From the NCBI RefSeq assembly GCF_937425535.1, contig NZ_OW485601.1, positions 6,059,501 through 6,123,500 of the forward strand: 64,000 nucleotides of DNA, written 5' to 3'. Source of the DNA: Rhodovastum atsumiense (GTDB taxonomy: Bacteria > Pseudomonadota > Alphaproteobacteria > Acetobacterales > Acetobacteraceae). Shown piece by piece: positions 1 to 64,000 of the stretch (the first letter of the stretch is position 1; each line of letters begins with the position of its first letter). A model generated the notes under the pieces. The model was not told where the DNA came from, searched no databases, and was given only the letters and a program-made list of their open reading frames with translations. The position numbers and the translations under genes are program-made.

Positions 1-425
1 ACCGTGCGCTGCGGCTCACGCGGCACCTCGGCGAGCAGAGCGGCAAGCAGCGGCCCCGACGCGTCCAGCTTGCGGAACGGGGCCAGCTCGTGGTCGAGCA
101 CGGCGTCGTAGGTGAAGGGCCAGGTCTCGGCCTCGGGCTCGAGGAAGAAGTCGAAGGGGTTGATGGTCGCCATGTCGGCGACCAGATCCACCGCGACCTC
201 GAAGCGCGTCACCTTGTCGGGGAAGACCACGCGGGCGAGGAAATTGCCCTGCGGGTCCTGCTGCCAGTTCAGGAAGTGCGGCTTCGGCTCGATTCGCAGG
301 TCATAGGACAGCACCGGGGTGCGCGCATGCGGCGCCGGGCGCAGCCGGATGGTCTGTGGCCCCAGGGAAACCGCGCGGTCATAGCGGTACGACGTGCGGT
401 GGGTCAGCGCAACGTGGATCGACAT
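1..425 (-). CDS. Transglutaminase-like protein, N-terminal part (runs off the left edge)
   Basis: The frame begins with ATG at 425 and stays open to the window edge, giving about 141 residues. The product starts [16 protein letters not shown] and continues with a beta-rich segment ([15 protein letters not shown], then [17 protein letters not shown]). This is typical of the bacterial transglutaminase-like N-terminal domain, and the [12 protein letters not shown] segment resembles the large DUF2126-containing members. The Cys-His-Asp catalytic core would lie further left and is not visible, so activity cannot be judged. The gene is read leftward, 32 bases downstream of the flavin oxidoreductase stop, and could be cotranscribed with it. 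Confidence 0.75.
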
Positions 426-457
426 GGTCCTCGGATCTGCCTGAGGGAACGAAACAG

Positions 458-1579
458 TCAGCCCTTTATCCGGGCAAAGCGGCGCGGGTCTACCCTGGAT
501 AGGATGCGACCTGCTTCTCCCGGGTCGCGGTTGCACACAAGATCGGCAACCAGCCGCCCGGCAGCGGGCGAGGTCTGGATGCCATACCCCCCCTGCCCGA
601 CGCTCCAGAAGAAGCCTTCGGCCGTGCCGTCCCAGCCGACGGCGAAGCTGCGGTCGGGGGTGAAGGTGCGCAGCCCCGACCAGGCGCGCTCCACCCGGCG
701 CACCTCGATGGCGAGCGCCTGCTGCATGCGGTCGATGCCGATGGCGATGTCCAGCTCGTCCGGCTGCACGTCATGCGGGGGCATGTCGGTTTCGTCGCAA
801 GGGGTGACCATCAACCGGGTGCGCGCCTCCGGCCGGCAGTACCAGGTGTGGTCCACGTCGTTGAACAGCGGCCAGGTGGAGACATCCCAGGGGGCGGGGT
901 CGATGATGATGCCGGTGCGCCGCTTCGGCTGCAGCCCGAGCGGTGCCACCCCGGCCTGCGCCGCCACCTCGTCGCCCCAGGCGCCGGCAGCGTTCACCAC
1001 CACGGGAGCACGGAAAACCGCCCCGCCGGTGACCTCCACCTCCCACAGCCCGCCGCGGCGCTCGATCCGGCCGGAGCGGCTGCGCAGCGCCAGCACCCCG
1101 TCGCGCCGGCGCAGCAGCCGCAGGAACCCCTGGTGCAGGGCGGCCACGTCCATGTCGAAGGCATCGTCCTCGACCGCGGCGGCCACGGCATAGTCCGGGC
1201 GCAGCGCCGGGATGCGCGCGCGCAGCTCGGCGATCGGGGCCTCGCGCAGGCCGATCCCCTCCGCCATCAGTCGGTGCAGATGGTCAAGCTGGTCAGGCGG
1301 GGCGAGGAAGCAGAACGGCCGCGGCGACATCAGCGGCACGTCGGTGAAGCCCTGCGGCGGGGTTTCGAAAAACGGACGCGACAGGCCGGTCAACACGCGG
1401 ACATCGGCGGGGCCGTAGTTCAGGATCCACATGGCAGCGGAACGGCCGGTGGTGTGATACCCGGCCTGCTCCTCCGCCTCGATCAGGGCCACCTTGCGAT
1501 CAGCGGCGATCTGCGCGGCGGCAGTGGCGCCGGCGATGCCGGCCCCGATGACGATGACGTCGGTCGTATGCGTGTCCAT
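458..1579 (-). CDS. FAD-dependent amino acid oxidase/dehydrogenase (DAO family)
   Basis: The 373-residue product opens with the dinucleotide-binding fold [15 protein letters not shown] (about residues 8-22), followed by an acidic strand end (VALIEAE) and the [11 protein letters not shown] segment that contacts FAD in D-amino acid oxidase and glycine oxidase relatives. A second FAD segment near the C-terminus reads [19 protein letters not shown]. No signal peptide is present, so a cytoplasmic or membrane-associated oxidase is expected. The family oxidises the C-N bond of amino acids or sarcosine-like amines; the substrate cannot be read from the sequence. The divergent hydantoinase-like gene at 1856 could share an N-compound theme, but this is inference. 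Confidence 0.8.
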
Positions 1580-1855
1580 CGGTGAAAGATCGGATGTTGC
1601 AACGCAGCAAGCAAGTGTGACCCCATCTTATGCTGGAGGCCCGGCCATGTGCCGGCGCGAAGGCTCGCGGGGCGGCGATCCCGCGGCCGGGATATGCCGA
1701 CGGCAGGATATTCTTCTCATCGTATGCAGATGACGTCTTCGTGACGTTGCCTTGCCTTGTCTTCCCGCCTCCGGGCGCCGGCGGAAGGATGCGCGGGGTT
1801 GTGCATGGCCCCGCGCGCGCCCCAGGATGGATGCGGGTGAAACGGAGAGACGCGC

Positions 1856-3283
1856 ATGGTCGAGCTGATTTTGCGCAGCGATAGCGTGGTCACGCCGGAT
1901 GGCGTGGATGCCTGTGACATTGCCATCGCCGCCGGACGCATCCTGTGTGTCGCCCCATTCGGCAGCCTCGACGGCACGTCCTCCGCCCGCCTGATCGACC
2001 TGACCGGCCGCATCGTCATGCCCGGCGGCATCGACCCGCACGTCAATTGCGACTGGCCGATGCCGATGGCGGATGGCCCGCTGCGGCGCAGCCAGCCCGC
2101 GAGCGTGGTCAGCCGGGCAGCGGTGTACGGCGGCACCACCACGCTGATCGATTGCGTCCGCCTGACCGAAGGCAGCGCCGTCAGCGACGCCATCGGCCGC
2201 CGACAGGAACGCTGGGATGGCGCCTGCCACACCGACTACGCCTTTCACCTGCTGGTGGAAGGCAGCGCCTCGCCCCCCCTGCTCGAACAGCTCGGCGAGG
2301 CGCTGCGGGCCGGCCATGCCTCGGTGAAGGTCTTCACCACCGACATCACGCCTAGCCGGCGCGGGCGCAAGGTCGACCTCGGCAGCATCTGGGAGCTGTT
2401 CCAGGTGGTCGCCGCCAACAAGGGCCTGATGGTCGTGCATGCCGAGGACGACGACATCGTCATGCACATGTATGAAAAGCTGCTGCAGGAAGGCCGCGTC
2501 GGCTTCGAGAACATGGCCGAGGTGCATAACGGCCTCTCCGAGGACCTGGCGTTCCGGCGGCTGATCCGGCTGGCCGAATGCGTGCCGGGGACGGCGCTGT
2601 ACCTGGTGAACGTCAGCGCCGCCACCGGGGTCGCGGCGATCCGCGAGGCACGCTCCAAGGGCCTGGCGATCTATGGCGAGAGCCTGCCGCACTACCTGCT
2701 GTTCACCAGCGAGGATTACCGCAAGCGCAACGGCCAGTTGCTGCACACCTTTCCCTCGCTGAAGTCCGAGAAGGACCAGGCGGCGCTGTGGGCCGGCACG
2801 CTGGACGGCAGCATCACCTGCATCGCCACCGACGAGATCTGCTGCACCCTGGCCGAGAAGATGCAGGGCACGCGCATCGATGACCTCGCCGGCGGCCATG
2901 TCGGCGTCGAGCCCCGGCTGGCACTGATGTACACCGAGATGGTCGGGCGGCGCGGCTACACGCTGCGGCGCTTCGTCGACCTGGTTTCCACCAATGCCGC
3001 GCGGGTGATGGGGCTCTATCCCCGCAAGGGCGCGATCGCCGAAGGCGCGGACGCGGATATCTGCGTGCTCGACCCGACGCGCCGGCGCGCCATCCGCAGC
3101 GAGGACCTGCACGAGGCCGACCACACCGCCTGGCATGGCTGGGAAGCGCAGGCCTGGCCCTGCCTGACCATCCTGCGCGGCAAGGTGGTCATGCAGGAGG
3201 GCGAACTGACCGGCGACCTCACCGACGGCACCTGGATCCCGCGCCGCATCCCCGAGGACATCATCGCCGCGCCGCAGCTCTGA
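1856..3283 (+). CDS. Dihydropyrimidinase/hydantoinase-like amidohydrolase with altered metal site
   Basis: The 475-residue protein follows a GGAGA ribosome-binding site and matches the cyclic-amide hydrolase fold: PGGIDPHVN at 57-64, SVKVF at 156-160 (K158, the position of the carboxylated lysine), VVHAED at 193-198 (H195) and IATDE at 323-327 (D326). In D-hydantoinase and dihydropyrimidinase the first motif is HxH and the fourth metal ligand is His. Here these positions are N64 and N252 (LYLVNVSA). Family members hydrolyse dihydropyrimidines, hydantoins or dihydroorotate in the cytoplasm; the two His-to-Asn changes make ordinary di-zinc chemistry uncertain. The stop lies 7 bases from the convergent GH65 gene. 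Confidence 0.8.
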   Translation: MVELILRSDSVVTPDGVDACDIAIAAGRILCVAPFGSLDGTSSARLIDLTGRIVMPGGIDPHVNCDWPMPMADGPLRRSQPASVVSRAAVYGGTTTLIDCVRLTEGSAVSDAIGRRQERWDGACHTDYAFHLLVEGSASPPLLEQLGEALRAGHASVKVFTTDITPSRRGRKVDLGSIWELFQVVAANKGLMVVHAEDDDIVMHMYEKLLQEGRVGFENMAEVHNGLSEDLAFRRLIRLAECVPGTALYLVNVSAATGVAAIREARSKGLAIYGESLPHYLLFTSEDYRKRNGQLLHTFPSLKSEKDQAALWAGTLDGSITCIATDEICCTLAEKMQGTRIDDLAGGHVGVEPRLALMYTEMVGRRGYTLRRFVDLVSTNAARVMGLYPRKGAIAEGADADICVLDPTRRRAIRSEDLHEADHTAWHGWEAQAWPCLTILRGKVVMQEGELTGDLTDGTWIPRRIPEDIIAAPQL

Positions 3284-3290
3284 CGCCGGG

Positions 3291-5582
3291 TCAGCCCAAC
3301 GCGATCCGCACCGTCTCCCCCGGCGGGATCTCGTGGGCGACCCCGCGGACCAGGATCGGCACCTGCTCGCCTGCCTCCAGCGTCGCGGTCAGGGCGTCCG
3401 GCTCGATCCGCACCCGGATCCGCCGCCCGCGCCAGTGCACGCCGAAGCCCAGGCCCTGCCAGTCCCGCGGCAGGTGCGGATCGAAGGCCGGCGCCTCGCC
3501 GCGCAGCGACAGCCCGGCAAAGCCGAAGATCGCCGTCTGCCACAGCCCACCCAGCGCGGCGATGTGCACGCCGCCGGCGCTGCCCGCCGCCTTGTCCTCC
3601 AGGTCGATCGCCGCGGTCGCCCGGAAGTAGCGCAGCGCCATGTCCACATCGCCCATCCGTGCCGCCACCACCGCGTGCATGGACCGGCTGAGCGAGCTGT
3701 CATGGCCGCAGCGCGGCTCGTAGTAGCGGAAATTGGCGAGCTTGGTGCGCGCGTCGAAGGCGTCGGGCAGCAGGGCCAGCAACGCCACCACGTCGGCCTG
3801 CTTGATCACCTGCGAACGCTTCGTCCGCTCCCGCCCGAGCAGCACGTCCATCGCCGCGGTGCGGCCGGCATACTGGGCGAGATCGACTTCCTCCAACTGG
3901 AAGAAGCCGGCGAACTGCTCGATCAGGTCGACGCCGGGAAGCTGCCCGGTCACCAGCGTGTCCGCCGCCTCGCGCCAGGAGGCGAACTCCGCGTCATCGA
4001 GGCCGAGCCGGCCGGCCAGCTCCGCCCAGCGCGCCGGCCAGCGCTCGCGCAGCAGCGCCGCGAGGTCGAGCGCGGTGCGGATGTTCCACTGCGCCATGAT
4101 GTTCGTGTAGGCGTTGTCGTCGATGGTCTCGTGGAACTCGTCGGGGCCGATGACGCCGCGGATATGGCGCCGCCCGTCCGCCTCCTTCACCCCGCGGCTG
4201 GCCCAGAACCGGGCCGTTTCCAGCACGATTTCCGCGCCGGCTTCCAGCAGGAACCCGTCATCGCCGCTCGCCCGCCAGTACTGCATCACCGCGTAGGCAA
4301 CATCGGCGCTGATGTGCTGTTCCTCGCGGCCACAGAGGACGCGGATGATCTGGCCATCCGGGCCGATGATCTCCTCGGGCGTGGTTTCCTCGCCGGTATC
4401 GGCCGATTCCCATGCGTAGAGCGCGCCACGCCAGCCCATCCGGACCGCCTTCGCCCGCGCGCCGCCAAGCGTGTGATAGCGGTACATCAGCAGCGCCCGC
4501 GCCGCCTCGGGCCAGGTCACGATGTAGAACGGCACCAGATAGATCTCGGTGTCCCAGAAGACATGGCCGAGATAGGAATCCCCGGTCAGCGCCCGCGCGC
4601 CGATGGAGACGCGCTCGTCCGCGGGATTGGCCGAGCCATTCAGGTGGTAGATGGCGAAGCGCAGCGCGCGGAGCGCCGCGTCATCGCCCTCCACCATGAT
4701 GTCGCTGCACTCCCAGCGCGTCGCCCAGGCCGCCTCGTGCGCCGCCACCACGCCGCGCCAGCCGATCGCGCGGTTCCGCTCCAGCGCTTCCCGCGCCATC
4801 CGGCCGGCCCCGCCATCCGGGCTGTCGCCCCGCGACACGGCGGCCAACCGGTCCAGCGCCACCACCTGCCCGGCCACCGATTGCCAGTTCCACGACCAGC
4901 GCAGATGGTCGCGCAGCGACGGCATCACCTCCCGCCCGTCCAGATGCAGCGACGCGGCCCCGGTCATCGCCAGCGTCTTGCCCGACTGCCAGGTACGCCA
5001 GATACCCAGGTCCGGCTCCACCAGCACCGGATCGAGCCCGAGCCCCGCCCCTTCGAACGAAGCCTCTAGCCGCACGTCCAGGTTGTCCCGGTCGAGTTCG
5101 AGGCGCAGCAACTGCAGCCCGACGGCGCGGTCCGCCAGCGACACCAGGCGTAGGGTGCGCACCCACACGTCCACGCCCCGGCTGTTGCGCTGGTGCCATT
5201 CGGTCAGCATCACGCCACGATTCATGTCCAGCTTGCGCTCGTGCGCGAGCAGATGGCCCTCGCGCAGCAGCAGCGGCGCGCCGTTGACCAGGATGCGCAC
5301 GCGCAGCCAGTCGGCCGCCGGCACCAGCGCAGGCACCGGCGGGTCGGTGTCGGGCGTGTCGAACAGGCCGGCGACATAGGTGCGCGGCCAGGACGACCAG
5401 GTCAGCGTGTGCAGCCAGGACACCCAGGTCGGGCCGCGACTGACCGCCCGCGCGCCGCGCACCCCCAGGAAGCCGTTGGCGATGGTGAAACGCGATTCGA
5501 TGCCGCTCTCGCGCAAGGGGTTGTGGCCCTGCTCCTCCAGGATCCAGAGCGGGTCGGCAGTCGGTTCCAGCACGCGCTCCAT
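3291..5582 (-). CDS. Glycoside hydrolase family 65 disaccharide phosphorylase
   Basis: The 763-residue protein has GH65 architecture: an N-terminal beta-sandwich (GIESRFTIANGFLGVRG), a helical linker, an (alpha/alpha)6 catalytic barrel (GHVFWDTEIYLVPF) and a C-terminal beta-domain. The general acid Glu lies in GVIGPDEFHE and the phosphate-binding loop resembles VIKQADVV. GH65 enzymes phosphorolyse maltose, trehalose, kojibiose or nigerose to beta-glucose 1-phosphate plus glucose. Specificity cannot be assigned, but trehalose or trehalose 6-phosphate is plausible because otsA and otsB are next door. It is 12 bases downstream of the HAD gene and probably in the same transcript. Confidence 0.88.
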   Translation of the reverse strand: MERVLEPTADPLWILEEQGHNPLRESGIESRFTIANGFLGVRGARAVSRGPTWVSWLHTLTWSSWPRTYVAGLFDTPDTDPPVPALVPAADWLRVRILVNGAPLLLREGHLLAHERKLDMNRGVMLTEWHQRNSRGVDVWVRTLRLVSLADRAVGLQLLRLELDRDNLDVRLEASFEGAGLGLDPVLVEPDLGIWRTWQSGKTLAMTGAASLHLDGREVMPSLRDHLRWSWNWQSVAGQVVALDRLAAVSRGDSPDGGAGRMAREALERNRAIGWRGVVAAHEAAWATRWECSDIMVEGDDAALRALRFAIYHLNGSANPADERVSIGARALTGDSYLGHVFWDTEIYLVPFYIVTWPEAARALLMYRYHTLGGARAKAVRMGWRGALYAWESADTGEETTPEEIIGPDGQIIRVLCGREEQHISADVAYAVMQYWRASGDDGFLLEAGAEIVLETARFWASRGVKEADGRRHIRGVIGPDEFHETIDDNAYTNIMAQWNIRTALDLAALLRERWPARWAELAGRLGLDDAEFASWREAADTLVTGQLPGVDLIEQFAGFFQLEEVDLAQYAGRTAAMDVLLGRERTKRSQVIKQADVVALLALLPDAFDARTKLANFRYYEPRCGHDSSLSRSMHAVVAARMGDVDMALRYFRATAAIDLEDKAAGSAGGVHIAALGGLWQTAIFGFAGLSLRGEAPAFDPHLPRDWQGLGFGVHWRGRRIRVRIEPDALTATLEAGEQVPILVRGVAHEIPPGETVRIALG

Positions 5583-5594
5583 CGTCGCACTCCC

Positions 5595-6323
5595 TTACTT
5601 CGGCCGGCTGCGGAGGACACCCTCCGCCAGCGCATCCACCGCGACTTCGTCCAGGCTGGTCACCACCAGATCGGCCCCCGCCGCCTGCAGCAGCGCCGCA
5701 TCGTCGAGCCGGGCCACGCCGAGCCCCGCCATGCTACCCGCCCGCGCGGCGGCAATGCCGGCGGGCGCATCCTCGACCACGACGCACCGCTCCGGCGCGA
5801 TGCCGAGCGCCGCGGCCGCCATCAGGAAGATCTCCGGATCGGGCTTGCCGTGGCGGAGCTCCCGGTCGCACACATTGGCGTCGAAGGCATCCACCAGGGT
5901 CGGCCCCGGCTCGAAGGGGATCAGCCGCATCATCCGGGTCGCGTTCTTCGACGAGGACGCCACCGCGACGCGCACCCCCCGCGCCCGGATCGCGGCCAGG
6001 AAGCGCAGCGCATCGGGAAAGGCGTCGAAGCTGCGCGCCTCGATCAACTCCTCGATGCGGCGCTGCTTGCGCGCGGCATAGTCCTCGGCCGCGCGGGCGG
6101 CGTCGGGGACGCCAAGCCGCTCCAGCGCCGCCCGTGCCCCGTCGAGTCGCGGCTTGCCGGCGACATGGGCCTGGTAGAACTCCGTGGTGAAGGCGGCGGG
6201 ATCGGTCAGGCCCGTCAGCGCCTCGCGCCAGGCGCGCTCATGCGGCGAGGCCACCAGGACACCGTCGACGTCGAAGATGGCGGCAAGGAGCTGGGAACGG
6301 TGGGAAGCGGATTGGGCTGGCAT
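5595..6323 (-). CDS. HAD hydrolase, beta-phosphoglucomutase-like
   Basis: The 242-residue protein has the HAD motifs in order: motif I DVDGVL near residue 18 (nucleophile Asp and acid/base Asp), motif II VASSSKN, motif III Lys in HGKPDPEIF, and motif IV VVVEDAPAG. This arrangement, with a helical cap, is that of beta-phosphoglucomutase. That enzyme converts beta-glucose 1-phosphate from a GH65 phosphorylase into glucose 6-phosphate. The immediately following GH65 gene makes this the likely role, although some relatives are simple sugar phosphatases. A perfect hairpin (6405-6445) separates it from otsA upstream. Confidence 0.82.
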   Translation of the reverse strand: MPAQSASHRSQLLAAIFDVDGVLVASPHERAWREALTGLTDPAAFTTEFYQAHVAGKPRLDGARAALERLGVPDAARAAEDYAARKQRRIEELIEARSFDAFPDALRFLAAIRARGVRVAVASSSKNATRMMRLIPFEPGPTLVDAFDANVCDRELRHGKPDPEIFLMAAAALGIAPERCVVVEDAPAGIAAARAGSMAGLGVARLDDAALLQAAGADLVVTSLDEVAVDALAEGVLRSRPK

Positions 6324-6404
6324 GCGGCAATTCCACCTCTGCTTGCATGTCAGATCCGGGACCGCGTGACTCGGCGGCCGGCCCCGGATGAGGCCGGCAG
6401 ACTA

Positions 6405-6445
6405 GCCGGGAAGAAACGCCGCCGGCCAGCGCGTTTCTTCCCGGC
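6405..6445 (-). terminator. Perfect hairpin between otsA and the HAD gene
   Basis: A 15-base inverted repeat (GCCGGGAAGAAACGC at 6405-6419 and its exact complement at 6431-6445) encloses an 11-base loop. It lies 42 bases past the otsA stop and 81 bases before the HAD start. No T-run follows on either strand, so it may act as a leaky terminator, an attenuator or a 3'-end stabiliser that sets different levels for trehalose synthesis and breakdown. Confidence 0.6.
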
Positions 6446-6487
6446 CGGGGAATTCCCCTGAAAGAAGGCTTCCCGAGCCTCGCGCCC

Positions 6488-7831
6488 TCACGCCGCGCGC
6501 GCGGTGGTCCCTTCCAGCTCGGCCATGAAGCCACGCGCCCAGTCCGCCGAGGTGTGGCGGTTCACCGCCGTCCACATCTGCCGCCAGCGCGTCCGCCGTT
6601 CCTCCGGCGGCGCGGACAGCGCCGCGTGCAAGGCTTCCGCCGTCTCGTCGGGATCGTGCGGGTTGATCACCAGCGCCCCTTCCATCGCCTCGGCAGCGCC
6701 GGCGAAGCGCGAGAGCACCAGCATCCCGGGCGCTTCCGGGTTCTGCGCGGCCACGTATTCCTTGGCCACCAGGTTCATCCCGTCGCGCAGCGGCGTCACC
6801 AGCCCGACTGAGGCCATCCGGTAGAAGCCGGCCAGCACGTCCCGCCGCACCGCCTGGGTCAGGTAGCGCAACGGCGTCCAGTCGAACTCGGCGTGCTCAC
6901 CGTTGATCCGCCCGGTCAGTTCGTCCAGCTCGCGCCGGAGGCTGCGATACTGCGCCACGTCGCCGCGCGAGACCGGCGCCACCTGCAGGAAGGTCACCCG
7001 GTTGCGATGCTCGGGAAAGCGGCGCAGCAGCCGCGCGAAGCCACGGAACCGCTGCGGCAGCCCCTTGGAGTAGTCCAGGCGGTCGACCCCCAGGATCAGT
7101 GCGCGGCCGCCCAGCGACTGGATCAGGCGCCGCACCTCCGTGCCGCCCTCGGCCTGGCGGGCCGCCGCGGCGAAGCTCTCGGGGTCGATGCCGATGGGAA
7201 AGGACCGTGCCTTCGGCGGCAGCCCCTGCGCCTGCAGCACCTCGTTCATGTGCCGGGCGTCTTCCTCGGTCTGGGTCCCGAGCACGTCGTAGCAGGCGAG
7301 CTCGCGCGCCATCTCGTCGCCCTGCGGCAACGCCGCCCACACCGCGGCCGGCGGGAACGGCACGTGCAGGAAGAAGCCGATGCGGGCCTGCACCCCGGCC
7401 TCGCGCAACGCCGCCCCCATCGGGATCAGGTGATAATCGTGCACCCAGATCAAGTCGTTCGGCCGCAGCAGCGGCACCAACGCGGCGGCGAAAGCGTGGT
7501 TGACGCGCTGATAGGCGCCCAGGTCCTCGCGCCGGAACTCCGCCAGAGCCACCTGGTAGTGCAGCAACGGCCACAGCATGCCGTTGGAGAAACCGCGATA
7601 ATATCCCTCGTAATCGCCCTGCGCGAGATCGAGGGTGGCGTAGGTGATGCGGCCGCTGCGATGGATGCGCGGCTGCGTCGCCGCCTGCGCCCCGGCCGTG
7701 CCCGACCAGCCGAACCATAGGGTTTCATGGCTGGAGACCGCCTCGCGCAATGCCACTGCAAGCCCCCCCGCCGCCCCCGACCGCTCACGGGGCGGCGGCA
7801 CGCGATTGGAGACCAGGACCAGCCGGCTCAC
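6488..7831 (-). CDS. otsA: Trehalose-6-phosphate synthase
   Basis: The 447-residue protein shows the GT20 motifs in order: SRLVLVSNRVPPP at the start, WVHDYHLIPMG, FFLHVPFPP, GVDRLDYSKGLPQR and LRDGMNLVAKEYV near the C-terminal donor site. It transfers glucose from UDP-glucose (or another NDP-glucose) to glucose 6-phosphate in the cytoplasm, the first step of the OtsAB trehalose route used against osmotic and desiccation stress. Its start overlaps the otsB stop (ATGA), so the two are translationally coupled. The length is close to that of other bacterial OtsA proteins. Confidence 0.96.
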   Translation of the reverse strand: MSRLVLVSNRVPPPRERSGAAGGLAVALREAVSSHETLWFGWSGTAGAQAATQPRIHRSGRITYATLDLAQGDYEGYYRGFSNGMLWPLLHYQVALAEFRREDLGAYQRVNHAFAAALVPLLRPNDLIWVHDYHLIPMGAALREAGVQARIGFFLHVPFPPAAVWAALPQGDEMARELACYDVLGTQTEEDARHMNEVLQAQGLPPKARSFPIGIDPESFAAAARQAEGGTEVRRLIQSLGGRALILGVDRLDYSKGLPQRFRGFARLLRRFPEHRNRVTFLQVAPVSRGDVAQYRSLRRELDELTGRINGEHAEFDWTPLRYLTQAVRRDVLAGFYRMASVGLVTPLRDGMNLVAKEYVAAQNPEAPGMLVLSRFAGAAEAMEGALVINPHDPDETAEALHAALSAPPEERRTRWRQMWTAVNRHTSADWARGFMAELEGTTARAA

Positions 7832-8541
7832 GAGTGGGCCGCCAGTGCGGCCAGCCAGGCCCGCACGTCGGCCGCATCGCCGAACGCCTCCTGCACGCGC
7901 AGGCCAATGCCGCCCTGCTCGCGGGCGACACGCATGCCATCCTCGTCGGTCACGTCATCGCCGATATAGACCGGCACGCGGCCGGCGAAGGGGGCACGGG
8001 CCATCAGCGCGGCGACGGCGCGGCCCTTGTCGGCGGCACGCGGCTTCACCTCCCAGGCCATGTGCGCCGCCATCACCACGAAATCCGGGTTGGCGTCGCC
8101 GACGATCGACAGCAGCGCCTGGCGCAGCGCCGAGCCGGCCTGCGGCTCCAGGCGGAAATGTAGCACCAGGCCGTGCGCCTTGCGTTCCAGCAACACGCCC
8201 TGGTAGCCGGAGGCAACCCGTTCGGCCTGGGCGATCCAGGGCGCCGGCAGCGCCGGCAACGACTTGCGTTCCAGCGCCTCGCCGGGGGCGTGGCGGATCG
8301 CCGCCCCGTGCTCGCCCGCGATGGCATAGGGCGCATCCCCGAGCAGGTCGTAGACCTGCTCCACCGGCCGCCCGCTCACCACCGCCAGGGCATCATCCAG
8401 CCGTGCCCGCAACCGTACCAATGCAAGGGGCAATTCGACAGGCACCACGACATCCGCGGGCGTCGGCGCGATGTCGAGCAAAGTACCGTCCATATCCAGT
8501 AATAATGCTGCGCGTTCAGGCAGCCTGACAGAAACGTTCAT
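7828..8541 (-). CDS. otsB: Trehalose-6-phosphate phosphatase
   Basis: The 237-residue HAD-type phosphatase carries LLLDMDGTLLDI near residue 14 (nucleophile Asp plus acid/base Asp) and the late motif VYIGDDVTDEDGM, both characteristic of OtsB. It dephosphorylates the product of the adjacent otsA to trehalose. It is the first gene of the leftward trehalose block. A less GC-rich stretch just upstream (around 8542-8560) could hold the promoter, but no clear -35/-10 pair is visible. Confidence 0.95.
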   Translation of the reverse strand: MNVSVRLPERAALLLDMDGTLLDIAPTPADVVVPVELPLALVRLRARLDDALAVVSGRPVEQVYDLLGDAPYAIAGEHGAAIRHAPGEALERKSLPALPAPWIAQAERVASGYQGVLLERKAHGLVLHFRLEPQAGSALRQALLSIVGDANPDFVVMAAHMAWEVKPRAADKGRAVAALMARAPFAGRVPVYIGDDVTDEDGMRVAREQGGIGLRVQEAFGDAADVRAWLAALAAHS

Positions 8542-8615
8542 TTTTAATTATGCCTCCAGCATAGTCCGCGGTTCCGTCAAATCACGGAACCTTGCGGAAT
8601 TGGGACGGCATGGCG

Positions 8616-9140
8616 TCAGAGCCGACAACCAACCAGTCTGACGTCGTAGACAGGATGCTCGAAAATGGAAACCGATGGATCCGATAATATCATCCAGGCC
8701 CGGAATGGAGCTGGCCCCGGGCGTGAATCGGTAATTTCGAGAAAGGCTGCCGCATCCGGCGGCGCATCCGACGGTCGCACGACGCAACTGCGGACGAGGA
8801 TGGTCAACGATCCGTATTGCAGCGGCTCGTTGATCCGGCCGGCGAGCGGCGTCGCGCGGGCGCTGACCTTGTCCAGCATGATCAGCTCGACACCAGTCCG
8901 GGGCTGCCAGACATCGACCGGAGCGACCGGAGGCGGCGGGGCCTGCACCGGAGCCTGATAGGCCGGGGCTTGATAGGCAGGAGCCTGATAGCCAGGGGCC
9001 TGGGGCGCCGGGGACGGCGCCGGGCCGAATCGGGGCTGCGAGAACGGGAAGGCACCCGAGCCTGGCTGGGGGGCTTGCGCCCGGGCCGCGGGCGCAAGCA
9101 GCACCACCATCGCCAGCACCGCCAGGGGCATGGGCTTCAT
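8616..9140 (-). CDS. Exported DUF2155 protein
   Basis: The 174-residue protein has a cleavable-looking signal peptide (hydrophobic MKPMPLAVLAMVVLLAPAARA). A Pro/Gln/Ala/Tyr-rich spacer with repeated YQAP units (about residues 45-65) is followed by a C-terminal DUF2155 domain (ELIMLDKVSARATPL, then FRAWMILSDPSVSIFEHP). The function of DUF2155 is not established; it is an alphaproteobacterial family. The ATG overlaps the stop of the preceding 74-residue gene, making this the last gene of the NDUFA12-mlaD set. An envelope role fits the signal peptide and the MlaD neighbour. Confidence 0.85.
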   Translation of the reverse strand: MKPMPLAVLAMVVLLAPAARAQAPQPGSGAFPFSQPRFGPAPSPAPQAPGYQAPAYQAPAYQAPVQAPPPPVAPVDVWQPRTGVELIMLDKVSARATPLAGRINEPLQYGSLTILVRSCVVRPSDAPPDAAAFLEITDSRPGPAPFRAWMILSDPSVSIFEHPVYDVRLVGCRL

Positions 9141-9361
9141 GCCTTGCCCCCGGCCTGGCGCGGGCTGCGCAACGCCCCGACCATGTCGGCCAGGATGCGG
9201 CGCATCGCCTGCTCGTCGACGCCCATCAGCACCGCGTCCTCGAACGCATCCTGCATGACCTGAGCGAGTTCGGCATGGTTCTCGGTCAGCGTCCGCAGCT
9301 TCTCGCGGCAGGAGACCGGCGCGCCGTCGGGCTGGGGCCAGACCTGCGGTGGCGCGATCAC
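9137..9361 (-). CDS. Uncharacterised 74-residue cytosolic protein coupled to mlaD
   Basis: This short gene starts at GTG 9361, overlapping the mlaD stop (GTGA), and its own stop overlaps the DUF2155 start (ATGA). The 74-residue product has no signal or membrane segment. It is largely helical in character, with two probable amphipathic helices (SCREKLRTLTENHAELAQVM and EQAMRRILADMVGALR). I do not recognise the family. The double 4-base overlap is strong evidence that it is translated and stoichiometrically linked to its neighbours. A longer reading from 9910 in the same frame is only a shadow of mlaD. Confidence 0.65.
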   Translation of the reverse strand: MIAPPQVWPQPDGAPVSCREKLRTLTENHAELAQVMQDAFEDAVLMGVDEQAMRRILADMVGALRSPRQAGGKA

Positions 9362-9855
9362 TTCTCGCCCCCCGGTCCCCCGCCCTTGCCCTGTCCGCCC
9401 TGGCTGGACAGGTTGCTGACGCTGAAGATGAACTTGCCGAGCAATTGCTCCAGGCTCACCGAGGACTGGGTAATCTGCACCGCGCCGCCCGGAGGAAGCA
9501 TCTTCTCCTCCCCGCCCGGCACCAGCGAGAGGTATTTCCCGCCGAGCAGGCCGTCGCTGGTGACCTCCGCGCTGGAATCGGTGGGCAGCTTCACCCCGTC
9601 CTGCACGGTGAAGGACACCATCGCCTGGTAGGTCTGCGGGTCGATGCGGGCGGCGGTCACGCTGCCCACCTTCACCCCCGCCACTCGCACGTCGGAGCCG
9701 ATGTTCAACCCGTCGATGCGGTCGAACCGGGCCTGCAGGGTATAGCCGGCCACCGGCGTGCGACCGGTGTTGGCGACGGCGTAGCCGAGGAATCCCAGGG
9801 CCACCACGAGCACGACGGCACCGGCCAGCGTCTCGGTCAGGCTGCGTTGCGCCAC
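9358..9855 (-). CDS. mlaD: MlaD-type phospholipid transport substrate-binding protein
   Basis: From GTG 9855 the product is 165 residues: a short cytoplasmic start (MAQRSLTE), one transmembrane helix (about 10-28, AGAVVLVVALGFLGYAVA) and a periplasmic MCE/MlaD domain (VAGYTLQARFDRIDGLNIGSD, LPTDSSAEVTSDGLLGGKYL). The tail is Gly/Lys-rich. In the Mla system this subunit binds the MlaFE ABC transporter and handles phospholipids between the membranes. The MlaEF partners are not in this window. A longer in-frame reading from 10302 runs through the NDUFA12 gene and is not credible. Confidence 0.9.
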   Translation of the reverse strand: MAQRSLTETLAGAVVLVVALGFLGYAVANTGRTPVAGYTLQARFDRIDGLNIGSDVRVAGVKVGSVTAARIDPQTYQAMVSFTVQDGVKLPTDSSAEVTSDGLLGGKYLSLVPGGEEKMLPPGGAVQITQSSVSLEQLLGKFIFSVSNLSSQGGQGKGGGPGGEK

Positions 9856-9869
9856 GTTCGTCGCCCGCC

Positions 9870-10226
9870 TCAGGTGCCCGGGGTCCAGGCTTCGTAGTCG
9901 CCCGTGGCACGGGCGCGCTGGCCGCCCATGTAGTCGTGCCCGGCGGGACGGTAGCTGCCGGCGGTGCCGGTCAGGTTGGCCAGATGCGGCTTCTGCCAGG
10001 GGCGCCGGTTCTGCACCGGCAACGGCGCGTCCGTGGTGTAGTGCAGCCAGGCATGCCATTCCGGCGGCACCCGCGAGGCATCGACGGGGCCGCCGCGATA
10101 CAGCACCCAGCGCCGCGTGCGCCTGCCGGTGCGGACCCGACGCTCCTCGTAATAGACGTTGCCGGATGCGTCCGTGCCGACTTGGCGGCCCTTCAGCAAG
10201 GTGAATATGCGGGTGCCGATGGTCAT
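9870..10226 (-). CDS. NADH:ubiquinone oxidoreductase accessory subunit, NDUFA12 family
   Basis: The 118-residue product from ATG 10226 contains the family core: IFTLLKGRQVGTDASGN, YYEERRV, RRWVLYRGG, PPEWHAWLHYTTD and RPWQKPHLANLTGT. NDUFA12 is a supernumerary subunit of alphaproteobacterial and mitochondrial complex I at the peripheral arm. A C-terminal extension (GGQRARATGDYEAWTPGT) follows the core. It is the first gene of the leftward set that continues with mlaD 14 bases later. GTG 10232 is an alternative start. Confidence 0.92.
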   Translation of the reverse strand: MTIGTRIFTLLKGRQVGTDASGNVYYEERRVRTGRRTRRWVLYRGGPVDASRVPPEWHAWLHYTTDAPLPVQNRRPWQKPHLANLTGTAGSYRPAGHDYMGGQRARATGDYEAWTPGT

Positions 10227-10282
10227 GCTCACGCATATAGGCCGCCACGGCGCAGCGGTCCATGCCAGGGCGGCGCGACTCG

Positions 10283-10320
10283 ATATCCACAGGCTTTCCC
10301 ACAAGATTTTGTGGTTATCC
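10283..10320. promoter_or_regulatory. DnaA-box-like cluster and palindrome in a divergent promoter region
   Basis: The region between NDUFA12 (left) and the NrdJ-like gene (right) has ATATCCACA at 10283-10291, one change from the DnaA box TTATCCACA. A perfect palindrome CCACAA-GATT-TTGTGG follows at 10300-10315, and a TTATCC run lies at 10315-10320. These are the only AT-rich bases nearby. DnaA control of ribonucleotide reductase genes is known in other bacteria; a link here is inference. Confidence 0.35.
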
Positions 10321-10379
10321 CCGGAACTGCCATCCAGATGCGCTTTCGGAGTCGCGCCCGGCGGCCCTAGCATCACGCC

Positions 10380-11915
10380 ATGAAGATCAGCAAGCCCTGG
10401 CGGGGCGTGCGGATGCGCACCACTCCCGCCGCGCCGGACCCCGATTCCGACCGGCGCGCCGTCACCCTCCCGGCCGCCTGGGACGACCGCGCCGCGGCCG
10501 CGCTGGCCGCGTTGGTTCCGGGCCAGGGCCCGCTTGCCCTGGCCACGGCGGCGGAAGCCTGGATCGAGCCGCTCGCCGCCGCCGCGCGCCGCGCCGGGTT
10601 GGACGAGACCCTCGGCCCCCGGTTGCATGGCCTGCTGCTCGCCCGCCGCGCCGCCCCCACCGCGGCGCTGTGGCACGGCGCCCCACGCCCGGAACAGGCA
10701 TCGGAAACACCGGGCTTCGTGCTGAACCTCGCCGCCTTCCACCTGCCGGATTCCGGCTTCGACCTGCCCGGCTTCATCACGGCAGTGGGTACCACCGTGC
10801 TGGCACTCGCGCTGTGGACGCCGCCGCCGACGCAGCACCCCGCGGTGGCCCTGGCCGACCTCGCCGGGCTGCTGGCCGCCCTGCATGTAGAATACGACAG
10901 CGCCGCCGGCCGTGCCGTCGGCGCCGCGCTGGCCGCGCTGCTGCGCGGCCAGGTCGAGGCCACCGCCGCCGCCCTGCCCGGCGGGCTCGGCCTGCCCGGA
11001 TCGGGAACCCGGATCGGCACCACCGTGCCCGAGGCGCCCGCGATCCCCGGCCTGGCCGAGGCCGCCCGCGCCGCCCTCGATGCCGCCGCCGCGGCACCAG
11101 CCCCGCGATCGCACGTGCTGGCCGTGGTGTCCTCCCCCGGCGCCGCCGAGGCGTTGCTCGGGGTCGAGACCGGCGGCATCGCCCCCGCCTTCGCCCCGAT
11201 CGACGATGCCGGACGACTGACCCGCACCGCCCGCGCCACCCTCGCCGCGCGCGGCCTGAGCGGGGAAGCGGCACTGGCCACGCTGCTGGCCGGCCTGCCC
11301 CTGTTCGCCGTCGCCACGGCCGAGGCGCATGCCGCCATGCATGACGCGATCGCCCCGTTCCTGCACACCATGCCGCGCCGGCCGCAGAACCGGCCGGCAC
11401 TCGCCCCGGCCCCGGCGCTGCGCCGGGACCTGCCGGCCCGGCGCAGCGGCTACACGCAAAAGGCCAGCATCGGGGGCCACAAGCTGTTCCTGCGCACTGG
11501 CGAATACGCCGACGGCCGGCTCGGCGAGGTGTTTATCGGCCTGCACAAGGAAGGCCCCGCCTTCCGCAGCCTGATGGACAATTTCGCCATCGCCGTCAGC
11601 CTCGGCCTGCAACACGGCGTGCCCCTGGAAGCCTTCGTCGAAGCGTTCACCTTCACACGCTTCGGCCCGGCCGGACCCGTCGAGGGCGACCCGGCGGTGA
11701 GCCGCGCCACCTCGCTGCTCGACTACGTGTTCCGGAACCTCGCCGCGAACTACCTGGGACAGACCGAACTGGCCGAGCCGGAGGAGGAAGACGAGGAGGA
11801 TACCGGCACCCTGGGCGCGGGGGCACGGGAGCGCGCGCCGCTGCTGCCGCTTGATTTGCCGCAGGCGGAGGGGCCGCGAATCCGGCGGCGCGGATTGCGG
11901 CTGGTGGGGAAGTAA
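10380..11915 (+). CDS. Orphan protein with the C-terminal module of B12-dependent ribonucleotide reductase (TSCPD-type)
   Basis: The 511-residue protein has an Ala/Pro-rich N-terminal two-thirds with no recognised domain. After that, from about residue 358, it carries a segment ([70 protein letters not shown]) that closely resembles the C-terminal part of NrdJ-type adenosylcobalamin-dependent ribonucleotide reductases. The catalytic barrel and its radical cysteines are absent. It may be a regulatory or partner subunit, comparable to split NrdJb, or a repurposed module. The acidic tail ([11 protein letters not shown]) is unusual. Transcription is divergent from NDUFA12. Confidence 0.75.
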
Positions 11916-11917
11916 GC

Positions 11918-11993
11918 CCGGGGCGCTGCCCCGGCCCCGGCAGGAGGCTTCGCCTCCTGCACCTCCACCAAGGGCCTTGGCCCTTGGAACCCC
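11918..11993 (-). repeat. Multi-hairpin repeat, copy A
   Basis: Three nested palindromes lie end to end: GGGGC-gct-GCCCC (11920-11932), GCAGGAGGC-ttc-GCCTCCTGC (11940-11960) and CCAAGGGCC-tt-GGCCCTTGG (11968-11987). Read on the minus strand, the order matches copies C, D and G. It sits immediately after the NrdJ-like gene and runs up to the cusA stop codon at 11994, so it could end transcripts from both sides. Confidence 0.85.
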
Positions 11994-14900
11994 TTATTCT
12001 CTGTGCCGCGCAGCGCTCCTGGGATCCAAGGGCCTTGTGGCCCTTGGCAGGTCCAGGGCGGAGCCCTGGCCTTCCCTGACGCCCCCTTTCAGCAGCGCGT
12101 AGAGCACCGGAATCACCACCAGCGTCAGCACGGTGGACGACACCATCCCGCCCACCATCGGCACCGCGATCCGGCGCATCACTTCCGAGCCGGTGCCGGT
12201 GCTCCAGAAGATCGGCAGCAGCCCGGCCATGATGGCGGTCACCGTCATCATCTTCGGCCGCACCCGCTCGACCGCGCCTTCCATGATCGCGGCCAGCACG
12301 TCGGCACGGGTCATCGCCCGGCCTTCCTGCCGACGCCGTTCCGCGAGGTCCCGATAGGCGTGGTCGAGATAGATCAGCATGACCACGCCGGTCTCGGCGG
12401 CCACGCCGGCGAGCGCGATGAAGCCGACCGCGACGGCGACACTGAGATGGTAGCCCAGCCACCACATCAGCCAGATCCCGCCGACCAGCGCGAAGGGCAC
12501 CGACAGCATGACGATGAGCGTCTCGGCGAGGCGGCCGAAATTCAGGTAGAGCAGCAGGAAGATCGCGGCGAGCGTCACCGGGATCACCAGCCGCAGCCGC
12601 GCCTTGGCGTGCTCCATGTATTCGAACTGGCCGCTCCATTCGAGCCGGTAGCCGGGCGGCAGCGTGATCCGCTCGCGCACCGCGCGGGCCGCCTCGTCGA
12701 CATAGCTGCCGAGGTCGCGCCCCTGCATGTCGACATAAATGTAGGCGACCGGCTGGGCGTTCTCGGTGCGGATGCCGGGCGGCCCCTGCGTGATCGCCAC
12801 GCGGGCGAGCTGCCCGAGCGGCACCATGGCGCCGTCGGGGGTCGGCACCAGGATATCCGCCGTGATCGCCTGCGGGCTTTCGCGCGTGGCGCGCGGCAGG
12901 CGGATGTTCACGCTGTAGCGTTCGCGGCCCTCGACCGTGGTGGTGACCGGCTCGCCGCCGAGCGCCACCGCGACTACCTCCTGCACGTCACCGACATTCA
13001 GGCCGTAGCGGGCGATGGCGTCGCGGTCGGGTGTGATCTCGATGTAGCGCCCGCCGAGCAGGCGTTCGGCGAAGGCGCTGGTGGTGCCGGGAACCGTCTT
13101 CACTACCCGCTCGACCTGCGCGGCGATGCCGGCGAGCTGCCCGAGGTCGGGGCCGAACACCTTGACACCCACAGGCGTGCGAATACCGGTCGCCAGCATG
13201 TCGGTGCGTGCCCGGATCGGCATGGTCCAGGCATTGCTGACACCGGGGAAGGCCAGCGCCTCGTTCATTTCCGCCACCAGCCGATCCACCGTCATGCCGG
13301 GGCGCCACTCCTGCTCGGGCTTCAGCGTGATGATGGTCTCGAACATCTCGATGGGGGCGGGATCGGTCGCGGTGTCGGCACGGCCCGCCTTGCCGAACAC
13401 AGTCGCCACTTCGGGGAAGCTGCGGATGATGCGGTCCTGGGTCTGCAGCAGTTCCGCGGCCTTGGTGACCGACAGGCCCGGCGGCGTCACCGGCATGTAG
13501 AGCAGCGAGCCCTCGTTGAGCGAGGGCATGAACTCGCTGCCCAGCCGTGACGCCGGGTACCAGGCCGCCCCCAGGATCGCCACCGCCAGCGCCAGGGTCA
13601 GCCAGCGGGCGCGCAGCACGAGACGGATGACCGGCCGATAGAGCGCGATCAGCAGGCGGTTGATCGGGTTGCGCGCCTCCGGGATGATGCGGCCGCGCAC
13701 GAAGGCCAGCATCAGCACCGGCACCAGCGTCACCGACAGCAGCGCCCCGCCGGCCATGGCGAAGGTCTTGGTATAGGCGAGCGGATGGAACAGCCGCCCC
13801 TCCTGCCCTTCCAGCGCGAACACCGGCAGGAAGGATACCGTGATCACCAGCAGGCTGAAGAACAGCGCCGGCCCGACCTCGGTGGCGGCCTGCAGCAAGG
13901 CGGGGCCGCGCTTCTCGCCCGGCGCCAGCCGCTCCAGCCGCTTGTGCGCGTTCTCGATCATGACGATGGCGGCGTCCACCATGGCGCCGAGCGCGATGGC
14001 GATGCCGCCCAGGCTCATGATGTTGGACCCCACGCCGATCGCGTGCATGGCCAGGAAGGCGATCAGCACCCCGACCGGCAGGGTCAGGATGGCGACCAGC
14101 GCGCTGCGTACGTGCAGCAGGAAGACGACGCAGACCGCCGAGACGATCAGACTTTCTTCGAACAGGGTCCAGCGCAGCGTGGCGATGGCGCGCAGGATCA
14201 GCTCCGAGCGGTCATAGACCGCCTGGATGGAAACGCCTTCCGGCAGGCTGGGCGCGAGATCGGCCAGGCGCTGGCGGATGGAACGGATGGTCGCCAGCGC
14301 ATCGGCGCCGTCGCGCTTGAGCACAATGCCGCCCACCGCCTCGCCGGTGCCGTTCAGCTCGGCGATGCCGCGGCGCTCGTCGGGGCCAAGCTCCACCCGT
14401 GCCACGTCGCGCAGCAGCACCGGCGTGCCAGATTCATCCGTCCGCAACACGACCCGCTCGATGTCGCCGCTGTCGCGGATATAGCCGCGGCCACGGACCA
14501 TGTACTCGGTCTCGGTCATTTCGATCGAGCGGCCGCCGACATCGCGGTTGCTGGCCCGCACCGCCTCGGCCACGCGGGCCAGCGGAATGCCGAGCGCCTG
14601 CAGCCGGCGCGGGTCGACGATCACCTGGTATTGCCGCTGGAAGCCGCCGACCGAGGCGACCTCCGACACGCCCTCGCCTTTTGCCAGGGCGAAGCGGATG
14701 ATCCAGTCCTGGATGCTGCGCAACTCGGCGAGGGTGCGCTGGGCTCCAACGACGGCATACTGGTAGACCCAGCCCACCCCGGTCGCATCCGGGCCGAGCG
14801 AGGGCGTGACCCCCGCCGGCAATCGCTTCTGCGCGAAGTTCAGGTATTCCAGCACCCGCGAGCGCGCCCAGTAGAGATCGGTGCCGTCCTCGAACACGAC

Positions 14901-15182
14901 ATAGACGTAGGAGGCGCCGAAGGCCGAGGTGCCGCGCACCACCTTGGAATGCGGCACCGACAGCAGCGCCGAGGTCAGCGGATAGGTGACCTGGTCCTCG
15001 ACCACCTGCGGCGCCTGCCCGGGATACTCGGTGTAGACGATCACCTGGGTGTCGGAGAGGTCCGGGATGGCATCGAGCGGCGTGGCCAGGATGGCCCAGA
15101 CCCCGGCGGCGACCAGCGCCAGGGTGGAGAGGATCACCAGGACCGGGTTGCGCGCCGAGAGCGCGATGACACGACCGATCAT
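11994..15182 (-). CDS. cusA: CusA/CzcA-family heavy-metal efflux RND transporter
   Basis: The 1062-residue inner-membrane pump starts MIGRVIALSARNPVLVIL and has the twelve-helix RND plan with two large periplasmic loops. TM4 holds the proton-relay Asp region (GAMVDAAIVMIENAHKR). Met-containing stretches (WTMPIRARTDMLATGIRTP) match the monovalent-copper/silver CusA branch rather than the divalent CzcA branch. Its ATG overlaps the cusB stop (ATGA). The last 27 or so residues, after LLKGGVREG, are encoded by the repeat element copy B, unlike a normal RND tail. It should form a tripartite envelope complex with the next two gene products. Confidence 0.93.
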   Translation of the reverse strand: MIGRVIALSARNPVLVILSTLALVAAGVWAILATPLDAIPDLSDTQVIVYTEYPGQAPQVVEDQVTYPLTSALLSVPHSKVVRGTSAFGASYVYVVFEDGTDLYWARSRVLEYLNFAQKRLPAGVTPSLGPDATGVGWVYQYAVVGAQRTLAELRSIQDWIIRFALAKGEGVSEVASVGGFQRQYQVIVDPRRLQALGIPLARVAEAVRASNRDVGGRSIEMTETEYMVRGRGYIRDSGDIERVVLRTDESGTPVLLRDVARVELGPDERRGIAELNGTGEAVGGIVLKRDGADALATIRSIRQRLADLAPSLPEGVSIQAVYDRSELILRAIATLRWTLFEESLIVSAVCVVFLLHVRSALVAILTLPVGVLIAFLAMHAIGVGSNIMSLGGIAIALGAMVDAAIVMIENAHKRLERLAPGEKRGPALLQAATEVGPALFFSLLVITVSFLPVFALEGQEGRLFHPLAYTKTFAMAGGALLSVTLVPVLMLAFVRGRIIPEARNPINRLLIALYRPVIRLVLRARWLTLALAVAILGAAWYPASRLGSEFMPSLNEGSLLYMPVTPPGLSVTKAAELLQTQDRIIRSFPEVATVFGKAGRADTATDPAPIEMFETIITLKPEQEWRPGMTVDRLVAEMNEALAFPGVSNAWTMPIRARTDMLATGIRTPVGVKVFGPDLGQLAGIAAQVERVVKTVPGTTSAFAERLLGGRYIEITPDRDAIARYGLNVGDVQEVVAVALGGEPVTTTVEGRERYSVNIRLPRATRESPQAITADILVPTPDGAMVPLGQLARVAITQGPPGIRTENAQPVAYIYVDMQGRDLGSYVDEAARAVRERITLPPGYRLEWSGQFEYMEHAKARLRLVIPVTLAAIFLLLYLNFGRLAETLIVMLSVPFALVGGIWLMWWLGYHLSVAVAVGFIALAGVAAETGVVMLIYLDHAYRDLAERRRQEGRAMTRADVLAAIMEGAVERVRPKMMTVTAIMAGLLPIFWSTGTGSEVMRRIAVPMVGGMVSSTVLTLVVIPVLYALLKGGVREGQGSALDLPRATRPLDPRSAARHRE
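12021..12069 (+). repeat. Hairpin repeat, copy B (inside the 3' end of cusA)
   Basis: GGGATCC at 12021-12027 leads into CCAAGGGCC-ttgt-GGCCCTTGG (12026-12047) and CCAGGGC-gga-GCCCTGG (12053-12069). It shares the GGATCCAAGGGC entry with the other copies but has a different second arm. It lies within the cusA reading frame and encodes the tail of CusA. Together with copy A it makes a double element in the convergent gap. Confidence 0.7.
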
Positions 15183-16546
15183 GGCTGCGCGCCTCCTGCA
15201 TGACCCGCGGCGCCGGCGCTGAAACCCTTGAGCGCGGCACGCAGGTTGCTTTCGGAATCGATGAGGAAGTTGGCGCCCACCACGACGCGCTCACCGGAAG
15301 CCAACCCGTCCAGCACCTGCGCCTCGCCATCGCCGCGCGTGCCGATGCGGACGGTCCTGGGCTCGAACCTGCCCTCGCCGCGTTCGACCAGCACGACCTG
15401 CCGGACGCCGTCGTCGAGCACCGCGGAGTCCGGCACCACCAGCGACGCCGCCGGGACGGAATCGGCCACAGGGGCGATGTCGACGGCGGCGTACATGCCC
15501 GCCCGCAGCATGCCGCCGGGATTGGGCAGCGCGATGCGCACGGCGGCGGTGCGGGTCTGCGCCGAGAGGCTCGGCGCGATCAGCTCGACGCTGCCCGCGA
15601 AGCTGCGGCCGGGATAGGCGGTCAGGGTCGCCTGTGCCTTGCCGCCGGGCGCGACCATGCCGAGATCGCGTTCCTGCACCTGCGCCAGCATCCACATCGC
15701 GGCGGTGTCGGCCAGGCGATAGAGCGGCTGGTCCGGTCCGACCTTCATGCCGGCCGTCACCATCTTCTCGATGACGACGCCGTCGGCCGGGGCGCGCACG
15801 GGGATGGTCCGGGCGGGACGGCCGCCGCGCCGCAACCGGGCGATCTCGTCCTCGGGCGCGCCCAGGGCCTTCATCCGGTCCAGCACCGCCGCGCCGAGCC
15901 CGCCACCGACGCGACCAGCCACCGCGTATTCGCGTTCGGTGGCGGCCAGTTCGGGCGAATAGATCTCCGCCAGCACCTGGCCTTTCCGCACCGCCTCGCC
16001 GGTGGAGGCGACGGCGAGCGTCTCGGCCCAGCCCTCGGTGCGCGACACCACCACCGACAGGCCGCGCTCGTCGAAAGCGAGCGTGCCGGCGGCGCGCACG
16101 CTGCGCACCGGCGCCGCACGGCTTGCCACCGGCGCGGTGCGCACGCCCAGCAGTTGCAGGCGGCCAGGGGCGATGGAGACGAGCCCCGCGGCGCTGTCGG
16201 CGGCGTCGTTCTCGTAGACGGGCACGTAGTCCATGCCCATGCCGTCCTTCTTCGGCACGGGCGAGGTGTCATCGAGGCCCATCGGATTGCGGTAATAGAG
16301 GATCCTGCCGCGGCCCTGCGAGGCGGCGGCCGGTTTCGGCGGCGGCGCCGGCGCCGGCTCGGCCGCGTCATCGTCATAGACGGGCACGTAGGCGCGGCCG
16401 TCCGGGGTCTGCTTCGGCGTCGGCGAGAACTCGGCCTTGCCGTCCGGATCCTGGAAATAGACCGGCGTCCGCGCCGCGACCGGCGCCGCAGCCGCGAGGG
16501 CGATGGCCAGGAGACAAACCCTGGCCAGAGCATGGGAACGTGTCAC
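15179..16546 (-). CDS. cusB: Copper/silver efflux periplasmic adaptor with two heavy-metal-binding motifs
   Basis: The 455-residue protein begins with a signal peptide (about 1-25). Two copies of a short heavy-metal-binding domain follow (VYFQDPDGKAEFSP with YVPVYDD, then LYYRNPMGLDD with GMGMDYVPVYEN). After these come the membrane-fusion-protein barrel and hairpin (SRTEGWAETLAVASTGEAVR, ILAEIYSPE-like segment, VRAPADGVVIEKMVTAGM). The Met-rich second motif fits Cu(I)/Ag(I) binding. It bridges CusA to the outer-membrane channel. Both ends overlap neighbouring genes by 4 bases, so the operon is tightly coupled. Confidence 0.92.
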   Translation of the reverse strand: MTRSHALARVCLLAIALAAAAPVAARTPVYFQDPDGKAEFSPTPKQTPDGRAYVPVYDDDAAEPAPAPPPKPAAASQGRGRILYYRNPMGLDDTSPVPKKDGMGMDYVPVYENDAADSAAGLVSIAPGRLQLLGVRTAPVASRAAPVRSVRAAGTLAFDERGLSVVVSRTEGWAETLAVASTGEAVRKGQVLAEIYSPELAATEREYAVAGRVGGGLGAAVLDRMKALGAPEDEIARLRRGGRPARTIPVRAPADGVVIEKMVTAGMKVGPDQPLYRLADTAAMWMLAQVQERDLGMVAPGGKAQATLTAYPGRSFAGSVELIAPSLSAQTRTAAVRIALPNPGGMLRAGMYAAVDIAPVADSVPAASLVVPDSAVLDDGVRQVVLVERGEGRFEPRTVRIGTRGDGEAQVLDGLASGERVVVGANFLIDSESNLRAALKGFSAGAAGHAGGAQP

Positions 16547-17805
16547 AGCTCGCCTCCGATCAGGCGTTCAATCGCCGCGAGGGCGATGGCGCCGTCCATC
16601 TGTGCCCGCAGCAACTCGATGCGTGCCTCGCGCAGGCGCCGGTCGCCGAGGATGGCGCCATCGAGCCCGCCCTTGCCTTCGGCGTAGCGGACGGCGGCGG
16701 CGTTCCGGGCGGCGCCGGTGCGCGGCACCAGCCGGCTGCCGAGGATGTCCTCGATCTGCTTCGCGGCGGTGAAGGCCGCCACCTGTTCGCCGAGTTCGCC
16801 GCGGATGCGCGCGATCTCTGTCTCCACCCGGCTGCGCGCGGCCGAGGCATTGGCGGCGGCCTCGCGTTCCCCGGCGAGCTTCGGACCGGTCTGGAACGGC
16901 AGGGTGATCGACACCGTGGCGTCGAAGCTGGGCGAGTTGCCGTAGCGCTGCACCGGGCCGGCCGCGACGGTCACGTCGGGATACCAGGCGCGACGGGCAA
17001 GTTCGCGCTGCGCCTGCGCTTCCCGCACCCCGGCATCGGCCACGCCCACGGCCGGGTTGGCGCCGATGGCGCGGTCAACGAGATCCGGAAGCGGCGGCAG
17101 CGCGACCGGCAGCCGGCGGGCCCGCGCGGGGGCGGCCAGCGGCGCATCGGCCGGGCGCGCCAGCAGGGCATTGATGCGGGCAATGACGGCGCGGCGGTCC
17201 CCCTCCAGCCGGGCCGCGGACGCCTCGGCGCGGATGGTTTCGGTATCGGCCATGATGACACCGGCGGCGTCCCCCTCGCCCTGGCCGTAGCGCGTGCGCA
17301 CGGCGTCGGTCGCCTGACGCGACAGGGCGATGACGGCGCGATTGAGCGCGATCTCGCCGGAGACAGCGACATAGCGTGCGAAGGCGATCTTGATGCGCTC
17401 GTCCAGTTCGTTGCGGGCGGCGCGTTCGCGTCCCCGCACGGCTTCGAGCGCCTGCAGCGCCACCGTCTTCTGCAGGCCGAGCTTGCCCCACAGGGGAATG
17501 GTCTGCTGCAGCATGAACGAGGTCATGCCCTGGGACTTGAGCACGCCGACGCTGAACATCGGGTCCGGCAGCGCCCCGGCCCCATCGGCACGGGCGGCGG
17601 CAGCCTCGGATTCCAGCGCGGCGGTGCGCAACTCCGGGCTGAGCCGGTGGCCGGCTTCGATCAGGCTTTCCAGTGTTGCCCCGAGGCCGGGCTCGGCCGC
17701 GTGGCCAGGGGTGAAAACCGTGCCGGCAAGCGTCAGCGCAAGGCCGAGCGCCACCAGCACCGGGGCGCGCGAGGCGCCCCGGTTCCGTCTCCACAGGGAG
17801 GGCAT
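16543..17805 (-). CDS. TolC-family outer-membrane channel (CusC-like)
   Basis: The 420-residue protein has an N-terminal signal (VLVALGLALTLAG up to about residue 37) and two OEP repeats with long helical stretches rich in Ala, Arg and Glu (LESEAAAARADGAGALPDPMF; EIALNRAVIALSRQATDAVRTRYGQG; RVETEIARIRGELGEQ). TolC-type proteins trimerise as outer-membrane channels. Its position just before cusB and cusA makes it the outer component of the metal pump. Its stop overlaps the cusB ATG. No lipobox is seen, unlike classical CusC. Confidence 0.88.
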   Translation of the reverse strand: MPSLWRRNRGASRAPVLVALGLALTLAGTVFTPGHAAEPGLGATLESLIEAGHRLSPELRTAALESEAAAARADGAGALPDPMFSVGVLKSQGMTSFMLQQTIPLWGKLGLQKTVALQALEAVRGRERAARNELDERIKIAFARYVAVSGEIALNRAVIALSRQATDAVRTRYGQGEGDAAGVIMADTETIRAEASAARLEGDRRAVIARINALLARPADAPLAAPARARRLPVALPPLPDLVDRAIGANPAVGVADAGVREAQAQRELARRAWYPDVTVAAGPVQRYGNSPSFDATVSITLPFQTGPKLAGEREAAANASAARSRVETEIARIRGELGEQVAAFTAAKQIEDILGSRLVPRTGAARNAAAVRYAEGKGGLDGAILGDRRLREARIELLRAQMDGAIALAAIERLIGGEL

Positions 17806-17806
17806 G

Positions 17807-18202
17807 TCACTTGCCTAAGCGAACGTCCACGGCGCCGCGGATCACCGCGGGTTCGCCGTTCACGCGGGCCGACAGCGACACGGTCCAGGGGCCATCCATC
17901 GAGGGCGTGACCTGGATGGGCGTGACCCCGTCCGGCATTGGCGGCAGGGCCTTGGCCGGCGCGGTCATCGCCATTCCATGTCCCCCCATCGATGCCTTCG
18001 GGCCGAACACGACGGCACCCTGGACCGGCTTGCCGTCCGGGATGTGGACGAGGCGCACGCGGATGGTGTCGGTGCCATCATCCTGGCGCACCTGGCCGAC
18101 CACCTCGAAGCGGTAATCGGCGGGAGCGGCCAGGGCGGCGTGGGAGGCGACGGCAAACGCGGCCGCGGCGACCGCGACGGAGACAAACTTCATGATACGC
18201 AT
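17807..18202 (-). CDS. Exported FixH/YtkA-like protein
   Basis: The 131-residue product has a signal peptide (VAVAAAAFAVASHAALA) and then a small beta-sandwich of the YtkA/FixH type (YRFEVVGQVR, IRVRLVHIPDGKPVQGA, GPWTVSLSARVNGEPAVIRGAVDVRL). A Met/His patch (ASMGGHGMAMTAP) could bind metal. Such proteins often accompany copper efflux and oxidase-assembly genes; the exact role is not established. One base separates its stop from the cusC-like start. ATG 18193 is an alternative start. Confidence 0.75.
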   Translation of the reverse strand: MRIMKFVSVAVAAAAFAVASHAALAAPADYRFEVVGQVRQDDGTDTIRVRLVHIPDGKPVQGAVVFGPKASMGGHGMAMTAPAKALPPMPDGVTPIQVTPSMDGPWTVSLSARVNGEPAVIRGAVDVRLGK

Positions 18203-18303
18203 TCTCTTTCCGGGGACCGCTGCGCGCGGTCATGGAACGCTGCTGTGGCTGGAGGACGGACGGCGGCCGGGCCGTCCGGCGACGCGCGTTGGCGCGTCGG
18301 CAG

Positions 18304-18708
18304 TCAGGCAGCGATCGGCGGAAAGAGCGGCGGCTTGTGGGAAATGCCCCGCGCCGGCGTGCTGGCGGGAATGATGTGCCTGAGCAGCACGGCGTAGCGG
18401 ACCGGTTCGCCCGCCGGCGAACGGTGATCGAGGACGATGGAGCAGGCGGCCGCACAGGCCAGGACGCAATCATGCGACCGCTTGTCGCAGCCGGATGGCG
18501 CCTGCCCATGGCCTTCATGGCTGTCCTGGCCAGGGCCGGCGAAGGCGTGGCAGGCCATATCCATCATGGCCATGTCCATCGTCGCGGCCCCGGCCATGTC
18601 CCGGCCCTGCGCGTTCATGTCCTGCGCGTTGATGCGCGGGGCGGCACCGCCGAGGAAGGCGATGGCCACCAGGATCAGCCCAAGACGCCTGAGCAGACCT
18701 GCACGCAT
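18304..18708 (-). CDS. Small exported Met/His/Cys-rich protein heading the copper operon
   Basis: The 134-residue product has a hydrophobic signal (LGLILVAIAFLGGAAP). A Met-rich run (ATMDMAMMDMACHAF), a His-containing stretch (DSHEGHGQ) and several cysteines (CDKRSHDCVLACAAACS) follow. These ligands suit soft-metal binding in the periplasm or membrane. I do not recognise a named family. It precedes the FixH-like gene by about 100 bases and is probably the first gene of the efflux operon, acting as a metallochaperone or sensor; this role is inferred from composition and position. Confidence 0.65.
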   Translation of the reverse strand: MRAGLLRRLGLILVAIAFLGGAAPRINAQDMNAQGRDMAGAATMDMAMMDMACHAFAGPGQDSHEGHGQAPSGCDKRSHDCVLACAAACSIVLDHRSPAGEPVRYAVLLRHIIPASTPARGISHKPPLFPPIAA

Positions 18709-18769
18709 GGGATCAATCTAGGCGATCACGTGACGCGCGCAAAGATGGAAGGCTGCATGGGTCGCAAGG

Positions 18770-18807
18770 GGCAGGCTTGCGCCGGGTGGTGCCGGCGCAA
18801 GCCTGCC
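18770..18807 (-). terminator. Terminator-like hairpin after bktB
   Basis: A perfect 16-base inverted repeat (GGCAGGCTTGCGCCGG at 18770-18785, complement at 18792-18807) encloses a 6-base loop. It lies 16 bases past the bktB stop. No strong T-run follows. Its position between the leftward bktB and the start of the leftward metal operon suggests it ends the bktB transcript. Confidence 0.75.
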
Positions 18808-18822
18808 TGGTTCGCGCCCGGC

Positions 18823-20001
18823 TCAGGCCCGTTCGAAGATCGCCGCGATGCCCTGGCCGCCGCCGATGCACATCGTCACCAGCGCGCGACGTCCCTCGGT
18901 GCGACGCAGTTCGTACAACGCCTTCACCGTGATGATCGCGCCGGTCGCCCCGATCGGATGGCCGAGCGAGATGCCGCTGCCGTTGGGGTTGAGCCGCTCG
19001 GGATCGAAAGCAAGTTCCTTGGCCACGGCGCAGGCCTGGGCGGCGAAGGCTTCATTCGCTTCGATCACGTCGAAATCATTGACCTTCAAGCCCGCGCGCT
19101 GCAGCGCCTGCTGGGTCGCCGGCACCGGCCCGATGCCCATATAGGCAGGATCGACGCCGGAATGGCCGGTGGCGACAAGTCGTGCCAGCGGCCGCAGGTT
19201 CAGCCGCTTCACCGCTTCCCCGCTCGCCACCACCACCGCCCCGGCGCCGTCGTTGATGCCGCTGGCATTGCCGGCAGTGATGGAGCCGTCCTTCTTGAAG
19301 GCCGGCCGCAGCCCGGTGACGTCCTCGGGTTTGATCTCGTGGCGCACGTGTTCGTCAGTATCGAACACGGTCGTTCCCTTGCGGGTCTTCAGCTCGATGC
19401 CGAGAATCTGATCCTTGAAGCGTCCCTCCTTGATCGCCCGGCTGGCGCGGCGATGGCTTTCCACGGCCAGCGCGTCCTGCTGCTCGCGGCTGATCTCATA
19501 GCGCGCGGCGACATTCTCGGCGGTGATGCCCATGTGCACGCGGTGGAACGGGTCGGTCAGCGAGCCGACCATGACATCGGTCGCGGTGACGTCCCCCATC
19601 TTCTGGCCCCAGCGCAGCGCCGGCAGGTGATACGGGGCGCGGCTCATGTTCTCGACGCCGCCCGCCACCGCAACCTCGGCCTCGCCGGCGCGGATGGCAT
19701 TGGCAGCAGCCAGGATCGCCTGCAGCCCGCTGCCGCACAGGCGGTTGAGGGTGAATGCCGGGGTCTCCTGTGGCAGGCCGCCTTCGATCACCGCCACCCG
19801 CGAAATATACATGTCGCGCGGCTCGGTATGGATGACCTGGCCGAACACGCCCAGGCCGATCGCGTCCGGCGCCACGCCCGCCCGGCTGACCGCTTCCCTG
19901 GTCACGGAGGCGACCAGCGTGCTGGGCGATACGTCCTTCAGCGCGCCGCCGAAATCACCGATCGCGGTGCGCACGCCAGACACGATGTAGATGTCGGTCA
20001 T
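18823..20001 (-). CDS. bktB: Beta-ketothiolase (acetyl-CoA acetyltransferase), BktB type
   Basis: From ATG 20001 the product is 392 residues, standard thiolase length. The acylated Cys is C89 in LNRLCGSGLQAI. The second half has NEAFAAQACAVAKEL and GHPIGATGA, and near the C-terminus VTMCIGGGQGIA carries the second catalytic Cys. The N-terminal FGGALKDVSP and TEPRDMYISRVAV segments are closest to BktB. The enzyme condenses acyl-CoAs for PHA precursor synthesis or cleaves 3-ketoacyl-CoA. The divergent neighbour phaZ supports a PHA role. A longer frame from 20115 lacks support. Confidence 0.9.
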   Translation of the reverse strand: MTDIYIVSGVRTAIGDFGGALKDVSPSTLVASVTREAVSRAGVAPDAIGLGVFGQVIHTEPRDMYISRVAVIEGGLPQETPAFTLNRLCGSGLQAILAAANAIRAGEAEVAVAGGVENMSRAPYHLPALRWGQKMGDVTATDVMVGSLTDPFHRVHMGITAENVAARYEISREQQDALAVESHRRASRAIKEGRFKDQILGIELKTRKGTTVFDTDEHVRHEIKPEDVTGLRPAFKKDGSITAGNASGINDGAGAVVVASGEAVKRLNLRPLARLVATGHSGVDPAYMGIGPVPATQQALQRAGLKVNDFDVIEANEAFAAQACAVAKELAFDPERLNPNGSGISLGHPIGATGAIITVKALYELRRTEGRRALVTMCIGGGQGIAAIFERA

Positions 20002-20271
20002 GAAGCTCCTCCCACATACGAACGACTTTGCGTCTCCTGCTGCAACGAGGTGGGCGAACATCGCAATGCTTTGCTCAACCGCGCGATCGTCGGCAGTGGG
20101 TGCATCATGGCGCAACGGGCCGGTCGGAGGCGAGTGGGAACGTCATCGCACGGGAATTAACTCCGTACGGTGCAGGTCCGGGCCAGTTCATTCAACAGGA
20201 TATACCGCGACGCAACATAACGTGCCGGAACTGCGGCACGTGAAACCCCGTTCTTGCCGCTACCGGGGGGC

Positions 20272-20287
20272 AACCGGCCGGCCGGTT
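20272..20287. promoter_or_regulatory. Perfect 16-base palindrome, candidate operator
   Basis: AACCGGCCGGCCGGTT is fully self-complementary and lies 36 bases upstream of the sigma-54-like element and 255 bases upstream of phaZ. A second inverted repeat with a 6-base spacer (20220-20241) is close by. Either could bind a dimeric regulator such as a PhaR-type repressor or an activator; no known consensus is matched. Confidence 0.4.
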
Positions 20288-20323
20288 CCTTTCACACGGT
20301 TATATGAATGATTATCTTGCATT

Positions 20324-20337
20324 TGGCACGGTTCTTG
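20324..20337 (+). promoter_or_regulatory. Sigma-54-like -24/-12 element before phaZ
   Basis: The sequence TTGGCACGGTTCTTGTGG (from 20323) matches the consensus YTGGCACGRNNNTTGCW except that the -12 GC is GT. TGGCAC occupies 20324-20329 and TTGT 20334-20337. It points toward phaZ, leaving a leader of nearly 200 bases. The -12 mismatch makes this a candidate only. Confidence 0.4.
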
Positions 20338-20542
20338 TGGAGCATCGTATTACGAACCAAGAATCGGACCCTGCGTGACGGCCCCATCACGCGGACAGCC
20401 GTGTACTTGCGTGTATTGGCGGTTACACAAACGCCACGTCGTCCCGCACGTCCCTCCTCCGCTTCCACGTCGGCCTTCCTGCCGACCGGCGTGCCAGAGG
20501 GCTTGTGTGTCGTCGTGGCCCAGGAAACGTAAAGGAAACGAA

Positions 20543-21790
20543 GTGCTCTATCACGTCTATGAAATGCAGCGCGTCACTCTCGCCCCCATGCGGATGCTGG
20601 CGAATCATGCGTTGACGTTGCTGGATACGCCCTTCAATCCCTGGCGTCCGACCATGGTCGGCCGGCTGACACACGCCGCGCTTGACAGTTTCGAGCACAG
20701 TACACGCCGTTTCGGCAAACCCGAGTTCGGGCACAAGCGCACCATCATCAACGGTGAACCGGTGGAGATCACGGAGGAGATCGTCGTCACCGATCCCTGG
20801 TGCGACCTGCTGCGCTTCCGCCGTGCCGTCGAGCGGCCTCATGATCCGAAATTGCTGATCGTGGCGCCGATGTCAGGCCATTACGCCACGCTGCTGCGTG
20901 GCACCGTGAAGGCCTTCCTGCCGGACCATGACGTCTACATCACCGATTGGCGCGATGCCCGCGAGGTGCCGCTGGCAGGCCCCGATTTCGACCTCAACGA
21001 CTACATCGACTACGTCATCCGCTACCTGCACCTGCTTGGCCGCGACACCCACGTGATCGCGGTCTGCCAGCCTTCGGTGCCGGTGGTGGCGGCGATCTCG
21101 CTGATGAACGAGGCGAAGGACCCGTCGGCGCCGCAAAGCGTCAGCCTGATCGGCGGCCCGATCGACACCCGCGTGGGCATCACCTCGGTCAACGATTTCG
21201 CCAAGAAGCACAGCATCGACTGGTTCCGCCGCCACGTCATCCATCGCGTGCCGATCGGCTATCCCGGGTCGTTCCGCCGCGTCTATCCGGGCTTCCTGCA
21301 GCTCGCCGGCTTCATGGCGATGAACATCGACCGCCACATGGAAGCGCACTGGCAGATGTTCCTGCATCTGGTGGAGGGCGACGGCGAGACGCTGACGTCC
21401 AAGCGCCGCTTCTACGAGGAGTACCGGGCGGTGATGGACATGTCCGCAGATTTCTACCTGCAGACCATCCACTCCGTGTTCCAGGAACACCTGCTGCCGC
21501 GCGGCCTGCTGCTCTATCGCGGCCACCGGGTCGATCCCTCGGCGATCGAGCGCACGGCGATCCAGACCATCGAGGGGGAACGCGACGACATTTCCGGCAT
21601 CGGCCAGACCAAGGCGACCCACACCATGACCCCGAACCTCGCATCCGAAATGCGCGAGCACTGGGAACAGCCGGGCGTGGGCCATTACGGCCTGTTCAAC
21701 GGGCAGCGCTTCCGGGCCGAGATCGCCCCGCGCATCAAGGCCTTCATCCGCGCCCACCACGACGTCGCCTATCGCGACCGCGCCGCCTGA
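20543..21790 (+). CDS. phaZ: Intracellular polyhydroxyalkanoate depolymerase
   Basis: The chosen start is GTG 20543 behind AAAGGAAACG, giving 415 residues. The product begins MLYHVYEMQRVTLAPMRMLA, the usual N-terminus of intracellular PHB depolymerases. The lipase-box position holds Cys (C175 in VIAVCQPSVPVV), as in the PhaZ1 family of native-granule depolymerases, and the C-terminal catalytic His is likely in EQPGVGHYGLFNG. It releases 3-hydroxybutyrate oligomers from storage granules. The frame extends upstream to 20375, but that part has no PhaZ character. Confidence 0.92.
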   Translation: MLYHVYEMQRVTLAPMRMLANHALTLLDTPFNPWRPTMVGRLTHAALDSFEHSTRRFGKPEFGHKRTIINGEPVEITEEIVVTDPWCDLLRFRRAVERPHDPKLLIVAPMSGHYATLLRGTVKAFLPDHDVYITDWRDAREVPLAGPDFDLNDYIDYVIRYLHLLGRDTHVIAVCQPSVPVVAAISLMNEAKDPSAPQSVSLIGGPIDTRVGITSVNDFAKKHSIDWFRRHVIHRVPIGYPGSFRRVYPGFLQLAGFMAMNIDRHMEAHWQMFLHLVEGDGETLTSKRRFYEEYRAVMDMSADFYLQTIHSVFQEHLLPRGLLLYRGHRVDPSAIERTAIQTIEGERDDISGIGQTKATHTMTPNLASEMREHWEQPGVGHYGLFNGQRFRAEIAPRIKAFIRAHHDVAYRDRAA

Positions 21791-21802
21791 CCTAAGCGAT
21801 TA

Positions 21803-21834
21803 CCCGTCCCACCGGCACTCACCGGTGGGACGGG
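21803..21834. terminator. Bidirectional hairpin between phaZ and the glycosyltransferase
   Basis: CCCGTCCCACCGG (21803-21815) and its exact complement (21822-21834) form a 13-base stem with a 6-base loop. It lies between two converging genes, 12 bases past the phaZ stop and 22 bases past the glycosyltransferase stop, and should end both transcripts. Confidence 0.8.
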
Positions 21835-21855
21835 CCCCCACCACTCTGCCCAGGA

Positions 21856-23274
21856 TCAGGCGGCGGCACGCTCCAGCGCCATCGCCGCGAGCACGGCATA
21901 AGCGGTCTCGGTCCACGGCACCGGGCGGAACTCCTGGCGCACCTGCGCTTCCCAGGCCCGCAGCCCATCCTTGTCGATGATGGCCGAGCGGATCATCCGC
22001 GTCGCATCGGCGACATTTTCCGGATCGAAATAACGCGCCAGTTTTCCCCCTGCCTCCGGCAGGGACGTCGTGGCCGCAACCAGGCAGGGCTTGCCGAAAG
22101 CCAGGCTCTCGGTCACCGGCAAGCCCCAGCCCTCGTACAGCGAGGGAAACAGCGTGAACCGACAGCCTTCGTACAATGCCTGCAATTCGGCATCGCTCGG
22201 GCTCTCGATGATCAGCAGCTTGCCATCGAGATGGCCGGAATTCCGGATCTGCTGCAGCAGGTCCGCGACCATCCAGCCGATCCGCCCGGCAAACACCAGG
22301 GTCGGCACCTCGCCCGGCGGCAGACTCTCCAGCAGATTGCGCCAGACCCGGAACAGCAAGGCGTGGTTCTTGCGCGCCTCGATGGTAGACACGAACAGCG
22401 CGTAGCTGCCCGGCTCCGGCAGCCGCGAACGATCCAGCGTCGCCGGAACCGCCGGCGGGGCACCGAAGCCGGTGCCGATCGGCACGGCAACGACCGGCCC
22501 CGCCAGCTTCAGGCCGGTGCCCTGCGCATAGGCACGAATATCCTCGGCGGACGCACGGGAAATCGTGAACACCACATCCGCCAGCGGCACAACCGCGTGG
22601 AACCAGCGGCGGAAGGTGGCGGCCAGCACGGCGTCACACCATTCCGGGCGCCGCAGCGGGATGATGTCGTAGATCATCACCACCACCCGCAGGCCGAGAT
22701 CCTCCCTGGCGGAGCGCAACATCGCATCGTGGCCGGCACAGAACCAGGGCGATCCCATCACCGCCAGCACGTCCCCCGGACGTGCCAGTTCCTCCAGCTT
22801 CATGCCGGTCATCGTTCCGGCCTCGTCCCCGCGGTCCGGACGGCGCCGATGCCGCAGCAACGCGCCCAGCACGCCCCGCGCCGCACCACTCAGTTCCCTG
22901 ACGGCCTGGCGCTGCAGATAGACCGCGCGCCCCAGGCTCTGGCGCACCGGAACGGGCAGGCAGGACGCGGCACCACGCGCTACGCGCCATGCCAGTGAGG
23001 CACGCGCCGGCACGGGAGTCGGGGTCGGGGCGGCGTCCTGGACGCCCGGTTTCGTCGCAGTGATGCGGTCGAACAACCGGACCAGGTCACTCCAGGGCAC
23101 CGTCACGAATCCCTGGCCGGTGCTGTCATGCCGCAGGAAACGGATCTGCTGCCCGTTTCCATCGACCTCGCCCAGAGCCCGGTAGAGTTCGAACGCCAGA
23201 CGCTGAATGCCGCTCGGCCGCACGCCGCTCCGGCCGTATTGCAACAGATCCTCGACATCCAGCCAGACGCGCAT
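21856..23274 (-). CDS. GT4-family glycosyltransferase
   Basis: From ATG 23274 the product is 472 residues. It begins MRVWLDVEDLLQYGRSG and RPSGIQRLAFELYRAL. A GT-B fold follows, with the C-terminal donor domain marked by YALFVSTIEARKNHALL, LFPSLYEGWGLPVTESLAFG (the EX7E-type motif) and CLVAATTSLPEAGG. Family 4 enzymes transfer sugars from nucleotide-activated donors to exopolysaccharide, LPS or glycolipid acceptors; the substrate is unknown. ATG 23307 behind AGGGGG and ATG 23355 are alternative starts. It stands alone rather than in a polysaccharide cluster. Confidence 0.82.
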   Translation of the reverse strand: MRVWLDVEDLLQYGRSGVRPSGIQRLAFELYRALGEVDGNGQQIRFLRHDSTGQGFVTVPWSDLVRLFDRITATKPGVQDAAPTPTPVPARASLAWRVARGAASCLPVPVRQSLGRAVYLQRQAVRELSGAARGVLGALLRHRRRPDRGDEAGTMTGMKLEELARPGDVLAVMGSPWFCAGHDAMLRSAREDLGLRVVVMIYDIIPLRRPEWCDAVLAATFRRWFHAVVPLADVVFTISRASAEDIRAYAQGTGLKLAGPVVAVPIGTGFGAPPAVPATLDRSRLPEPGSYALFVSTIEARKNHALLFRVWRNLLESLPPGEVPTLVFAGRIGWMVADLLQQIRNSGHLDGKLLIIESPSDAELQALYEGCRFTLFPSLYEGWGLPVTESLAFGKPCLVAATTSLPEAGGKLARYFDPENVADATRMIRSAIIDKDGLRAWEAQVRQEFRPVPWTETAYAVLAAMALERAAA

Positions 23275-23452
23275 CGACACGACCAACTCCGAAACGTGAA
23301 AATTCATTCCCCCCTGCCAATTCGATGGCATGGAACCAGGGGGATTCATTATCACGCTAAAACGAATGCGGCCGTACCGTGGTTCCTTTCAGCCTGGGAC
23401 ATCGGCCAGCGCGGCACCGCTCCCGCAAGGGGCGGCGCCACGGCCCGGCGCC

Positions 23453-24307
23453 CTACTCTTTTGCCGGCGTGCCCTGCGGCTCGCTGGCCGGCGCCGCATC
23501 GCGGTTCACCAGCACACGCCCGTATTGCGGGTGCCGCATGCTGCGCACCTCGTGCTCGATCGTCACCAGCACCTCGCCGCTGTCAGGATCCACCACATCC
23601 TGGAAACGATACTGGTGCAGGCTGCTTTCCTCGGTAACCAGCCCGCGTGCCAGCAGGCGGCGATGCGGCCCGGAGAAATCCGCCAGCGTGACCTGGATAT
23701 GGTGGCCGTCGTATTCGGGTTGCGCCCGGGTGGTTTCACGGAACAGGATGGCTTCCGACACGCCGGCAACGACGCGGGCGAAGCGGCCCTGGGCATCCTC
23801 ACCGGTGCGCGCCGCGGCATGCAGCACCTCGCGGTAGAAGCCGGCAATCGCGCCGGCGCTGTCCGGGGGGACGTCGATCTCGACATAAGGCAGGCCCAGC
23901 GTGATCCGTCCGAAACACGGCTGCGGCGCATGGCAACGGAAGTGGTTGCCCCAGGGACAGGTCACCTCCACATCTTCGCCGGCGTCGCGCCACGCGAACT
24001 GCGTGCCCTCCAACCGCGGCGCCACTGCAACGAGGCGCTCGCGCAGCGCCGCCAGATCAGGCAGCACCAGCCCCACCGTGCCACGCAGCAGTTGCGGCGC
24101 TCCGGCCGGCAGATGGAACTGCGAGCGCCCGACATTGACCCACATATTGTCCACGCCCACCATCAGATGCGGGTCGCGCGTCAATCCAAGCCCCACCACG
24201 TAGAACAGCGTCGCCGTCCGCTGGTCCGGCACCCGGACATTGACATGGCCGAATTCGACGATGTTGCCGACATCCCCGGCGCTGCGGTCGAACACGTGCT
24301 GCGGCAT
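23453..24307 (-). CDS. Two-domain VOC (glyoxalase/extradiol dioxygenase fold) protein
   Basis: From ATG 24307 behind GGGGGAGGGAAGG the product is 284 residues. Two VOC modules are visible: one from about residue 13 (VEFGHVNVRVPDQRTATLFYV, GRSQFHLPAG) and one from about 145 (GRITLGLPYVEIDVP, EYDGHHIQVTLADFSG). Possible metal ligands are H18 in the first module and the His pair in YDGHHIQV in the second. VOC proteins include glyoxalases, extradiol dioxygenases and epimerases; the reaction here is unknown. It starts 20 bases after the enoyl-CoA hydratase, so an aromatic or acyl-CoA catabolic context is possible. Confidence 0.72.
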   Translation of the reverse strand: MPQHVFDRSAGDVGNIVEFGHVNVRVPDQRTATLFYVVGLGLTRDPHLMVGVDNMWVNVGRSQFHLPAGAPQLLRGTVGLVLPDLAALRERLVAVAPRLEGTQFAWRDAGEDVEVTCPWGNHFRCHAPQPCFGRITLGLPYVEIDVPPDSAGAIAGFYREVLHAAARTGEDAQGRFARVVAGVSEAILFRETTRAQPEYDGHHIQVTLADFSGPHRRLLARGLVTEESSLHQYRFQDVVDPDSGEVLVTIEHEVRSMRHPQYGRVLVNRDAAPASEPQGTPAKE

Positions 24308-24327
24308 CCTTCCCTCCCCCTGTCGGA

Positions 24328-25119
24328 TCAGCTCCCGCTCCAGTGCGGCGTCCGTTTTTCCAGGAATGCGTCGATCCCCTCGGCGGCATCGCGCGCCAGC
24401 ATGTTCCGCGTCATCGCCTCGGCGGTGAAGCGGTAGGCATCGTGCAGCGTCATCTCGGCCTGGCGGTAGAACGCCTCCTTGCCGATGGCGAGCGTGAGCG
24501 GGCTCTTGGCCGCGAGCTGAGCCGCCAGCGCGGCGACTTCCGCGTCCAGCGCCGCTTCGGGCACGACCCGGTTGACCAGCCCGATCTCGCGGGCGCGCGC
24601 GGCGTCGATCGGCTCGCCGGTCAGCAGCATTTCCATCGCCGCCTTGCGCCCCACTGCCCGCGACAGCGCCACCATCGGCGTCGAGCAGAACAGGCCGATA
24701 TTCACGCCCGGGGTCGCGAACCGGGCGGTGTCGGCGGCCACGGCCAGGTCGCAGCTCGCCACCAACTGGCATCCCGCCGCGGTGGCGATGCCGTGCACCC
24801 GCGCGATCACCGGCTTGGGCAGGCGCACCAGTCGCATCATCACGTCCGCGCAAAGGGCGAACAGTGCCTCATAGGCCGGGCGGCCGGGAGTGGCGCGCAT
24901 CTCCCGCAGATCGTGGCCGGCGCAGAAGGCCGGGCCGGCTCCGCCGATGACGATGACCTGTACCGACGGGTCAGCGGCAACCTCATCCAGGGTCGCGTAC
25001 AATGCCTCGAGCAAGGCAACCGACAGGGCGTTGCGCGCCTGCGGCCGGTTCAGCGTCAACCAGGCGACCCCGGCCTCGTCACGACGCAGCAGCTTCTCCT
25101 GCACGGGACCCGTATCCAT
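24328..25119 (-). CDS. Enoyl-CoA hydratase/isomerase family protein
   Basis: The chosen ATG 25119 follows GGAGGAAAA and gives 263 residues, normal for the crotonase family. Motifs include WLTLNRPQARNALS, the oxyanion-hole loop PAFCAGHDLREM (first catalytic region) and VARVHGIATAAGCQLVASCDLAVA. In place of the usual catalytic Glu pair, the second region reads TPGVNIGLFCSTPMVALSR, so simple hydratase activity is uncertain. It probably acts on an acyl-CoA in beta-oxidation or a catabolic side path. It is cotranscribed with the VOC gene downstream. Confidence 0.8.
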   Translation of the reverse strand: MDTGPVQEKLLRRDEAGVAWLTLNRPQARNALSVALLEALYATLDEVAADPSVQVIVIGGAGPAFCAGHDLREMRATPGRPAYEALFALCADVMMRLVRLPKPVIARVHGIATAAGCQLVASCDLAVAADTARFATPGVNIGLFCSTPMVALSRAVGRKAAMEMLLTGEPIDAARAREIGLVNRVVPEAALDAEVAALAAQLAAKSPLTLAIGKEAFYRQAEMTLHDAYRFTAEAMTRNMLARDAAEGIDAFLEKRTPHWSGS

Positions 25120-25253
25120 GGCGTTTTCCTCCACCCTGGCACCATGTTCCGTCACTCTGGCGGATTGTGCCAGGATGAAGAACAAGGCCGGGGTTTCACC
25201 CCAAGTTGGATACTGATAAAATGGGGAACGTAACCAAACGGTGCGAACAGCGG

Positions 25254-25451
25254 ATGCCGATCGCCATTCTCCGAGCCGTGCTGCTGATGATGGCTCTCGG
25301 GCTGGTCGCCTGCACTGCCGATGATGTGCTGGCTCGCGGCCAAGACGTATTCAGCGGCCCCAAGAACGGCTGTGGCAATAACAACCGCCCGCCTTTCTGC
25401 AACGGGGCGCTGTTCCCGCGCGATCCCAGCACGCAGATCAAGGCCCCCTGA
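25254..25451 (+). CDS. Small lipoprotein
   Basis: From ATG 25254 the product is 65 residues with a lipoprotein-type signal (PIAILRAVLLMMALGLVAC, lipobox LVAC). A short mature part follows with three further Cys (GCGNNNRPPFC). It resembles no family I can name. The same frame opens at 25206, but the lipobox position favours the shorter form. No strong ribosome-binding site is visible, so translation is likely but not certain. Repeat copy C follows directly. Confidence 0.5.
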   Translation: MPIAILRAVLLMMALGLVACTADDVLARGQDVFSGPKNGCGNNNRPPFCNGALFPRDPSTQIKAP

Positions 25452-25458
25452 GTTCATC

Positions 25459-25531
25459 GGGATCCAAGGGCTTTGCCCTTGGCGGAGGTGCAGGAGGCAG
25501 AGCCTCCTGCCGGGGTTTGGGGCAGCGCCTC
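25459..25531 (+). repeat. Multi-hairpin repeat, copy C
   Basis: GGGATCC leads into CCAAGGGC-ttt-GCCCTTGG (25464-25482), GCAGGAGGC-aga-GCCTCCTGC (25490-25510) and an imperfect GGGGC-agc-GCCTC (25519-25531). It fills the convergent gap between the small lipoprotein and hydF and ends 3 bases before the hydF stop codon. Confidence 0.85.
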
Positions 25532-25534
25532 AAG

Positions 25535-26767
25535 CTATCCCCGCCGCGCCGCCTCGTACGCCGCGCGCGCCCCCGGAAAGCAACCCAGAGCCCGCGGCAG
25601 CACGCCTTGCAGCAGCGAGATCGCCACGCCGTAATTCGTCATCGGCACGCCCTGCCGTTCCGCCCGGTAGAGCCGCGCCAGCATGTGCTTGCGCGTCAGC
25701 ATGCAGGCGCCGCAATGGATGACGATGGCATAGGGCGTCAGGTCCTGCGGCAGGTCGGGCTCGGCGACCACGTCGACCTCGATCCCCCCGCCGACGAATT
25801 GCCGCAGCCAGCGCGGGATCTTCACCCGCCCGATATCGTCGGCGAGCGGGCAATGCGTGCAGCTTTCGGCGATCAGCACGCGGTCGCCGGCCTTCAGCGC
25901 GTGGATCGCCGCCGCGCCGCGCGCGAGCTTCACCAGGTCGCCCTTGAAGCGCGCCATCAGGATCGAGAAGGTGGTCAGCGGCACTTCCGGCGGCGTATCG
26001 GCGGCTGCCTTCAGCACCACCTGGGAATCGCAGATCACCAGGCGCGGCGGGCGATCGAGCCGGGCCAGTGCGTCGCGCAGCTCGCGTTCCTTCACCACCA
26101 TGCACATGGCGTCGGAATCGAGGATCTCCCGGATCACCTGCACCTGCGGCAGGATCAGCCGCCCCTTCGGCGCCCCAAGGTCGATCGGCACCACCAGCAC
26201 CGCGAGGTCCCCCGCCGGCACCAGGTCACCCACCAGCCGCGGTTCCTCCAGCCGCTCGTCCGGCACCAGCCGGGTGATCGCCTCGCGCAGCAGGCCGATA
26301 TTGCTGCCGGTGGCGGCGGAGACGGCGATCGTTTCCAGCCCCTCGCCCGCCAGCAGCTCCAGAACGGTGGCGGATGGCGCGGCAAGGTCGGATTTGTTGA
26401 AGACCACCAGCACCGGCGTGTCGTGTGCGCGCAACGCCGCGACGATGGCGGCATCGTCGGCGCCGTAGCCTTCCGGGCCGCAGACCAGCAGCGCGACATC
26501 GACGCGTTCCAGCACCGCCTCGGTGCGTTGCCGGCGCAGCGTGCCAAGGTCGCCGACATCGTCGAACCCGGCGGTGTCGACGAACACCACCGGGCCGACC
26601 GGTGCCATCTCCAGCGCCTTGCTCACCGGGTCGGTGGTGGTGCCGGGCGTGTCCGAGACGATCGACACGCTCTGCCCGGTCAGCGCGTTCACCAGGCTCG
26701 ACTTGCCGACATTGCGGCGGCCGAAGACGCCGATATGCAGTCGCAGCCCCGCGGGAGTCTCCAGCAT
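25535..26767 (-). CDS. hydF: [FeFe]-hydrogenase H-cluster maturation GTPase HydF
   Basis: The 410-residue protein has an N-terminal GTPase domain (P-loop GRRNVGKSS at 16-24, DTAG at 64-67, NKSD at 124-127). Its C-terminal cluster-binding signature is C303-x-H305, then H351-C352-x2-C355, which is diagnostic of HydF. HydF is the scaffold on which HydE and HydG build the 2Fe subcluster before it is delivered to the [FeFe] hydrogenase. HydE, HydG and a hydrogenase are not in this window. It starts 4 bases after aspA, probably in a glnS-aspA-hydF transcript. Confidence 0.95.
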   Translation of the reverse strand: MLETPAGLRLHIGVFGRRNVGKSSLVNALTGQSVSIVSDTPGTTTDPVSKALEMAPVGPVVFVDTAGFDDVGDLGTLRRQRTEAVLERVDVALLVCGPEGYGADDAAIVAALRAHDTPVLVVFNKSDLAAPSATVLELLAGEGLETIAVSAATGSNIGLLREAITRLVPDERLEEPRLVGDLVPAGDLAVLVVPIDLGAPKGRLILPQVQVIREILDSDAMCMVVKERELRDALARLDRPPRLVICDSQVVLKAAADTPPEVPLTTFSILMARFKGDLVKLARGAAAIHALKAGDRVLIAESCTHCPLADDIGRVKIPRWLRQFVGGGIEVDVVAEPDLPQDLTPYAIVIHCGACMLTRKHMLARLYRAERQGVPMTNYGVAISLLQGVLPRALGCFPGARAAYEAARRG

Positions 26768-26771
26768 CGCC

Positions 26772-28160
26772 CTATCCCCGATAGCCGAGCCGCGTCATCG
26801 CCTCCGGCGAGAGCAGCGCGGTGATGGTGTCGGCATCCAGCAGCCCGGCCTCGATCGCCAGTTCGGCGACCGGCCGCCCGGTCGCCTGCGCCGCCTGCGC
26901 CAGTTCGGTTGCGCGTTCATAGCCGATCTTCGGCAGCAGCGCCGTCACCGTCGCCCAGGAGCGGCGCAGGTCCTCGGCGCAAACCTCGCGATTCACGGTG
27001 ATGCCCTCGACGCAGTTCGCGCGAAAGGTCCGGCAGGCGCCGTCCAGCACCGACAGGCTCTGCAGCAGCGCATGGGCCAGCAGCGGCAAAAACGCATTCA
27101 ATTCCAACTGCCCCGATTGCGCCGCCATCGTCACCATGGCGTCGTGGCCGATGGTCAGCATCGCCGCCTGCGCCACCGCCTCGCAGATCACCGGGTTGAC
27201 CTTGCCCGGCATGATCGACGACCCCGCCTGCCGCGCCGGCAGGCGCAACTCGCCCAGGCCCGCGCGCGGCCCGGAGGCCAGCAGCCGCAGGTCGGAGGAG
27301 ATCTTGAACAGGTTGACCGCATGCGCCTTGAGGATACCGGAGACCTCGACGAAGGCGTCGGCGTTCTGGGTGGCGTCCACCAGGTTCTCGGCGCGGGCGA
27401 GGCCGAAGCCGGTTTCCTCGCGCAGCCGCTCCACCACCAGGAAGATGTAGTCCTGCGGCGCAGTCAGGCCGGTGCCGATGGCGGTGCCGCCGAGATTGAC
27501 CACCCGCAGCCGCTCCTCGCACTTGAACACCCGCCAGCGATCGCGCGACAGTGCTTCTGCCCAGGCCGAGAATTCGGCGCCGAAACTCATCGGGCAGGCA
27601 TCCTGCAACTGGGTGCGCCCGATCTTCACCACGTCGGCGAAGGCCCGCTCCTTCGCCTGGAAGGCAGCCTGCAGCGCGGCGATGGATTTTTCCAGGGACC
27701 GCAGCAGCGCGATCGCCGCCACCTTCAGCGCGGTCGGGAACACGTCGTTGGTCGATTGGTGCAGGTTCACGTGATCCAGCGGATGCACGCGCCGGTAGCT
27801 TCCCCGCGCATCGCCGAGCAGTTCCCCGGCGCGGTTGGCCAGCACTTCGTTGACGTTCATGTTGAGCGAGGTGCCGGCCCCACCCTGCAGCGCGTCGACG
27901 ACGATCTCTCCGGCCAGCCTGCCTTCGGCCAGCTCGTGGCTGGCCTGCACGATGGCATCGGCCACCGCGGGATCGAGGAAGCCAAGTTCGCGGTTGGTGC
28001 GGGCGCAGGCGCGCTTCACCACCGCCATCGCCCGCACCAGCGCGGCCGCCGGCGGTTGCCCGAGCAGCGGGAAATTCTCCACCGCCCGGGCGGTATGCAC
28101 GCCCCAATAGGCGGAGTCGGGCACGGCATGCGCGCCCAGCAGATCGTGCTCGGTGCGCAT
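26772..28160 (-). CDS. aspA: Aspartate ammonia-lyase (aspartase)
   Basis: The 462-residue protein belongs to the fumarase/aspartase superfamily: DSAYWGVHTARAVENFP near the N-terminus, GGAGTSLNMNVNEV, VNLHQSTNDVFPTA, and the flexible signature loop AGSSIMPGKVNPVICE with the catalytic Ser. It deaminates aspartate to fumarate and ammonia. Aspartase genes are repeatedly found beside hydE, hydG and hydF in [FeFe]-hydrogenase bacteria. The tight coupling to hydF here suggests the same functional link, although a housekeeping role is also possible. Confidence 0.9.
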   Translation of the reverse strand: MRTEHDLLGAHAVPDSAYWGVHTARAVENFPLLGQPPAAALVRAMAVVKRACARTNRELGFLDPAVADAIVQASHELAEGRLAGEIVVDALQGGAGTSLNMNVNEVLANRAGELLGDARGSYRRVHPLDHVNLHQSTNDVFPTALKVAAIALLRSLEKSIAALQAAFQAKERAFADVVKIGRTQLQDACPMSFGAEFSAWAEALSRDRWRVFKCEERLRVVNLGGTAIGTGLTAPQDYIFLVVERLREETGFGLARAENLVDATQNADAFVEVSGILKAHAVNLFKISSDLRLLASGPRAGLGELRLPARQAGSSIMPGKVNPVICEAVAQAAMLTIGHDAMVTMAAQSGQLELNAFLPLLAHALLQSLSVLDGACRTFRANCVEGITVNREVCAEDLRRSWATVTALLPKIGYERATELAQAAQATGRPVAELAIEAGLLDADTITALLSPEAMTRLGYRG

Positions 28161-28174
28161 GCCGCCGGTCTCCC

Positions 28175-29887
28175 CTAGCGCTTGCCGGCCGGCTTGCCCT
28201 TGCCGCCCTGCTCCTTGGCCCAGCTGTCGCGCAGGCCGATGGTGCGGTTGAACACCAGCGCCCCCGGCCTGGACTCGGGGTCAGGGCAGAAATAGCCCTG
28301 GCGTTCGAACTGCACCGCCTCGCCGGTGGCGGCCCTGGCCAGGGCCGGCTCCACCAGGCAGCCGGCCAGCACCTCCAGCGAGTTCGGATTGAGATCGGCC
28401 ATCACGTCGCCCTCCGCCCCCGGATCGGGGCGGGTGAACAGCGGATTGTAGATCCGCACCTCGGCCGGCAGCGCATCGGCGGCGGAGACCCAGTGGATGG
28501 TGCCCTGCACCTTGCGCCCATCCGGGGCGTTGCCGCCGCGGGTGGCCGGGTCATAGGTGCAGCGCAGTTCCACCACCTCGCCCGAAGCGTCCTTCACCGC
28601 CGTGCGGCAGGTGACGAGATAGCCGTAGCGCAGCCGCACCTCGCGGCCGGGCGAGAGGCGGTAGAACTTGTTGGGCGGGTTCTCCATGAAATCGTCGCGC
28701 TCGACGAAAAGCTCGCGCCCGAAGCGCACCAGCCGGGTGCCGGCCGAGGGATCCTCGGGGTTATTGACTGCCTCCAGTTCCTCGGTGTGGCCCTCCGGCC
28801 AGTTCTCGATCACCAGTTTCAGCGGGCGCAGCACCCCCATGCGCCGCGGTGCGGCCGCGTTCAGGTGCTCGCGGATGCAGTGGTCGAGCAGCGCCGGGTC
28901 CACCACGCTGTAGGCACGCGCCACGCCGACGCGGCGCACGAATTCGCGCAGCGCCGCCGCCGGCACACCGCGCCGGCGCATGCCCGCGAGCGTCGGCATA
29001 CGCGGGTCGTCCCAGCCCCGCACCGTACCGCCCGAAACCAGTTGGGTCAGGATGCGCTTGGACAGCACGGTATAGGCGATGTTCAACCGCGCGAATTCAT
29101 ACTGGCGCGGCCGCGCCGGCACCGGCAGGTGCTCGATCAGCCAGTCATAGAGCGGGCGGTGATCCTCGAATTCCAGCGTGCAGATCGAATGCGTCACCGC
29201 CTCGATCGCATCGGACTGGCCATGGGCGAAGTCGTAGGTGGGGTAGATGCACCATTTCTTGCCGGTGCGCGGGTGCTCGGCATGCAGGATGCGGTACAGC
29301 ACCGGATCACGCAGGTTCATGTTGCCGGACGCCATGTCGATCTTCGCCCGCAGCACCCGCGCGCCGTTGGGGAATTCCCCGGCCCGCATGCGCTCGAACA
29401 GGTCGAGATTCTCGGCCACCGTCCGGTCCCGGTAGGGCGAGGGCTGGCCCGGCTCGGTCAGGGTGCCGCGCATCGCCCGCATCGCCTCCGGGGCGGTGTC
29501 GTCGACATAGGCGAGCCCGGCGCGGATCAGGTGCACCGCCCACTGGTACAATTGCTCGAAGTAATCTGATGCGTGGTAGAGGTGCACGCCCCAGTCGAAC
29601 CCGAGCCAGCGCACGTCCTGCTGGATCGAGTCGATGAATTCCTGCTCTTCCTTCACCGGGTTGGTGTCGTCGAAGCGCAGGTGGCACCGCCCCCCGAACT
29701 CCTGCGCCACCCCGAAATTCAGGCAGATCGACTTGGCGTGGCCGATATGCAGGTAGCCGTTCGGCTCGGGCGGAAAGCGCGTGACCACGCCCGCGACCCG
29801 ACCCGCCTGGAGATCATCCTGGATGATGTCGCGGATGAAGTCGCGCCCCCCCTCGGTTGGCGTCTCGGTCTCGGTCGGAATGGCCAT
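28175..29887 (-). CDS. glnS: Glutaminyl-tRNA synthetase
   Basis: From ATG 29887 the product is 570 residues. The class I signatures are present: [16 protein letters not shown] (HIGH motif) and [12 protein letters not shown] (KMSKS equivalent). GlnRS-specific segments include [16 protein letters not shown] and WLGFDWG, and the C-terminal anticodon-binding beta-barrels follow ([18 protein letters not shown]). It charges tRNA-Gln directly. Many alphaproteobacteria instead use the GatCAB transamidation route. ATG 29902 is an alternative start. It lies 14 bases upstream of aspA. Confidence 0.95.
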
Positions 29888-30157
29888 GGGTGTCGATTCC
29901 ATCAGCAAGCGTCGGATCAAGTGGAGCAACCTACACCGCGGCACGGATCGTGGCACGCATCCGCGGAGGCAGGGCGGAAAGACGGCAGACTCCGGGACGC
30001 GGGAAGGGCCGTGCCAGCCATGCCACCTCCGCACGGGACCGCCTCGAAAATTGCCGCTGAATTTTCATAGTTCGGCCACAGCGGGAAGCCTACACTCCTG
30101 GTTGCGACAAGAGGGGCGCCGGAAGCTCCCCTCACGAAACAGCAGAAGGGCCGCCCT

Positions 30158-30649
30158 GTGCGCCCTCGAAGTCTTCAGCTCCGCGCCCCGCGGAGCTCGC
30201 GTGAATGGGCCCGCTATCACGACATTCGAAAGCGGTGCCTCTTCGAAAAGTATAACGGCAAGGGTACGCCGTACTACTTCGAATACGATCCCAACCACCC
30301 CGACGAGCGTGACCCGGCGAACCATCCGCTGGTTTTCCTCTGCGACGGACGTGTCATCGGCACCATCCGCATCGACATCAAACCCGACGGTCGGGCCATC
30401 TTCCGCCTCGTGGCCATTGACGACCCCTGGCAGGGACGCGGCCTCGGCACCACCATGCTTTACATGGCGGAGAATTACGCCCGCGAGTGCGGCGCAACCA
30501 CGATCTGCCTGAACTCGGTGGCGGATGCGTTCCGCTTCTACTCCCGCCACGGCTTTACGCCGACGCGCTGGGACGGCTGCACGCATAACCCCACCGAAAT
30601 CCCCGTGGTCAAGCAGCTCAGCGACGAGGCCATGCAGCTCGCCGCCTGA
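30158..30649 (+). CDS. GNAT-family N-acetyltransferase
   Basis: The 163-residue protein starts at GTG 30158 and has a complete GNAT fold. The acetyl-CoA pyrophosphate loop is WQGRGLGTTML, preceded by the beta4 strand IFRLVAIDD. The C-terminal half (CLNSVADAFRFYSRHGF) has the usual beta5-alpha4 pattern. It acetylates an amine on an unknown small molecule or protein in the cytoplasm. It is a single-gene unit ending at a shared hairpin with the M23-like gene. Confidence 0.85.
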   Translation: MRPRSLQLRAPRSSREWARYHDIRKRCLFEKYNGKGTPYYFEYDPNHPDERDPANHPLVFLCDGRVIGTIRIDIKPDGRAIFRLVAIDDPWQGRGLGTTMLYMAENYARECGATTICLNSVADAFRFYSRHGFTPTRWDGCTHNPTEIPVVKQLSDEAMQLAA

Positions 30650-30673
30650 GAGACCTGCAAAACCAGGAACATG

Positions 30674-30705
30674 GATCACGCTGGCCGGCAACGGCCAGCG
30701 TGATC
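30674..30705. terminator. Bidirectional hairpin between the GNAT and M23-like genes
   Basis: GATCACGCTGGCC (30674-30686) and its exact complement (30693-30705) make a 13-base stem with a 6-base loop in the convergent gap. It is 24 bases past the GNAT stop and 30 bases past the stop of the M23-like gene. Confidence 0.8.
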
Positions 30706-30735
30706 GCGCATGCGGCTCCGCGGTAAGGGGCCCGG

Positions 30736-31446
30736 TCAGGCGGCGGAGTCGATGCTTCTCTCGTGACTCGCGGAGCGGGGGCGCAGTCCGACCAGCGGAG
30801 CGGGATCAGGAAACAGATGCGGCAGCGCCGCATCGGCAGGGGCATAGCCGTCGAGCAGCGTATCGGGCGCGTGCTGCACCATCTCCCAGGCCGCCTCGGA
30901 CATCGACTGCAGGTGCAGATGCGGATACCAGCCGCCGTTCTCCTGCGGCGTGCCGATCATGCCGGCGACCGCGCCGCGCACAAGCCGCGTGCCCGGCGGC
31001 GGCAGTCCTTCATGCGCCAGATGGCCCAGCACCACGAATGCCGCCCCGTCCTGCGGCGTGTCGGCACGCAGCACGATCCAGCCCCCCCAGCCGCCCCCCA
31101 ACAAGCCGCATGGGATGGCATGCACCACCTCCCCCGTCACCGGCGCCAGCACCGTCGTCCCCGCCGGCACGTTCAGGTCGATGCCCAGGTGGATGAAGCA
31201 GCCTTCCGGCAGGTAGTGGCCCCGCCATAGATGGGTACGGTCCTCGAGCCAGCCGCCCCAGCTATGGTCCGCGCCCAGCCGCGCCGTCAGCGCAGTGATC
31301 CAGCGATCACAGAATTCCGGGTCGTTCAGTGGGTTCTCGACCGTTATGTCCGGGAAATCGGCCCGCGCGAGCGCATCAAGCCGGAGTTCGACCCATCGCC
31401 GGTTCCCCAGCCCCGGAAAGATCCAAGGTGCATTCTGCATGGTCAT
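30736..31446 (-). CDS. M23-like metallopeptidase-fold protein without signal peptide
   Basis: The 236-residue protein contains the LytM/M23 core: CFIHLGIDLNVPAGTTVLAP holds the first His-Asp zinc ligands (HxxxD) and WYPHLHLQ holds the HxH. Between them lies VVLGHLAHEGLPP. No signal peptide or membrane helix precedes the domain, so the protein should stay in the cytosol, unlike cell-wall M23 peptidases. Similar M23 modules occur fused to aminotransferases in some bacteria. The substrate is unknown. A GGAGG site precedes ATG 31446, with ATG 31440 also possible. Confidence 0.78.
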   Translation of the reverse strand: MTMQNAPWIFPGLGNRRWVELRLDALARADFPDITVENPLNDPEFCDRWITALTARLGADHSWGGWLEDRTHLWRGHYLPEGCFIHLGIDLNVPAGTTVLAPVTGEVVHAIPCGLLGGGWGGWIVLRADTPQDGAAFVVLGHLAHEGLPPPGTRLVRGAVAGMIGTPQENGGWYPHLHLQSMSEAAWEMVQHAPDTLLDGYAPADAALPHLFPDPAPLVGLRPRSASHERSIDSAA

Positions 31447-31646
31447 GGTCCTCCAGGATTGACGCCCAGGGCTCGCGCCCTGCCCGCTGTCCAGGACAGT
31501 CCCCCTGTCCTTTCACCTTCGGCACGCCGGCCCGCGGACCCATGCGCCTGCCTTGGCATCTTGGCGCGGAACTGTAAAGTTTCAACTTCCTGGTGCATGA
31601 CACTGTCAATGCCCGACAGCCCCCGCCCCCCGCAGCAAGGCCGTTC
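31447..31646. other. Divergent gap with two small palindromes
   Basis: This 200-base gap between the M23-like and DUF123 genes contains CAGGGC-tcgc-GCCCTG (31467-31482) and CTGTCCAGGACAG (31487-31499). Either may be an operator for the divergent pair. No clear promoter hexamers are visible. Confidence 0.35.
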
Positions 31647-32096
31647 ATGACCACCACCGCGCCGCGCCGCGGCACCCTGCCCCCCGGAGCCGGCTTCACC
31701 GCGCCGTTCGTGCGCAAGGCAGAGCGCGCCCCGGCCGGGCCGGGCGCCTATGTCCTGGTAGTGGTGCTGCGCCGGCGGCTGACGCTGACCATTCCGGGCC
31801 ACGAGGGCGTGGTGCTGCCCGCCGGACGCTACCTTTATTGCGGCTCCGCCTACGGGGCCGGCGGGCTACGGGCGCGGCTGGGCCGGCACATGCGCCATGG
31901 CAAATCCGTGCGCTGGCACATCGACCACCTGACCGAGGCCGGGCGGGTCACCGGCGCCTGGGTGCTGCCTGGCGGCAACGAGTGCGCCCTGGTCGCCGCC
32001 CTGTCCCACCTGCCGGTGCCGCTGCCGGGCTTCGGCAGCAGCGATTGCGCCATTTGCCGCAGCCACCTGCTCCACTGGCCGGCGCGCGCACGCTGA
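31647..32096 (+). CDS. DUF123 GIY-YIG nuclease-like protein
   Basis: From ATG 31647 the product is 149 residues. The GIY-YIG core is recognisable as GAYVLVVVL and AGRYLYCGSAYGAGGLRARLGRHM. A DUF123-type C-terminal part follows, with the Cys/His elements SSDCAICRSHLLHW. In several archaeal and bacterial proteins this domain is linked to DNA repair nucleases; no function is established for the stand-alone form. The DNA after the gene holds a terminator-like hairpin. Confidence 0.8.
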   Translation: MTTTAPRRGTLPPGAGFTAPFVRKAERAPAGPGAYVLVVVLRRRLTLTIPGHEGVVLPAGRYLYCGSAYGAGGLRARLGRHMRHGKSVRWHIDHLTEAGRVTGAWVLPGGNECALVAALSHLPVPLPGFGSSDCAICRSHLLHWPARAR

Positions 32097-32113
32097 AGCC
32101 CCCCCGCACGGCG

Positions 32114-32142
32114 ATGGCGAAACCGGGTGCGGCTTTCGCCAT
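32114..32142 (+). terminator. Hairpin after the DUF123 gene
   Basis: ATGGCGAAA (32114-32122) and TTTCGCCAT (32134-32142) form a perfect 9-base stem with an 11-base loop, 17 bases past the stop. The following sequence is not T-rich, so termination is plausible but unproven. Confidence 0.55.
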
Positions 32143-32683
32143 GAGACGACCAGGGACACAGCACAAATATTAACCGGTCGATACAAGTATATTCCCGGTA
32201 ACATTGGCGCCACGGAGGCGTCACCGGCCACTTATCCGCCGCACGCCCCGGCAGTAAAGAAATCCTGAAAACAAATTATCAGATGCTTATTTACAATATT
32301 TTCGTATCATAGGAAGCATCAAAGGTATTCTGAATCATCACGGCAGGCCGATGCCCGCAACCGATCTTCCAACATGCCGGAATCCGGTCCGGGGCAATCG
32401 GATCGCCAACGGAGCGGAACGTGTGCAGCTATGGCTTTGAATACCGTTATTGGCGGGTTATTTTTGCGCTGATCTTGCCGTCAGCACCGTCCTACGTGCC
32501 CGGCCCATCGCGATCCAAACCGGCCGGGCATGAATGCAGGGGATCCTGGCTTCCGGGACGATGTTGTCGACAGCGCCGTTGGCTTTGCGTCATCTCAGCA
32601 TAATTTTAACGTTACTTGCGCTCGGGAAGGCCCAGACCCATGCTGAACGACAGGATATTCCTTGTAAAATGTGGGGGAGTTCC
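32143..32683. other. AT-rich intergenic island upstream of the response regulator
   Basis: About 540 bases hold no credible gene. Within them, 32155-32345 and 32435-32470 are strikingly AT-rich for this genome, with runs such as TTTACAATATTTTCGTATCAT. An inverted repeat GATGCTT/AAGCATC (32282-32288 and 32314-32320) brackets the richest part. The composition suggests a promoter or regulator-binding region, or a remnant of transferred DNA. Confidence 0.5.
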
Positions 32684-33142
32684 ATGATCGCCACCACAGC
32701 CGAGGCGCAGGCACCACCGCGGGAGCGGTTTTTGCGGCAAATGCACGACCATGGCGACAAAAGCGTGACTATTCTTCTCGTCGATGACAACGGGCCACTG
32801 CGCGACGTCACGGCCCGTCTGCTCGGCATGGCGGGCTACCATGTCGTGACTGCGGCAAGTGCGGACGAGGCGATCCGTATCCTCGAATCCGAGGCACCGG
32901 TGGACCTGCTGCTCAGCGACGTCATCATGCCCGGCACGATGGACGGCTATGGGCTGGCCCGCTGTGCCGCCGTCTCGTCACGCCGCATCGGCGTGCTGCT
33001 GGTAAGCGCCTTCGCCCACACCCCGCCGGCCCACGACGCCGGGCTTGCCAACCTGCCGTTGCTGCGCAAACCGTACCGCGCGCGGGAATTGCTCAGCGCG
33101 ATTGAAACCGTGCTCGCCACCGTGCAACAGCCGGCACCGTAA
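32684..33142 (+). CDS. Stand-alone response regulator (receiver domain)
   Basis: The chosen ATG 32684 follows GGGGGAG and gives 152 residues. A receiver domain fills residues 27-150: acidic pair D34-D35 in ILLVDDNG, phosphoacceptor D79 in LLLSDVIMPG, S108 in LLVSAF and the conserved K129 in LLRKPY. No output domain is present, so it acts as a phosphate sink, an adaptor or the receiver of a hybrid kinase pathway (the FixJ/CheY-like type often paired with hybrid kinases in alphaproteobacteria). No kinase is adjacent. In-frame codons upstream to 32534 look non-coding. Confidence 0.85.
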   Translation: MIATTAEAQAPPRERFLRQMHDHGDKSVTILLVDDNGPLRDVTARLLGMAGYHVVTAASADEAIRILESEAPVDLLLSDVIMPGTMDGYGLARCAAVSSRRIGVLLVSAFAHTPPAHDAGLANLPLLRKPYRARELLSAIETVLATVQQPAP

Positions 33143-33223
33143 TCCCCGCAACGGCAAGGCGGACCGCACCGGACAATCCCCTTGTCGCGTGACGTCCCGC
33201 AGCCGTGGTGGACCAGCCAGTCC

Positions 33224-33706
33224 TCACGATCCGCGGGCAGGCGCTCCGGGCATCGCGCAATCCGGGCGCAGCAGCATCGTGGAGCGCGTCCAGATCTGGG
33301 TCTGGCCAAGCAGTGGAACCAGCACGTACCCCCGCACGTGCAGTTGTCCCATCTCGTCGAGCCAGAGCCGGCAACTCCAGGCCGTGCCGGTCTCGGGATC
33401 GGTGATGCGCCCTTCCCAGGCATCGGACCCGGCGCGCGAAACCACCAGGATGGTCAGGCCGCACATCGGCCGTCCCTGCGGATCGGCGGGAAGGCTGCCA
33501 TCCGGACGCACAGTCTCGGCCATGCCGACGATGCGCCCGCACCAACCCTGGGGACAGGCCGAAATGGCGATGACCCCGTCCCGGTCCTGGGTCAGCCACT
33601 CACCTTGGAGGCTGCTGGCCCAGGCGGGAAAAGCCACGGAAACAGCAAGGAGAAAAAAGAGCAGAGCGGAGGCGAAGCGTCGCCGTCCGTTCAATGGCAT
33701 TCGCAT
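33224..33706 (-). CDS. Exported DUF2147 protein
   Basis: From ATG 33706 the product is 160 residues, with a signal peptide (FASALLFFLLAVSVAFPAWA). A DUF2147 beta-barrel-like domain follows (LQGEWLTQDRDGVIAISACP, WCGRIVGM, AWEGRITDPETGTAWSCRLW, LHVRGYVLVPLLGQTQIWTR). DUF2147 proteins are small periplasmic proteins of unknown function. Four Cys in the mature part could form disulfides. Its start overlaps the stop of the upstream small gene. ATG 33700 is an alternative. Confidence 0.82.
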   Translation of the reverse strand: MRMPLNGRRRFASALLFFLLAVSVAFPAWASSLQGEWLTQDRDGVIAISACPQGWCGRIVGMAETVRPDGSLPADPQGRPMCGLTILVVSRAGSDAWEGRITDPETGTAWSCRLWLDEMGQLHVRGYVLVPLLGQTQIWTRSTMLLRPDCAMPGAPARGS

Positions 33707-33930
33707 CCCGGGGTCGGGCCGGACTGGTTGCGGATGACATGGTGGTCGATCCACTCGGCCACCAGCCGACGCGCCTCGTTCAGCGACGCCTCGGGATGAT
33801 GGATGCGGTACAAGGTCGTGCAGGCCCGGAATGCATCAAGATCGCCGGTGCCATGGGCGCGCAGGTCGCGATAGGCGGCGACCACCGCCCGCTCGCAGCG
33901 GCGGGCGATCTGGCTGGTGTGATGTCCCAT
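33691..33930 (-). CDS. Small hypothetical cytosolic protein
   Basis: From ATG 33930, preceded by GGAGA, the product is 79 residues (85 from ATG 33948). It is mostly helical, beginning MGHHTSQIARRCERAVVAAY and ending with a Cys-His tail (GPTPGCECH). I recognise no family. Its 3' end overlaps the DUF2147 start by about 16 bases, which suggests coupling and supports it as a real gene. Confidence 0.5.
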   Translation of the reverse strand: MGHHTSQIARRCERAVVAAYRDLRAHGTGDLDAFRACTTLYRIHHPEASLNEARRLVAEWIDHHVIRNQSGPTPGCECH

Positions 33931-34000
33931 TGCGCGGTCGGTCTCCATGGGCGGACTGCCCCCGCCGGTCAGATTAGGGCAGGCGGTTGTCCCGGAGCAA

Positions 34001-35071
34001 TCATGCTCGTGCGACGATTTCGGCCAGCGCCCGCCCCACCTCCGCGGTGCCGGCCTGCCCGCCCATGTCGCGCGTGCGCGGGCCGCCCTCGCGCAGAAGG
34101 GTCTCGATCGCTGCCACGATGGCGTCGGCGGCGGCTTTCTCCCCGAGATGCTCGAGCATCATCGCCCCCGACCAGACCTGCCCGATCGGGTTGCAGACAT
34201 GCCGCCCGGCGATGTCGGGGGCCGAGCCGTGCACCGGCTCGAACATGCTGGGATGCACGCGTTCGGGATTGATGTTGGCCGAGGGCGCGATGCCGATCGA
34301 ACCGGCGACCGCGGGCCCGAGATCAGACAGGATGTCGCCGAACAGGTTGGACCCCACCACCACGTCGAACCAGTCCGGGTGCTGGACGAAATGGGCGCAC
34401 AGGATGTCGATATGGTACTGTGCGGTGCTCACGTCGGGGTATTGCTGCGCCATCAGCGCGAAACGCTCGTCCCAGTACGGCATGGTGAAGGTGATGCCGT
34501 TGGACTTGGTGGCCGAGGTGACATGCCGGCGCGGGCGGGTGCGGGCGAGTTCGAAGGCATAGCGCAGGATGCGATCGACGCCGTGGCGAGTCATCACCGT
34601 GAGCTGGGAGACGAACTCACGCTCGGTGCCTTCGAAATGGCGGCCGCCGGAGCTGGAATATTCGCCCTCGGTGTTCTCACGGACGACGTAGAAGTCGATA
34701 TCGGCCTCGGTGCGGCCGGCGAGCGGCGTGCGCGCCCCGGGCATCAGCCGGCATGGCCGCAGATTCACGTACTGGTCGAAGCTGCGGCGGATCGGGATCA
34801 GCAGGCCCCACAACGAGACATGGTCGGGCACGCCGGGCCAGCCGACCGCGCCGAGGAAGATGCTGTCGCTCTCGCGCAGGCGGTCCAGCCCGTCGGGCGG
34901 CATCATCGCGCCGGTCTTCTGGTAAGTCTCGCAGGACCAGTCGTAATGATCGAGCTTCAAGGAGAAGCCGAAGCGGGTGGCGGCGGCGTCGAGCACGCGC
35001 AGGCCTTCCGGCACCGTTTCCTTGCCGATCCCGTCGCCCGGGATCACGGCGATCCGATAATTCCTGGCCAT
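34001..35071 (-). CDS. Tartrate/D-malate dehydrogenase (decarboxylating, isopropylmalate dehydrogenase family)
   Basis: The 356-residue protein starts MARNYRIAVIPGDGIGKETV and has the beta-decarboxylating dehydrogenase landmarks: LWGLLIPIRRSFDQYVNLRP, DFYVVRENTEGEYS (substrate loop), the metal-binding Asp in GSNLFGDILSDLG, and FEPVHGSAPDIAG near the NAD site. The detailed match is to the DmlA/TtuC group, which oxidises D-malate or tartrate with NAD rather than leucine intermediates. It is probably cytoplasmic and monocistronic. Which of the two substrates is physiological cannot be told from sequence alone. Confidence 0.9.
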   Translation of the reverse strand: MARNYRIAVIPGDGIGKETVPEGLRVLDAAATRFGFSLKLDHYDWSCETYQKTGAMMPPDGLDRLRESDSIFLGAVGWPGVPDHVSLWGLLIPIRRSFDQYVNLRPCRLMPGARTPLAGRTEADIDFYVVRENTEGEYSSSGGRHFEGTEREFVSQLTVMTRHGVDRILRYAFELARTRPRRHVTSATKSNGITFTMPYWDERFALMAQQYPDVSTAQYHIDILCAHFVQHPDWFDVVVGSNLFGDILSDLGPAVAGSIGIAPSANINPERVHPSMFEPVHGSAPDIAGRHVCNPIGQVWSGAMMLEHLGEKAAADAIVAAIETLLREGGPRTRDMGGQAGTAEVGRALAEIVARA

Positions 35072-35118
35072 GCCGCGTCTCCTTCGTTCCCCTCAGGTCA
35101 ACCACTGGAAGCCCCATC

Positions 35119-35140
35119 CGGTTGCCGCGTGCGGCAACCG
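35119..35140 (-). terminator. Hairpin after the ELM1 gene
   Basis: CGGTTGCCGC-gt-GCGGCAACCG is a perfect 10-base inverted repeat with a 2-base centre, lying between the leftward ELM1 gene and the start of the tartrate dehydrogenase. It may end the ELM1 transcript; the tight centre would force a slightly larger loop. Confidence 0.5.
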
Positions 35141-35219
35141 ACCGGAGTCGCGGCCCGCGCCAGCCTGCGGCCGCCTCCGGCAGGGGTCAATGCCGCGACG
35201 CCCGTGGCCGGAGCCCGGT

Positions 35220-36269
35220 TCATTCCACCGGAAACCGCCGGATGATTTCCCCCGCCACCCGTCCGGCCTCGTCGAGCGGCGGACGCGGCCAGGGTGAGAG
35301 AGTGTCTTCGAGCGGGTGCACCTGCCCGGCCTGCCGCAGGCTGTCGATCAGCCGCAGGTGTCGCGGGCCGGCCAGTTCGGGCAGGGCCACGAAGACCGGG
35401 ACGGTGGTGGCGCAGGCCTCGCTGATCATCGAGACCGAATCGGCGGTCACCACGATCGCGTCGGCGCCGGCCAGGAAGCCGTGATACGGATTCTCGCCCG
35501 GCTCGCCCCAGCGATAGAGCAGGTGCAGCGCGCGCGAGAGGCCGACCGACAGCGCCGCCGTCGCCTCCGCCCCGGTACGGCGGCTGGTGGTGGCGAGCAC
35601 CGCCCCGCCCCGTTCCGCGGCCAGGCGCGCCACCGCGACCCCGAGCCGATGGGCCAGGACGGGCGGCAGGCCGGTGCCACGGACCGGGCCGCCGACCAGC
35701 AGCGCCACCCGCGGATGCGGCAGATGCGCCAGCCGCTCCTGCCACGCGGCGGCGGCCTGTCGCAGGATCAGTGGCGAGAGCCGGTGCGGCGCCCCGAGCA
35801 CCGGCATGACATTGGCCGCCTTGTCGGGATGGTCGTGCTCGGGGATCACCAGCAGGTCGAAATGCCCGGCGCGGAACAGGCCGCCGATTCCCGGCCGCAT
35901 GCAATGCACGATGCGGCAACCGGTCTGCTGCTTCAGCCAGAGCGCCACCGCGCTGGACCGGCTGCCGGCGGAAATCGCCAGCGTGGGCAGGACGCCCGGC
36001 TCTCCCGAAGCGGTGGATGGGGCGGCTATGCCGCGGGCCAGGGTGGCGCGGGCCGGCCCGGCCAGTCCGAGCAGCGAGCCATGCCGCGCCAACCCGGCCA
36101 GGTGCGCCATCCAGTTCCAGGTCAGCGGGATGCGGCGGAACGGCACGCCGAGTCGCTCGGCGATGCCGATTGCCTGGGCCGCGGTGCCGGCGCGCGGGTC
36201 GTCCAGCACCCAGACCCGCTCGGCGGGCAGGGCGGCAGTCTCGAGATCGCGGGACGGATGGATACTCAC
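35220..36269 (-). CDS. ELM1/DUF1022 family protein (GT-B-like)
   Basis: The 349-residue protein shows the ELM1 family course: [61 protein letters not shown] and [19 protein letters not shown]. The family was named after a plant mitochondrial fission factor; the bacterial members look like GT-B-fold glycosyltransferases and their function is unknown. It stands alone, divergent from pyrE. Confidence 0.82.
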
Positions 36270-36326
36270 GCCGATGGACGCCCGCGGATGGGACGGCTAA
36301 TGGAACGGCACGAGACGGAGGGCGTG

Positions 36327-37052
36327 ATGACGAAACTGCACATGACGGACTGGGATCGGGATGCCGCGCTCACGACAGCGCGCATCCTGCTGGAGATCAA
36401 GGCCGTCAATTTCCGCCCCGAGGAACCCTACACCTTCACGTCCGGTTGGAAGTCACCGGTCTACATCGATTGCCGGCGGATCATCTACTTTCCCCGCGCC
36501 CGCGCCAAGATCTGCGAGCTGGGCGTCGAGAAGATCGGCCGCCATGTCGGCTTCGAAAGCATCGACGTGGTCGCGGGCGGGGAAACCGCCGGCATCCCCT
36601 ACGCCGCCTGGCTCGCCGACCGCATGCTCGCGCCGATGGCCTATGTGCGCAAGCAACCCAAGGGATTCGGCCGCAACGCGCTGATCGAGGGCGACGTCCC
36701 CGAAGGCAAGCGTACCCTGCTGGTCGAAGACCTGACCACCGACGGCGCCAGCAAGATCCAGTTCTGCCAGGCCCTGCGCGACGCCGGCGCCATCGTCAAC
36801 CATACCTTCGTGGTCTTCTTCTACGGCGTGTTCCCTGGCAGCTTCGAGACGCTGGGCAAGATGGACATCCAGTTGCACCACCTCTGCACCTGGTGGGACG
36901 TGCTGGAGGCCTGCCGCGACCGGCCGTATTTCAGCAACGACGCCCTCGCCGAGGTCCGGCGCTTCCTGGAAAATCCGGTGGCGTGGTCGGCCGCCCATGG
37001 CGGCGTTGCCTCGGCCGAGGAAGCGGCGGCCCGAAAGGCGCGCAAGGCCTGA
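36327..37052 (+). CDS. pyrE: Orotate phosphoribosyltransferase
   Basis: From ATG 36327, after an ACGGAGGG ribosome-binding site, the product is 241 residues. The N-terminal orotate-contact segment is [14 protein letters not shown], and the PRPP loop reads [28 protein letters not shown] is the mobile loop. It transfers ribose 5-phosphate from PRPP to orotate in UMP synthesis. The C-terminal extension ([15 protein letters not shown]) is longer than in E. coli PyrE but usual for alphaproteobacterial forms of about 230 residues. Confidence 0.93.
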
Positions 37053-37086
37053 TCCCCGCGCGCGCCCGGTCGGGAACGCAAGGGCG

Positions 37087-38442
37087 GTGACCGGCGAGGC
37101 TGCGCCGGTCGCCGTGATCGGCGCCGGGTTTTCCGGCACACTGGTGGCGTTGCAGCTCGCGCGGCACCTGCCACCGCACCGCCCAATACTATTGTGCGAG
37201 CGCAGCGGCGCCTTCGGCCCGGGTCTGGCCTATACCAGCGGCCACCCGGACCACCTGCTGAACGTGCGCGCCGCCAACATGAGCCCGTTCCCGGAGGCGC
37301 CGTCGCATTTCCAGGACTGGCTGGACCGCCAGCCCGCCGGGGAAGCCGGGCAGCGCCACCTGGCCGCGCCGGGCAGCTTTGCCTCGCGCGCGCTGTACGG
37401 CCGCTACCTGGGCGAGTTGCTCGAGGCCGAGGTCGCCGCCTGCCCGGGGCGGCTGCAGCGGATCCACGCCCAGGTGACCTGCCTGCGCCCGGCCGAGGGC
37501 GGATTCGCGCTGGATTTCGCCGATGGCTCGACCCGATTCGCCACCGCCTGCGTGCTGGCGATCGGCAACCTGCCGGCGGCCGGCACCTGCACGCCGCTGG
37601 TGCGCTACGATCCCTGGGCCACCACCACCACCACCGGCCTGCGGCCCGACATTCCGGTCCTGATCATCGGCACCGGCCTGACCATGATCGATCTCGCGGT
37701 CGAGATCTTCGCCCGTGGCGTGCCAGGGCCGGTGGTCGCGCTGTCCCGGCACGGCCTGCTGCCGCATGCGCATGCCCCCGCCCCCGCCTGTCCCCCCATC
37801 GCCTTCTCGGACACCGAGCGCCGCTCGGCGCTGGCCCTGCTGACGCGCCTGCGCGCGGAGGTGGCTGCCCAGGACGGCAACTGGCGCGGCGTCGTCGACG
37901 CGATCCGGCCGATGACTCAGACGCTGTGGCAGGACATGCCCCTGCCCGAGCGCACCCGGTTCCTGCGCCACCTGCGCACCTTCTGGGACATCCATCGCCA
38001 CCGCATGGCCCCCTCGGTCGCCGCCATGGTCGAGAGCATGCGCCAGAGCGGCTTCCTGCAGGTCCTGCGCGGCCGCGTGCTCGACATCGCCGAGGATGGC
38101 GAACTGGCCGAGGTGTCGTGGCAGCCGCGCCGCGCCGCCACCTCCCGCAGCCTGATCGTGCAAAGGGTGATCGTGGCGACCGGGGTGGAAAAGGCGGTGC
38201 GCACCTCCGACCGCCTGCTGCGCGGGTTGCTCGACCTTGGCGTGGCGCGACTCGATGTGCTCGGCATGGGGCTGGATGTCACCGCCGAGCTGCGGCTGCT
38301 CAACGCCCGTGGGCGACCCGTGGATGGGTTGTGGGCGCTCGGGCCGATCGTGCGCGGGGTGTTCTGGGAATGCACGGCGGTGCCGGACATCCGGGCGCAG
38401 GCGGTGCAGGTGGCCCGGGCGGTGGCGGAAACGCTGGAATAA
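37087..38442 (+). CDS. FAD/NAD(P)-binding protein
   Basis: From GTG 37087 the product is 451 residues. It opens with the Rossmann motif VAVIGAGFSGTLVALQLA and continues GPGLAYTSGHPDHLLNVRAANM, a hallmark of the FAD-NAD(P)-binding family often annotated as hydroxyacylglutathione-like or putative oxidoreductase. A second nucleotide site is IPVLIIGTGLTMIDLAV. No signal or membrane helix is visible. The physiological reaction of this family is not known. It begins 34 bases after pyrE and may be cotranscribed with it. Confidence 0.78.
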   Translation: MTGEAAPVAVIGAGFSGTLVALQLARHLPPHRPILLCERSGAFGPGLAYTSGHPDHLLNVRAANMSPFPEAPSHFQDWLDRQPAGEAGQRHLAAPGSFASRALYGRYLGELLEAEVAACPGRLQRIHAQVTCLRPAEGGFALDFADGSTRFATACVLAIGNLPAAGTCTPLVRYDPWATTTTTGLRPDIPVLIIGTGLTMIDLAVEIFARGVPGPVVALSRHGLLPHAHAPAPACPPIAFSDTERRSALALLTRLRAEVAAQDGNWRGVVDAIRPMTQTLWQDMPLPERTRFLRHLRTFWDIHRHRMAPSVAAMVESMRQSGFLQVLRGRVLDIAEDGELAEVSWQPRRAATSRSLIVQRVIVATGVEKAVRTSDRLLRGLLDLGVARLDVLGMGLDVTAELRLLNARGRPVDGLWALGPIVRGVFWECTAVPDIRAQAVQVARAVAETLE

Positions 38443-38447
38443 AAAAT

Positions 38448-38579
38448 GGGATCCAAGGGCCTTCGGCCCTTGGTGGAGGTCCAGGAGGTGAAGCCTCCTG
38501 GCGGGGGCGGGGCAGCGCCCCGCAGAAAGGCAAGGGCTCCGCCCTTGACCAGGCAGGGGCCACAAGGCCCCTGCACCCC
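38448..38579 (+). repeat. Multi-hairpin repeat, copy D (extended)
   Basis: The basic element has GGGATCC, CCAAGGGCC-ttc-GGCCCTTGG (38453-38473), CCAGGAGG-tgaag-CCTCCTGG (38481-38501) and GGGGC-agc-GCCCC (38509-38521). A second unit follows with CAAGGGC-tcc-GCCCTTG (38531-38547) and GCAGGGGCC-acaa-GGCCCCTGC (38553-38574). It occupies the whole gap between converging genes. In the second arm both sides differ from the other copies yet still pair, which points to selection for pairing. Confidence 0.85.
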
Positions 38580-38595
38580 ATTCTCGCTGCGCGGC

Positions 38596-40902
38596 TTACG
38601 GGGCTTCGATCGGCGGCGGCCGGTGTACCGTCACCTCGGGCAACGGCCCTTGCCAGCGTTCCACCTCCACCAGGCAGGACTGCGCCGATGGCCCCTGCCC
38701 CAGCCTGGAAGTGCCGACATCCTGGGTCAGGATGTTCGGATTGCCATGCACGCACAGGCTGCCGGGACGGCCCGGCTCCAGCGGATCGAACCAGGCGCCG
38801 GTCGCCATTACCACCACCCCCGGCATCGGCGCGTCCGATAGCCGCAGCCCGGCGAGACAGGCGCCGCGATCGTTGAACACCCGGACGATGTCCCCCTCCC
38901 CGAGCCCCCGCGCGGCAGCATCGGCGGGATGCATCAGGATCGGCTCGCGGCCGGCGATCTTGTCGGCCGCGGCGACGCGGCCCTGGTCGAGCTGGCCATG
39001 CAGCCGCGTCGCCGGCTGGCTGGTCAGCAGGTGCAACGGCCAGGTCGCCGCCGCCACGCCGCCAAGCCATTCCCGCGGCTCCAGCCAGACCGGATGGCCA
39101 GGGCAGTCGTCATAACCGAAGCCGGCGATCGTTTCGGAATAGATCTCGATGCGGCCGGACGGCGTGTGCAACGGCGCCGCGACCGGATCGCGCGCGAAGG
39201 CGGCGAAGGGAACGTCCGTCCGCGGCGGCTCGGGGATCTCGACATGGCCCTGCTCCCAGAACGAGTCGAAATCGGGCACCTCGATGCCGCGCCGGGCGCA
39301 CCCCTCCGACCAGGTCGCATAGAGCGCACGCAGCCAGGCCCCCACGTCGCGTTGCCCGGTGAAGCGCTCCCGCACCCCCAGCGCATCGGCGACATCAGCA
39401 AGGTAATCGAATTCGTTGCGTGCCTGCGCCTGCGGGGCGATCGCCTGCTTCATGGCGAGGACGAACCGGTCCGCGGAGGATGAACCGATGTCGTCGCGCT
39501 CCAGCGTGGTGGTGGCCGGCAGCACGATGTCGGCGTGGCGCGCCGGCGAGGTCCACCACGGCTCGCTGACGATGATGGTCTCGGTGCGCGCCCAGGCCCG
39601 CAGCAGGCGGTTGAGGTCCTGGTGGTGGTGGAACGGATTGCCGCCGGCCCACCAGATCAGCCGGATATCGGGATAGCTACGGGCCTGGCCGTTGTAATCA
39701 TAGGCGCCGCCGGGACGTTCCAGCATCTCGGTCAGCCGCGCGACCGGGATCACGGACCGCGCCGGGTTGGTCATCGCCGGCAGGGACACGCTGGGCACCC
39801 GTTCGCGGGTGATGCCCATGCCGCCCATGCTGCCATAGCCGAAGGCGAAGCCCTGGCCCGGCTTGCCGATGCCCCCCAGCATGGCGGCGAGCGCGGGCAG
39901 CATCCAGAACGGCTGCTCGCCCCGCTCGGCGCGCTGCAACGACCAGGCGGCGGCGAGCAGGCTGGGGGCACGGGCACAGTCACGGGCCAGCGCCGCGATG
40001 GTAGCGGCCGGAACGGCGGTGATCGCTTCGGCCCAGGCAGGCGTTTTCGCCACACCATCTGCCTGCCCGAGCACATAGGCGCGCAACGGCTCGTGGCCGG
40101 TGGTGCAGCGCTGCAGGAAGCCGGTATCGGCCAGCCCTTCGCTGAACAGCACATGCGCCATCGCCAGCATCAGCGCCACGTCGGTGCCCGGCCGGATCGG
40201 GATCCATTCCGCCCGCGCCCAGTCCGGCATGTCCGAGCGCACCGGCGAGATATTGACCAGCCGCAGCCCCGCCTCGACCGCGAGCCGCAGGTGCAGCGCC
40301 ATCTCGTGCCGCGCGCCGCCGCCCGAGGTGATCTGGCCGTTGCGCAGGGTGATGCCGCCGAAGCAAAGCATCAGCTTCGTATGGGCGACGATGTCGCGCC
40401 ATTCCGGCACCGGTCCCTCGACCGGAGCATTGGTGCCGACGATGCGCGGCATCAGCGTCATGCCGGTGGCGTACGAATAATTGGTGACCTGCCCGGTATA
40501 GCCGCCGGCGCAGGCCAGCAGCCGCTGCAACTGGGTCTTGGCATGGTGGAAGCGCCCGGCCGAGGACCAGCCATAGCTGCCACCGAAGATACTGGCCGGG
40601 CCATGGGTGTCGCGCACCCGGGCGACCTCCTCGGCCACCAGCCGGATGGCGGTGTCCCAGTCCACCGGGACGAAAGGCTCGGCACCGCGCAACGTGCCGC
40701 CGCCGCGGTCGCCGCGCAGCCAGCCGCGCCGGATATGGGGACGGTCTATACGTACGGGTGAATGCACGGCATCGGGAATGGCGGCCAGCAGTGCCGGCGG
40801 AGCGGGGTCGCCCGGAAAGGGCCGCGCCTCCACGACCCTGCCGTCCTCGACGACGGCGGTGAAGGCGCCCCAATGGGCGGAATGCGGCCGGAACTGCGTC
40901 AT
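38596..40902 (-). CDS. bisC: Biotin/methionine sulfoxide reductase-type molybdoenzyme
   Basis: The 768-residue protein belongs to the DMSO-reductase family with a serine molybdenum ligand region (GGSYGWSSAGRFHHAK). Bis-MGD-binding segments follow through the chain (LMLCFGGITLRNGQI, RLIWWAGGNPFHHHQDLNRL, VLPATTTLERDDIG, LTSQPATRLHGQLD). There is no Tat leader and no N-terminal FeS-binding Cys motif, which fits the soluble cytoplasmic BisC branch rather than periplasmic TorA or DorA. It reduces biotin- or methionine-sulfoxide. Its electron donor is unknown here. Confidence 0.88.
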   Translation of the reverse strand: MTQFRPHSAHWGAFTAVVEDGRVVEARPFPGDPAPPALLAAIPDAVHSPVRIDRPHIRRGWLRGDRGGGTLRGAEPFVPVDWDTAIRLVAEEVARVRDTHGPASIFGGSYGWSSAGRFHHAKTQLQRLLACAGGYTGQVTNYSYATGMTLMPRIVGTNAPVEGPVPEWRDIVAHTKLMLCFGGITLRNGQITSGGGARHEMALHLRLAVEAGLRLVNISPVRSDMPDWARAEWIPIRPGTDVALMLAMAHVLFSEGLADTGFLQRCTTGHEPLRAYVLGQADGVAKTPAWAEAITAVPAATIAALARDCARAPSLLAAAWSLQRAERGEQPFWMLPALAAMLGGIGKPGQGFAFGYGSMGGMGITRERVPSVSLPAMTNPARSVIPVARLTEMLERPGGAYDYNGQARSYPDIRLIWWAGGNPFHHHQDLNRLLRAWARTETIIVSEPWWTSPARHADIVLPATTTLERDDIGSSSADRFVLAMKQAIAPQAQARNEFDYLADVADALGVRERFTGQRDVGAWLRALYATWSEGCARRGIEVPDFDSFWEQGHVEIPEPPRTDVPFAAFARDPVAAPLHTPSGRIEIYSETIAGFGYDDCPGHPVWLEPREWLGGVAAATWPLHLLTSQPATRLHGQLDQGRVAAADKIAGREPILMHPADAAARGLGEGDIVRVFNDRGACLAGLRLSDAPMPGVVVMATGAWFDPLEPGRPGSLCVHGNPNILTQDVGTSRLGQGPSAQSCLVEVERWQGPLPEVTVHRPPPIEAP

Positions 40903-41025
40903 GCGGAAATCCCCCTCACCGGAAGGTGGCAGCCGGATACGCCCGCGGCAACCCCACGGGGTTCCGCGCCCGGGGCGGCGGATCTAGGATGTTCCCCTCT
41001 CGCCGGTTTCCGCATGAGGCATTGC

Positions 41026-42429
41026 ATGAACCCGCCCACCCCCAGCGCGATCCGTCCCAACTCCAACGCCGCCCGGGACATCGCGGCCGCGCTGCATCCC
41101 TATACCGACCTGGTTGCCCACCAGCAGATCGGGCCGGTGGTCATCACCCGTGGCGAGGGCGTGCGGGTCTGGGACGATGCCGGGAAGTCCTATATCGAGG
41201 CCATGGCGGGGCTGTGGTGCGCCAGCCTCGGCTTCTCCAACCAGCGGCTGGTCGAGGCCGCGGTGGCGCAGATGCGCCGGCTGCCCTTCTATCATTCCTT
41301 CTCCGCCAAGTCGCACGAGCCACTGATCGAACTGGCGGAGATGCTGCTCGCCCGGGCGCCGGTGCCGATGAGCAAGGTGTTCTTCGCGAACTCCGGCTCC
41401 GAGGCCAATGACAGCGTCGTCAAGATGGTCTGGTACTTCAACAACGCGCTCGGCCGGCCGCAGAAGAAGAAGCTGATCGGCCGGGTGAAGGGCTATCACG
41501 GCATCACCACCGCCTCGGCCAGCCTGACCGGCATCCCGACCAACCATCGCAGCTTCGACGTGCCGCTGGCCGGCTTCATCCACACGCTCTGCCCGCATCA
41601 TTACCGCTTCGGCGAGGCGGGCGAGAGCGAGGAAGCGTTCGCCACCCGCTGCGCCGAGGAACTGGAGAAGCTGATCCTCGCCGAAGGGCCGGAGACGGTG
41701 GCGGCGATGTGGGCCGAGCCGATCATGGGCGCAGGCGGGGTCATCGTGCCGCCGGCGACCTATTTCGAGAAGATCCAGCCGGTGCTGCGCAAATACGACG
41801 TGCTGCTGGTCGCCGACGAGGTAATCTGCGGCTTCTGGCGCACCGGCAATTACTGGGGCAGCCAGACCTACGGCATCCAGCCCGACATCCTGACCTGCGC
41901 CAAGGCGCTTTCCGCCTCCTACCTGCCGATCTCGGCGGTGCTGGTGAACGACCGGGTGTTCCAGGGGCTGGCGCAGGAGAGCCACCGCATCGGCACCTTC
42001 GGCCATGGCTTCACCTATTCCGGCCATCCGGTGCCGGCGGCGGTCGCGGTCGAGACGCTGAAGCTGTACGACGAGCTGGGGATCGGCGAGCATGTGCGCC
42101 GGGTCGGCCCCTACATGCAGGACGGGCTGCGCCGTCGCTTCGCCGACCACGAGCTGGTCGGCGAGGTGCGCGGCACCGGCCTGATCGGAGCGATCGAGCT
42201 GGCCGAGGACAAGGCCACCCACAAGCCCTTCGACCCCGCCCGCAAGATCGGGCCGCGGCTGGCGAAGCTGAGCGAGGCGAACGGCGTGATCAGCCGGGCG
42301 ATGGTGGACGTGCTGGCCTTCAGCCCGCCGCTGATCATCACCGAGGCCGAAATCGACGAGATGCTGGACAATTTCGGCCGCGCCCTCGACCAGTTGGCCG
42401 CCGAACTGAAGCAGGAAAAGGCCGCGTAA
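41026..42429 (+). CDS. Class III aminotransferase (omega-amino acid:pyruvate type)
   Basis: From ATG 41026 the product is 467 residues. It has the class III fold: IEAMAGLWCASLGFSN, VFFANSGSEANDSVVKMVW, GRVKGYHGITTASASLTG, AEPIMGAGGVIVPP, DEVICGFWRTGNYWG and the PLP lysine in ILTCAKALSASYLPISAV. The Trp and Phe aromatic residues in the active-site entry are typical of omega-aminotransferases that use putrescine, beta-alanine or amines with pyruvate. The acceptor and donor are not fixed by sequence. It ends at the element E hairpins. Confidence 0.88.
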   Translation: MNPPTPSAIRPNSNAARDIAAALHPYTDLVAHQQIGPVVITRGEGVRVWDDAGKSYIEAMAGLWCASLGFSNQRLVEAAVAQMRRLPFYHSFSAKSHEPLIELAEMLLARAPVPMSKVFFANSGSEANDSVVKMVWYFNNALGRPQKKKLIGRVKGYHGITTASASLTGIPTNHRSFDVPLAGFIHTLCPHHYRFGEAGESEEAFATRCAEELEKLILAEGPETVAAMWAEPIMGAGGVIVPPATYFEKIQPVLRKYDVLLVADEVICGFWRTGNYWGSQTYGIQPDILTCAKALSASYLPISAVLVNDRVFQGLAQESHRIGTFGHGFTYSGHPVPAAVAVETLKLYDELGIGEHVRRVGPYMQDGLRRRFADHELVGEVRGTGLIGAIELAEDKATHKPFDPARKIGPRLAKLSEANGVISRAMVDVLAFSPPLIITEAEIDEMLDNFGRALDQLAAELKQEKAA

Positions 42430-42438
42430 CAAAGACTT

Positions 42439-42496
42439 CGGGCGGCAAGGGCTTTACGACCCTTGCCGCCCGGATCCAGGGGCGGCGCGCCCCTGG
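42439..42496. terminator. Double hairpin E between the aminotransferase and GT4 genes
   Basis: CGGGCGGCAAGGG (42439-42451) pairs with its complement (42460-42472), and CCAGGGGC (42476-42483) pairs with GCCCCTGG (42489-42496). GGATCC links the two. It shares the GGATCC and AAGGG features of the multi-hairpin repeat but is reshuffled, and should terminate both converging genes. Confidence 0.75.
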
Positions 42497-42522
42497 CCTT
42501 CCTTATTTATGGGATGGGCGGC

Positions 42523-43581
42523 TCAGTCGCCCACCGCGCGCAGCTGCGGCCGGCCGGCCTCGATCAGCCGCTCGTAGACGGCGACGTAGTCCTCGGCCAT
42601 GCGCCGGGCGGTGAAGCGCTTGTCGAACTGGGCGCGCACCTTCTGGCGGTCGATCTGGTCCAGGCGGCCGCAGGCGGCCACCGCCTCGTCCACGTTCTCG
42701 ACCACGAAGCCGGTGAGGCCGTCATCCATCACCTCGGGCACCGAGCCGCGGCGCATGGCGATCACCGGGCAGCCGCAGGCCATCGCCTCGATCATCACCA
42801 GGCCGAACGGCTCCGGCCAGTCGATCGGGAACAGCAACGCCTTGGCACCGGAAAGGAAAGCCGGCTTCTGCGCGTCGTTGATCTCGCCGATGAACTCGAC
42901 ATTGGCGTTGGCCAGCAGCGGCTCAACGTTGTTCTTGAAGTATTCGGCGTCGGCCTTGTCGACCTTGGCCGCGACCTTCAGCTTCACGCCGCAACGGCCG
43001 GCGATCTGGATGGCGCGCTCGATGCCCTTCTCCGGCGAGATGCGGCCGAGGAAGGCGAAGTAGTCGCGCTCCCCTGCCGGCTGCGGCGTCAGCAGCTGGG
43101 CGGGGATGCCATGGTAGACGGTGTCGACCCAGCCGACATCGGGCAGCGGCTTGCGCTGGCTGTTGGAGATCGAGATCAGCGGCACGTTCGGGAACATGCG
43201 GTAGACCGCGGCGAATTCCGGCAGGTCGAGGCGGCCGTGCAGCGTGGTCAGGAACGGCACGTGCTGGCGGCTGAACACCGAGTTCGGCCAGTAGTCGATA
43301 TGGAAGTGCAGCACGTCGAATTCATGGGCGCGATGGCGGACGTGCTCGATCAGGATGGCGTAGGTGGAGACCCAGTCACGGATATCCGGGTCGAGCCGCA
43401 GGGCGCGCGGCCAGGGGGCATCGAGCTTCGCCGAGGTAACGGAATCCCCGGAGGCGAACAGCGTGACGTCGTGGCCCAACGCGACCAGTTCCTCGGTCAG
43501 GTTAGAGACGACGCGCTCCGTGCCGCCATAGAGCTTCGGCGGCACTGCCTCGAAGAGGGGCGCGATCTGGGCGATACGCAT
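42523..43581 (-). CDS. GT4 glycosyltransferase, tandem paralogue 1
   Basis: The 352-residue protein starts MRIAQIAPLFEAVPPKLYGG. Its C-terminal donor domain reads FAFLGRISPEKGIERAI, LFPIDWPEPFGLVMIEAMAC and GCPVIAMRRGSVPEV. The EPFGLVMIE segment is the EX7E catalytic signature of family 4. There is no membrane segment. It is strongly similar along its whole length to the gene immediately upstream (43715-44767), with conserved blocks near-identical and the acceptor half more divergent. The sugar and acceptor are unknown. Confidence 0.88.
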   Translation of the reverse strand: MRIAQIAPLFEAVPPKLYGGTERVVSNLTEELVALGHDVTLFASGDSVTSAKLDAPWPRALRLDPDIRDWVSTYAILIEHVRHRAHEFDVLHFHIDYWPNSVFSRQHVPFLTTLHGRLDLPEFAAVYRMFPNVPLISISNSQRKPLPDVGWVDTVYHGIPAQLLTPQPAGERDYFAFLGRISPEKGIERAIQIAGRCGVKLKVAAKVDKADAEYFKNNVEPLLANANVEFIGEINDAQKPAFLSGAKALLFPIDWPEPFGLVMIEAMACGCPVIAMRRGSVPEVMDDGLTGFVVENVDEAVAACGRLDQIDRQKVRAQFDKRFTARRMAEDYVAVYERLIEAGRPQLRAVGD

Positions 43582-43714
43582 GGCCGTGAGACCTTTCAGT
43601 CGGGGTCAGTGTGCTAAGCGGGGACCCTGGCGCGGAGGTTCCGGCGCCGGATCGGTTCCAGGATGTGTTACGCAGTCAAAGTGGCGAAAACGCGGCCGTT
43701 CCCACACGATTTCG

Positions 43715-44767
43715 TTAATCGCTGGCCAGCTTGAGCGCGGCACGTTGCGCCAGCCGGTCATAGAGGCCGAGATAGTCGCGAGCCATCCGCCACGAGGTCC
43801 AGCGCTGCTCGAAACGCCGGCGCACCGCGGCGCGGTCCAGCGCCTCGACCTGCGCGCAGGCGGCGACGGCCTGGTCGACCGTATCGACAACGAAACCGGT
43901 CAGCCCGTCCTCGACCACCTCGGGCACCGAGCCGCGACGGAAGGCGATCACCGGGCAACCGCAGGCCATGGCCTCGATCATCACCAGGCCGAACGGCTCC
44001 GGCCAGTCGATCGGGAACAGCAACGCCTTCGCGCCGGAGAGAAAATCGGGCTTCTCGGCATCGCCGATCTCGCCGATGAACTCGACGTTGCCGGTCTGCA
44101 GCAGCGGGGCGACCACGTCACGATAGTACTGCGCGTCTTCCTCGCCGATCTTGGCCGCCACCTTCAGCTTCACCCCGGCAGCCTCGGCGATGCGGATCGC
44201 GCTCTCGATGCCCTTCTCCGGGGAGATGCGGCCGAGGAAGGCGAAGTAGTCGCGCTCCCCGACCGGCTGGGGGGTCAGCAGGTGGGCGGGCATGCCGTGC
44301 AGCACGGTGCCGGCCCAGTGCAGGTGCGGCATCGGCCGGCGCTGGCTGTCGGAGATCGAGACCAGCGGCACATCCGGATACAGGTCGTAGATCTCGGGCA
44401 CCCAGTCCTGGTCGAGCCGTCCGTGCAACGTGGTCAGGAACGGCGTGGACTGGCGGCTGAACAGGGCGAAGGGATGGAAATCGATGTGGAAGTGCAGCAC
44501 GTCGAATTCGTGCGCACGGCGGCGCACCATCTCCAGCATGCGCGCATAAGGGGCATTGTTGCGCTCGAAATTCGGCACGAAGCGCGCCGCCCGCTCCCGC
44601 ACCGGAACCAGCTCGGCCGACGTCACGGAGTCGCCGGTGGCAAACAGGGTCACGTCGTGGCCCATGGCCACCAGTTCCTCGGTCAGCCAGTGGACCACCC
44701 GTTCGGTGCCGCCATAGCGCCGGGGAGGAACGGATTCGAACAGCGGCGCGATCTGGGCGATGCGCAT
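43715..44767 (-). CDS. GT4 glycosyltransferase, tandem paralogue 2
   Basis: The 350-residue protein starts MRIAQIAPLFESVPPRRYGG and shares long identical blocks with its neighbour (HRAHEFDVLHFHID-type segment, PFLTTLHGRLD, GERDYFAFLGRISPEKGIE, SGAKALLFPIDWPEPFGLVM). Differences are concentrated around residues 50-80 and 105-155, the acceptor-facing half. This fits duplication followed by divergence of specificity. A gap of 133 bases separates the two genes. An ABC exporter is divergent on its other side. Confidence 0.88.
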   Translation of the reverse strand: MRIAQIAPLFESVPPRRYGGTERVVHWLTEELVAMGHDVTLFATGDSVTSAELVPVRERAARFVPNFERNNAPYARMLEMVRRRAHEFDVLHFHIDFHPFALFSRQSTPFLTTLHGRLDQDWVPEIYDLYPDVPLVSISDSQRRPMPHLHWAGTVLHGMPAHLLTPQPVGERDYFAFLGRISPEKGIESAIRIAEAAGVKLKVAAKIGEEDAQYYRDVVAPLLQTGNVEFIGEIGDAEKPDFLSGAKALLFPIDWPEPFGLVMIEAMACGCPVIAFRRGSVPEVVEDGLTGFVVDTVDQAVAACAQVEALDRAAVRRRFEQRWTSWRMARDYLGLYDRLAQRAALKLASD

Positions 44768-45064
44768 GGATAAGGCGCCCTTTGCGGGAAAGAGGGGACC
44801 GGGGGAACGGTTCGGATCCCCACCGGCATCGTCGTTCTAGGAGGCGAATATGGCGAAATGCCGGCGCCTTCGGGCCGGCGCCGCCTTCTTTTGGTGCGAC
44901 GCCGTCAAAATCACGCCGCAATGCACAGGCATGCTGCCTTTCGAAAGCGGGCAGACCGGACCCGCGGCGGCCGGGGGCACCAGAGGCACCCAGTCGTACC
45001 GGATTCACCAGATTTCGGGGGCCGCGGCTCCGGTGACCGCACCTCAGATGAGAGTCCTGAGACC
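44768..45064. other. Divergent gap before the ABC exporter
   Basis: This 297-base region between the leftward glycosyltransferase and the rightward exporter contains no credible gene. Short open frames in it lack ribosome-binding sites and family resemblance. No palindrome or clear promoter hexamers stand out. Confidence 0.4.
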
Positions 45065-46861
45065 GTGAACAGCACTGAGCACTTGGGGCAGATAACCAAC
45101 TACCGGAAACGCCCCCTCGCCTTCCTCCTGCATTACGTCAGGCGGCACCGGACAGCACATCTTGTGATCCTTGGTTCGGTGTTATTGGCCGTCATCTGCT
45201 CGGTCTGCACCCAGTACGGGCTGAAGGGATTGATCGACGTGATCTCCCAGGGCCCGGCGGCGCAGGGCGTCTGGGCTGCCTTCGCCGTGCTGTGCGGCCT
45301 GATCGCCGCGGACAACATGCTGTGGCGTGTCGGCGGCTGGGTCGCCGCCCGCGCCTTCGTGCGCGTCACCGGCGATGTGCGCAGCGATCTGTTCCTGCAC
45401 CTGGCCGGCCACTCCCCGACCTATTTCTCCGAGCGCCTGCCCGGCACGCTGGCGAGCCGCATCACCGCCACCTCCAACGCCATCTTCCAGACCGAGAACA
45501 CCTCGACCTGGAACGTCATCCCGCCGATCGTCGCGGTCTGCGTCGCGGTGGTGCTGCTGACCACCGTCAACCCGGTGATGGCCGGCGCGGTCATGGCGGT
45601 CAGCCTGGCCATGGCGGCGCTGATCTTCCGCCTCGCCCGCAACGGCACGCCGATCCACCGCGAATTCGCCACCCGCGCCGCCGGCGTCGACGGCGAGCTG
45701 GTCGACATCATCTCCAACATGTCGGTGGTGCGGGCCTTCGGCGCCACCATGCGTGAACACCAGCGCGTCACCGGCGCCATCGGCGAGGAAATGACCGCCC
45801 GCCGGCGCAGCCTGATCTACCTGGAAAAGCTGCGCCTGCTGCACGCCGTGCTCACCGCCTTTATCACCGCCGGCCTGCTCGCCTGGGGCGTGGTGATGTG
45901 GCAGCACGGGCTCGCCACCCCGGGCGACATGGTGCTGATCTGCTCGCTCGGCTTCACCATCCTGCACGGCACCCGCGACCTCGCGGTGGCGCTGGTTGAC
46001 CTGACCCAGCACGTCGCCCGCCTGGGCGAGGCCCTGGACAGCCTGCTGGTCGAACACGACCTGCCCGACCACGCCAACGCCTCCGCCCTGAAGGCCGGCC
46101 CCGGCCACGTGACCTTCGAGAACGTCCACTTCGCCTACCCGAGCCGGCCGGCCGTGCTGAACGACCTGACGCTGGACATCCAGCCGGGCCAGCGGGTCGG
46201 GCTGGTGGGCGCCTCGGGTGCCGGCAAGTCCACCGTGCTGTCGCTGCTGCAGCGCTTCCACGACGTGCAGGGCGGCCGCGTGATGATCGACGGGCAAGAT
46301 ATCAGCCAGGTCACCCAGGCCAGCCTGCGCGACATGATCGCCGTGGTGCCTCAGGATATCTCGTTGTTCCACCGCACCGTGATGGAGAACCTGCGCTACG
46401 CCCGGCCGGACGCGACGGAAGAGGAAGTGCTCAAGGCCACCGAGATCGCCCGCTGCCGCGACTTCATTGAAGCACTGCCCGACGGCTTCAACACCATGGT
46501 CGGCAACCGCGGCGTGAAGCTCTCGGGCGGCCAGCGCCAGCGCCTCGCCATCGCCCGCGCCCTGCTGAAGAACGCGCCGATCCTGCTGCTCGACGAGGCC
46601 ACCTCGGCACTTGATACGGAAAGCGAACAGGCCATCCAGGCGGCCCTCGACACCCTGATGGAAGGCCGCACCGTCATCGCCATCGCCCACCGGCTCTCCA
46701 CCCTGCAGAACTTCGACCGCATCGTGGTGATGAAGGCCGGCCAGGTGATCGACGACGGCACCCCGGAAGGACTGGCCAACCGCCCCGGGCCATACCGCGA
46801 CCTGCTGCGCAAGCAGGCGCCGGTTGCCGAGGAAACCCGGCCGGTGCTCAGGGTGGCGTAA
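45065..46861 (+). CDS. MsbA-type ABC exporter (fused permease and ATPase)
   Basis: From GTG 45065 the product is 598 residues, a typical half-transporter. Six membrane helices fill about residues 30-320. The ATPase follows with Walker A GASGAGKST, signature LSGGQRQR, Walker B ILLLDEATSALD and H-loop IAHRLSTL. Close relatives export lipids, polysaccharide intermediates or drugs; the neighbouring glycosyltransferases make a glycolipid plausible. The product is a homodimer by analogy. It is followed by repeat copy F. Confidence 0.88.
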   Translation: MNSTEHLGQITNYRKRPLAFLLHYVRRHRTAHLVILGSVLLAVICSVCTQYGLKGLIDVISQGPAAQGVWAAFAVLCGLIAADNMLWRVGGWVAARAFVRVTGDVRSDLFLHLAGHSPTYFSERLPGTLASRITATSNAIFQTENTSTWNVIPPIVAVCVAVVLLTTVNPVMAGAVMAVSLAMAALIFRLARNGTPIHREFATRAAGVDGELVDIISNMSVVRAFGATMREHQRVTGAIGEEMTARRRSLIYLEKLRLLHAVLTAFITAGLLAWGVVMWQHGLATPGDMVLICSLGFTILHGTRDLAVALVDLTQHVARLGEALDSLLVEHDLPDHANASALKAGPGHVTFENVHFAYPSRPAVLNDLTLDIQPGQRVGLVGASGAGKSTVLSLLQRFHDVQGGRVMIDGQDISQVTQASLRDMIAVVPQDISLFHRTVMENLRYARPDATEEEVLKATEIARCRDFIEALPDGFNTMVGNRGVKLSGGQRQRLAIARALLKNAPILLLDEATSALDTESEQAIQAALDTLMEGRTVIAIAHRLSTLQNFDRIVVMKAGQVIDDGTPEGLANRPGPYRDLLRKQAPVAEETRPVLRVA

Positions 46862-46867
46862 CCGTTC

Positions 46868-46940
46868 CGGGGCGCTGCCCCGGCCCCGGCAGGAGGCTTT
46901 GCCTCCTGCACCTCCACCAAGGGCGAAGCCCTTGGATCCC
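46868..46940 (-). repeat. Multi-hairpin repeat, copy F
   Basis: In minus-strand orientation it reads GGGATCC, CCAAGGGC-ttc-GCCCTTGG, GCAGGAGGC-aaa-GCCTCCTGC, GGGGC-agc-GCCCC. On the plus strand the arms are 46917-46935, 46889-46909 and 46869-46881. It follows the ABC exporter stop by 6 bases and precedes the P450 gene. Confidence 0.85.
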
Positions 46941-47017
46941 GGCCGGGCAACGAGAGTTGACCGGCCGGTTTGCTATCGTGTTCGCCGTTCCGGCCCGCAC
47001 ACCGCCAGGATGCGGGC

Positions 47018-48466
47018 ATGCAGGAACCGGCAGCCCCATTCGTCCCCGCCGTTCCCTCCCCGCCGGCGCGCGAGCTGCCGGCCTGGGAGGTCTTCCGCTA
47101 CATGCGGCGCACCATCATCCCCACCTGGCCGCGCGCGGCCTACGAGGAGATGGTGCTCCGTCGCCGGCTGTTCGGCATTGACACGCTGATCGTCAACGAG
47201 CCCGGCCTGGTGCGGCACGTGCTCACGACGAACGCCGCAAACTACAAGCGGCCAGTTCGGACACGACGTCCGCTGCGGCCGGCTTTGGGCAACGGCGTGC
47301 TGCTGGCCGATGGAACCGATTGGCGGCGCCAGCGGCGGATGCTGGCGCCCCTATTCACCCCCCAGCATGTCGGCCGCCTGCTGACGCATTTCATGGCAGC
47401 CGGCAATGACCTGTTGCACAGTCTCGGAGACGGATGCTTCAACCTGTCCGACCTGTTGCAAAAGGCGGCAGTGGACGCGATTTGTCGTGCCCTGTTCTCC
47501 CTGTCCGCAGAGGGTGCCAGAGCCACCGGGTTGCCCGGGCTGCTGCAGGAGTTCCTGAAGGGTGTCGGCCGCATCAGAGTCTGGGACGTTCTTGCCCGGA
47601 GTGACGGTGACTTCGCCTGGTTCATGCGGGATCGGTTCGCCTTCGCCGGGCGCTGGCGCCAGGCGGTTGACGCCGTGATCACTGCCCGGCGCGACCTGCC
47701 TCAGGAAGCGGTTGGGCGCGACTTGCTGCAATTGTTGCTGGATGCACGCGATCCTGAAGACGGCAGCAGGCTGACGGAAGAAGAGATCCTGGACCAGGTC
47801 GCGACGTTGCTGGCGGCCGGCTTCGAGACCACCGCGCAAGCGATGTTCTGGACCCTCTATTTGCTTTCCTTCGACCGCGCCGCCCAGGACGGGATCCGTG
47901 CCGAACTGGATGCTTTCCCGCCCGGGCAGGTCAGCGAACTCGCCGATCTGGGACGCTGGCCCGCCTTGCGCCGCGCTTTCCTGGAAGCGTTGCGACTCTA
48001 TCCGACCGTGCCCTTCATTGCCCGGGCGGCATGCGGCCCGGATCGGCTGGGCGACATCGCCATCGACCGCGGCGCGATCGTGTTTGTGTGTCCCTGGACC
48101 ATCCACCGGCATCGCCGGTTCTGGGACGCCCCGGACGCCTTCATCCCGGCCCGCTGGATCGGGCGCGAAGAGCAGACCGGCAATCACTTCCTGCCCTTCG
48201 GCGCGGGGCCACGGATCTGCCTGGGCGCGGCCTTTGCCCAGGCCGAGGCCATGATCCTGCTGGGAACGCTGTTGTCGCACTTCGAGGTATCGTTGGACGA
48301 TGACCGCCCTGTGCTGCCCGAAGCGGTGCTGACGACCAGACCGAGTATCGAGCCCTGGTTTCGCCTGCATCCCCTCGATTCGGGATCCAAGGGCCTTCGG
48401 CCCTTGGTGGAGGTGCAGGAGGCAAAGCCTCCTGCCGGGGTCCGGGGCAGCGCCCCGGCACCCTAG
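47018..48466 (+). CDS. Cytochrome P450 with a repeat-encoded C-terminal tail
   Basis: From ATG 47018 the product is 482 residues. Heme-binding loop FLPFGAGPRICLG carries the axial Cys401. The I-helix oxygen-activation motif is AAGFETT (267-273) and the K-helix ExxR is EALR (323-326). No membrane anchor is present, so it is a soluble bacterial-type P450. It hydroxylates an unknown substrate and needs a ferredoxin/reductase pair, not seen nearby. Residues from about 455 (GSKGLRPLVEV to the end) are translated from repeat copy G and are not part of a normal P450. Confidence 0.9.
   Translation: MQEPAAPFVPAVPSPPARELPAWEVFRYMRRTIIPTWPRAAYEEMVLRRRLFGIDTLIVNEPGLVRHVLTTNAANYKRPVRTRRPLRPALGNGVLLADGTDWRRQRRMLAPLFTPQHVGRLLTHFMAAGNDLLHSLGDGCFNLSDLLQKAAVDAICRALFSLSAEGARATGLPGLLQEFLKGVGRIRVWDVLARSDGDFAWFMRDRFAFAGRWRQAVDAVITARRDLPQEAVGRDLLQLLLDARDPEDGSRLTEEEILDQVATLLAAGFETTAQAMFWTLYLLSFDRAAQDGIRAELDAFPPGQVSELADLGRWPALRRAFLEALRLYPTVPFIARAACGPDRLGDIAIDRGAIVFVCPWTIHRHRRFWDAPDAFIPARWIGREEQTGNHFLPFGAGPRICLGAAFAQAEAMILLGTLLSHFEVSLDDDRPVLPEAVLTTRPSIEPWFRLHPLDSGSKGLRPLVEVQEAKPPAGVRGSAPAP
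48382..48457 (+). repeat. Multi-hairpin repeat, copy G (overlaps the P450 3' end)
   Basis: GGGATCC, CCAAGGGCC-ttc-GGCCCTTGG (48387-48407), GCAGGAGGC-aaa-GCCTCCTGC (48415-48435) and GGGGC-agc-GCCCC (48444-48456) follow in order. The P450 frame reads through it to a TAG at 48464. It sits at the convergent junction with ygjV. Confidence 0.85.
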
Positions 48467-48960
48467 CCGCGCAGCAGGCGGATGATGGTTGTCGTATTGG
48501 CAACCGCAACGAAGGCTTCCAGCACGGTGCCGCCGATCGATCCGCTGACGATATTGTTGACCAGCCAGGCCATGGTGCAGCCAAGCAGGACCAGCCGCAG
48601 CTTCACGCCCTGAAGCAGGAAGACGGCGGCGGTCGCGCTGCATCCGGCGATGATCGGCACCAGCCCGAACGGGCTCTGCAGCACTGGCAGGCCGAGGGCG
48701 AGGTTGAGCGCGATGAACACGCCGGCGAGCCAGGGCGCGCGGAATCGCGCCGCCAGCAGGCTGCGCGCGGCGGAGACGAAGGCGCTGGTGCCGGCGGCCA
48801 TGTTGCCCAGCAGCACGAAATGGAGCGCATACGCAATGTTCTGCGTGCCATTCAGCAGCTTGAGCGAGACATCGCGCTTCTGCAGGAACGCCGCCACGCC
48901 GAGTGCGAGCGCGACATAGCCGACACATTGCGTGGTCGAGAAAGGCTGAAAACCGTCCAT
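48463..48960 (-). CDS. YgjV-family inner-membrane protein
   Basis: The 165-residue protein consists almost entirely of hydrophobic helices (about five: VGYVALALGVAAFLQ, AYALHFVLLGNMAAG, WLAGVFIALNLALGLP, VPIIAGCSATAAVFLL, LVLLGCTMAWLVNNIVSG). The order and spacing match the YgjV family of small inner-membrane proteins whose role is not established. Its stop codon overlaps the P450 stop by 4 bases on the opposite strand. Confidence 0.8.
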   Translation of the reverse strand: MDGFQPFSTTQCVGYVALALGVAAFLQKRDVSLKLLNGTQNIAYALHFVLLGNMAAGTSAFVSAARSLLAARFRAPWLAGVFIALNLALGLPVLQSPFGLVPIIAGCSATAAVFLLQGVKLRLVLLGCTMAWLVNNIVSGSIGGTVLEAFVAVANTTTIIRLLRG

Positions 48961-49322
48961 GGGTGCGTTCTATCATCCAGGGCGGCGCTCCGATGTAACC
49001 GATTTCTCAACCTTCCCTTTCGGGTGTCGCGTGGCCGGAACCGGGTTATCCTCGGTCCGCCCGGCCAAAGTCATGGCCGCATGGCAACGAAGCATTGCGC
49101 CCATGCGACAGCGTCAGATTTAGGCACTCTATAACCCTTACGAATTGTATAAGGTGATTTATCATAAACGCAGGCATTGATCAGCCTAATTGGAAGGCTG
49201 ATCCTTCGCCTCGTCTCCCGGCACGTCGCAGCGTTCCGCAGGAAAGAGCACATCGCATGAGCCGCTTCAGACGTTTCGCCACCGTCCCGATGGGACCGAC
49301 CTAGACCTCCGTGGAGCCCTGC
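48961..49322. other. Intergenic region before the ABC import island
   Basis: This 362-base divergent gap contains a less GC-rich patch around 49115-49175. It has a weak -10-like TATAAC (49130-49135) and an imperfect inverted repeat CCTTACGAATTGTATAAGG (49136-49154). The latter could bind a dimeric regulator of the downstream transport genes. No gene is seen. Confidence 0.45.
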
Positions 49323-50174
49323 ATGAGCGCTGCCGCCCCGCCGCCATTTCCGCCCGATATCTCCGGCTACACGATCGTTCCCGAACGGCACTGGGGCCGC
49401 TGGACCGCGGTGGTGCTGATGCTGGTGCTGCTGGCCCTGCTGGTGCGCGCCTTCGCCCTGGGCCAGATCGAGTGGCCCTATGTGGGCAATTTCCTGACCG
49501 CCCCGGTGATCCTGCAGGGATTGTTCAACACGGTGACGATGTCGGTCGCCGCCATGGCGCTGGGCATCGTGCTCGGGGTCGTCGCCGCGGTGATGCGGAT
49601 GTCGGACAATCCGGTGCTGCAGGGGGTGGCGATCGGCTATTCCTGGCTGTTCCGCGGCACGCCGCTGATCCTGCAATTGCTGCTCTGGTTCAACCTGGCC
49701 CTGATCTTCCCGGTGCTCGGCCTGCCCGGACTGTGGTCGGTGCGCACCGTCGACGTGATCACCCCGGCCATCGCCGCGCTGCTCGGGCTCGGCATCAACC
49801 AGGGGGCCTATACCTCGGAAGTCATCCGGGCCGGCATGCTCTCGGTCGATGCCGGCCAGTACGAGGCGGCCAAGGCGATCGGCATGACCCGGCTGCGGGC
49901 ACTGCGGCGGATCGTCTTCCCGCAGGCCATGCGGGTGATCCTGCCCCCGCTCGGCAACGAGTTCATCAGCATGGTGAAGGCCACGTCCCTGGCCAGCGTG
50001 GTGCAGTACTCGGAACTGCTGCACAACGCCCAGAACGTCTACTACGCCAATTCGCGCGTCATCGAGCTGCTGCTGGTCGCGGGCTTCTGGTACCTGGTGG
50101 TGATCTCGGTGCTGACACCGTTGCAGGCCCTGCTGGAACGCCGCTTCGCCCGCGGCGTGGGAGGCGGGCGATGA
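49323..50174 (+). CDS. Polar amino acid-type ABC transporter permease
   Basis: From ATG 49323 the product is 283 residues. It shows the HisM/GlnP family: [55 protein letters not shown] and the EAA cytoplasmic loop [19 protein letters not shown]. The permease forms the membrane pore with a dimer of the following ATPase. Only one permease gene is present, so it may homodimerise. Its stop overlaps the ATPase start (ATGA). A weak ribosome-binding site (GTGGAG) precedes it. Confidence 0.9.
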
Positions 50175-50941
50175 GCCGGACACCGCTGGTCTCGATCGTC
50201 GACCTGCATAAGCATTTCGGCACCTTCCATGCCCTGCGCGGGGTATCGCTCGATGTCGCGGAGGGCGAGGTGCTGTGCATCATCGGTGCCTCCGGCTCGG
50301 GCAAGACCACGCTGTTGCGGTGCGTCAACCAACTGGTGGAGCCGGATGCCGGGGCGATCTGGGTGGATGGCGAGCTGGCCGGTTTCCGCATCCGCAACGG
50401 CCGGCTGCACCACCTGGGCGAACGCGAGATCGCGCGGCAGCGTCTCGCGACCGGCATGGTGTTCCAGCGCTTCAACCTGTTTCCGCACATGACCGCGCTG
50501 GAGAACGTCATCGAGGGCCCGGTACAGGTGCAGCGCCGGCCGCGCGCCGACGCGATCCGCGAGGCCCGCGAATTGCTGGCCCGGGTGGGGCTGGCCGACA
50601 AGGCGGGGGCCTATCCCGCCCAGCTCTCCGGCGGCCAGCAGCAGCGCGTCGCCATTGCCCGGGCGCTGGCGATGCGGCCACGGCTGATGCTGTTCGACGA
50701 ACCCACCAGCGCGCTGGATCCGGAACTGGTCGGTGAGGTGCTGACGGCGATGAAGGAACTCGCCGCCTCCGGCATGACCATGATCGTGGTGACGCACGAG
50801 CTGGGCTTCGCCCGCGAGGTGGCGGACCGCGTCGTGTTCATGGACCACGGCAGCATCGTCGAATCCGGTCCGGCGCGGCAGGTGCTCGGCGCCCCCCGTG
50901 AGCCGCGCACCCAGGCCTTTCTCGCCGCCGTCCTGTCCTGA
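50171..50941 (+). CDS. Polar amino acid-type ABC transporter ATPase
   Basis: The 256-residue ATPase has Walker [13 protein letters not shown], a Q-loop in [10 protein letters not shown], signature [10 protein letters not shown], Walker [13 protein letters not shown] and the switch His in VVTHELGFA. It couples ATP hydrolysis to import by the upstream permease. Its position between permease and binding protein is standard for polar amino acid operons (HisP/GlnQ type). Confidence 0.92.
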
Positions 50942-50956
50942 GGAGCCCCTTCGTTC

Positions 50957-51784
50957 ATGCTCAGATCCCTTCTCCTGGCCTCCCTGCTCGCCACCTCCAC
51001 GCTGGGGGCGGCCGTGGCCGCGGACCTGCCGGCGACGATCCGCGAGCGCGGCACCATCGTGGCCGCGATCGTGCCAAACTATCCGCCGCTCGACCTGCGT
51101 GACCCGGCGACCGGCCAGCTCAGCGGCTTCGACGTCGAACTCGGCAATGCGCTCGCCGCCCGGCTCGGGGTGCGCATGGTCTGGCAGGAAACCAGCTTCG
51201 AGCAGATGCTCTCGGCCGTGCGCACCGGGCGCGTCGACATCGTCCTGTCGGGAATGAGCGACCTGCCCGCCCGCCAGGACAACGCCACCTTCATCGATTA
51301 CCTCCGCTCCGGCTCGCAGTTCTTCACCCAGGCCAGCCGCGCCGCCGAGTTCGCCACGCCGACGGCGCTGTGTGGCAAGTCGGTCGGGGCCAGCCGGCGC
51401 ACCGCCCTGCCCGGCGACGTCACCGCCTTCAGCGATGCGAACTGCGTCGCCAAGGGGCTGCCGCCGATCCGCGTGGTCGGCACCGAGGGATCGGCGGATG
51501 CGCGCACCCAGTTGCGCCAGCAGCGCATCGACGCGGCCATGCAGGGCGGCGAGACCCTGCCCTACATCATGACGCAGGAGCCCAACACCTACGCCCTGGT
51601 CGGCGAACCGGTGCGCTATACGTTGATGGGCATCGCCGTCGCCCGCGAGGCCACCGGATTGCAGGAGGCCCTGGCCGATGGCGTGCGCGCGCTGATGGCC
51701 GACGGCACCTACGCGAAGCTGCTGGCGAAATGGTCGCTGACCCCGAGCGCGATCCCGGACGTCAGCATCAATGGCGGCAAGTGA
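50957..51784 (+). CDS. Family 3 extracellular solute-binding protein
   Basis: The 275-residue protein has a signal peptide ([22 protein letters not shown]) and the SBP_bac_3 fold: [57 protein letters not shown] and GMSDLPARQ. These proteins bind amino acids, opines or related zwitterions in the periplasm and pass them to the permease. The ligand is not fixed by sequence. It lies 15 bases after the ATPase and 7 bases before the hydrolase gene, so one transcript is likely. Confidence 0.9.
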
Positions 51785-51791
51785 GGCGGCG

Positions 51792-52664
51792 ATGACCATC
51801 GAACGCGTGCCGCTGCATCCCGCCAACCGGGCACCGCTGGCGCCCGAGTTCCCCTGGCCGGAGGGCCACAAGGCGGCGATGTTCCTCTCGGTCGACGTCG
51901 ATGCCGAGACCGCCTGGACCTGCAAGGACCCGGCCCGGTTCAGCGAACTGGTGACAATGTCCTTCGGCGGCTACGAGGCGCGCGTCGGCGTGCCGAAGCT
52001 GCTGGAACTGCTGCGCCAGGAATCGCTGCGCGCCACCTTCTTCGTCACCGGCTGGTCGGTCGAGGCGCATCCCGCCATGGCCGAGGCGATCCTGCGCGAC
52101 GGCCACGAGATCGCCCATCACGGCTTCCACCACCTGATGCCGCAGCCGGGCGACCCGATGCTGGTCGAGGAGATCGACCGCGGCCTGGAGGTGCTGAAGC
52201 GCCGGCTCGGCGTGGTGCCGGTCGGCTACCGCGCGCCGCTCGGCGAAAGCTGCGAGGAATTGCGGGTGCTGCTGAAGCAGCGCGGCCTGATCTATTCCTC
52301 GTCCTGGCGCGACGACGTGCGGCCCTACCGGCATTTGCTGGATGACGGCACGCCCGGGCTGATCGAGCTGCCGGTGACGATGACCTATGACGACTGGCTC
52401 TATGGCCTGTCGCATCGCTACAGCCCGCGGCCGATGTTCCCGCGCGAACACGTGCTCTCGCTCTGGCAGGACGAGCTGGCGGAAACCCGCGACTGGGGCG
52501 GCATGGTGACCACGGTGCTGCACCCGCAGGTCAGCGGCCGGCCGATGCGGCTGCGGCTGCTGCGGTCGTTCCTGCGGCACACCCGCGAATACGGTGACGT
52601 CTGGATCGCCACCGGCCAGGAGATCGCGGCGCATTTCGCCACCTGCGAGGCAAAGGCGGGCTGA
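51792..52664 (+). CDS. NodB-fold hydrolase of the polysaccharide deacetylase/cyclic-imide hydrolase type
   Basis: From ATG 51792 the product is 290 residues and has no signal peptide. The metal site appears as D37 in SVDVDAE with H110 and H114 in HEIAHHGFHH. YRAP at 146-149 and HPQVSGRPM near 240 match the HpPgdA-like branch of the polysaccharide deacetylase superfamily. That branch contains cytoplasmic cyclic-imide hydrolases and allantoinase-like enzymes as well as peptidoglycan deacetylases. Lack of export plus placement between two ABC importers favours hydrolysis of an imported small molecule. The substrate is inferred only in class. Confidence 0.8.
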   Translation: MTIERVPLHPANRAPLAPEFPWPEGHKAAMFLSVDVDAETAWTCKDPARFSELVTMSFGGYEARVGVPKLLELLRQESLRATFFVTGWSVEAHPAMAEAILRDGHEIAHHGFHHLMPQPGDPMLVEEIDRGLEVLKRRLGVVPVGYRAPLGESCEELRVLLKQRGLIYSSSWRDDVRPYRHLLDDGTPGLIELPVTMTYDDWLYGLSHRYSPRPMFPREHVLSLWQDELAETRDWGGMVTTVLHPQVSGRPMRLRLLRSFLRHTREYGDVWIATGQEIAAHFATCEAKAG

Positions 52665-52679
52665 ATCATTGCTGTCACA

Positions 52680-52709
52680 GGCCCTGCGGGTGTCCCGCCC
52701 GCAGGGGCC
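52680..52709 (+). terminator. Hairpin between the hydrolase and the peptide-type binding protein
   Basis: CCCTGCGGG (52682-52690) and CCCGCAGGG (52698-52706) form a perfect 9-base stem with extra GGC/GCC pairing around one bulged base. ACTTGTTT follows. It is a plausible intrinsic terminator or attenuator splitting the island into two transcripts or two expression levels. Confidence 0.6.
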
Positions 52710-52733
52710 ACTTGTTTGCTGAAGGATCCCGGA

Positions 52734-54317
52734 ATGTCTCTCTCCCGACGTTCGCTGCTGCGTGCCGCCTCGGCGGCGCCGCTGCTCTCCCTGCCCGGCA
52801 TCGCCCGCGCGCAGTCGCAGACGACATTGCGGTTCATTCCGGTGATCGACCTGACCTTCCTCGATCCGATCTACTCGACGGCGCAGGTGTCGCGGAACCA
52901 TGGCTACATGGTCTACGACACGCTGTACGGCATGAACTCCGCGCTGGAGGTGTCCCCGCAGATGGTGGAGGGGCATGTCGTCAGCAATGACGGCAGGCAA
53001 TGGGACCTCACTTTGCGCGAGGGGTTGCTCTGGCATGACGGCGAGAAGGTGCTGGCGCGCGATTGCGTCGCCAGCATCCGACGCTGGGGCAGGCGCGACG
53101 GCTTCGGCGCCGAGCTGCTGGCCGCCACCGACGAATTGTCCGCCCCCGACGACCGCACCATCCGCTTCCGCCTGAAGCGGCCCTTCCCGCTGCTGCCGAT
53201 GGCGCTCGGCAAGGCCGCCATCCAGGCGGCGTTCATGATGCCCGAGCGCCTGGCCGCGCAGGATCCCTACAAGCCGCTGACCGAGGTCGTCGGCAGCGGC
53301 CCGTTCCGCTTCGTCGCCGATGAGCGCGTGCAGGGCGCGCGCAACGTCTATGCCCGCTTCGACCGCTACCGCCCGCGCCCGACCGGCAAGCCCGACTGGA
53401 CGGCAGGGCCGAAGCTGGTTCATTACGACCGTGTCGTCTGGACCACCATGCCGGATGCCGCTACCGGCGCCGCCGCGGTGCAGACCGGCGAGCAGGACTG
53501 GCAGGAAACCACGCCGCACGACCTGCTGCCCATCCTGAAGAAGGCGAAGGGCGTCAGCACCCGGGTGCTCGACCCGCGTGGCTTCGCCTGCATGATGCGG
53601 GTGAACCACCTGCAGCCGCCCTTCAACAACCCGGCCATCCGCCGCGCCCTGTTCGGCGCCATCGACCAGAGCGCCTTCATGACCGCCGTGGCCGGCGACG
53701 ATCCCGTCTACCAGACCACGCCGATCGGCTATTTCGGCCCCGGCACGCCGATGGCGAACGATGTCGGGCTCGAGGTCTTCCGCGGCCGGCGCGACCTGAC
53801 CAAGGTGAAGGCGGCGCTGCAGGCAGCCGGCTATGCCGGCGAGAAGGTGGTGCTGCTGGTGCCGGCCAATTCGCTGGCACAGAAGCCGCTCGGCGACGTC
53901 GCCTTCGACCTGCTGCAGCAGGCGGGCATGAATGTCGAATACGCCGCCATGGATTTCGGCAGCGTGCAGCAGCGCCAGCAGAAGCAGGGGCCGGTGAGCG
54001 AAGGCGGCTGGAGCGCCGGCGTCGGCAACTGGCAGGGCATCGACTGGCTCAACCCGGCCGGCAACGCCAATCTGCGCGGCGACGGCAATTCCCCGGGCTG
54101 GTACCGCAGCGAGAAGATGGGCGAGTTGCGGGCGCAATGGCTGGCCGCCCCCACCCTCGCCGAGCAGCAGCGCGTCTGCCGCGAGGTCCAGAAGCTGGCC
54201 TTCGAGGAAGTGCCCTACTACCCGATCGGCCTCTACAAGCAGCCAACCGCCCATCGCAGCGCCATCACCGGCATCATGAACGGCACCGCCGTGTTCTGGA
54301 ACGTGCGGCCGGCATGA
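52734..54317 (+). CDS. Family 5 (peptide/opine/nickel-type) ABC substrate-binding protein, Tat-like leader
   Basis: From ATG 52734 the product is 527 residues. The leader has a twin-arginine pattern (SRRSLLRAAS) before a hydrophobic stretch and AQS cleavage site. The SBP_bac_5 fold follows: VIDLTFLDPIYSTAQVSRNH, LTLREGLLWHDGE, LDPRGFACMMRVNHLQPPF and IDWLNPAGNANL. The family binds peptides, opines, nickel or oligosaccharides. It precedes a matching permease and ATPase set. Its stop overlaps the amidohydrolase start. Confidence 0.9.
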   Translation: MSLSRRSLLRAASAAPLLSLPGIARAQSQTTLRFIPVIDLTFLDPIYSTAQVSRNHGYMVYDTLYGMNSALEVSPQMVEGHVVSNDGRQWDLTLREGLLWHDGEKVLARDCVASIRRWGRRDGFGAELLAATDELSAPDDRTIRFRLKRPFPLLPMALGKAAIQAAFMMPERLAAQDPYKPLTEVVGSGPFRFVADERVQGARNVYARFDRYRPRPTGKPDWTAGPKLVHYDRVVWTTMPDAATGAAAVQTGEQDWQETTPHDLLPILKKAKGVSTRVLDPRGFACMMRVNHLQPPFNNPAIRRALFGAIDQSAFMTAVAGDDPVYQTTPIGYFGPGTPMANDVGLEVFRGRRDLTKVKAALQAAGYAGEKVVLLVPANSLAQKPLGDVAFDLLQQAGMNVEYAAMDFGSVQQRQQKQGPVSEGGWSAGVGNWQGIDWLNPAGNANLRGDGNSPGWYRSEKMGELRAQWLAAPTLAEQQRVCREVQKLAFEEVPYYPIGLYKQPTAHRSAITGIMNGTAVFWNVRPA

Positions 54318-55699
54318 CCAGCACCGCCATCTTCGGCAGCTACGTGCTCGGGCGCGATGCTGCCGGCCGGCAGGAGGTTTTGGCCGATCGCTGGGTGCTG
54401 CTGGAAGGCAACCGCATCGCCGCGGTGACGAGCGGGCGCCCGGCGGCGGACCAGGTCTTCGACCAGCCAGGCCGGTTCGTGTTGCCCGGCCTGCTCAACC
54501 TGCACAATCACTGCTTCAGCGAGGCGGTGGCGCGCAGTCATGCCGAGGACGGCGCCGGGCGCAGCGCCAATCGCAGCATCATCTATACCGTGCTGCTGCC
54601 GCTCACCCGGTCAGGCATTGCTCTCCTGACTGAAGAAGAGCGGCTCGCCATCGCCCGGCTCGGCGTGCTGCAACTGCTGAAGGGCGGCGCCACCACGGTG
54701 ATGGAGCCGTTCCGCAACGGCATCCCGGAAATGTTCGCCGCCGCCGAGGAAATGGGGCTGCGCTTCTACGGCGCGCCCTACCTGTTCTCCACCGCCGATG
54801 CCAAGGCCGGCACGGACGGGGTGGTGCGCTACGCGGGCGATGACGGCGCGGCCGATCTGGCCGCCTGGAACGCGTTGCACGCGCGCTGGCACGGAAAGGG
54901 CGACGGACGCATCGGCGTCGCCATGAGCCCGCACGCCACCGACACCTGCGGCCCCGACCTGCTGCGCGCCTGTGCCGCGCGGGCGCGGGAACTGGGGGTG
55001 CCGATCACCATCCACCTCGCCCAGAGCGACGCCGAGGTCGCCACCATCAAGGCCCGGTACGATGGGCGCACCCCGGCGGAATATCTGGACTGGCTCGGCC
55101 TGCTGGCGCCCGATCTGCTGGCGGCGCATTGCGTCGCCTCGACCGATGACGATTTGCGACTGATGGCCGCGCGCGATGCCACGGTGCTGAATTGCCCGCG
55201 CGTCTTCACCCGCACCGGCCGCACCGCCGCCTTCGCCCGTTTCGCCGGCCATGGCGTGCGCACGCTGGTGGCAACCGATGGCTACAACATGGACCTGCTC
55301 GGCGAGATCAACGCCGCCGCCATCATCTCCAAGGTGACGGCGGCGCGCTCGGATGTCGCCACCGCGCCCGAATTGATCGACGCGGTGACGACCTCGGCGG
55401 CGGCGGCGATCCGGCGGCCCGATCTTGGCGTGGTGGCGGCCGGCGCGACCGCCGACCTGACCGTGGTCGATCTGACCCATCCGCACCTGCAGCCGCTGTT
55501 CGATCCGCGCCGTGCGTTGGTGTCGCTGGCCAACCGCGCCAATGTCGACATGGTGGTGGTGGACGGGCGCGTGCTGGTCGGCGGCGGACGCTATCTGCAT
55601 GCCGACGAGGCGGACATCACCGGTGCCGGCGTCGCCGCGGTGAAGAAAATCTGGGACCTGCCGGAAGCCCGCGCCGCCTTCGGCCAGCCCGGAGCCTGA
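54314..55699 (+). CDS. Amidohydrolase of the Trz/Atz deaminase family
   Basis: From ATG 54314 (overlapping the upstream stop) the product is 461 residues. All expected metal-site positions of the family are present: H64-x-H66 in NLHNHCF, H234 in IHLAQSD, H272 in AHCVAST and D322 in VATDGYNMD. Relatives (SsnA, TrzN, AtzB, guanine and 8-oxoguanine deaminases) remove amino or chloro groups from heterocycles. There is no signal peptide, so it acts in the cytoplasm. Its place between binding protein and permeases links it to the imported compound. Confidence 0.88.
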   Translation: MTSTAIFGSYVLGRDAAGRQEVLADRWVLLEGNRIAAVTSGRPAADQVFDQPGRFVLPGLLNLHNHCFSEAVARSHAEDGAGRSANRSIIYTVLLPLTRSGIALLTEEERLAIARLGVLQLLKGGATTVMEPFRNGIPEMFAAAEEMGLRFYGAPYLFSTADAKAGTDGVVRYAGDDGAADLAAWNALHARWHGKGDGRIGVAMSPHATDTCGPDLLRACAARARELGVPITIHLAQSDAEVATIKARYDGRTPAEYLDWLGLLAPDLLAAHCVASTDDDLRLMAARDATVLNCPRVFTRTGRTAAFARFAGHGVRTLVATDGYNMDLLGEINAAAIISKVTAARSDVATAPELIDAVTTSAAAAIRRPDLGVVAAGATADLTVVDLTHPHLQPLFDPRRALVSLANRANVDMVVVDGRVLVGGGRYLHADEADITGAGVAAVKKIWDLPEARAAFGQPGA

Positions 55700-55705
55700 G
55701 CCAGG

Positions 55706-56647
55706 ATGTTTGCCTACGTCCTCCGGCGGCTGCTCGCCACCATCCCGATCATGGCGATCGTCGCCTTCGTGGTGTTCAGCCTGCTCTACCTGGCGCCCGG
55801 CGACCCGGCGGCGATCATCGCCGGCGAGCATGCGGGGCCGGAGGACGTCGCGCGCATCCGCGCCAGCCTCGGGCTCGACCGGCCCTTCCTGCTGCGCTTC
55901 CTGGAATGGAGCTGGCAGGTCTGCCACGGGGACCTCGGCACCTCGATCTTCACCAACCAGCCGGTGCTGCACCTGATCGGCCAGCGGCTGGAACCGACGG
56001 TTTCGCTGCTGGTGCTGACCCTGCTGATCGCCCTGGCCGTCGCCATCCCGCTCGGCGTGATGGCGGCCTGGAAGCACGGCTCGCTGCTCGACCGCGGCGC
56101 CATGGCGGTTTCCGTGCTGGGCTTCTCGGTGCCGGTCTTCGTGGTCGGCTATGTGCTGTCCTATGTCTTCGCGCTGGAACTCGACTGGGTGCCGGTGCAG
56201 GGCTTCACCCCGATCCGCGAGGGCGTGGGGCCGTTCCTGCACCGGCTGATCCTGCCGGCGGCGACGCTGGGTCTGGTCTACGTCGCCCTGATCGCCCGCA
56301 TCACCCGGGCCACCATGCTGGACGTGCTCGGCCAGGACTTCATCCGCACCGCGCGGGCCAAGGGGCTGGCGCAGGGCCGGGTGCTGTTCCTGCATGCGCT
56401 GAAGAACGCCGCCGTGCCCATCGTCACCATCGTCGGCATCGGCTTCGCCTCGCTGATCGGCGGCGCGGTGGTCACCGAGAGCGTCTTCGCCATTCCCGGC
56501 CTGGGCCGGCTCACCGTCGATGCGATCATGGCGCGCGATTATCCGGTGATCCAGGGCATCGTGCTGCTGTTCAGCTTCGCCTATGTGCTGATCAACCTCG
56601 TGGTGGACCTGCTCTACACCGTGTTTGATCCGAGGATCCGCTATTGA
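55706..56647 (+). CDS. DppB-type ABC permease
   Basis: The 313-residue permease begins MFAYVLRRLLATIPIMAIVA and has six membrane helices. The family loop is ARAKGLAQGRVLFLHALKNA and the segment VTESVFAIPGLGRLTVDAI is typical of DppB/OppB. It pairs with the next gene to make a heterodimeric pore for the family 5 binding protein. It starts 6 bases after the amidohydrolase. Its stop overlaps the next start (TTGA). Confidence 0.92.
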   Translation: MFAYVLRRLLATIPIMAIVAFVVFSLLYLAPGDPAAIIAGEHAGPEDVARIRASLGLDRPFLLRFLEWSWQVCHGDLGTSIFTNQPVLHLIGQRLEPTVSLLVLTLLIALAVAIPLGVMAAWKHGSLLDRGAMAVSVLGFSVPVFVVGYVLSYVFALELDWVPVQGFTPIREGVGPFLHRLILPAATLGLVYVALIARITRATMLDVLGQDFIRTARAKGLAQGRVLFLHALKNAAVPIVTIVGIGFASLIGGAVVTESVFAIPGLGRLTVDAIMARDYPVIQGIVLLFSFAYVLINLVVDLLYTVFDPRIRY

Positions 56648-57525
56648 GCGCCTCTGACACGCTGCCGGATCTCTGGCCGCCGGTGCGCCGGCGCGGGCCG
56701 GTGCTGACCTTCGTGCGGCGCCATCCTACCATCGTGCTGGGGCTTGCCCTGTTGGCGCTGCTGGGGACGATCGCCGTCTTCGCGCCATATCTCGGCACCA
56801 TCGATCCGACGAAGCTGTCGCCGGCGCGGCGCACCCGCCCGCCCTCGGCGGATTTCTGGTTCGGCACCGACATGCTCGGCCGCGACCTCTATTCGCGGGT
56901 GATCTACGGCACGCGGGTGTCACTGGTCGTCGGTTTCTCCGTGGCGATCCTCTCCTCGGTCATCGGCCTCGCCCTCGGGCTGGTTTCAGGCTTCGTGCGC
57001 CAGCTCGACGCCGTGGTCATGCGCTTCATGGACGGGCTGATGTCCATCCCCTCGATCCTGCTGGCAGTGGCGCTGATGGCGCTGACCCGGGCCTCGGTGG
57101 AGAACGTGATCCTCGCCATCACCGTGACCGAGGTGCCGCGCGTCGCCCGGCTGGTGCGCGGCGTGGTGCTGTCATTGCGCGAGCGCGCCTATGTCGAGGC
57201 GGCGGTCGCCGCCGGCACCCGCCCGCTGGTGATCATGTACCGCCACATCCTGCCCAACACGCTGGCACCGCTGATGGTGCAGATGACCTATGTCTGCGCC
57301 GCCGCCATGCTGATCGAGGCGACACTCAGCTTCATCGGCGCCGGCACGCCACCGACCGTGCCCTCCTGGGGCAACATCATGGCCGAGGGCCGCGGGCTCT
57401 GGCAGGTGAAGCCCTATATCGTGTTCTTCCCGGCGGTGTTCCTCAGCGTCGCCGTGCTGGCCGTCAACCTGCTGGGCGACGGGCTGCGCGACGCCCTCGA
57501 CCCCCGCCTCGCGCAGAAGCTCTGA
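56644..57525 (+). CDS. DppC-type ABC permease
   Basis: The 293-residue product starts at TTG 56644. It has the DppC/OppC pattern: an extended N-terminal cytoplasmic segment, FWFGTDMLGRDLYSRVIYG, the coupling loop RERAYVEAAVAAGTRP, and IEATLSFIGAGTPPTVPSW. TTG start use with a 4-base overlap implies translational coupling to dppB. It forms the second half of the pore. Confidence 0.92.
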   Translation: MSASDTLPDLWPPVRRRGPVLTFVRRHPTIVLGLALLALLGTIAVFAPYLGTIDPTKLSPARRTRPPSADFWFGTDMLGRDLYSRVIYGTRVSLVVGFSVAILSSVIGLALGLVSGFVRQLDAVVMRFMDGLMSIPSILLAVALMALTRASVENVILAITVTEVPRVARLVRGVVLSLRERAYVEAAVAAGTRPLVIMYRHILPNTLAPLMVQMTYVCAAAMLIEATLSFIGAGTPPTVPSWGNIMAEGRGLWQVKPYIVFFPAVFLSVAVLAVNLLGDGLRDALDPRLAQKL

Positions 57526-57528
57526 GCC

Positions 57529-58500
57529 ATGGCCTTGCTCGAACTCGACCAGGTGCAGGTGCAGTTCCGGACGCCGGGGGGCATCGTGCGCGCGGTCTCG
57601 GGTCTGTCCTTCCAGGTCGATGCCGGCGAGACCGTGGCCGTGGTGGGCGAATCCGGCTGCGGCAAGTCCGTGACTTCGCTGGCGGTGCTGCGGCTGCTGC
57701 CGGAGCCGCTGGCCCGCATGGCGGGCGCGATCCGCTTCGACGGGCGTGATCTGCTGGCGGCCTCGGAAGCCGAGATGCGGCGACTGCGCGGCAACGACAT
57801 CAGCATGATCTTCCAGGAACCGATGACCAGCCTGAACCCGGTGATGACCATCGGCCGGCAGATCGGCGAGACGCTGCGCGTGCATCAGCGCCTGTCGCGC
57901 ACGGCGGTGGCGGCGCGCACGCTGGAGATGCTGGCGCTGGTCGGCATCCCGGAGCCGCAGCGCCGCGCCGGCGCCTATCCGCACCAGTTGTCGGGGGGAA
58001 TGCGCCAGCGGGTGATGATCGCCATGGCGCTGGCCTGCGGCCCACGGCTGCTGATCGCCGACGAGCCGACCACGGCGCTGGACGTGACCATCCAGGCGCA
58101 GATCCTCGACCTGATGCGCGACCTGAAGACCCGGCTCGGCTCGGCGATCGTGCTGATCACGCATGACCTGGGCGTGGTGGCCGACATGGCCCAGCGCGTC
58201 GTCGTCATGTACGCCGGGCGCAAGGTGGAGGAGGCGGATGTGCGCGCCATCTTCGCCCGACCGCTGCACCCTTATACGCAGGGGCTGCTGGCGGCGCTGC
58301 CGCGTCCGGGCGCCGGGCAGGACCGGCTGGCGGAAATTCCCGGGCAGGTGCCTTCGCTGCGCCAGCGGATCGACGGGTGCGCCTTTGCCGGGCGCTGCTC
58401 CCGGGCCAGCGATGTCTGCCGCCAGGTGGCTCCGGCCTGCGTGGAGGAGGCAACCGGTCATTTCGTCGCCTGCCATCATGCGGCGCAGGTGGCGGCATGA
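57529..58500 (+). CDS. DppD-type ABC ATPase
   Basis: The 323-residue ATPase has Walker [13 protein letters not shown], signature LSGGMRQR, Walker [13 protein letters not shown] and switch His in LITHDLG. The C-terminal oligopeptide-transporter extension carries a Cys-rich motif ([14 protein letters not shown]) that in related proteins holds an FeS cluster. It energises import with DppF. Its stop overlaps the next ATG (ATGA). Confidence 0.92.
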
Positions 58501-59501
58501 GCGCCCCCCAGGCTCCGTTGCTGCAGGTCACCGGGCTGCGGAAATACTTCCCGGCCGGGCGCCGTTCGCTGTGGGGGCCGGCCTGCCATGTCCACGCGGT
58601 GGACGGCGTCAGCTTCTCGCTCGACCGCGGCGAGACCCTGTCCATCGTCGGCGAAAGCGGCTGCGGCAAGTCCACGGTGGGACGCAGCATCCTGCGGCTG
58701 ACGCCCCCCACCGGCGGCGAGGTGCGGCTGGACGGCGAGCGCATCGACCATCTTTCCGCCGCCCGCCTGCGCCCCTTGCGCCGGCGCATGCAGATGGTGT
58801 TCCAGGACCCGTTCAGCAGCCTCAATCCGCGCCTGACGGTGCGCGACATCATTGCCGAGCCGATCGTCAATTTCGGCCTCGCGCGCCATCGCGGCGAGCT
58901 GGACGAGCGGGTGGCGCGGCTGCTCGACACGGTGCGCCTGCCGCGCGACGCGGCCGAGCGGCGGCCGCACGAATTCTCCGGCGGCCAGCGCCAGCGCATC
59001 GGCATCGCCCGCGCCCTCGCCCCGGGGGCGGAACTGATTGTCTGCGACGAAGCCGTCTCCGCGCTCGACGTTTCGGTCAAGGCGCAGATCGTCAACCTGC
59101 TCCGCGACCTGCAGGACGAGCTGGGCCTGTCGCTGCTGTTCATCAGCCACGACCTCGCGGTGGTGGAGCACCTCACCCACCGGGTGGCGGTGATGTATCT
59201 GGGCCGGATTGTCGAGATGGCGAGCCGCGACACCCTGTTCGCAACGCCCCGCCATCCCTACACCCGGGCATTGCTGTCGGCCGTGCCGGTGCCGGACCCG
59301 CTGGCCGCGCGCCGGCGGGTCGTGCTGTCGGGCGACGTGCCGAGCCCGATCGACCTGCCCGCCGGCTGCCGCTTCCGTGGCCGCTGCCCGCAGGCCATCG
59401 CGCGCTGCGCGACCGAGGACCCGGTCTTGCGCCCGGCCGGTCCGGCGGGGCATCTGGTCGCCTGTCATCTGGCAGGGGCAGACGACGCCCCGGCCGGGTA
59501 A
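58497..59501 (+). CDS. DppF-type ABC ATPase
   Basis: From ATG 58497 the product is 334 residues: Walker [13 protein letters not shown], signature FSGGQRQR, Walker B LIVCDEAVSALD and switch His in FISHDLA. The C-terminal Cys-rich extension (CRFRGRCPQAIARC) matches DppF/OppF. It completes the five-component importer encoded from 52734 to 59501, apart from the amidohydrolase inserted between binding protein and permease. Confidence 0.92.
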   Translation: MSAPQAPLLQVTGLRKYFPAGRRSLWGPACHVHAVDGVSFSLDRGETLSIVGESGCGKSTVGRSILRLTPPTGGEVRLDGERIDHLSAARLRPLRRRMQMVFQDPFSSLNPRLTVRDIIAEPIVNFGLARHRGELDERVARLLDTVRLPRDAAERRPHEFSGGQRQRIGIARALAPGAELIVCDEAVSALDVSVKAQIVNLLRDLQDELGLSLLFISHDLAVVEHLTHRVAVMYLGRIVEMASRDTLFATPRHPYTRALLSAVPVPDPLAARRRVVLSGDVPSPIDLPAGCRFRGRCPQAIARCATEDPVLRPAGPAGHLVACHLAGADDAPAG

Positions 59502-59531
59502 AACGCCTCAACGCCTTCGCGGGAGTCCTGG

Positions 59532-59786
59532 ATGCGGCTGTCCTGTCTGCCTGGAGTGGTTCTGGCGCTGGCCATGGCCGGCGGGGCGACACGGGCCGTC
59601 GCCCAGGCCCCCGCCCCCACCCCCTCCTCCGTCCGGCCGGTGCCGGCGTTCCCGTCCGTCACCGGAACTGTGGTCGCGCCCGCGCCGCCCAGGCCGCAAC
59701 CGGGAGCACTCAGCATGACGGTGCGAATGAACGGCCGCCTGACCGCCATCAGTGGGGTCGGGTCGTCATCCGGCAGCGGGCGATGA
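59532..59786 (+). CDS. Small exported Pro/Ala-rich protein
   Basis: The 84-residue product has a clear signal peptide (PGVVLALAMAGGATRAVA followed by QA). A short mature part rich in Pro and Val (APAPTPSSVRPVP) ends with MTVRMNGRLTAISG. No family is recognised. It follows dppF by 30 bases and may ride on that transcript, but no functional link is visible. Confidence 0.5.
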   Translation: MRLSCLPGVVLALAMAGGATRAVAQAPAPTPSSVRPVPAFPSVTGTVVAPAPPRPQPGALSMTVRMNGRLTAISGVGSSSGSGR

Positions 59787-59945
59787 GGGCATCATCCACC
59801 TTGTCCATGGCTTGATCACGACACCCAGTTCATCACAAATACGCAACATCTCCGCGATGTCGGCGACGCGTCGGGCAATCACTCCGAGCAGGGGTGAGCA
59901 TTCGATCGGCGCCGGAATAAAGCGACATTCTGTGGACGCACTGCC

Positions 59946-60746
59946 GTGATCGATACCTGGCTGAGCCTGGAACCCCGCGCCATCCTTTTCATCCTGGCGT
60001 TTGGCTACGTCGCCTCGGCGGCATTCTTCCACTGGATCTCATTTCATGGCCCCATTCATGCCTGGGTCGTCAGCTTTCGCGGCGTCGTCGCGCCGTTCTT
60101 CGGCAGCGTCGCGGTCCTGTTCGCCCTGCTGACCGGCTTCGTCGCCCGCGACGTCTGGAAGCGGAATGCCGACGCCGCCAAGCTGGTGGCCGGCGAGCAT
60201 CACGCCCTGGTTTCCTTGTACGACGTCGCCCAGGCCGCCGGCCTGGCCGATGCGGCGTTGCGGATCCGCATCCGCGACTACGCGCAATCGGTCGTCGACG
60301 AGGAATGGCCGCGCATGGCCGAGGGCAACGGCTCCCCCGAGCCGAGCCCGACGCTGCAGGCGCTGCTGCGGGAAACCCTCGATCCCCGCTTCGCCGCCGC
60401 CGGCCCGCTGGTGCAGCGCACCGCCGTCGACCTCGTGCTCAAGGAGCACGCGCTGCGCTCGGAACGCCTGGCGCTGAGTGCCGCCCGCACCGAGGAACTG
60501 AAATGGGCGGTCGTGCTGGCGCTCTCGGTGCTGACCCAGCTCGCGATCGCGCTGGTGCACCTGGAGAAGTCACGCGCCCAGCTCGCCGCCCTGTCGGTGT
60601 TCTCGGCCGCCGCCTTCGTGGCGCTCGGCCTGATCGCGATCCAGGAGAACCCCTACGAATCGCCCCTGCAGGTGCCGGCGACGGCGATCGAGCAGGTGCT
60701 GGACTTCGTCCCCGGCGCGCCGGGGTTCGCGCAGAAATCTCCCTGA
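59946..60746 (+). CDS. DUF4239 membrane protein
   Basis: The 266-residue protein starts at GTG 59946. It has two N-terminal helices ([20 protein letters not shown] and [20 protein letters not shown]), a soluble middle part and two C-terminal helices ([38 protein letters not shown]). This 2+2 topology and the [11 protein letters not shown] segment fit DUF4239, a family likened to bestrophin-type channels. Function is unknown. It converges on prfC. Confidence 0.78.
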
Positions 60747-60765
60747 ATTCCCGCCACGGCGGCGC

Positions 60766-62313
60766 TCAGGCCGCCGCCACCGCGCGGAAATCCTTGATGT
60801 CGCGGAAGGTCAGGTCGGGGTTCAGATCGGCGGTGCGGCGCATCATGAAGGCCGAACTGGCCAGGTACACCGGGTCGCCGTCCACATCCTCGGCCATCGA
60901 GCTGCGCTGCTCGGCCAGGAACTTCTCCAGCACCGCCTTCTCCCCGGAGATCCAGCGCGCCAGTTGGAATGGCGGCGCCTCGTAGCCGATCTTCACGCCG
61001 TACTCCGCCCCCAGCCGCGCCTGCAGCACATCGAGCTGCAGCGTGCCGACCACGCCGACGATGGCCGGGCTGCCATCCATCGGGCGGAACAACTGCACCA
61101 CCCCCTCCTCGGCCAGCTCCTGCAGCGCCTGGCGCAGCTTCTTGGCCTTCATCGCGTCATCGAGCCGCACCCGGCGCAGGATCTCCGGCGCGAAATAGGG
61201 CACGCCCACGAAGTTCAGGTCCTCGTTCTCACTCAGCGTGTCGCCGATGCGCAACGTGCCGTGGTTGGGAATGCCCACCACGTCGCCGGCGAAGGCTTCC
61301 TCGGCCAGGGCGCGGTCGCGGGCGAAGAAGAACTGCGGCGCATGCAGCGGGATCAGCTTGCCGGTACGCACCTGCTTCAGCCGCATCCCCCGCGCCAGCC
61401 GCCCGGAGCAGACGCGCGCGAAGGCGATACGGTCGCGGTGGTTGGGGTCCATGTTGGCCTGGATCTTGAACACCAGCGCGGTCAGCCCCTCCTCGGTGGC
61501 CTCGACCACGCGGGTATCGGCCGGCTGGGCGCGCGGGCGCGGCCCGTACTCGGCCAGCCCGTTCAGCAGGTCAGCGACCCCGATCTCCTTGATGGCGCTG
61601 CCGAAATAAACCGGCGTCAGGTGCCCCTCCATGAACGACGCCACATCGAACTCCGGCAGCGCCGCGCGCACCAGCTCGATCTCTTCGTCCAGTTGGGCGA
61701 AGCGCGGGTCGGACTGCGCCAGCTCGGCGGTCAGGTGGTACTCGCGCTTGCGCAGGTCATAGGTGCCGACGAACTCGGCCGCCCGCCCCACCGGCCAGGT
61801 CACCGGCGCGGTGTCCAGCGCCAGGGAAGACGACACCTCGTCGAGCAGGGCAAAGGGATCCTGGCTCTCGCGGTCCATCTTGTTGATGAAGGTCAGGATC
61901 GGGATGTCGCGCAGGCGGCAGATCTCGAACAGCTTGCGGGTGCGCGCCTCGATGCCCTTGGCCGCGTCGATCACCATCACCGCGGCGTCGACCGCGGTCA
62001 GGGTGCGGTAGGTGTCTTCCGAGAAATCCTCGTGGCCGGGCGTGTCCAGCAGGTTGAACACGCAACCCGCGTGCTCGAAGGTCATCACCGAGGTCACCAC
62101 GGAGATCCCGCGGTCGCGCTCGATCGCCATCCAGTCGGAGCGCGTCTTGCGCTGCTCGCGCTTGGCGCGAACATTGCCGGCGAGCTGGATCGCCCCGCCG
62201 GTGCGCAGCAGGCGCTCGGTCAGCGTGGTCTTGCCGGCATCGGGGTGCGAGATGATCGCAAACGTGCGGCGGCGGGAAATCTCGGAGATGGAGTCGCTCA
62301 TGAGGGCGGACAT
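60766..62313 (-). CDS. prfC: Peptide chain release factor 3
   Basis: The 515-residue GTPase starts [20 protein letters not shown] and shows RF3-specific segments: [20 protein letters not shown] (switch I region), [27 protein letters not shown] and a C-terminal domain with [20 protein letters not shown]3 recycles RF1 and RF2 from the terminated ribosome using GTP. Length is normal. ATG 62301 is an alternative start; neither has a strong ribosome-binding site. Confidence 0.94.
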
Positions 62314-62349
62314 ATAGCGACCCAGGGCGCCCCCGTCAGGTCGCCCGCA

Positions 62350-63117
62350 TCAGGTCGGATGCGAGAAATCCGGCGGACGCTTCTCGAAGAAGGCGGCCAC
62401 CGCCTCCCGGATCTCGGCCGAGCGCAGCCGGGCGGCGAACAGCGCCGCCTCCTCCTCCAGCCGCGCCGCCGGGGTGGCACTGTCCGATTTCAGCAGCGCC
62501 TTGGTCGCCCGCACCGCCTCCGGCGCCCGCGCCGCCAGCGCGACGGTCAGCGCCCGCGCGGCCGGCAGCAGCTCGGCCACCGGTACCACCCGGTTGACCA
62601 GCCCCATGGCCTGGGCGGCGGCGGCGTCGAAAGGCTCGCCCAGCAACAGCAGCTCGGCGGCCCGGTGATAGCCGGCCAGCCGCGGCAGCAGCAGCGAGCT
62701 CGCCGCCTCCGGCACCAGGCCGAGCTTGACGAAAGGCAACTGGAACCGGGCATTGGCCGCGGCGACCACCAGGTCGCAATGCAGCAGCAGCGTGGTGCCG
62801 ATGCCGACCGCCGGCCCCTCCACCGCCGCGACCAGCACCTTGGCGGCGCCGGCCACGGCGCGCAGGAACCGGAACGCCGGCCAGTCCGCGCCATCCGCCG
62901 GCGGTTCCTGCAGGAAATCCTTGAGGTCGTTGCCGGCGGTGAACACCCCGCCATTGCCCCGGAACAGCACCACCCGCACCGCCGGATCGGCCTCGGCCGC
63001 CTGCAGCGCATCCGCCAGGGCAGTGTACATCGCAGTGGTGATGGCGTTGCGCTTGTCCGGACGGTCCAGGACGATCTCCAGGACCGCGTCGTGCTGCTCG
63101 ACGGCGATATGGGCCAT
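62350..63117 (-). CDS. Enoyl-CoA hydratase/isomerase family protein
   Basis: From ATG 63117 behind GGAGGCG the product is 255 residues. It has the crotonase loops: [27 protein letters not shown] (oxyanion hole), [20 protein letters not shown] and the second catalytic region [15 protein letters not shown] with Glu. It is closest to the broad ECH/isomerase group of about 250 residues. The acyl-CoA substrate is not known. It is not linked to the other crotonase gene at 24328. Confidence 0.85.
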
Positions 63118-63171
63118 GGCACGCCTCCGCTGCTGGCCCGCCATTCTCGGCCAGCTTGCGGCGCGCGTCAC

Positions 63172-63381
63172 CTATTGCGGCGGCAATTGCGCGGCCAGCC
63201 GCCGCCCCATCAGCCAGCCGATCACCGCGCCGCAGGGCGCCGCCGGCAACAGCAGCAGCCAGCCGACATTGGCGCCGCTGGTGATCAGGACCATGCCGGC
63301 GAACAGCATCAGCCCGCCGATCAGGGCACCGGACACCCCGGCGGAGATGCCGAGCATGAGAATGTCGCCACGGGAGATCAT
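63172..63381 (-). CDS. Small two-helix membrane protein
   Basis: The 69-residue product is almost wholly hydrophobic with two predicted helices ([20 protein letters not shown] and [18 protein letters not shown]). A short basic tail ([11 protein letters not shown]) follows. I recognise no family. It lies 54 bases upstream of the crotonase gene on the same strand and divergent from rpsD, whose promoter begins 28 bases away. Confidence 0.6.
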
Positions 63382-63409
63382 GCCCGGCAGGTAACCTGTC
63401 GCGCGGCGT

Positions 63410-63439
63410 TTGACAAGCCGGGGACCCCCGGCCTATACG
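63410..63439 (+). promoter_or_regulatory. Sigma-70 type promoter of rpsD
   Basis: TTGACA (63410-63415) and TATACG (63434-63439), or CTATAC one base earlier, are spaced by 18 or 17 bases and point toward rpsD. This is the clearest housekeeping promoter in the window. The leader to the ATG is about 145 bases. Confidence 0.75.
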
Positions 63440-63464
63440 CCCCGCCTCCTGCCGGGAAAGAGGA

Positions 63465-63510
63465 CACGCCGTCCGGGCGTGCGCCCGCCCGTGCCCATGC
63501 CATCGGGCGC
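63465..63510 (+). promoter_or_regulatory. Structured leader of rpsD
   Basis: Two inverted repeats lie in the leader: CACGCC/GGCGTG (63465-63470 and 63476-63481) and GCGCCCG/CGGGCGC (63481-63487 and 63504-63510). The two share base 63481. Ribosomal protein S4 autoregulates through leader RNA in other bacteria; a similar role here is possible but unproven. Confidence 0.35.
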
Positions 63511-63588
63511 GGGACTACCGGTGCAACAAGCCGCCACGATCCCGCAAAACGGGGAACGAGCGGCGCCGCGAAGAAAGGGCCGCGCGCA

Positions 63589-64000
63589 ATGACCAAGCGC
63601 GTCGAGAGTAAGTACAAGATTAACCGCCGCCTCGGCGTCAACCTGTGGGGCCGGCCCAAGTCCCCGCTCGCCAAGCGCGATTACGGCCCCGGCCAGCACG
63701 GCCAGCGCCGCAAGGGCAAGCCCACCGACTTCGGCGTCCAGCTGATGGCCAAGCAGAAGCTGAAGGGCTACTACGGCAATATCGGCGAGAAGCAGTTCCG
63801 GAAGTACTATTTCGAGGCGGTCCGCCGCAAGGGCGACACCTCGGAGAACCTGATCGACCTGCTGGAGCGCCGGCTCGACGCCGTGGTCTACCGGATGAAG
63901 TTCGCCATCACCCCGTTCGCGGCCCGGCAGTTCGTCAACCATGGCCACATCCTGGTCAATGGCCGTCGGCTGAACATCCCGAGCTACAGCGTTCGCGACA
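63589..64000 (+). CDS. rpsD: 30S ribosomal protein S4, N-terminal part (runs off the right edge)
   Basis: From ATG 63589 the frame stays open to the window end, giving 137 residues. It reads [20 protein letters not shown] and then [17 protein letters not shown], characteristic of S4 (the [18 protein letters not shown] region). The S4 RNA-binding domain is begun ([36 protein letters not shown]). S4 is a primary binder of 16S rRNA. The last third of the gene lies beyond the window. Confidence 0.97.

Follow-up and report, generated by a model that had tools for sequence, protein, structure and literature searches.

The D-hydantoinase-like gene at positions 1856..3283 (+ strand) of the window, a stretch of 64,000 nucleotides of Rhodovastum atsumiense DNA, encodes a 475-residue protein in which Asn occupies two of six metal-ligand positions. 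Judged from its sequence, this protein represents a single-lineage departure from a family of metal-binding, D-hydantoinase-type enzymes and has probably ceased to be the enzyme from which it arose. We consider it a pseudoenzyme candidate: chances are about even that metal-dependent activity was lost in this one lineage while the fold was retained, with a likely non-catalytic role.

The gene begins with an ATG codon preceded by a plausible ribosome site (GGAGA), and its frame contains neither a stop nor a frameshift. An antisense open frame of 502 codons (1628-3136, − strand) lies opposite; such frames are common in GC-rich DNA. The best solved relative of the protein is a D-hydantoinase (PDB 4tqt; E 3.5e-61, residues 5-464), and similarity to the D-hydantoinase/dihydropyrimidinase group (PDB 4tqt, 1nfg and 1yny; TIGR02033) extends over the full length. 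The dihydropyrimidinase models PRK13404 and TIGR02033 both match below their cut-offs, the latter with 284.7 bits against a curated threshold of 393.25 bits. We also ran AlphaFold2 with six sequences each for the window protein and the L038 orthologue, but mean pLDDT values of 43.3 and 42.9 were obtained and the models were not used.

D-hydantoinases coordinate their metals through an HxH motif, a carboxylated Lys, two further His and an Asp. They have His at all of the His positions of this set, whereas the window protein has Asn at two. When aligned with solved D-hydantoinases by phmmer, the protein has N64 (codon AAT, 2045..2047, + strand) where HxH has its second His, and N252 (codon AAC, 2609..2611, + strand) where the later, strand-6 metal His stands; H62, K158, H195 and D326 are retained, which leaves four of the six ligands. 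This agrees with the first-pass annotation, which had named the same residues and had proposed that the two changed positions serve one metal each. In the related E. coli dihydroorotase, as outlined in PMC3880350, two His and an Asp hold the alpha metal and two His the beta metal, with the carboxylated Lys serving both. The beta-site His would correspond by alignment to H195 and N252, and because of this correspondence each metal would be short of one ligand.

These two exchanges are unique to the window protein. Histidine stands at both positions in 120 of the 121 distinct homologue rows aligned, the window protein being the sole exception. All 92 other distinct orthologues of the core set (93 members of at least 46% identity, window included) have His at 64 and 252, as do the rows that this set omits, namely L156 (41% identity), L157 (38%) and every row at or below 32%. 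A further 13 orthologues (18 loci minus five repeats) carry H252 without exception, and H64 is present in all 12 that reach position 64 (L190 begins at residue 76). Codons 64 and 252 are CAT or CAC in each of the 19 nearest relatives compared. The first-pass annotation had proposed conservation in homologues as a check on its claim and had named a single-genome anomaly as evidence against it. Since HxN and N252 are confined to the window protein, they are indeed such an anomaly, but it is an evolved change rather than noise.

The departure extends beyond the metal ligands. Among 104 columns that are invariant in the other 92 core members, the window protein alone deviates at ten (H64N, F100C, M250L, H252N, P271A, H278P, Y299F, T345A, Y423H and P425A). 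Eight invariant positions besides 64 and 252 are thus broken in this protein alone, and none of the ten changes occurs in any other core orthologue. Every other core member deviates alone at three columns at most, and L137, which has a terminal branch of similar length, breaks no invariant column. The other members show 17 sole-deviant changes along a summed terminal branch length of 5.86 units, a rate from which 0.97 would be expected on the window branch (Poisson P 8e-8; this and every other P value in the analysis is post hoc). When columns of at least 95% conservation are counted instead, the window protein breaks 14, and the distant members L146 and L040 break 16 and 14, mostly not as sole deviants.

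The ten changes are concentrated at columns occupied by H, Y, F, W or M (7 of 26, versus 3 of 78 other columns; P 0.002, post hoc). All 18 invariant Gly residues are kept, which is not significant (P 0.14). Seven of the ten sites fall in active-site segments (Fisher P 0.036), although these segments were drawn after the changes had been seen and the value is therefore not independent.

The window protein is part of a distinct orthologous group, with at least 46% identity over the full length and a place inside a 19-member clade (support 1.0). At E 1e-100, 88 of the 397 genomes in a sample of its own bacterial family carried an orthologue (window genome included), in 34 of 102 genera. An order-level sample gave 78 of 395 genomes, many identical to those of the family sample, and the window genome itself was the only positive among 398 genomes sampled across the phylum. 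Five orthologues outside the family lie on contigs labelled Gammaproteobacteria (two), Immundisolibacterales (one) and Chloroflexi/Chloroflexota (two). The window genome has a single copy of the gene; a second copy that could carry the activity was sought there, and the next homologue is just 32% identical.

The entire group appears to form a subfamily separate from the TIGR02033 D-hydantoinases, because the HxH orthologues L037 and L038 also score below the cut-off (323.8 and 316). The motif around D326 is mostly TDE-I/L-C (positions 325-329) throughout the group and not peculiar to the window protein, whereas classical hydantoinases have TDH or SDH. The loop after K158 differs from classical hydantoinases as well. 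Because of these two features, the substrate of the group may differ from theirs. Two Bacteroidota homologues of 23 and 22% identity (L041:5501-6796 and L042:8001-9299) read DQVH, with Gln replacing the first His of HxH. A literature search by title and abstract, with subscription papers mostly outside its scope, returned no description of this subfamily, of hydantoinase pseudoenzymes or of COG0523 proteins together with hydantoinases.

Gene order further identifies the window gene as a member of this group. A divergent gene for an FAD-dependent oxidoreductase (DAO, PF01266; 458..1579, − strand; 68% over 372 aa) lies upstream in the window and at many orthologous loci, and the gene beyond it (cluster 13), whose product we take from its sequence to be transglutaminase-like, is also common to the window and orthologous loci. 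Because these neighbours are shared, the window gene is, as read from gene order, a positional orthologue at its ancestral place. Neither a sigma-70 promoter nor a terminator pattern was found near the gene, and the window contains no Zur-like inverted repeat.

The downstream side is different. Directly downstream of 63 of 69 orthologues lies a gene for a protein of about 98 amino acids (counted over orthologues of more than 55% identity from genome searches, window excluded, with at least 1000 bases downstream). A gene for a COG0523/CobW-type GTPase (L117:6752-7840 and relatives) adjoins the hydantoinase-like gene at most orthologous loci, following on the same strand in 37 of the 56 orthologues with at least 5000 bases downstream and lying just upstream instead in 10 of 13 outer members. 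Two representatives of the small family (L079:7690-7992 and relatives) gave no significant Pfam match (best E 0.2), and one gave no match against NCBIfam. In the window, only a 7-base gap (3284..3290) separates the stop codon from an unrelated glycoside hydrolase family 65 gene (3291-5582, − strand), and both partner genes are missing within about 9 kb either side. A search of the whole window genome for the small protein returned nothing better than E 0.008, in a match interrupted by stops; COG0523 homologues exist elsewhere in that genome, the best with 53% over part of its length. The absence of partners is not diagnostic, however, because some orthologues with intact His also do without them (6 of 69 for the small gene, 19 of 56 for the downstream GTPase). 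Four minus-strand genes of a disaccharide-metabolism type (GH65, HAD hydrolase, GT20 and trehalose phosphatase) occupy 3291-8541 of the window.

In this reading, the ancestor hydrolysed cyclic amides in a metal-dependent manner, as D-hydantoinases do, and its activity was lost in this lineage as H64N removed an alpha-metal ligand and H252N a beta-metal ligand, with F100C, H278P, Y299F, T345A and other changes affecting the probable remainder of the pocket. Like the CRMPs among the relatives of dihydropyrimidinase, the protein might now bind another protein or a small molecule; because the fold appears to be kept, the likeliest present role would be non-catalytic. Two reports are consistent with such a loss: D-hydantoinase reportedly becomes inactive when Ala replaces its metal ligands (PMC7175128), and so do binuclear amidohydrolases when their second site is removed (PMC3880350). 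Among the options that the first-pass annotation had offered, changed function, for example as a non-catalytic protein, is thus the best supported.

It is possible, though doubtful, that the gene is instead in early decay, with the pathway dispensable in this lineage, the partner genes lost and a drifting frame that is open by chance. The terminal branch of the window protein is the longest in the tree (0.333), and NG86 dN/dS between the window gene and nine relatives is 0.26-0.55, compared with 0.19-0.38 for eight pairs among relatives. The small gene and the COG0523 gene are both missing from the locus, and none of the six other genomes searched from the genus yielded an orthologue at that gene's threshold of E 1e-100. 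Furthermore, when 60 random substitutions were simulated, without indels, the frame was still open in 23% of trials. Against decay stand the absence of any stop or frameshift, dN/dS below 1, a GC3 of 0.909 close to the 0.879-0.920 of relatives, the plausible ribosome site and the enrichment of changes at H/Y/F/W/M columns. The earlier view of an intact fold and a gene free of decay therefore holds as far as the open frame and dN/dS below 1 are concerned, and is weakened by the raised dN/dS and by the frequency with which a frame stays open by chance.

The neighbouring DAO gene provides a gauge of rate. Among relatives (24 pairs), mean identity is 0.687 for DAO and 0.816 for the hydantoinase, whereas between the window and ten relatives it is 0.65 and 0.689, respectively. 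The hydantoinase gene in the window is thus evolving faster than expected relative to its DAO neighbour. Because dN/dS is raised, the rate is high relative to DAO, the changes are biased towards H/Y/F/W/M columns and the frame is open, loss of the ancestral activity appears likely, and retention of the protein would come ahead of decay. From these sequence features we infer both that catalysis was lost and that a non-catalytic role was taken up.

A remodelled metal centre, with one or two metals (perhaps other than zinc) still bound by Asn64 and Asn252 and with a changed substrate, seems unlikely, and a still active site of this kind would be less likely than loss of activity. Four of the six ligands (H62, K158, H195 and D326) remain, which counts against loss, and in both cases it is Asn that has replaced His. 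Asn is able to bind metal. Non-canonical yet active amidohydrolase metal sites exist, according to two reports: paralogues of dihydroorotase can be active even though their zinc ligands are not conserved (PMC2770081), and the Aquifex dihydroorotase functions with a beta-site His removed (PMC3880350). Because these enzymes tolerate ligand loss, the sequence leaves room for activity. However, one ligand is lost at both sites and eight further family-invariant positions have changed, which also makes the mono-metal enzyme envisaged in the first-pass annotation less likely. In addition, none of the ten changes occurs in other core orthologues, and the gene for the putative metal chaperone COG0523 is missing from the locus, with homologues elsewhere in the genome. 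With similarly low probability, the double His-to-Asn site may bind the former substrate uncut, as a sensor or carrier, or an Asn-ligated metal for new chemistry, with the accessory genes shed. A sequencing or assembly error is very improbable: the changes are seen in one assembly only, but they affect ten otherwise invariant sites, at least one of them, H278P, needs two base changes (CCG versus CAC/CAT), and about 29% of the encoded residues differ from those of the nearest relatives.

The closest known kind is the CRMPs (dihydropyrimidinase-related proteins), which match the window protein at E about 1e-36 and are likewise relatives of the dihydropyrimidinase fold with lost metal ligands. 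One report describes CRMPs as lacking DHPase activity, and CRMP-4 as having two of six ligands left and the bridging Lys lost (PMC4051505). Unlike CRMP-4, the window protein keeps K158 and three other ligands and so does not have the CRMP ligand pattern; its ligand loss presumably arose independently of theirs. Conserved zinc ligands are also lacking in two other kinds of bacterial cyclic amidohydrolase, the inactive PyrC' of Pseudomonas and the Zur-regulated PyrC paralogues (PMC2770081). Both are dihydroorotases outside the group of the window protein, and activity has been reported for the Zur-regulated kind.

If retained as a non-catalytic protein, the window protein would be a bacterial parallel to the CRMPs, with orthologues that keep the metal site available for comparison. 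The COG0523 GTPase, a putative metallochaperone, and the hydantoinase-like protein are a possible chaperone-client pair, and the frequent placement of this hydantoinase-like subfamily beside a COG0523 GTPase gene would make a link between such GTPases and their client enzymes testable.
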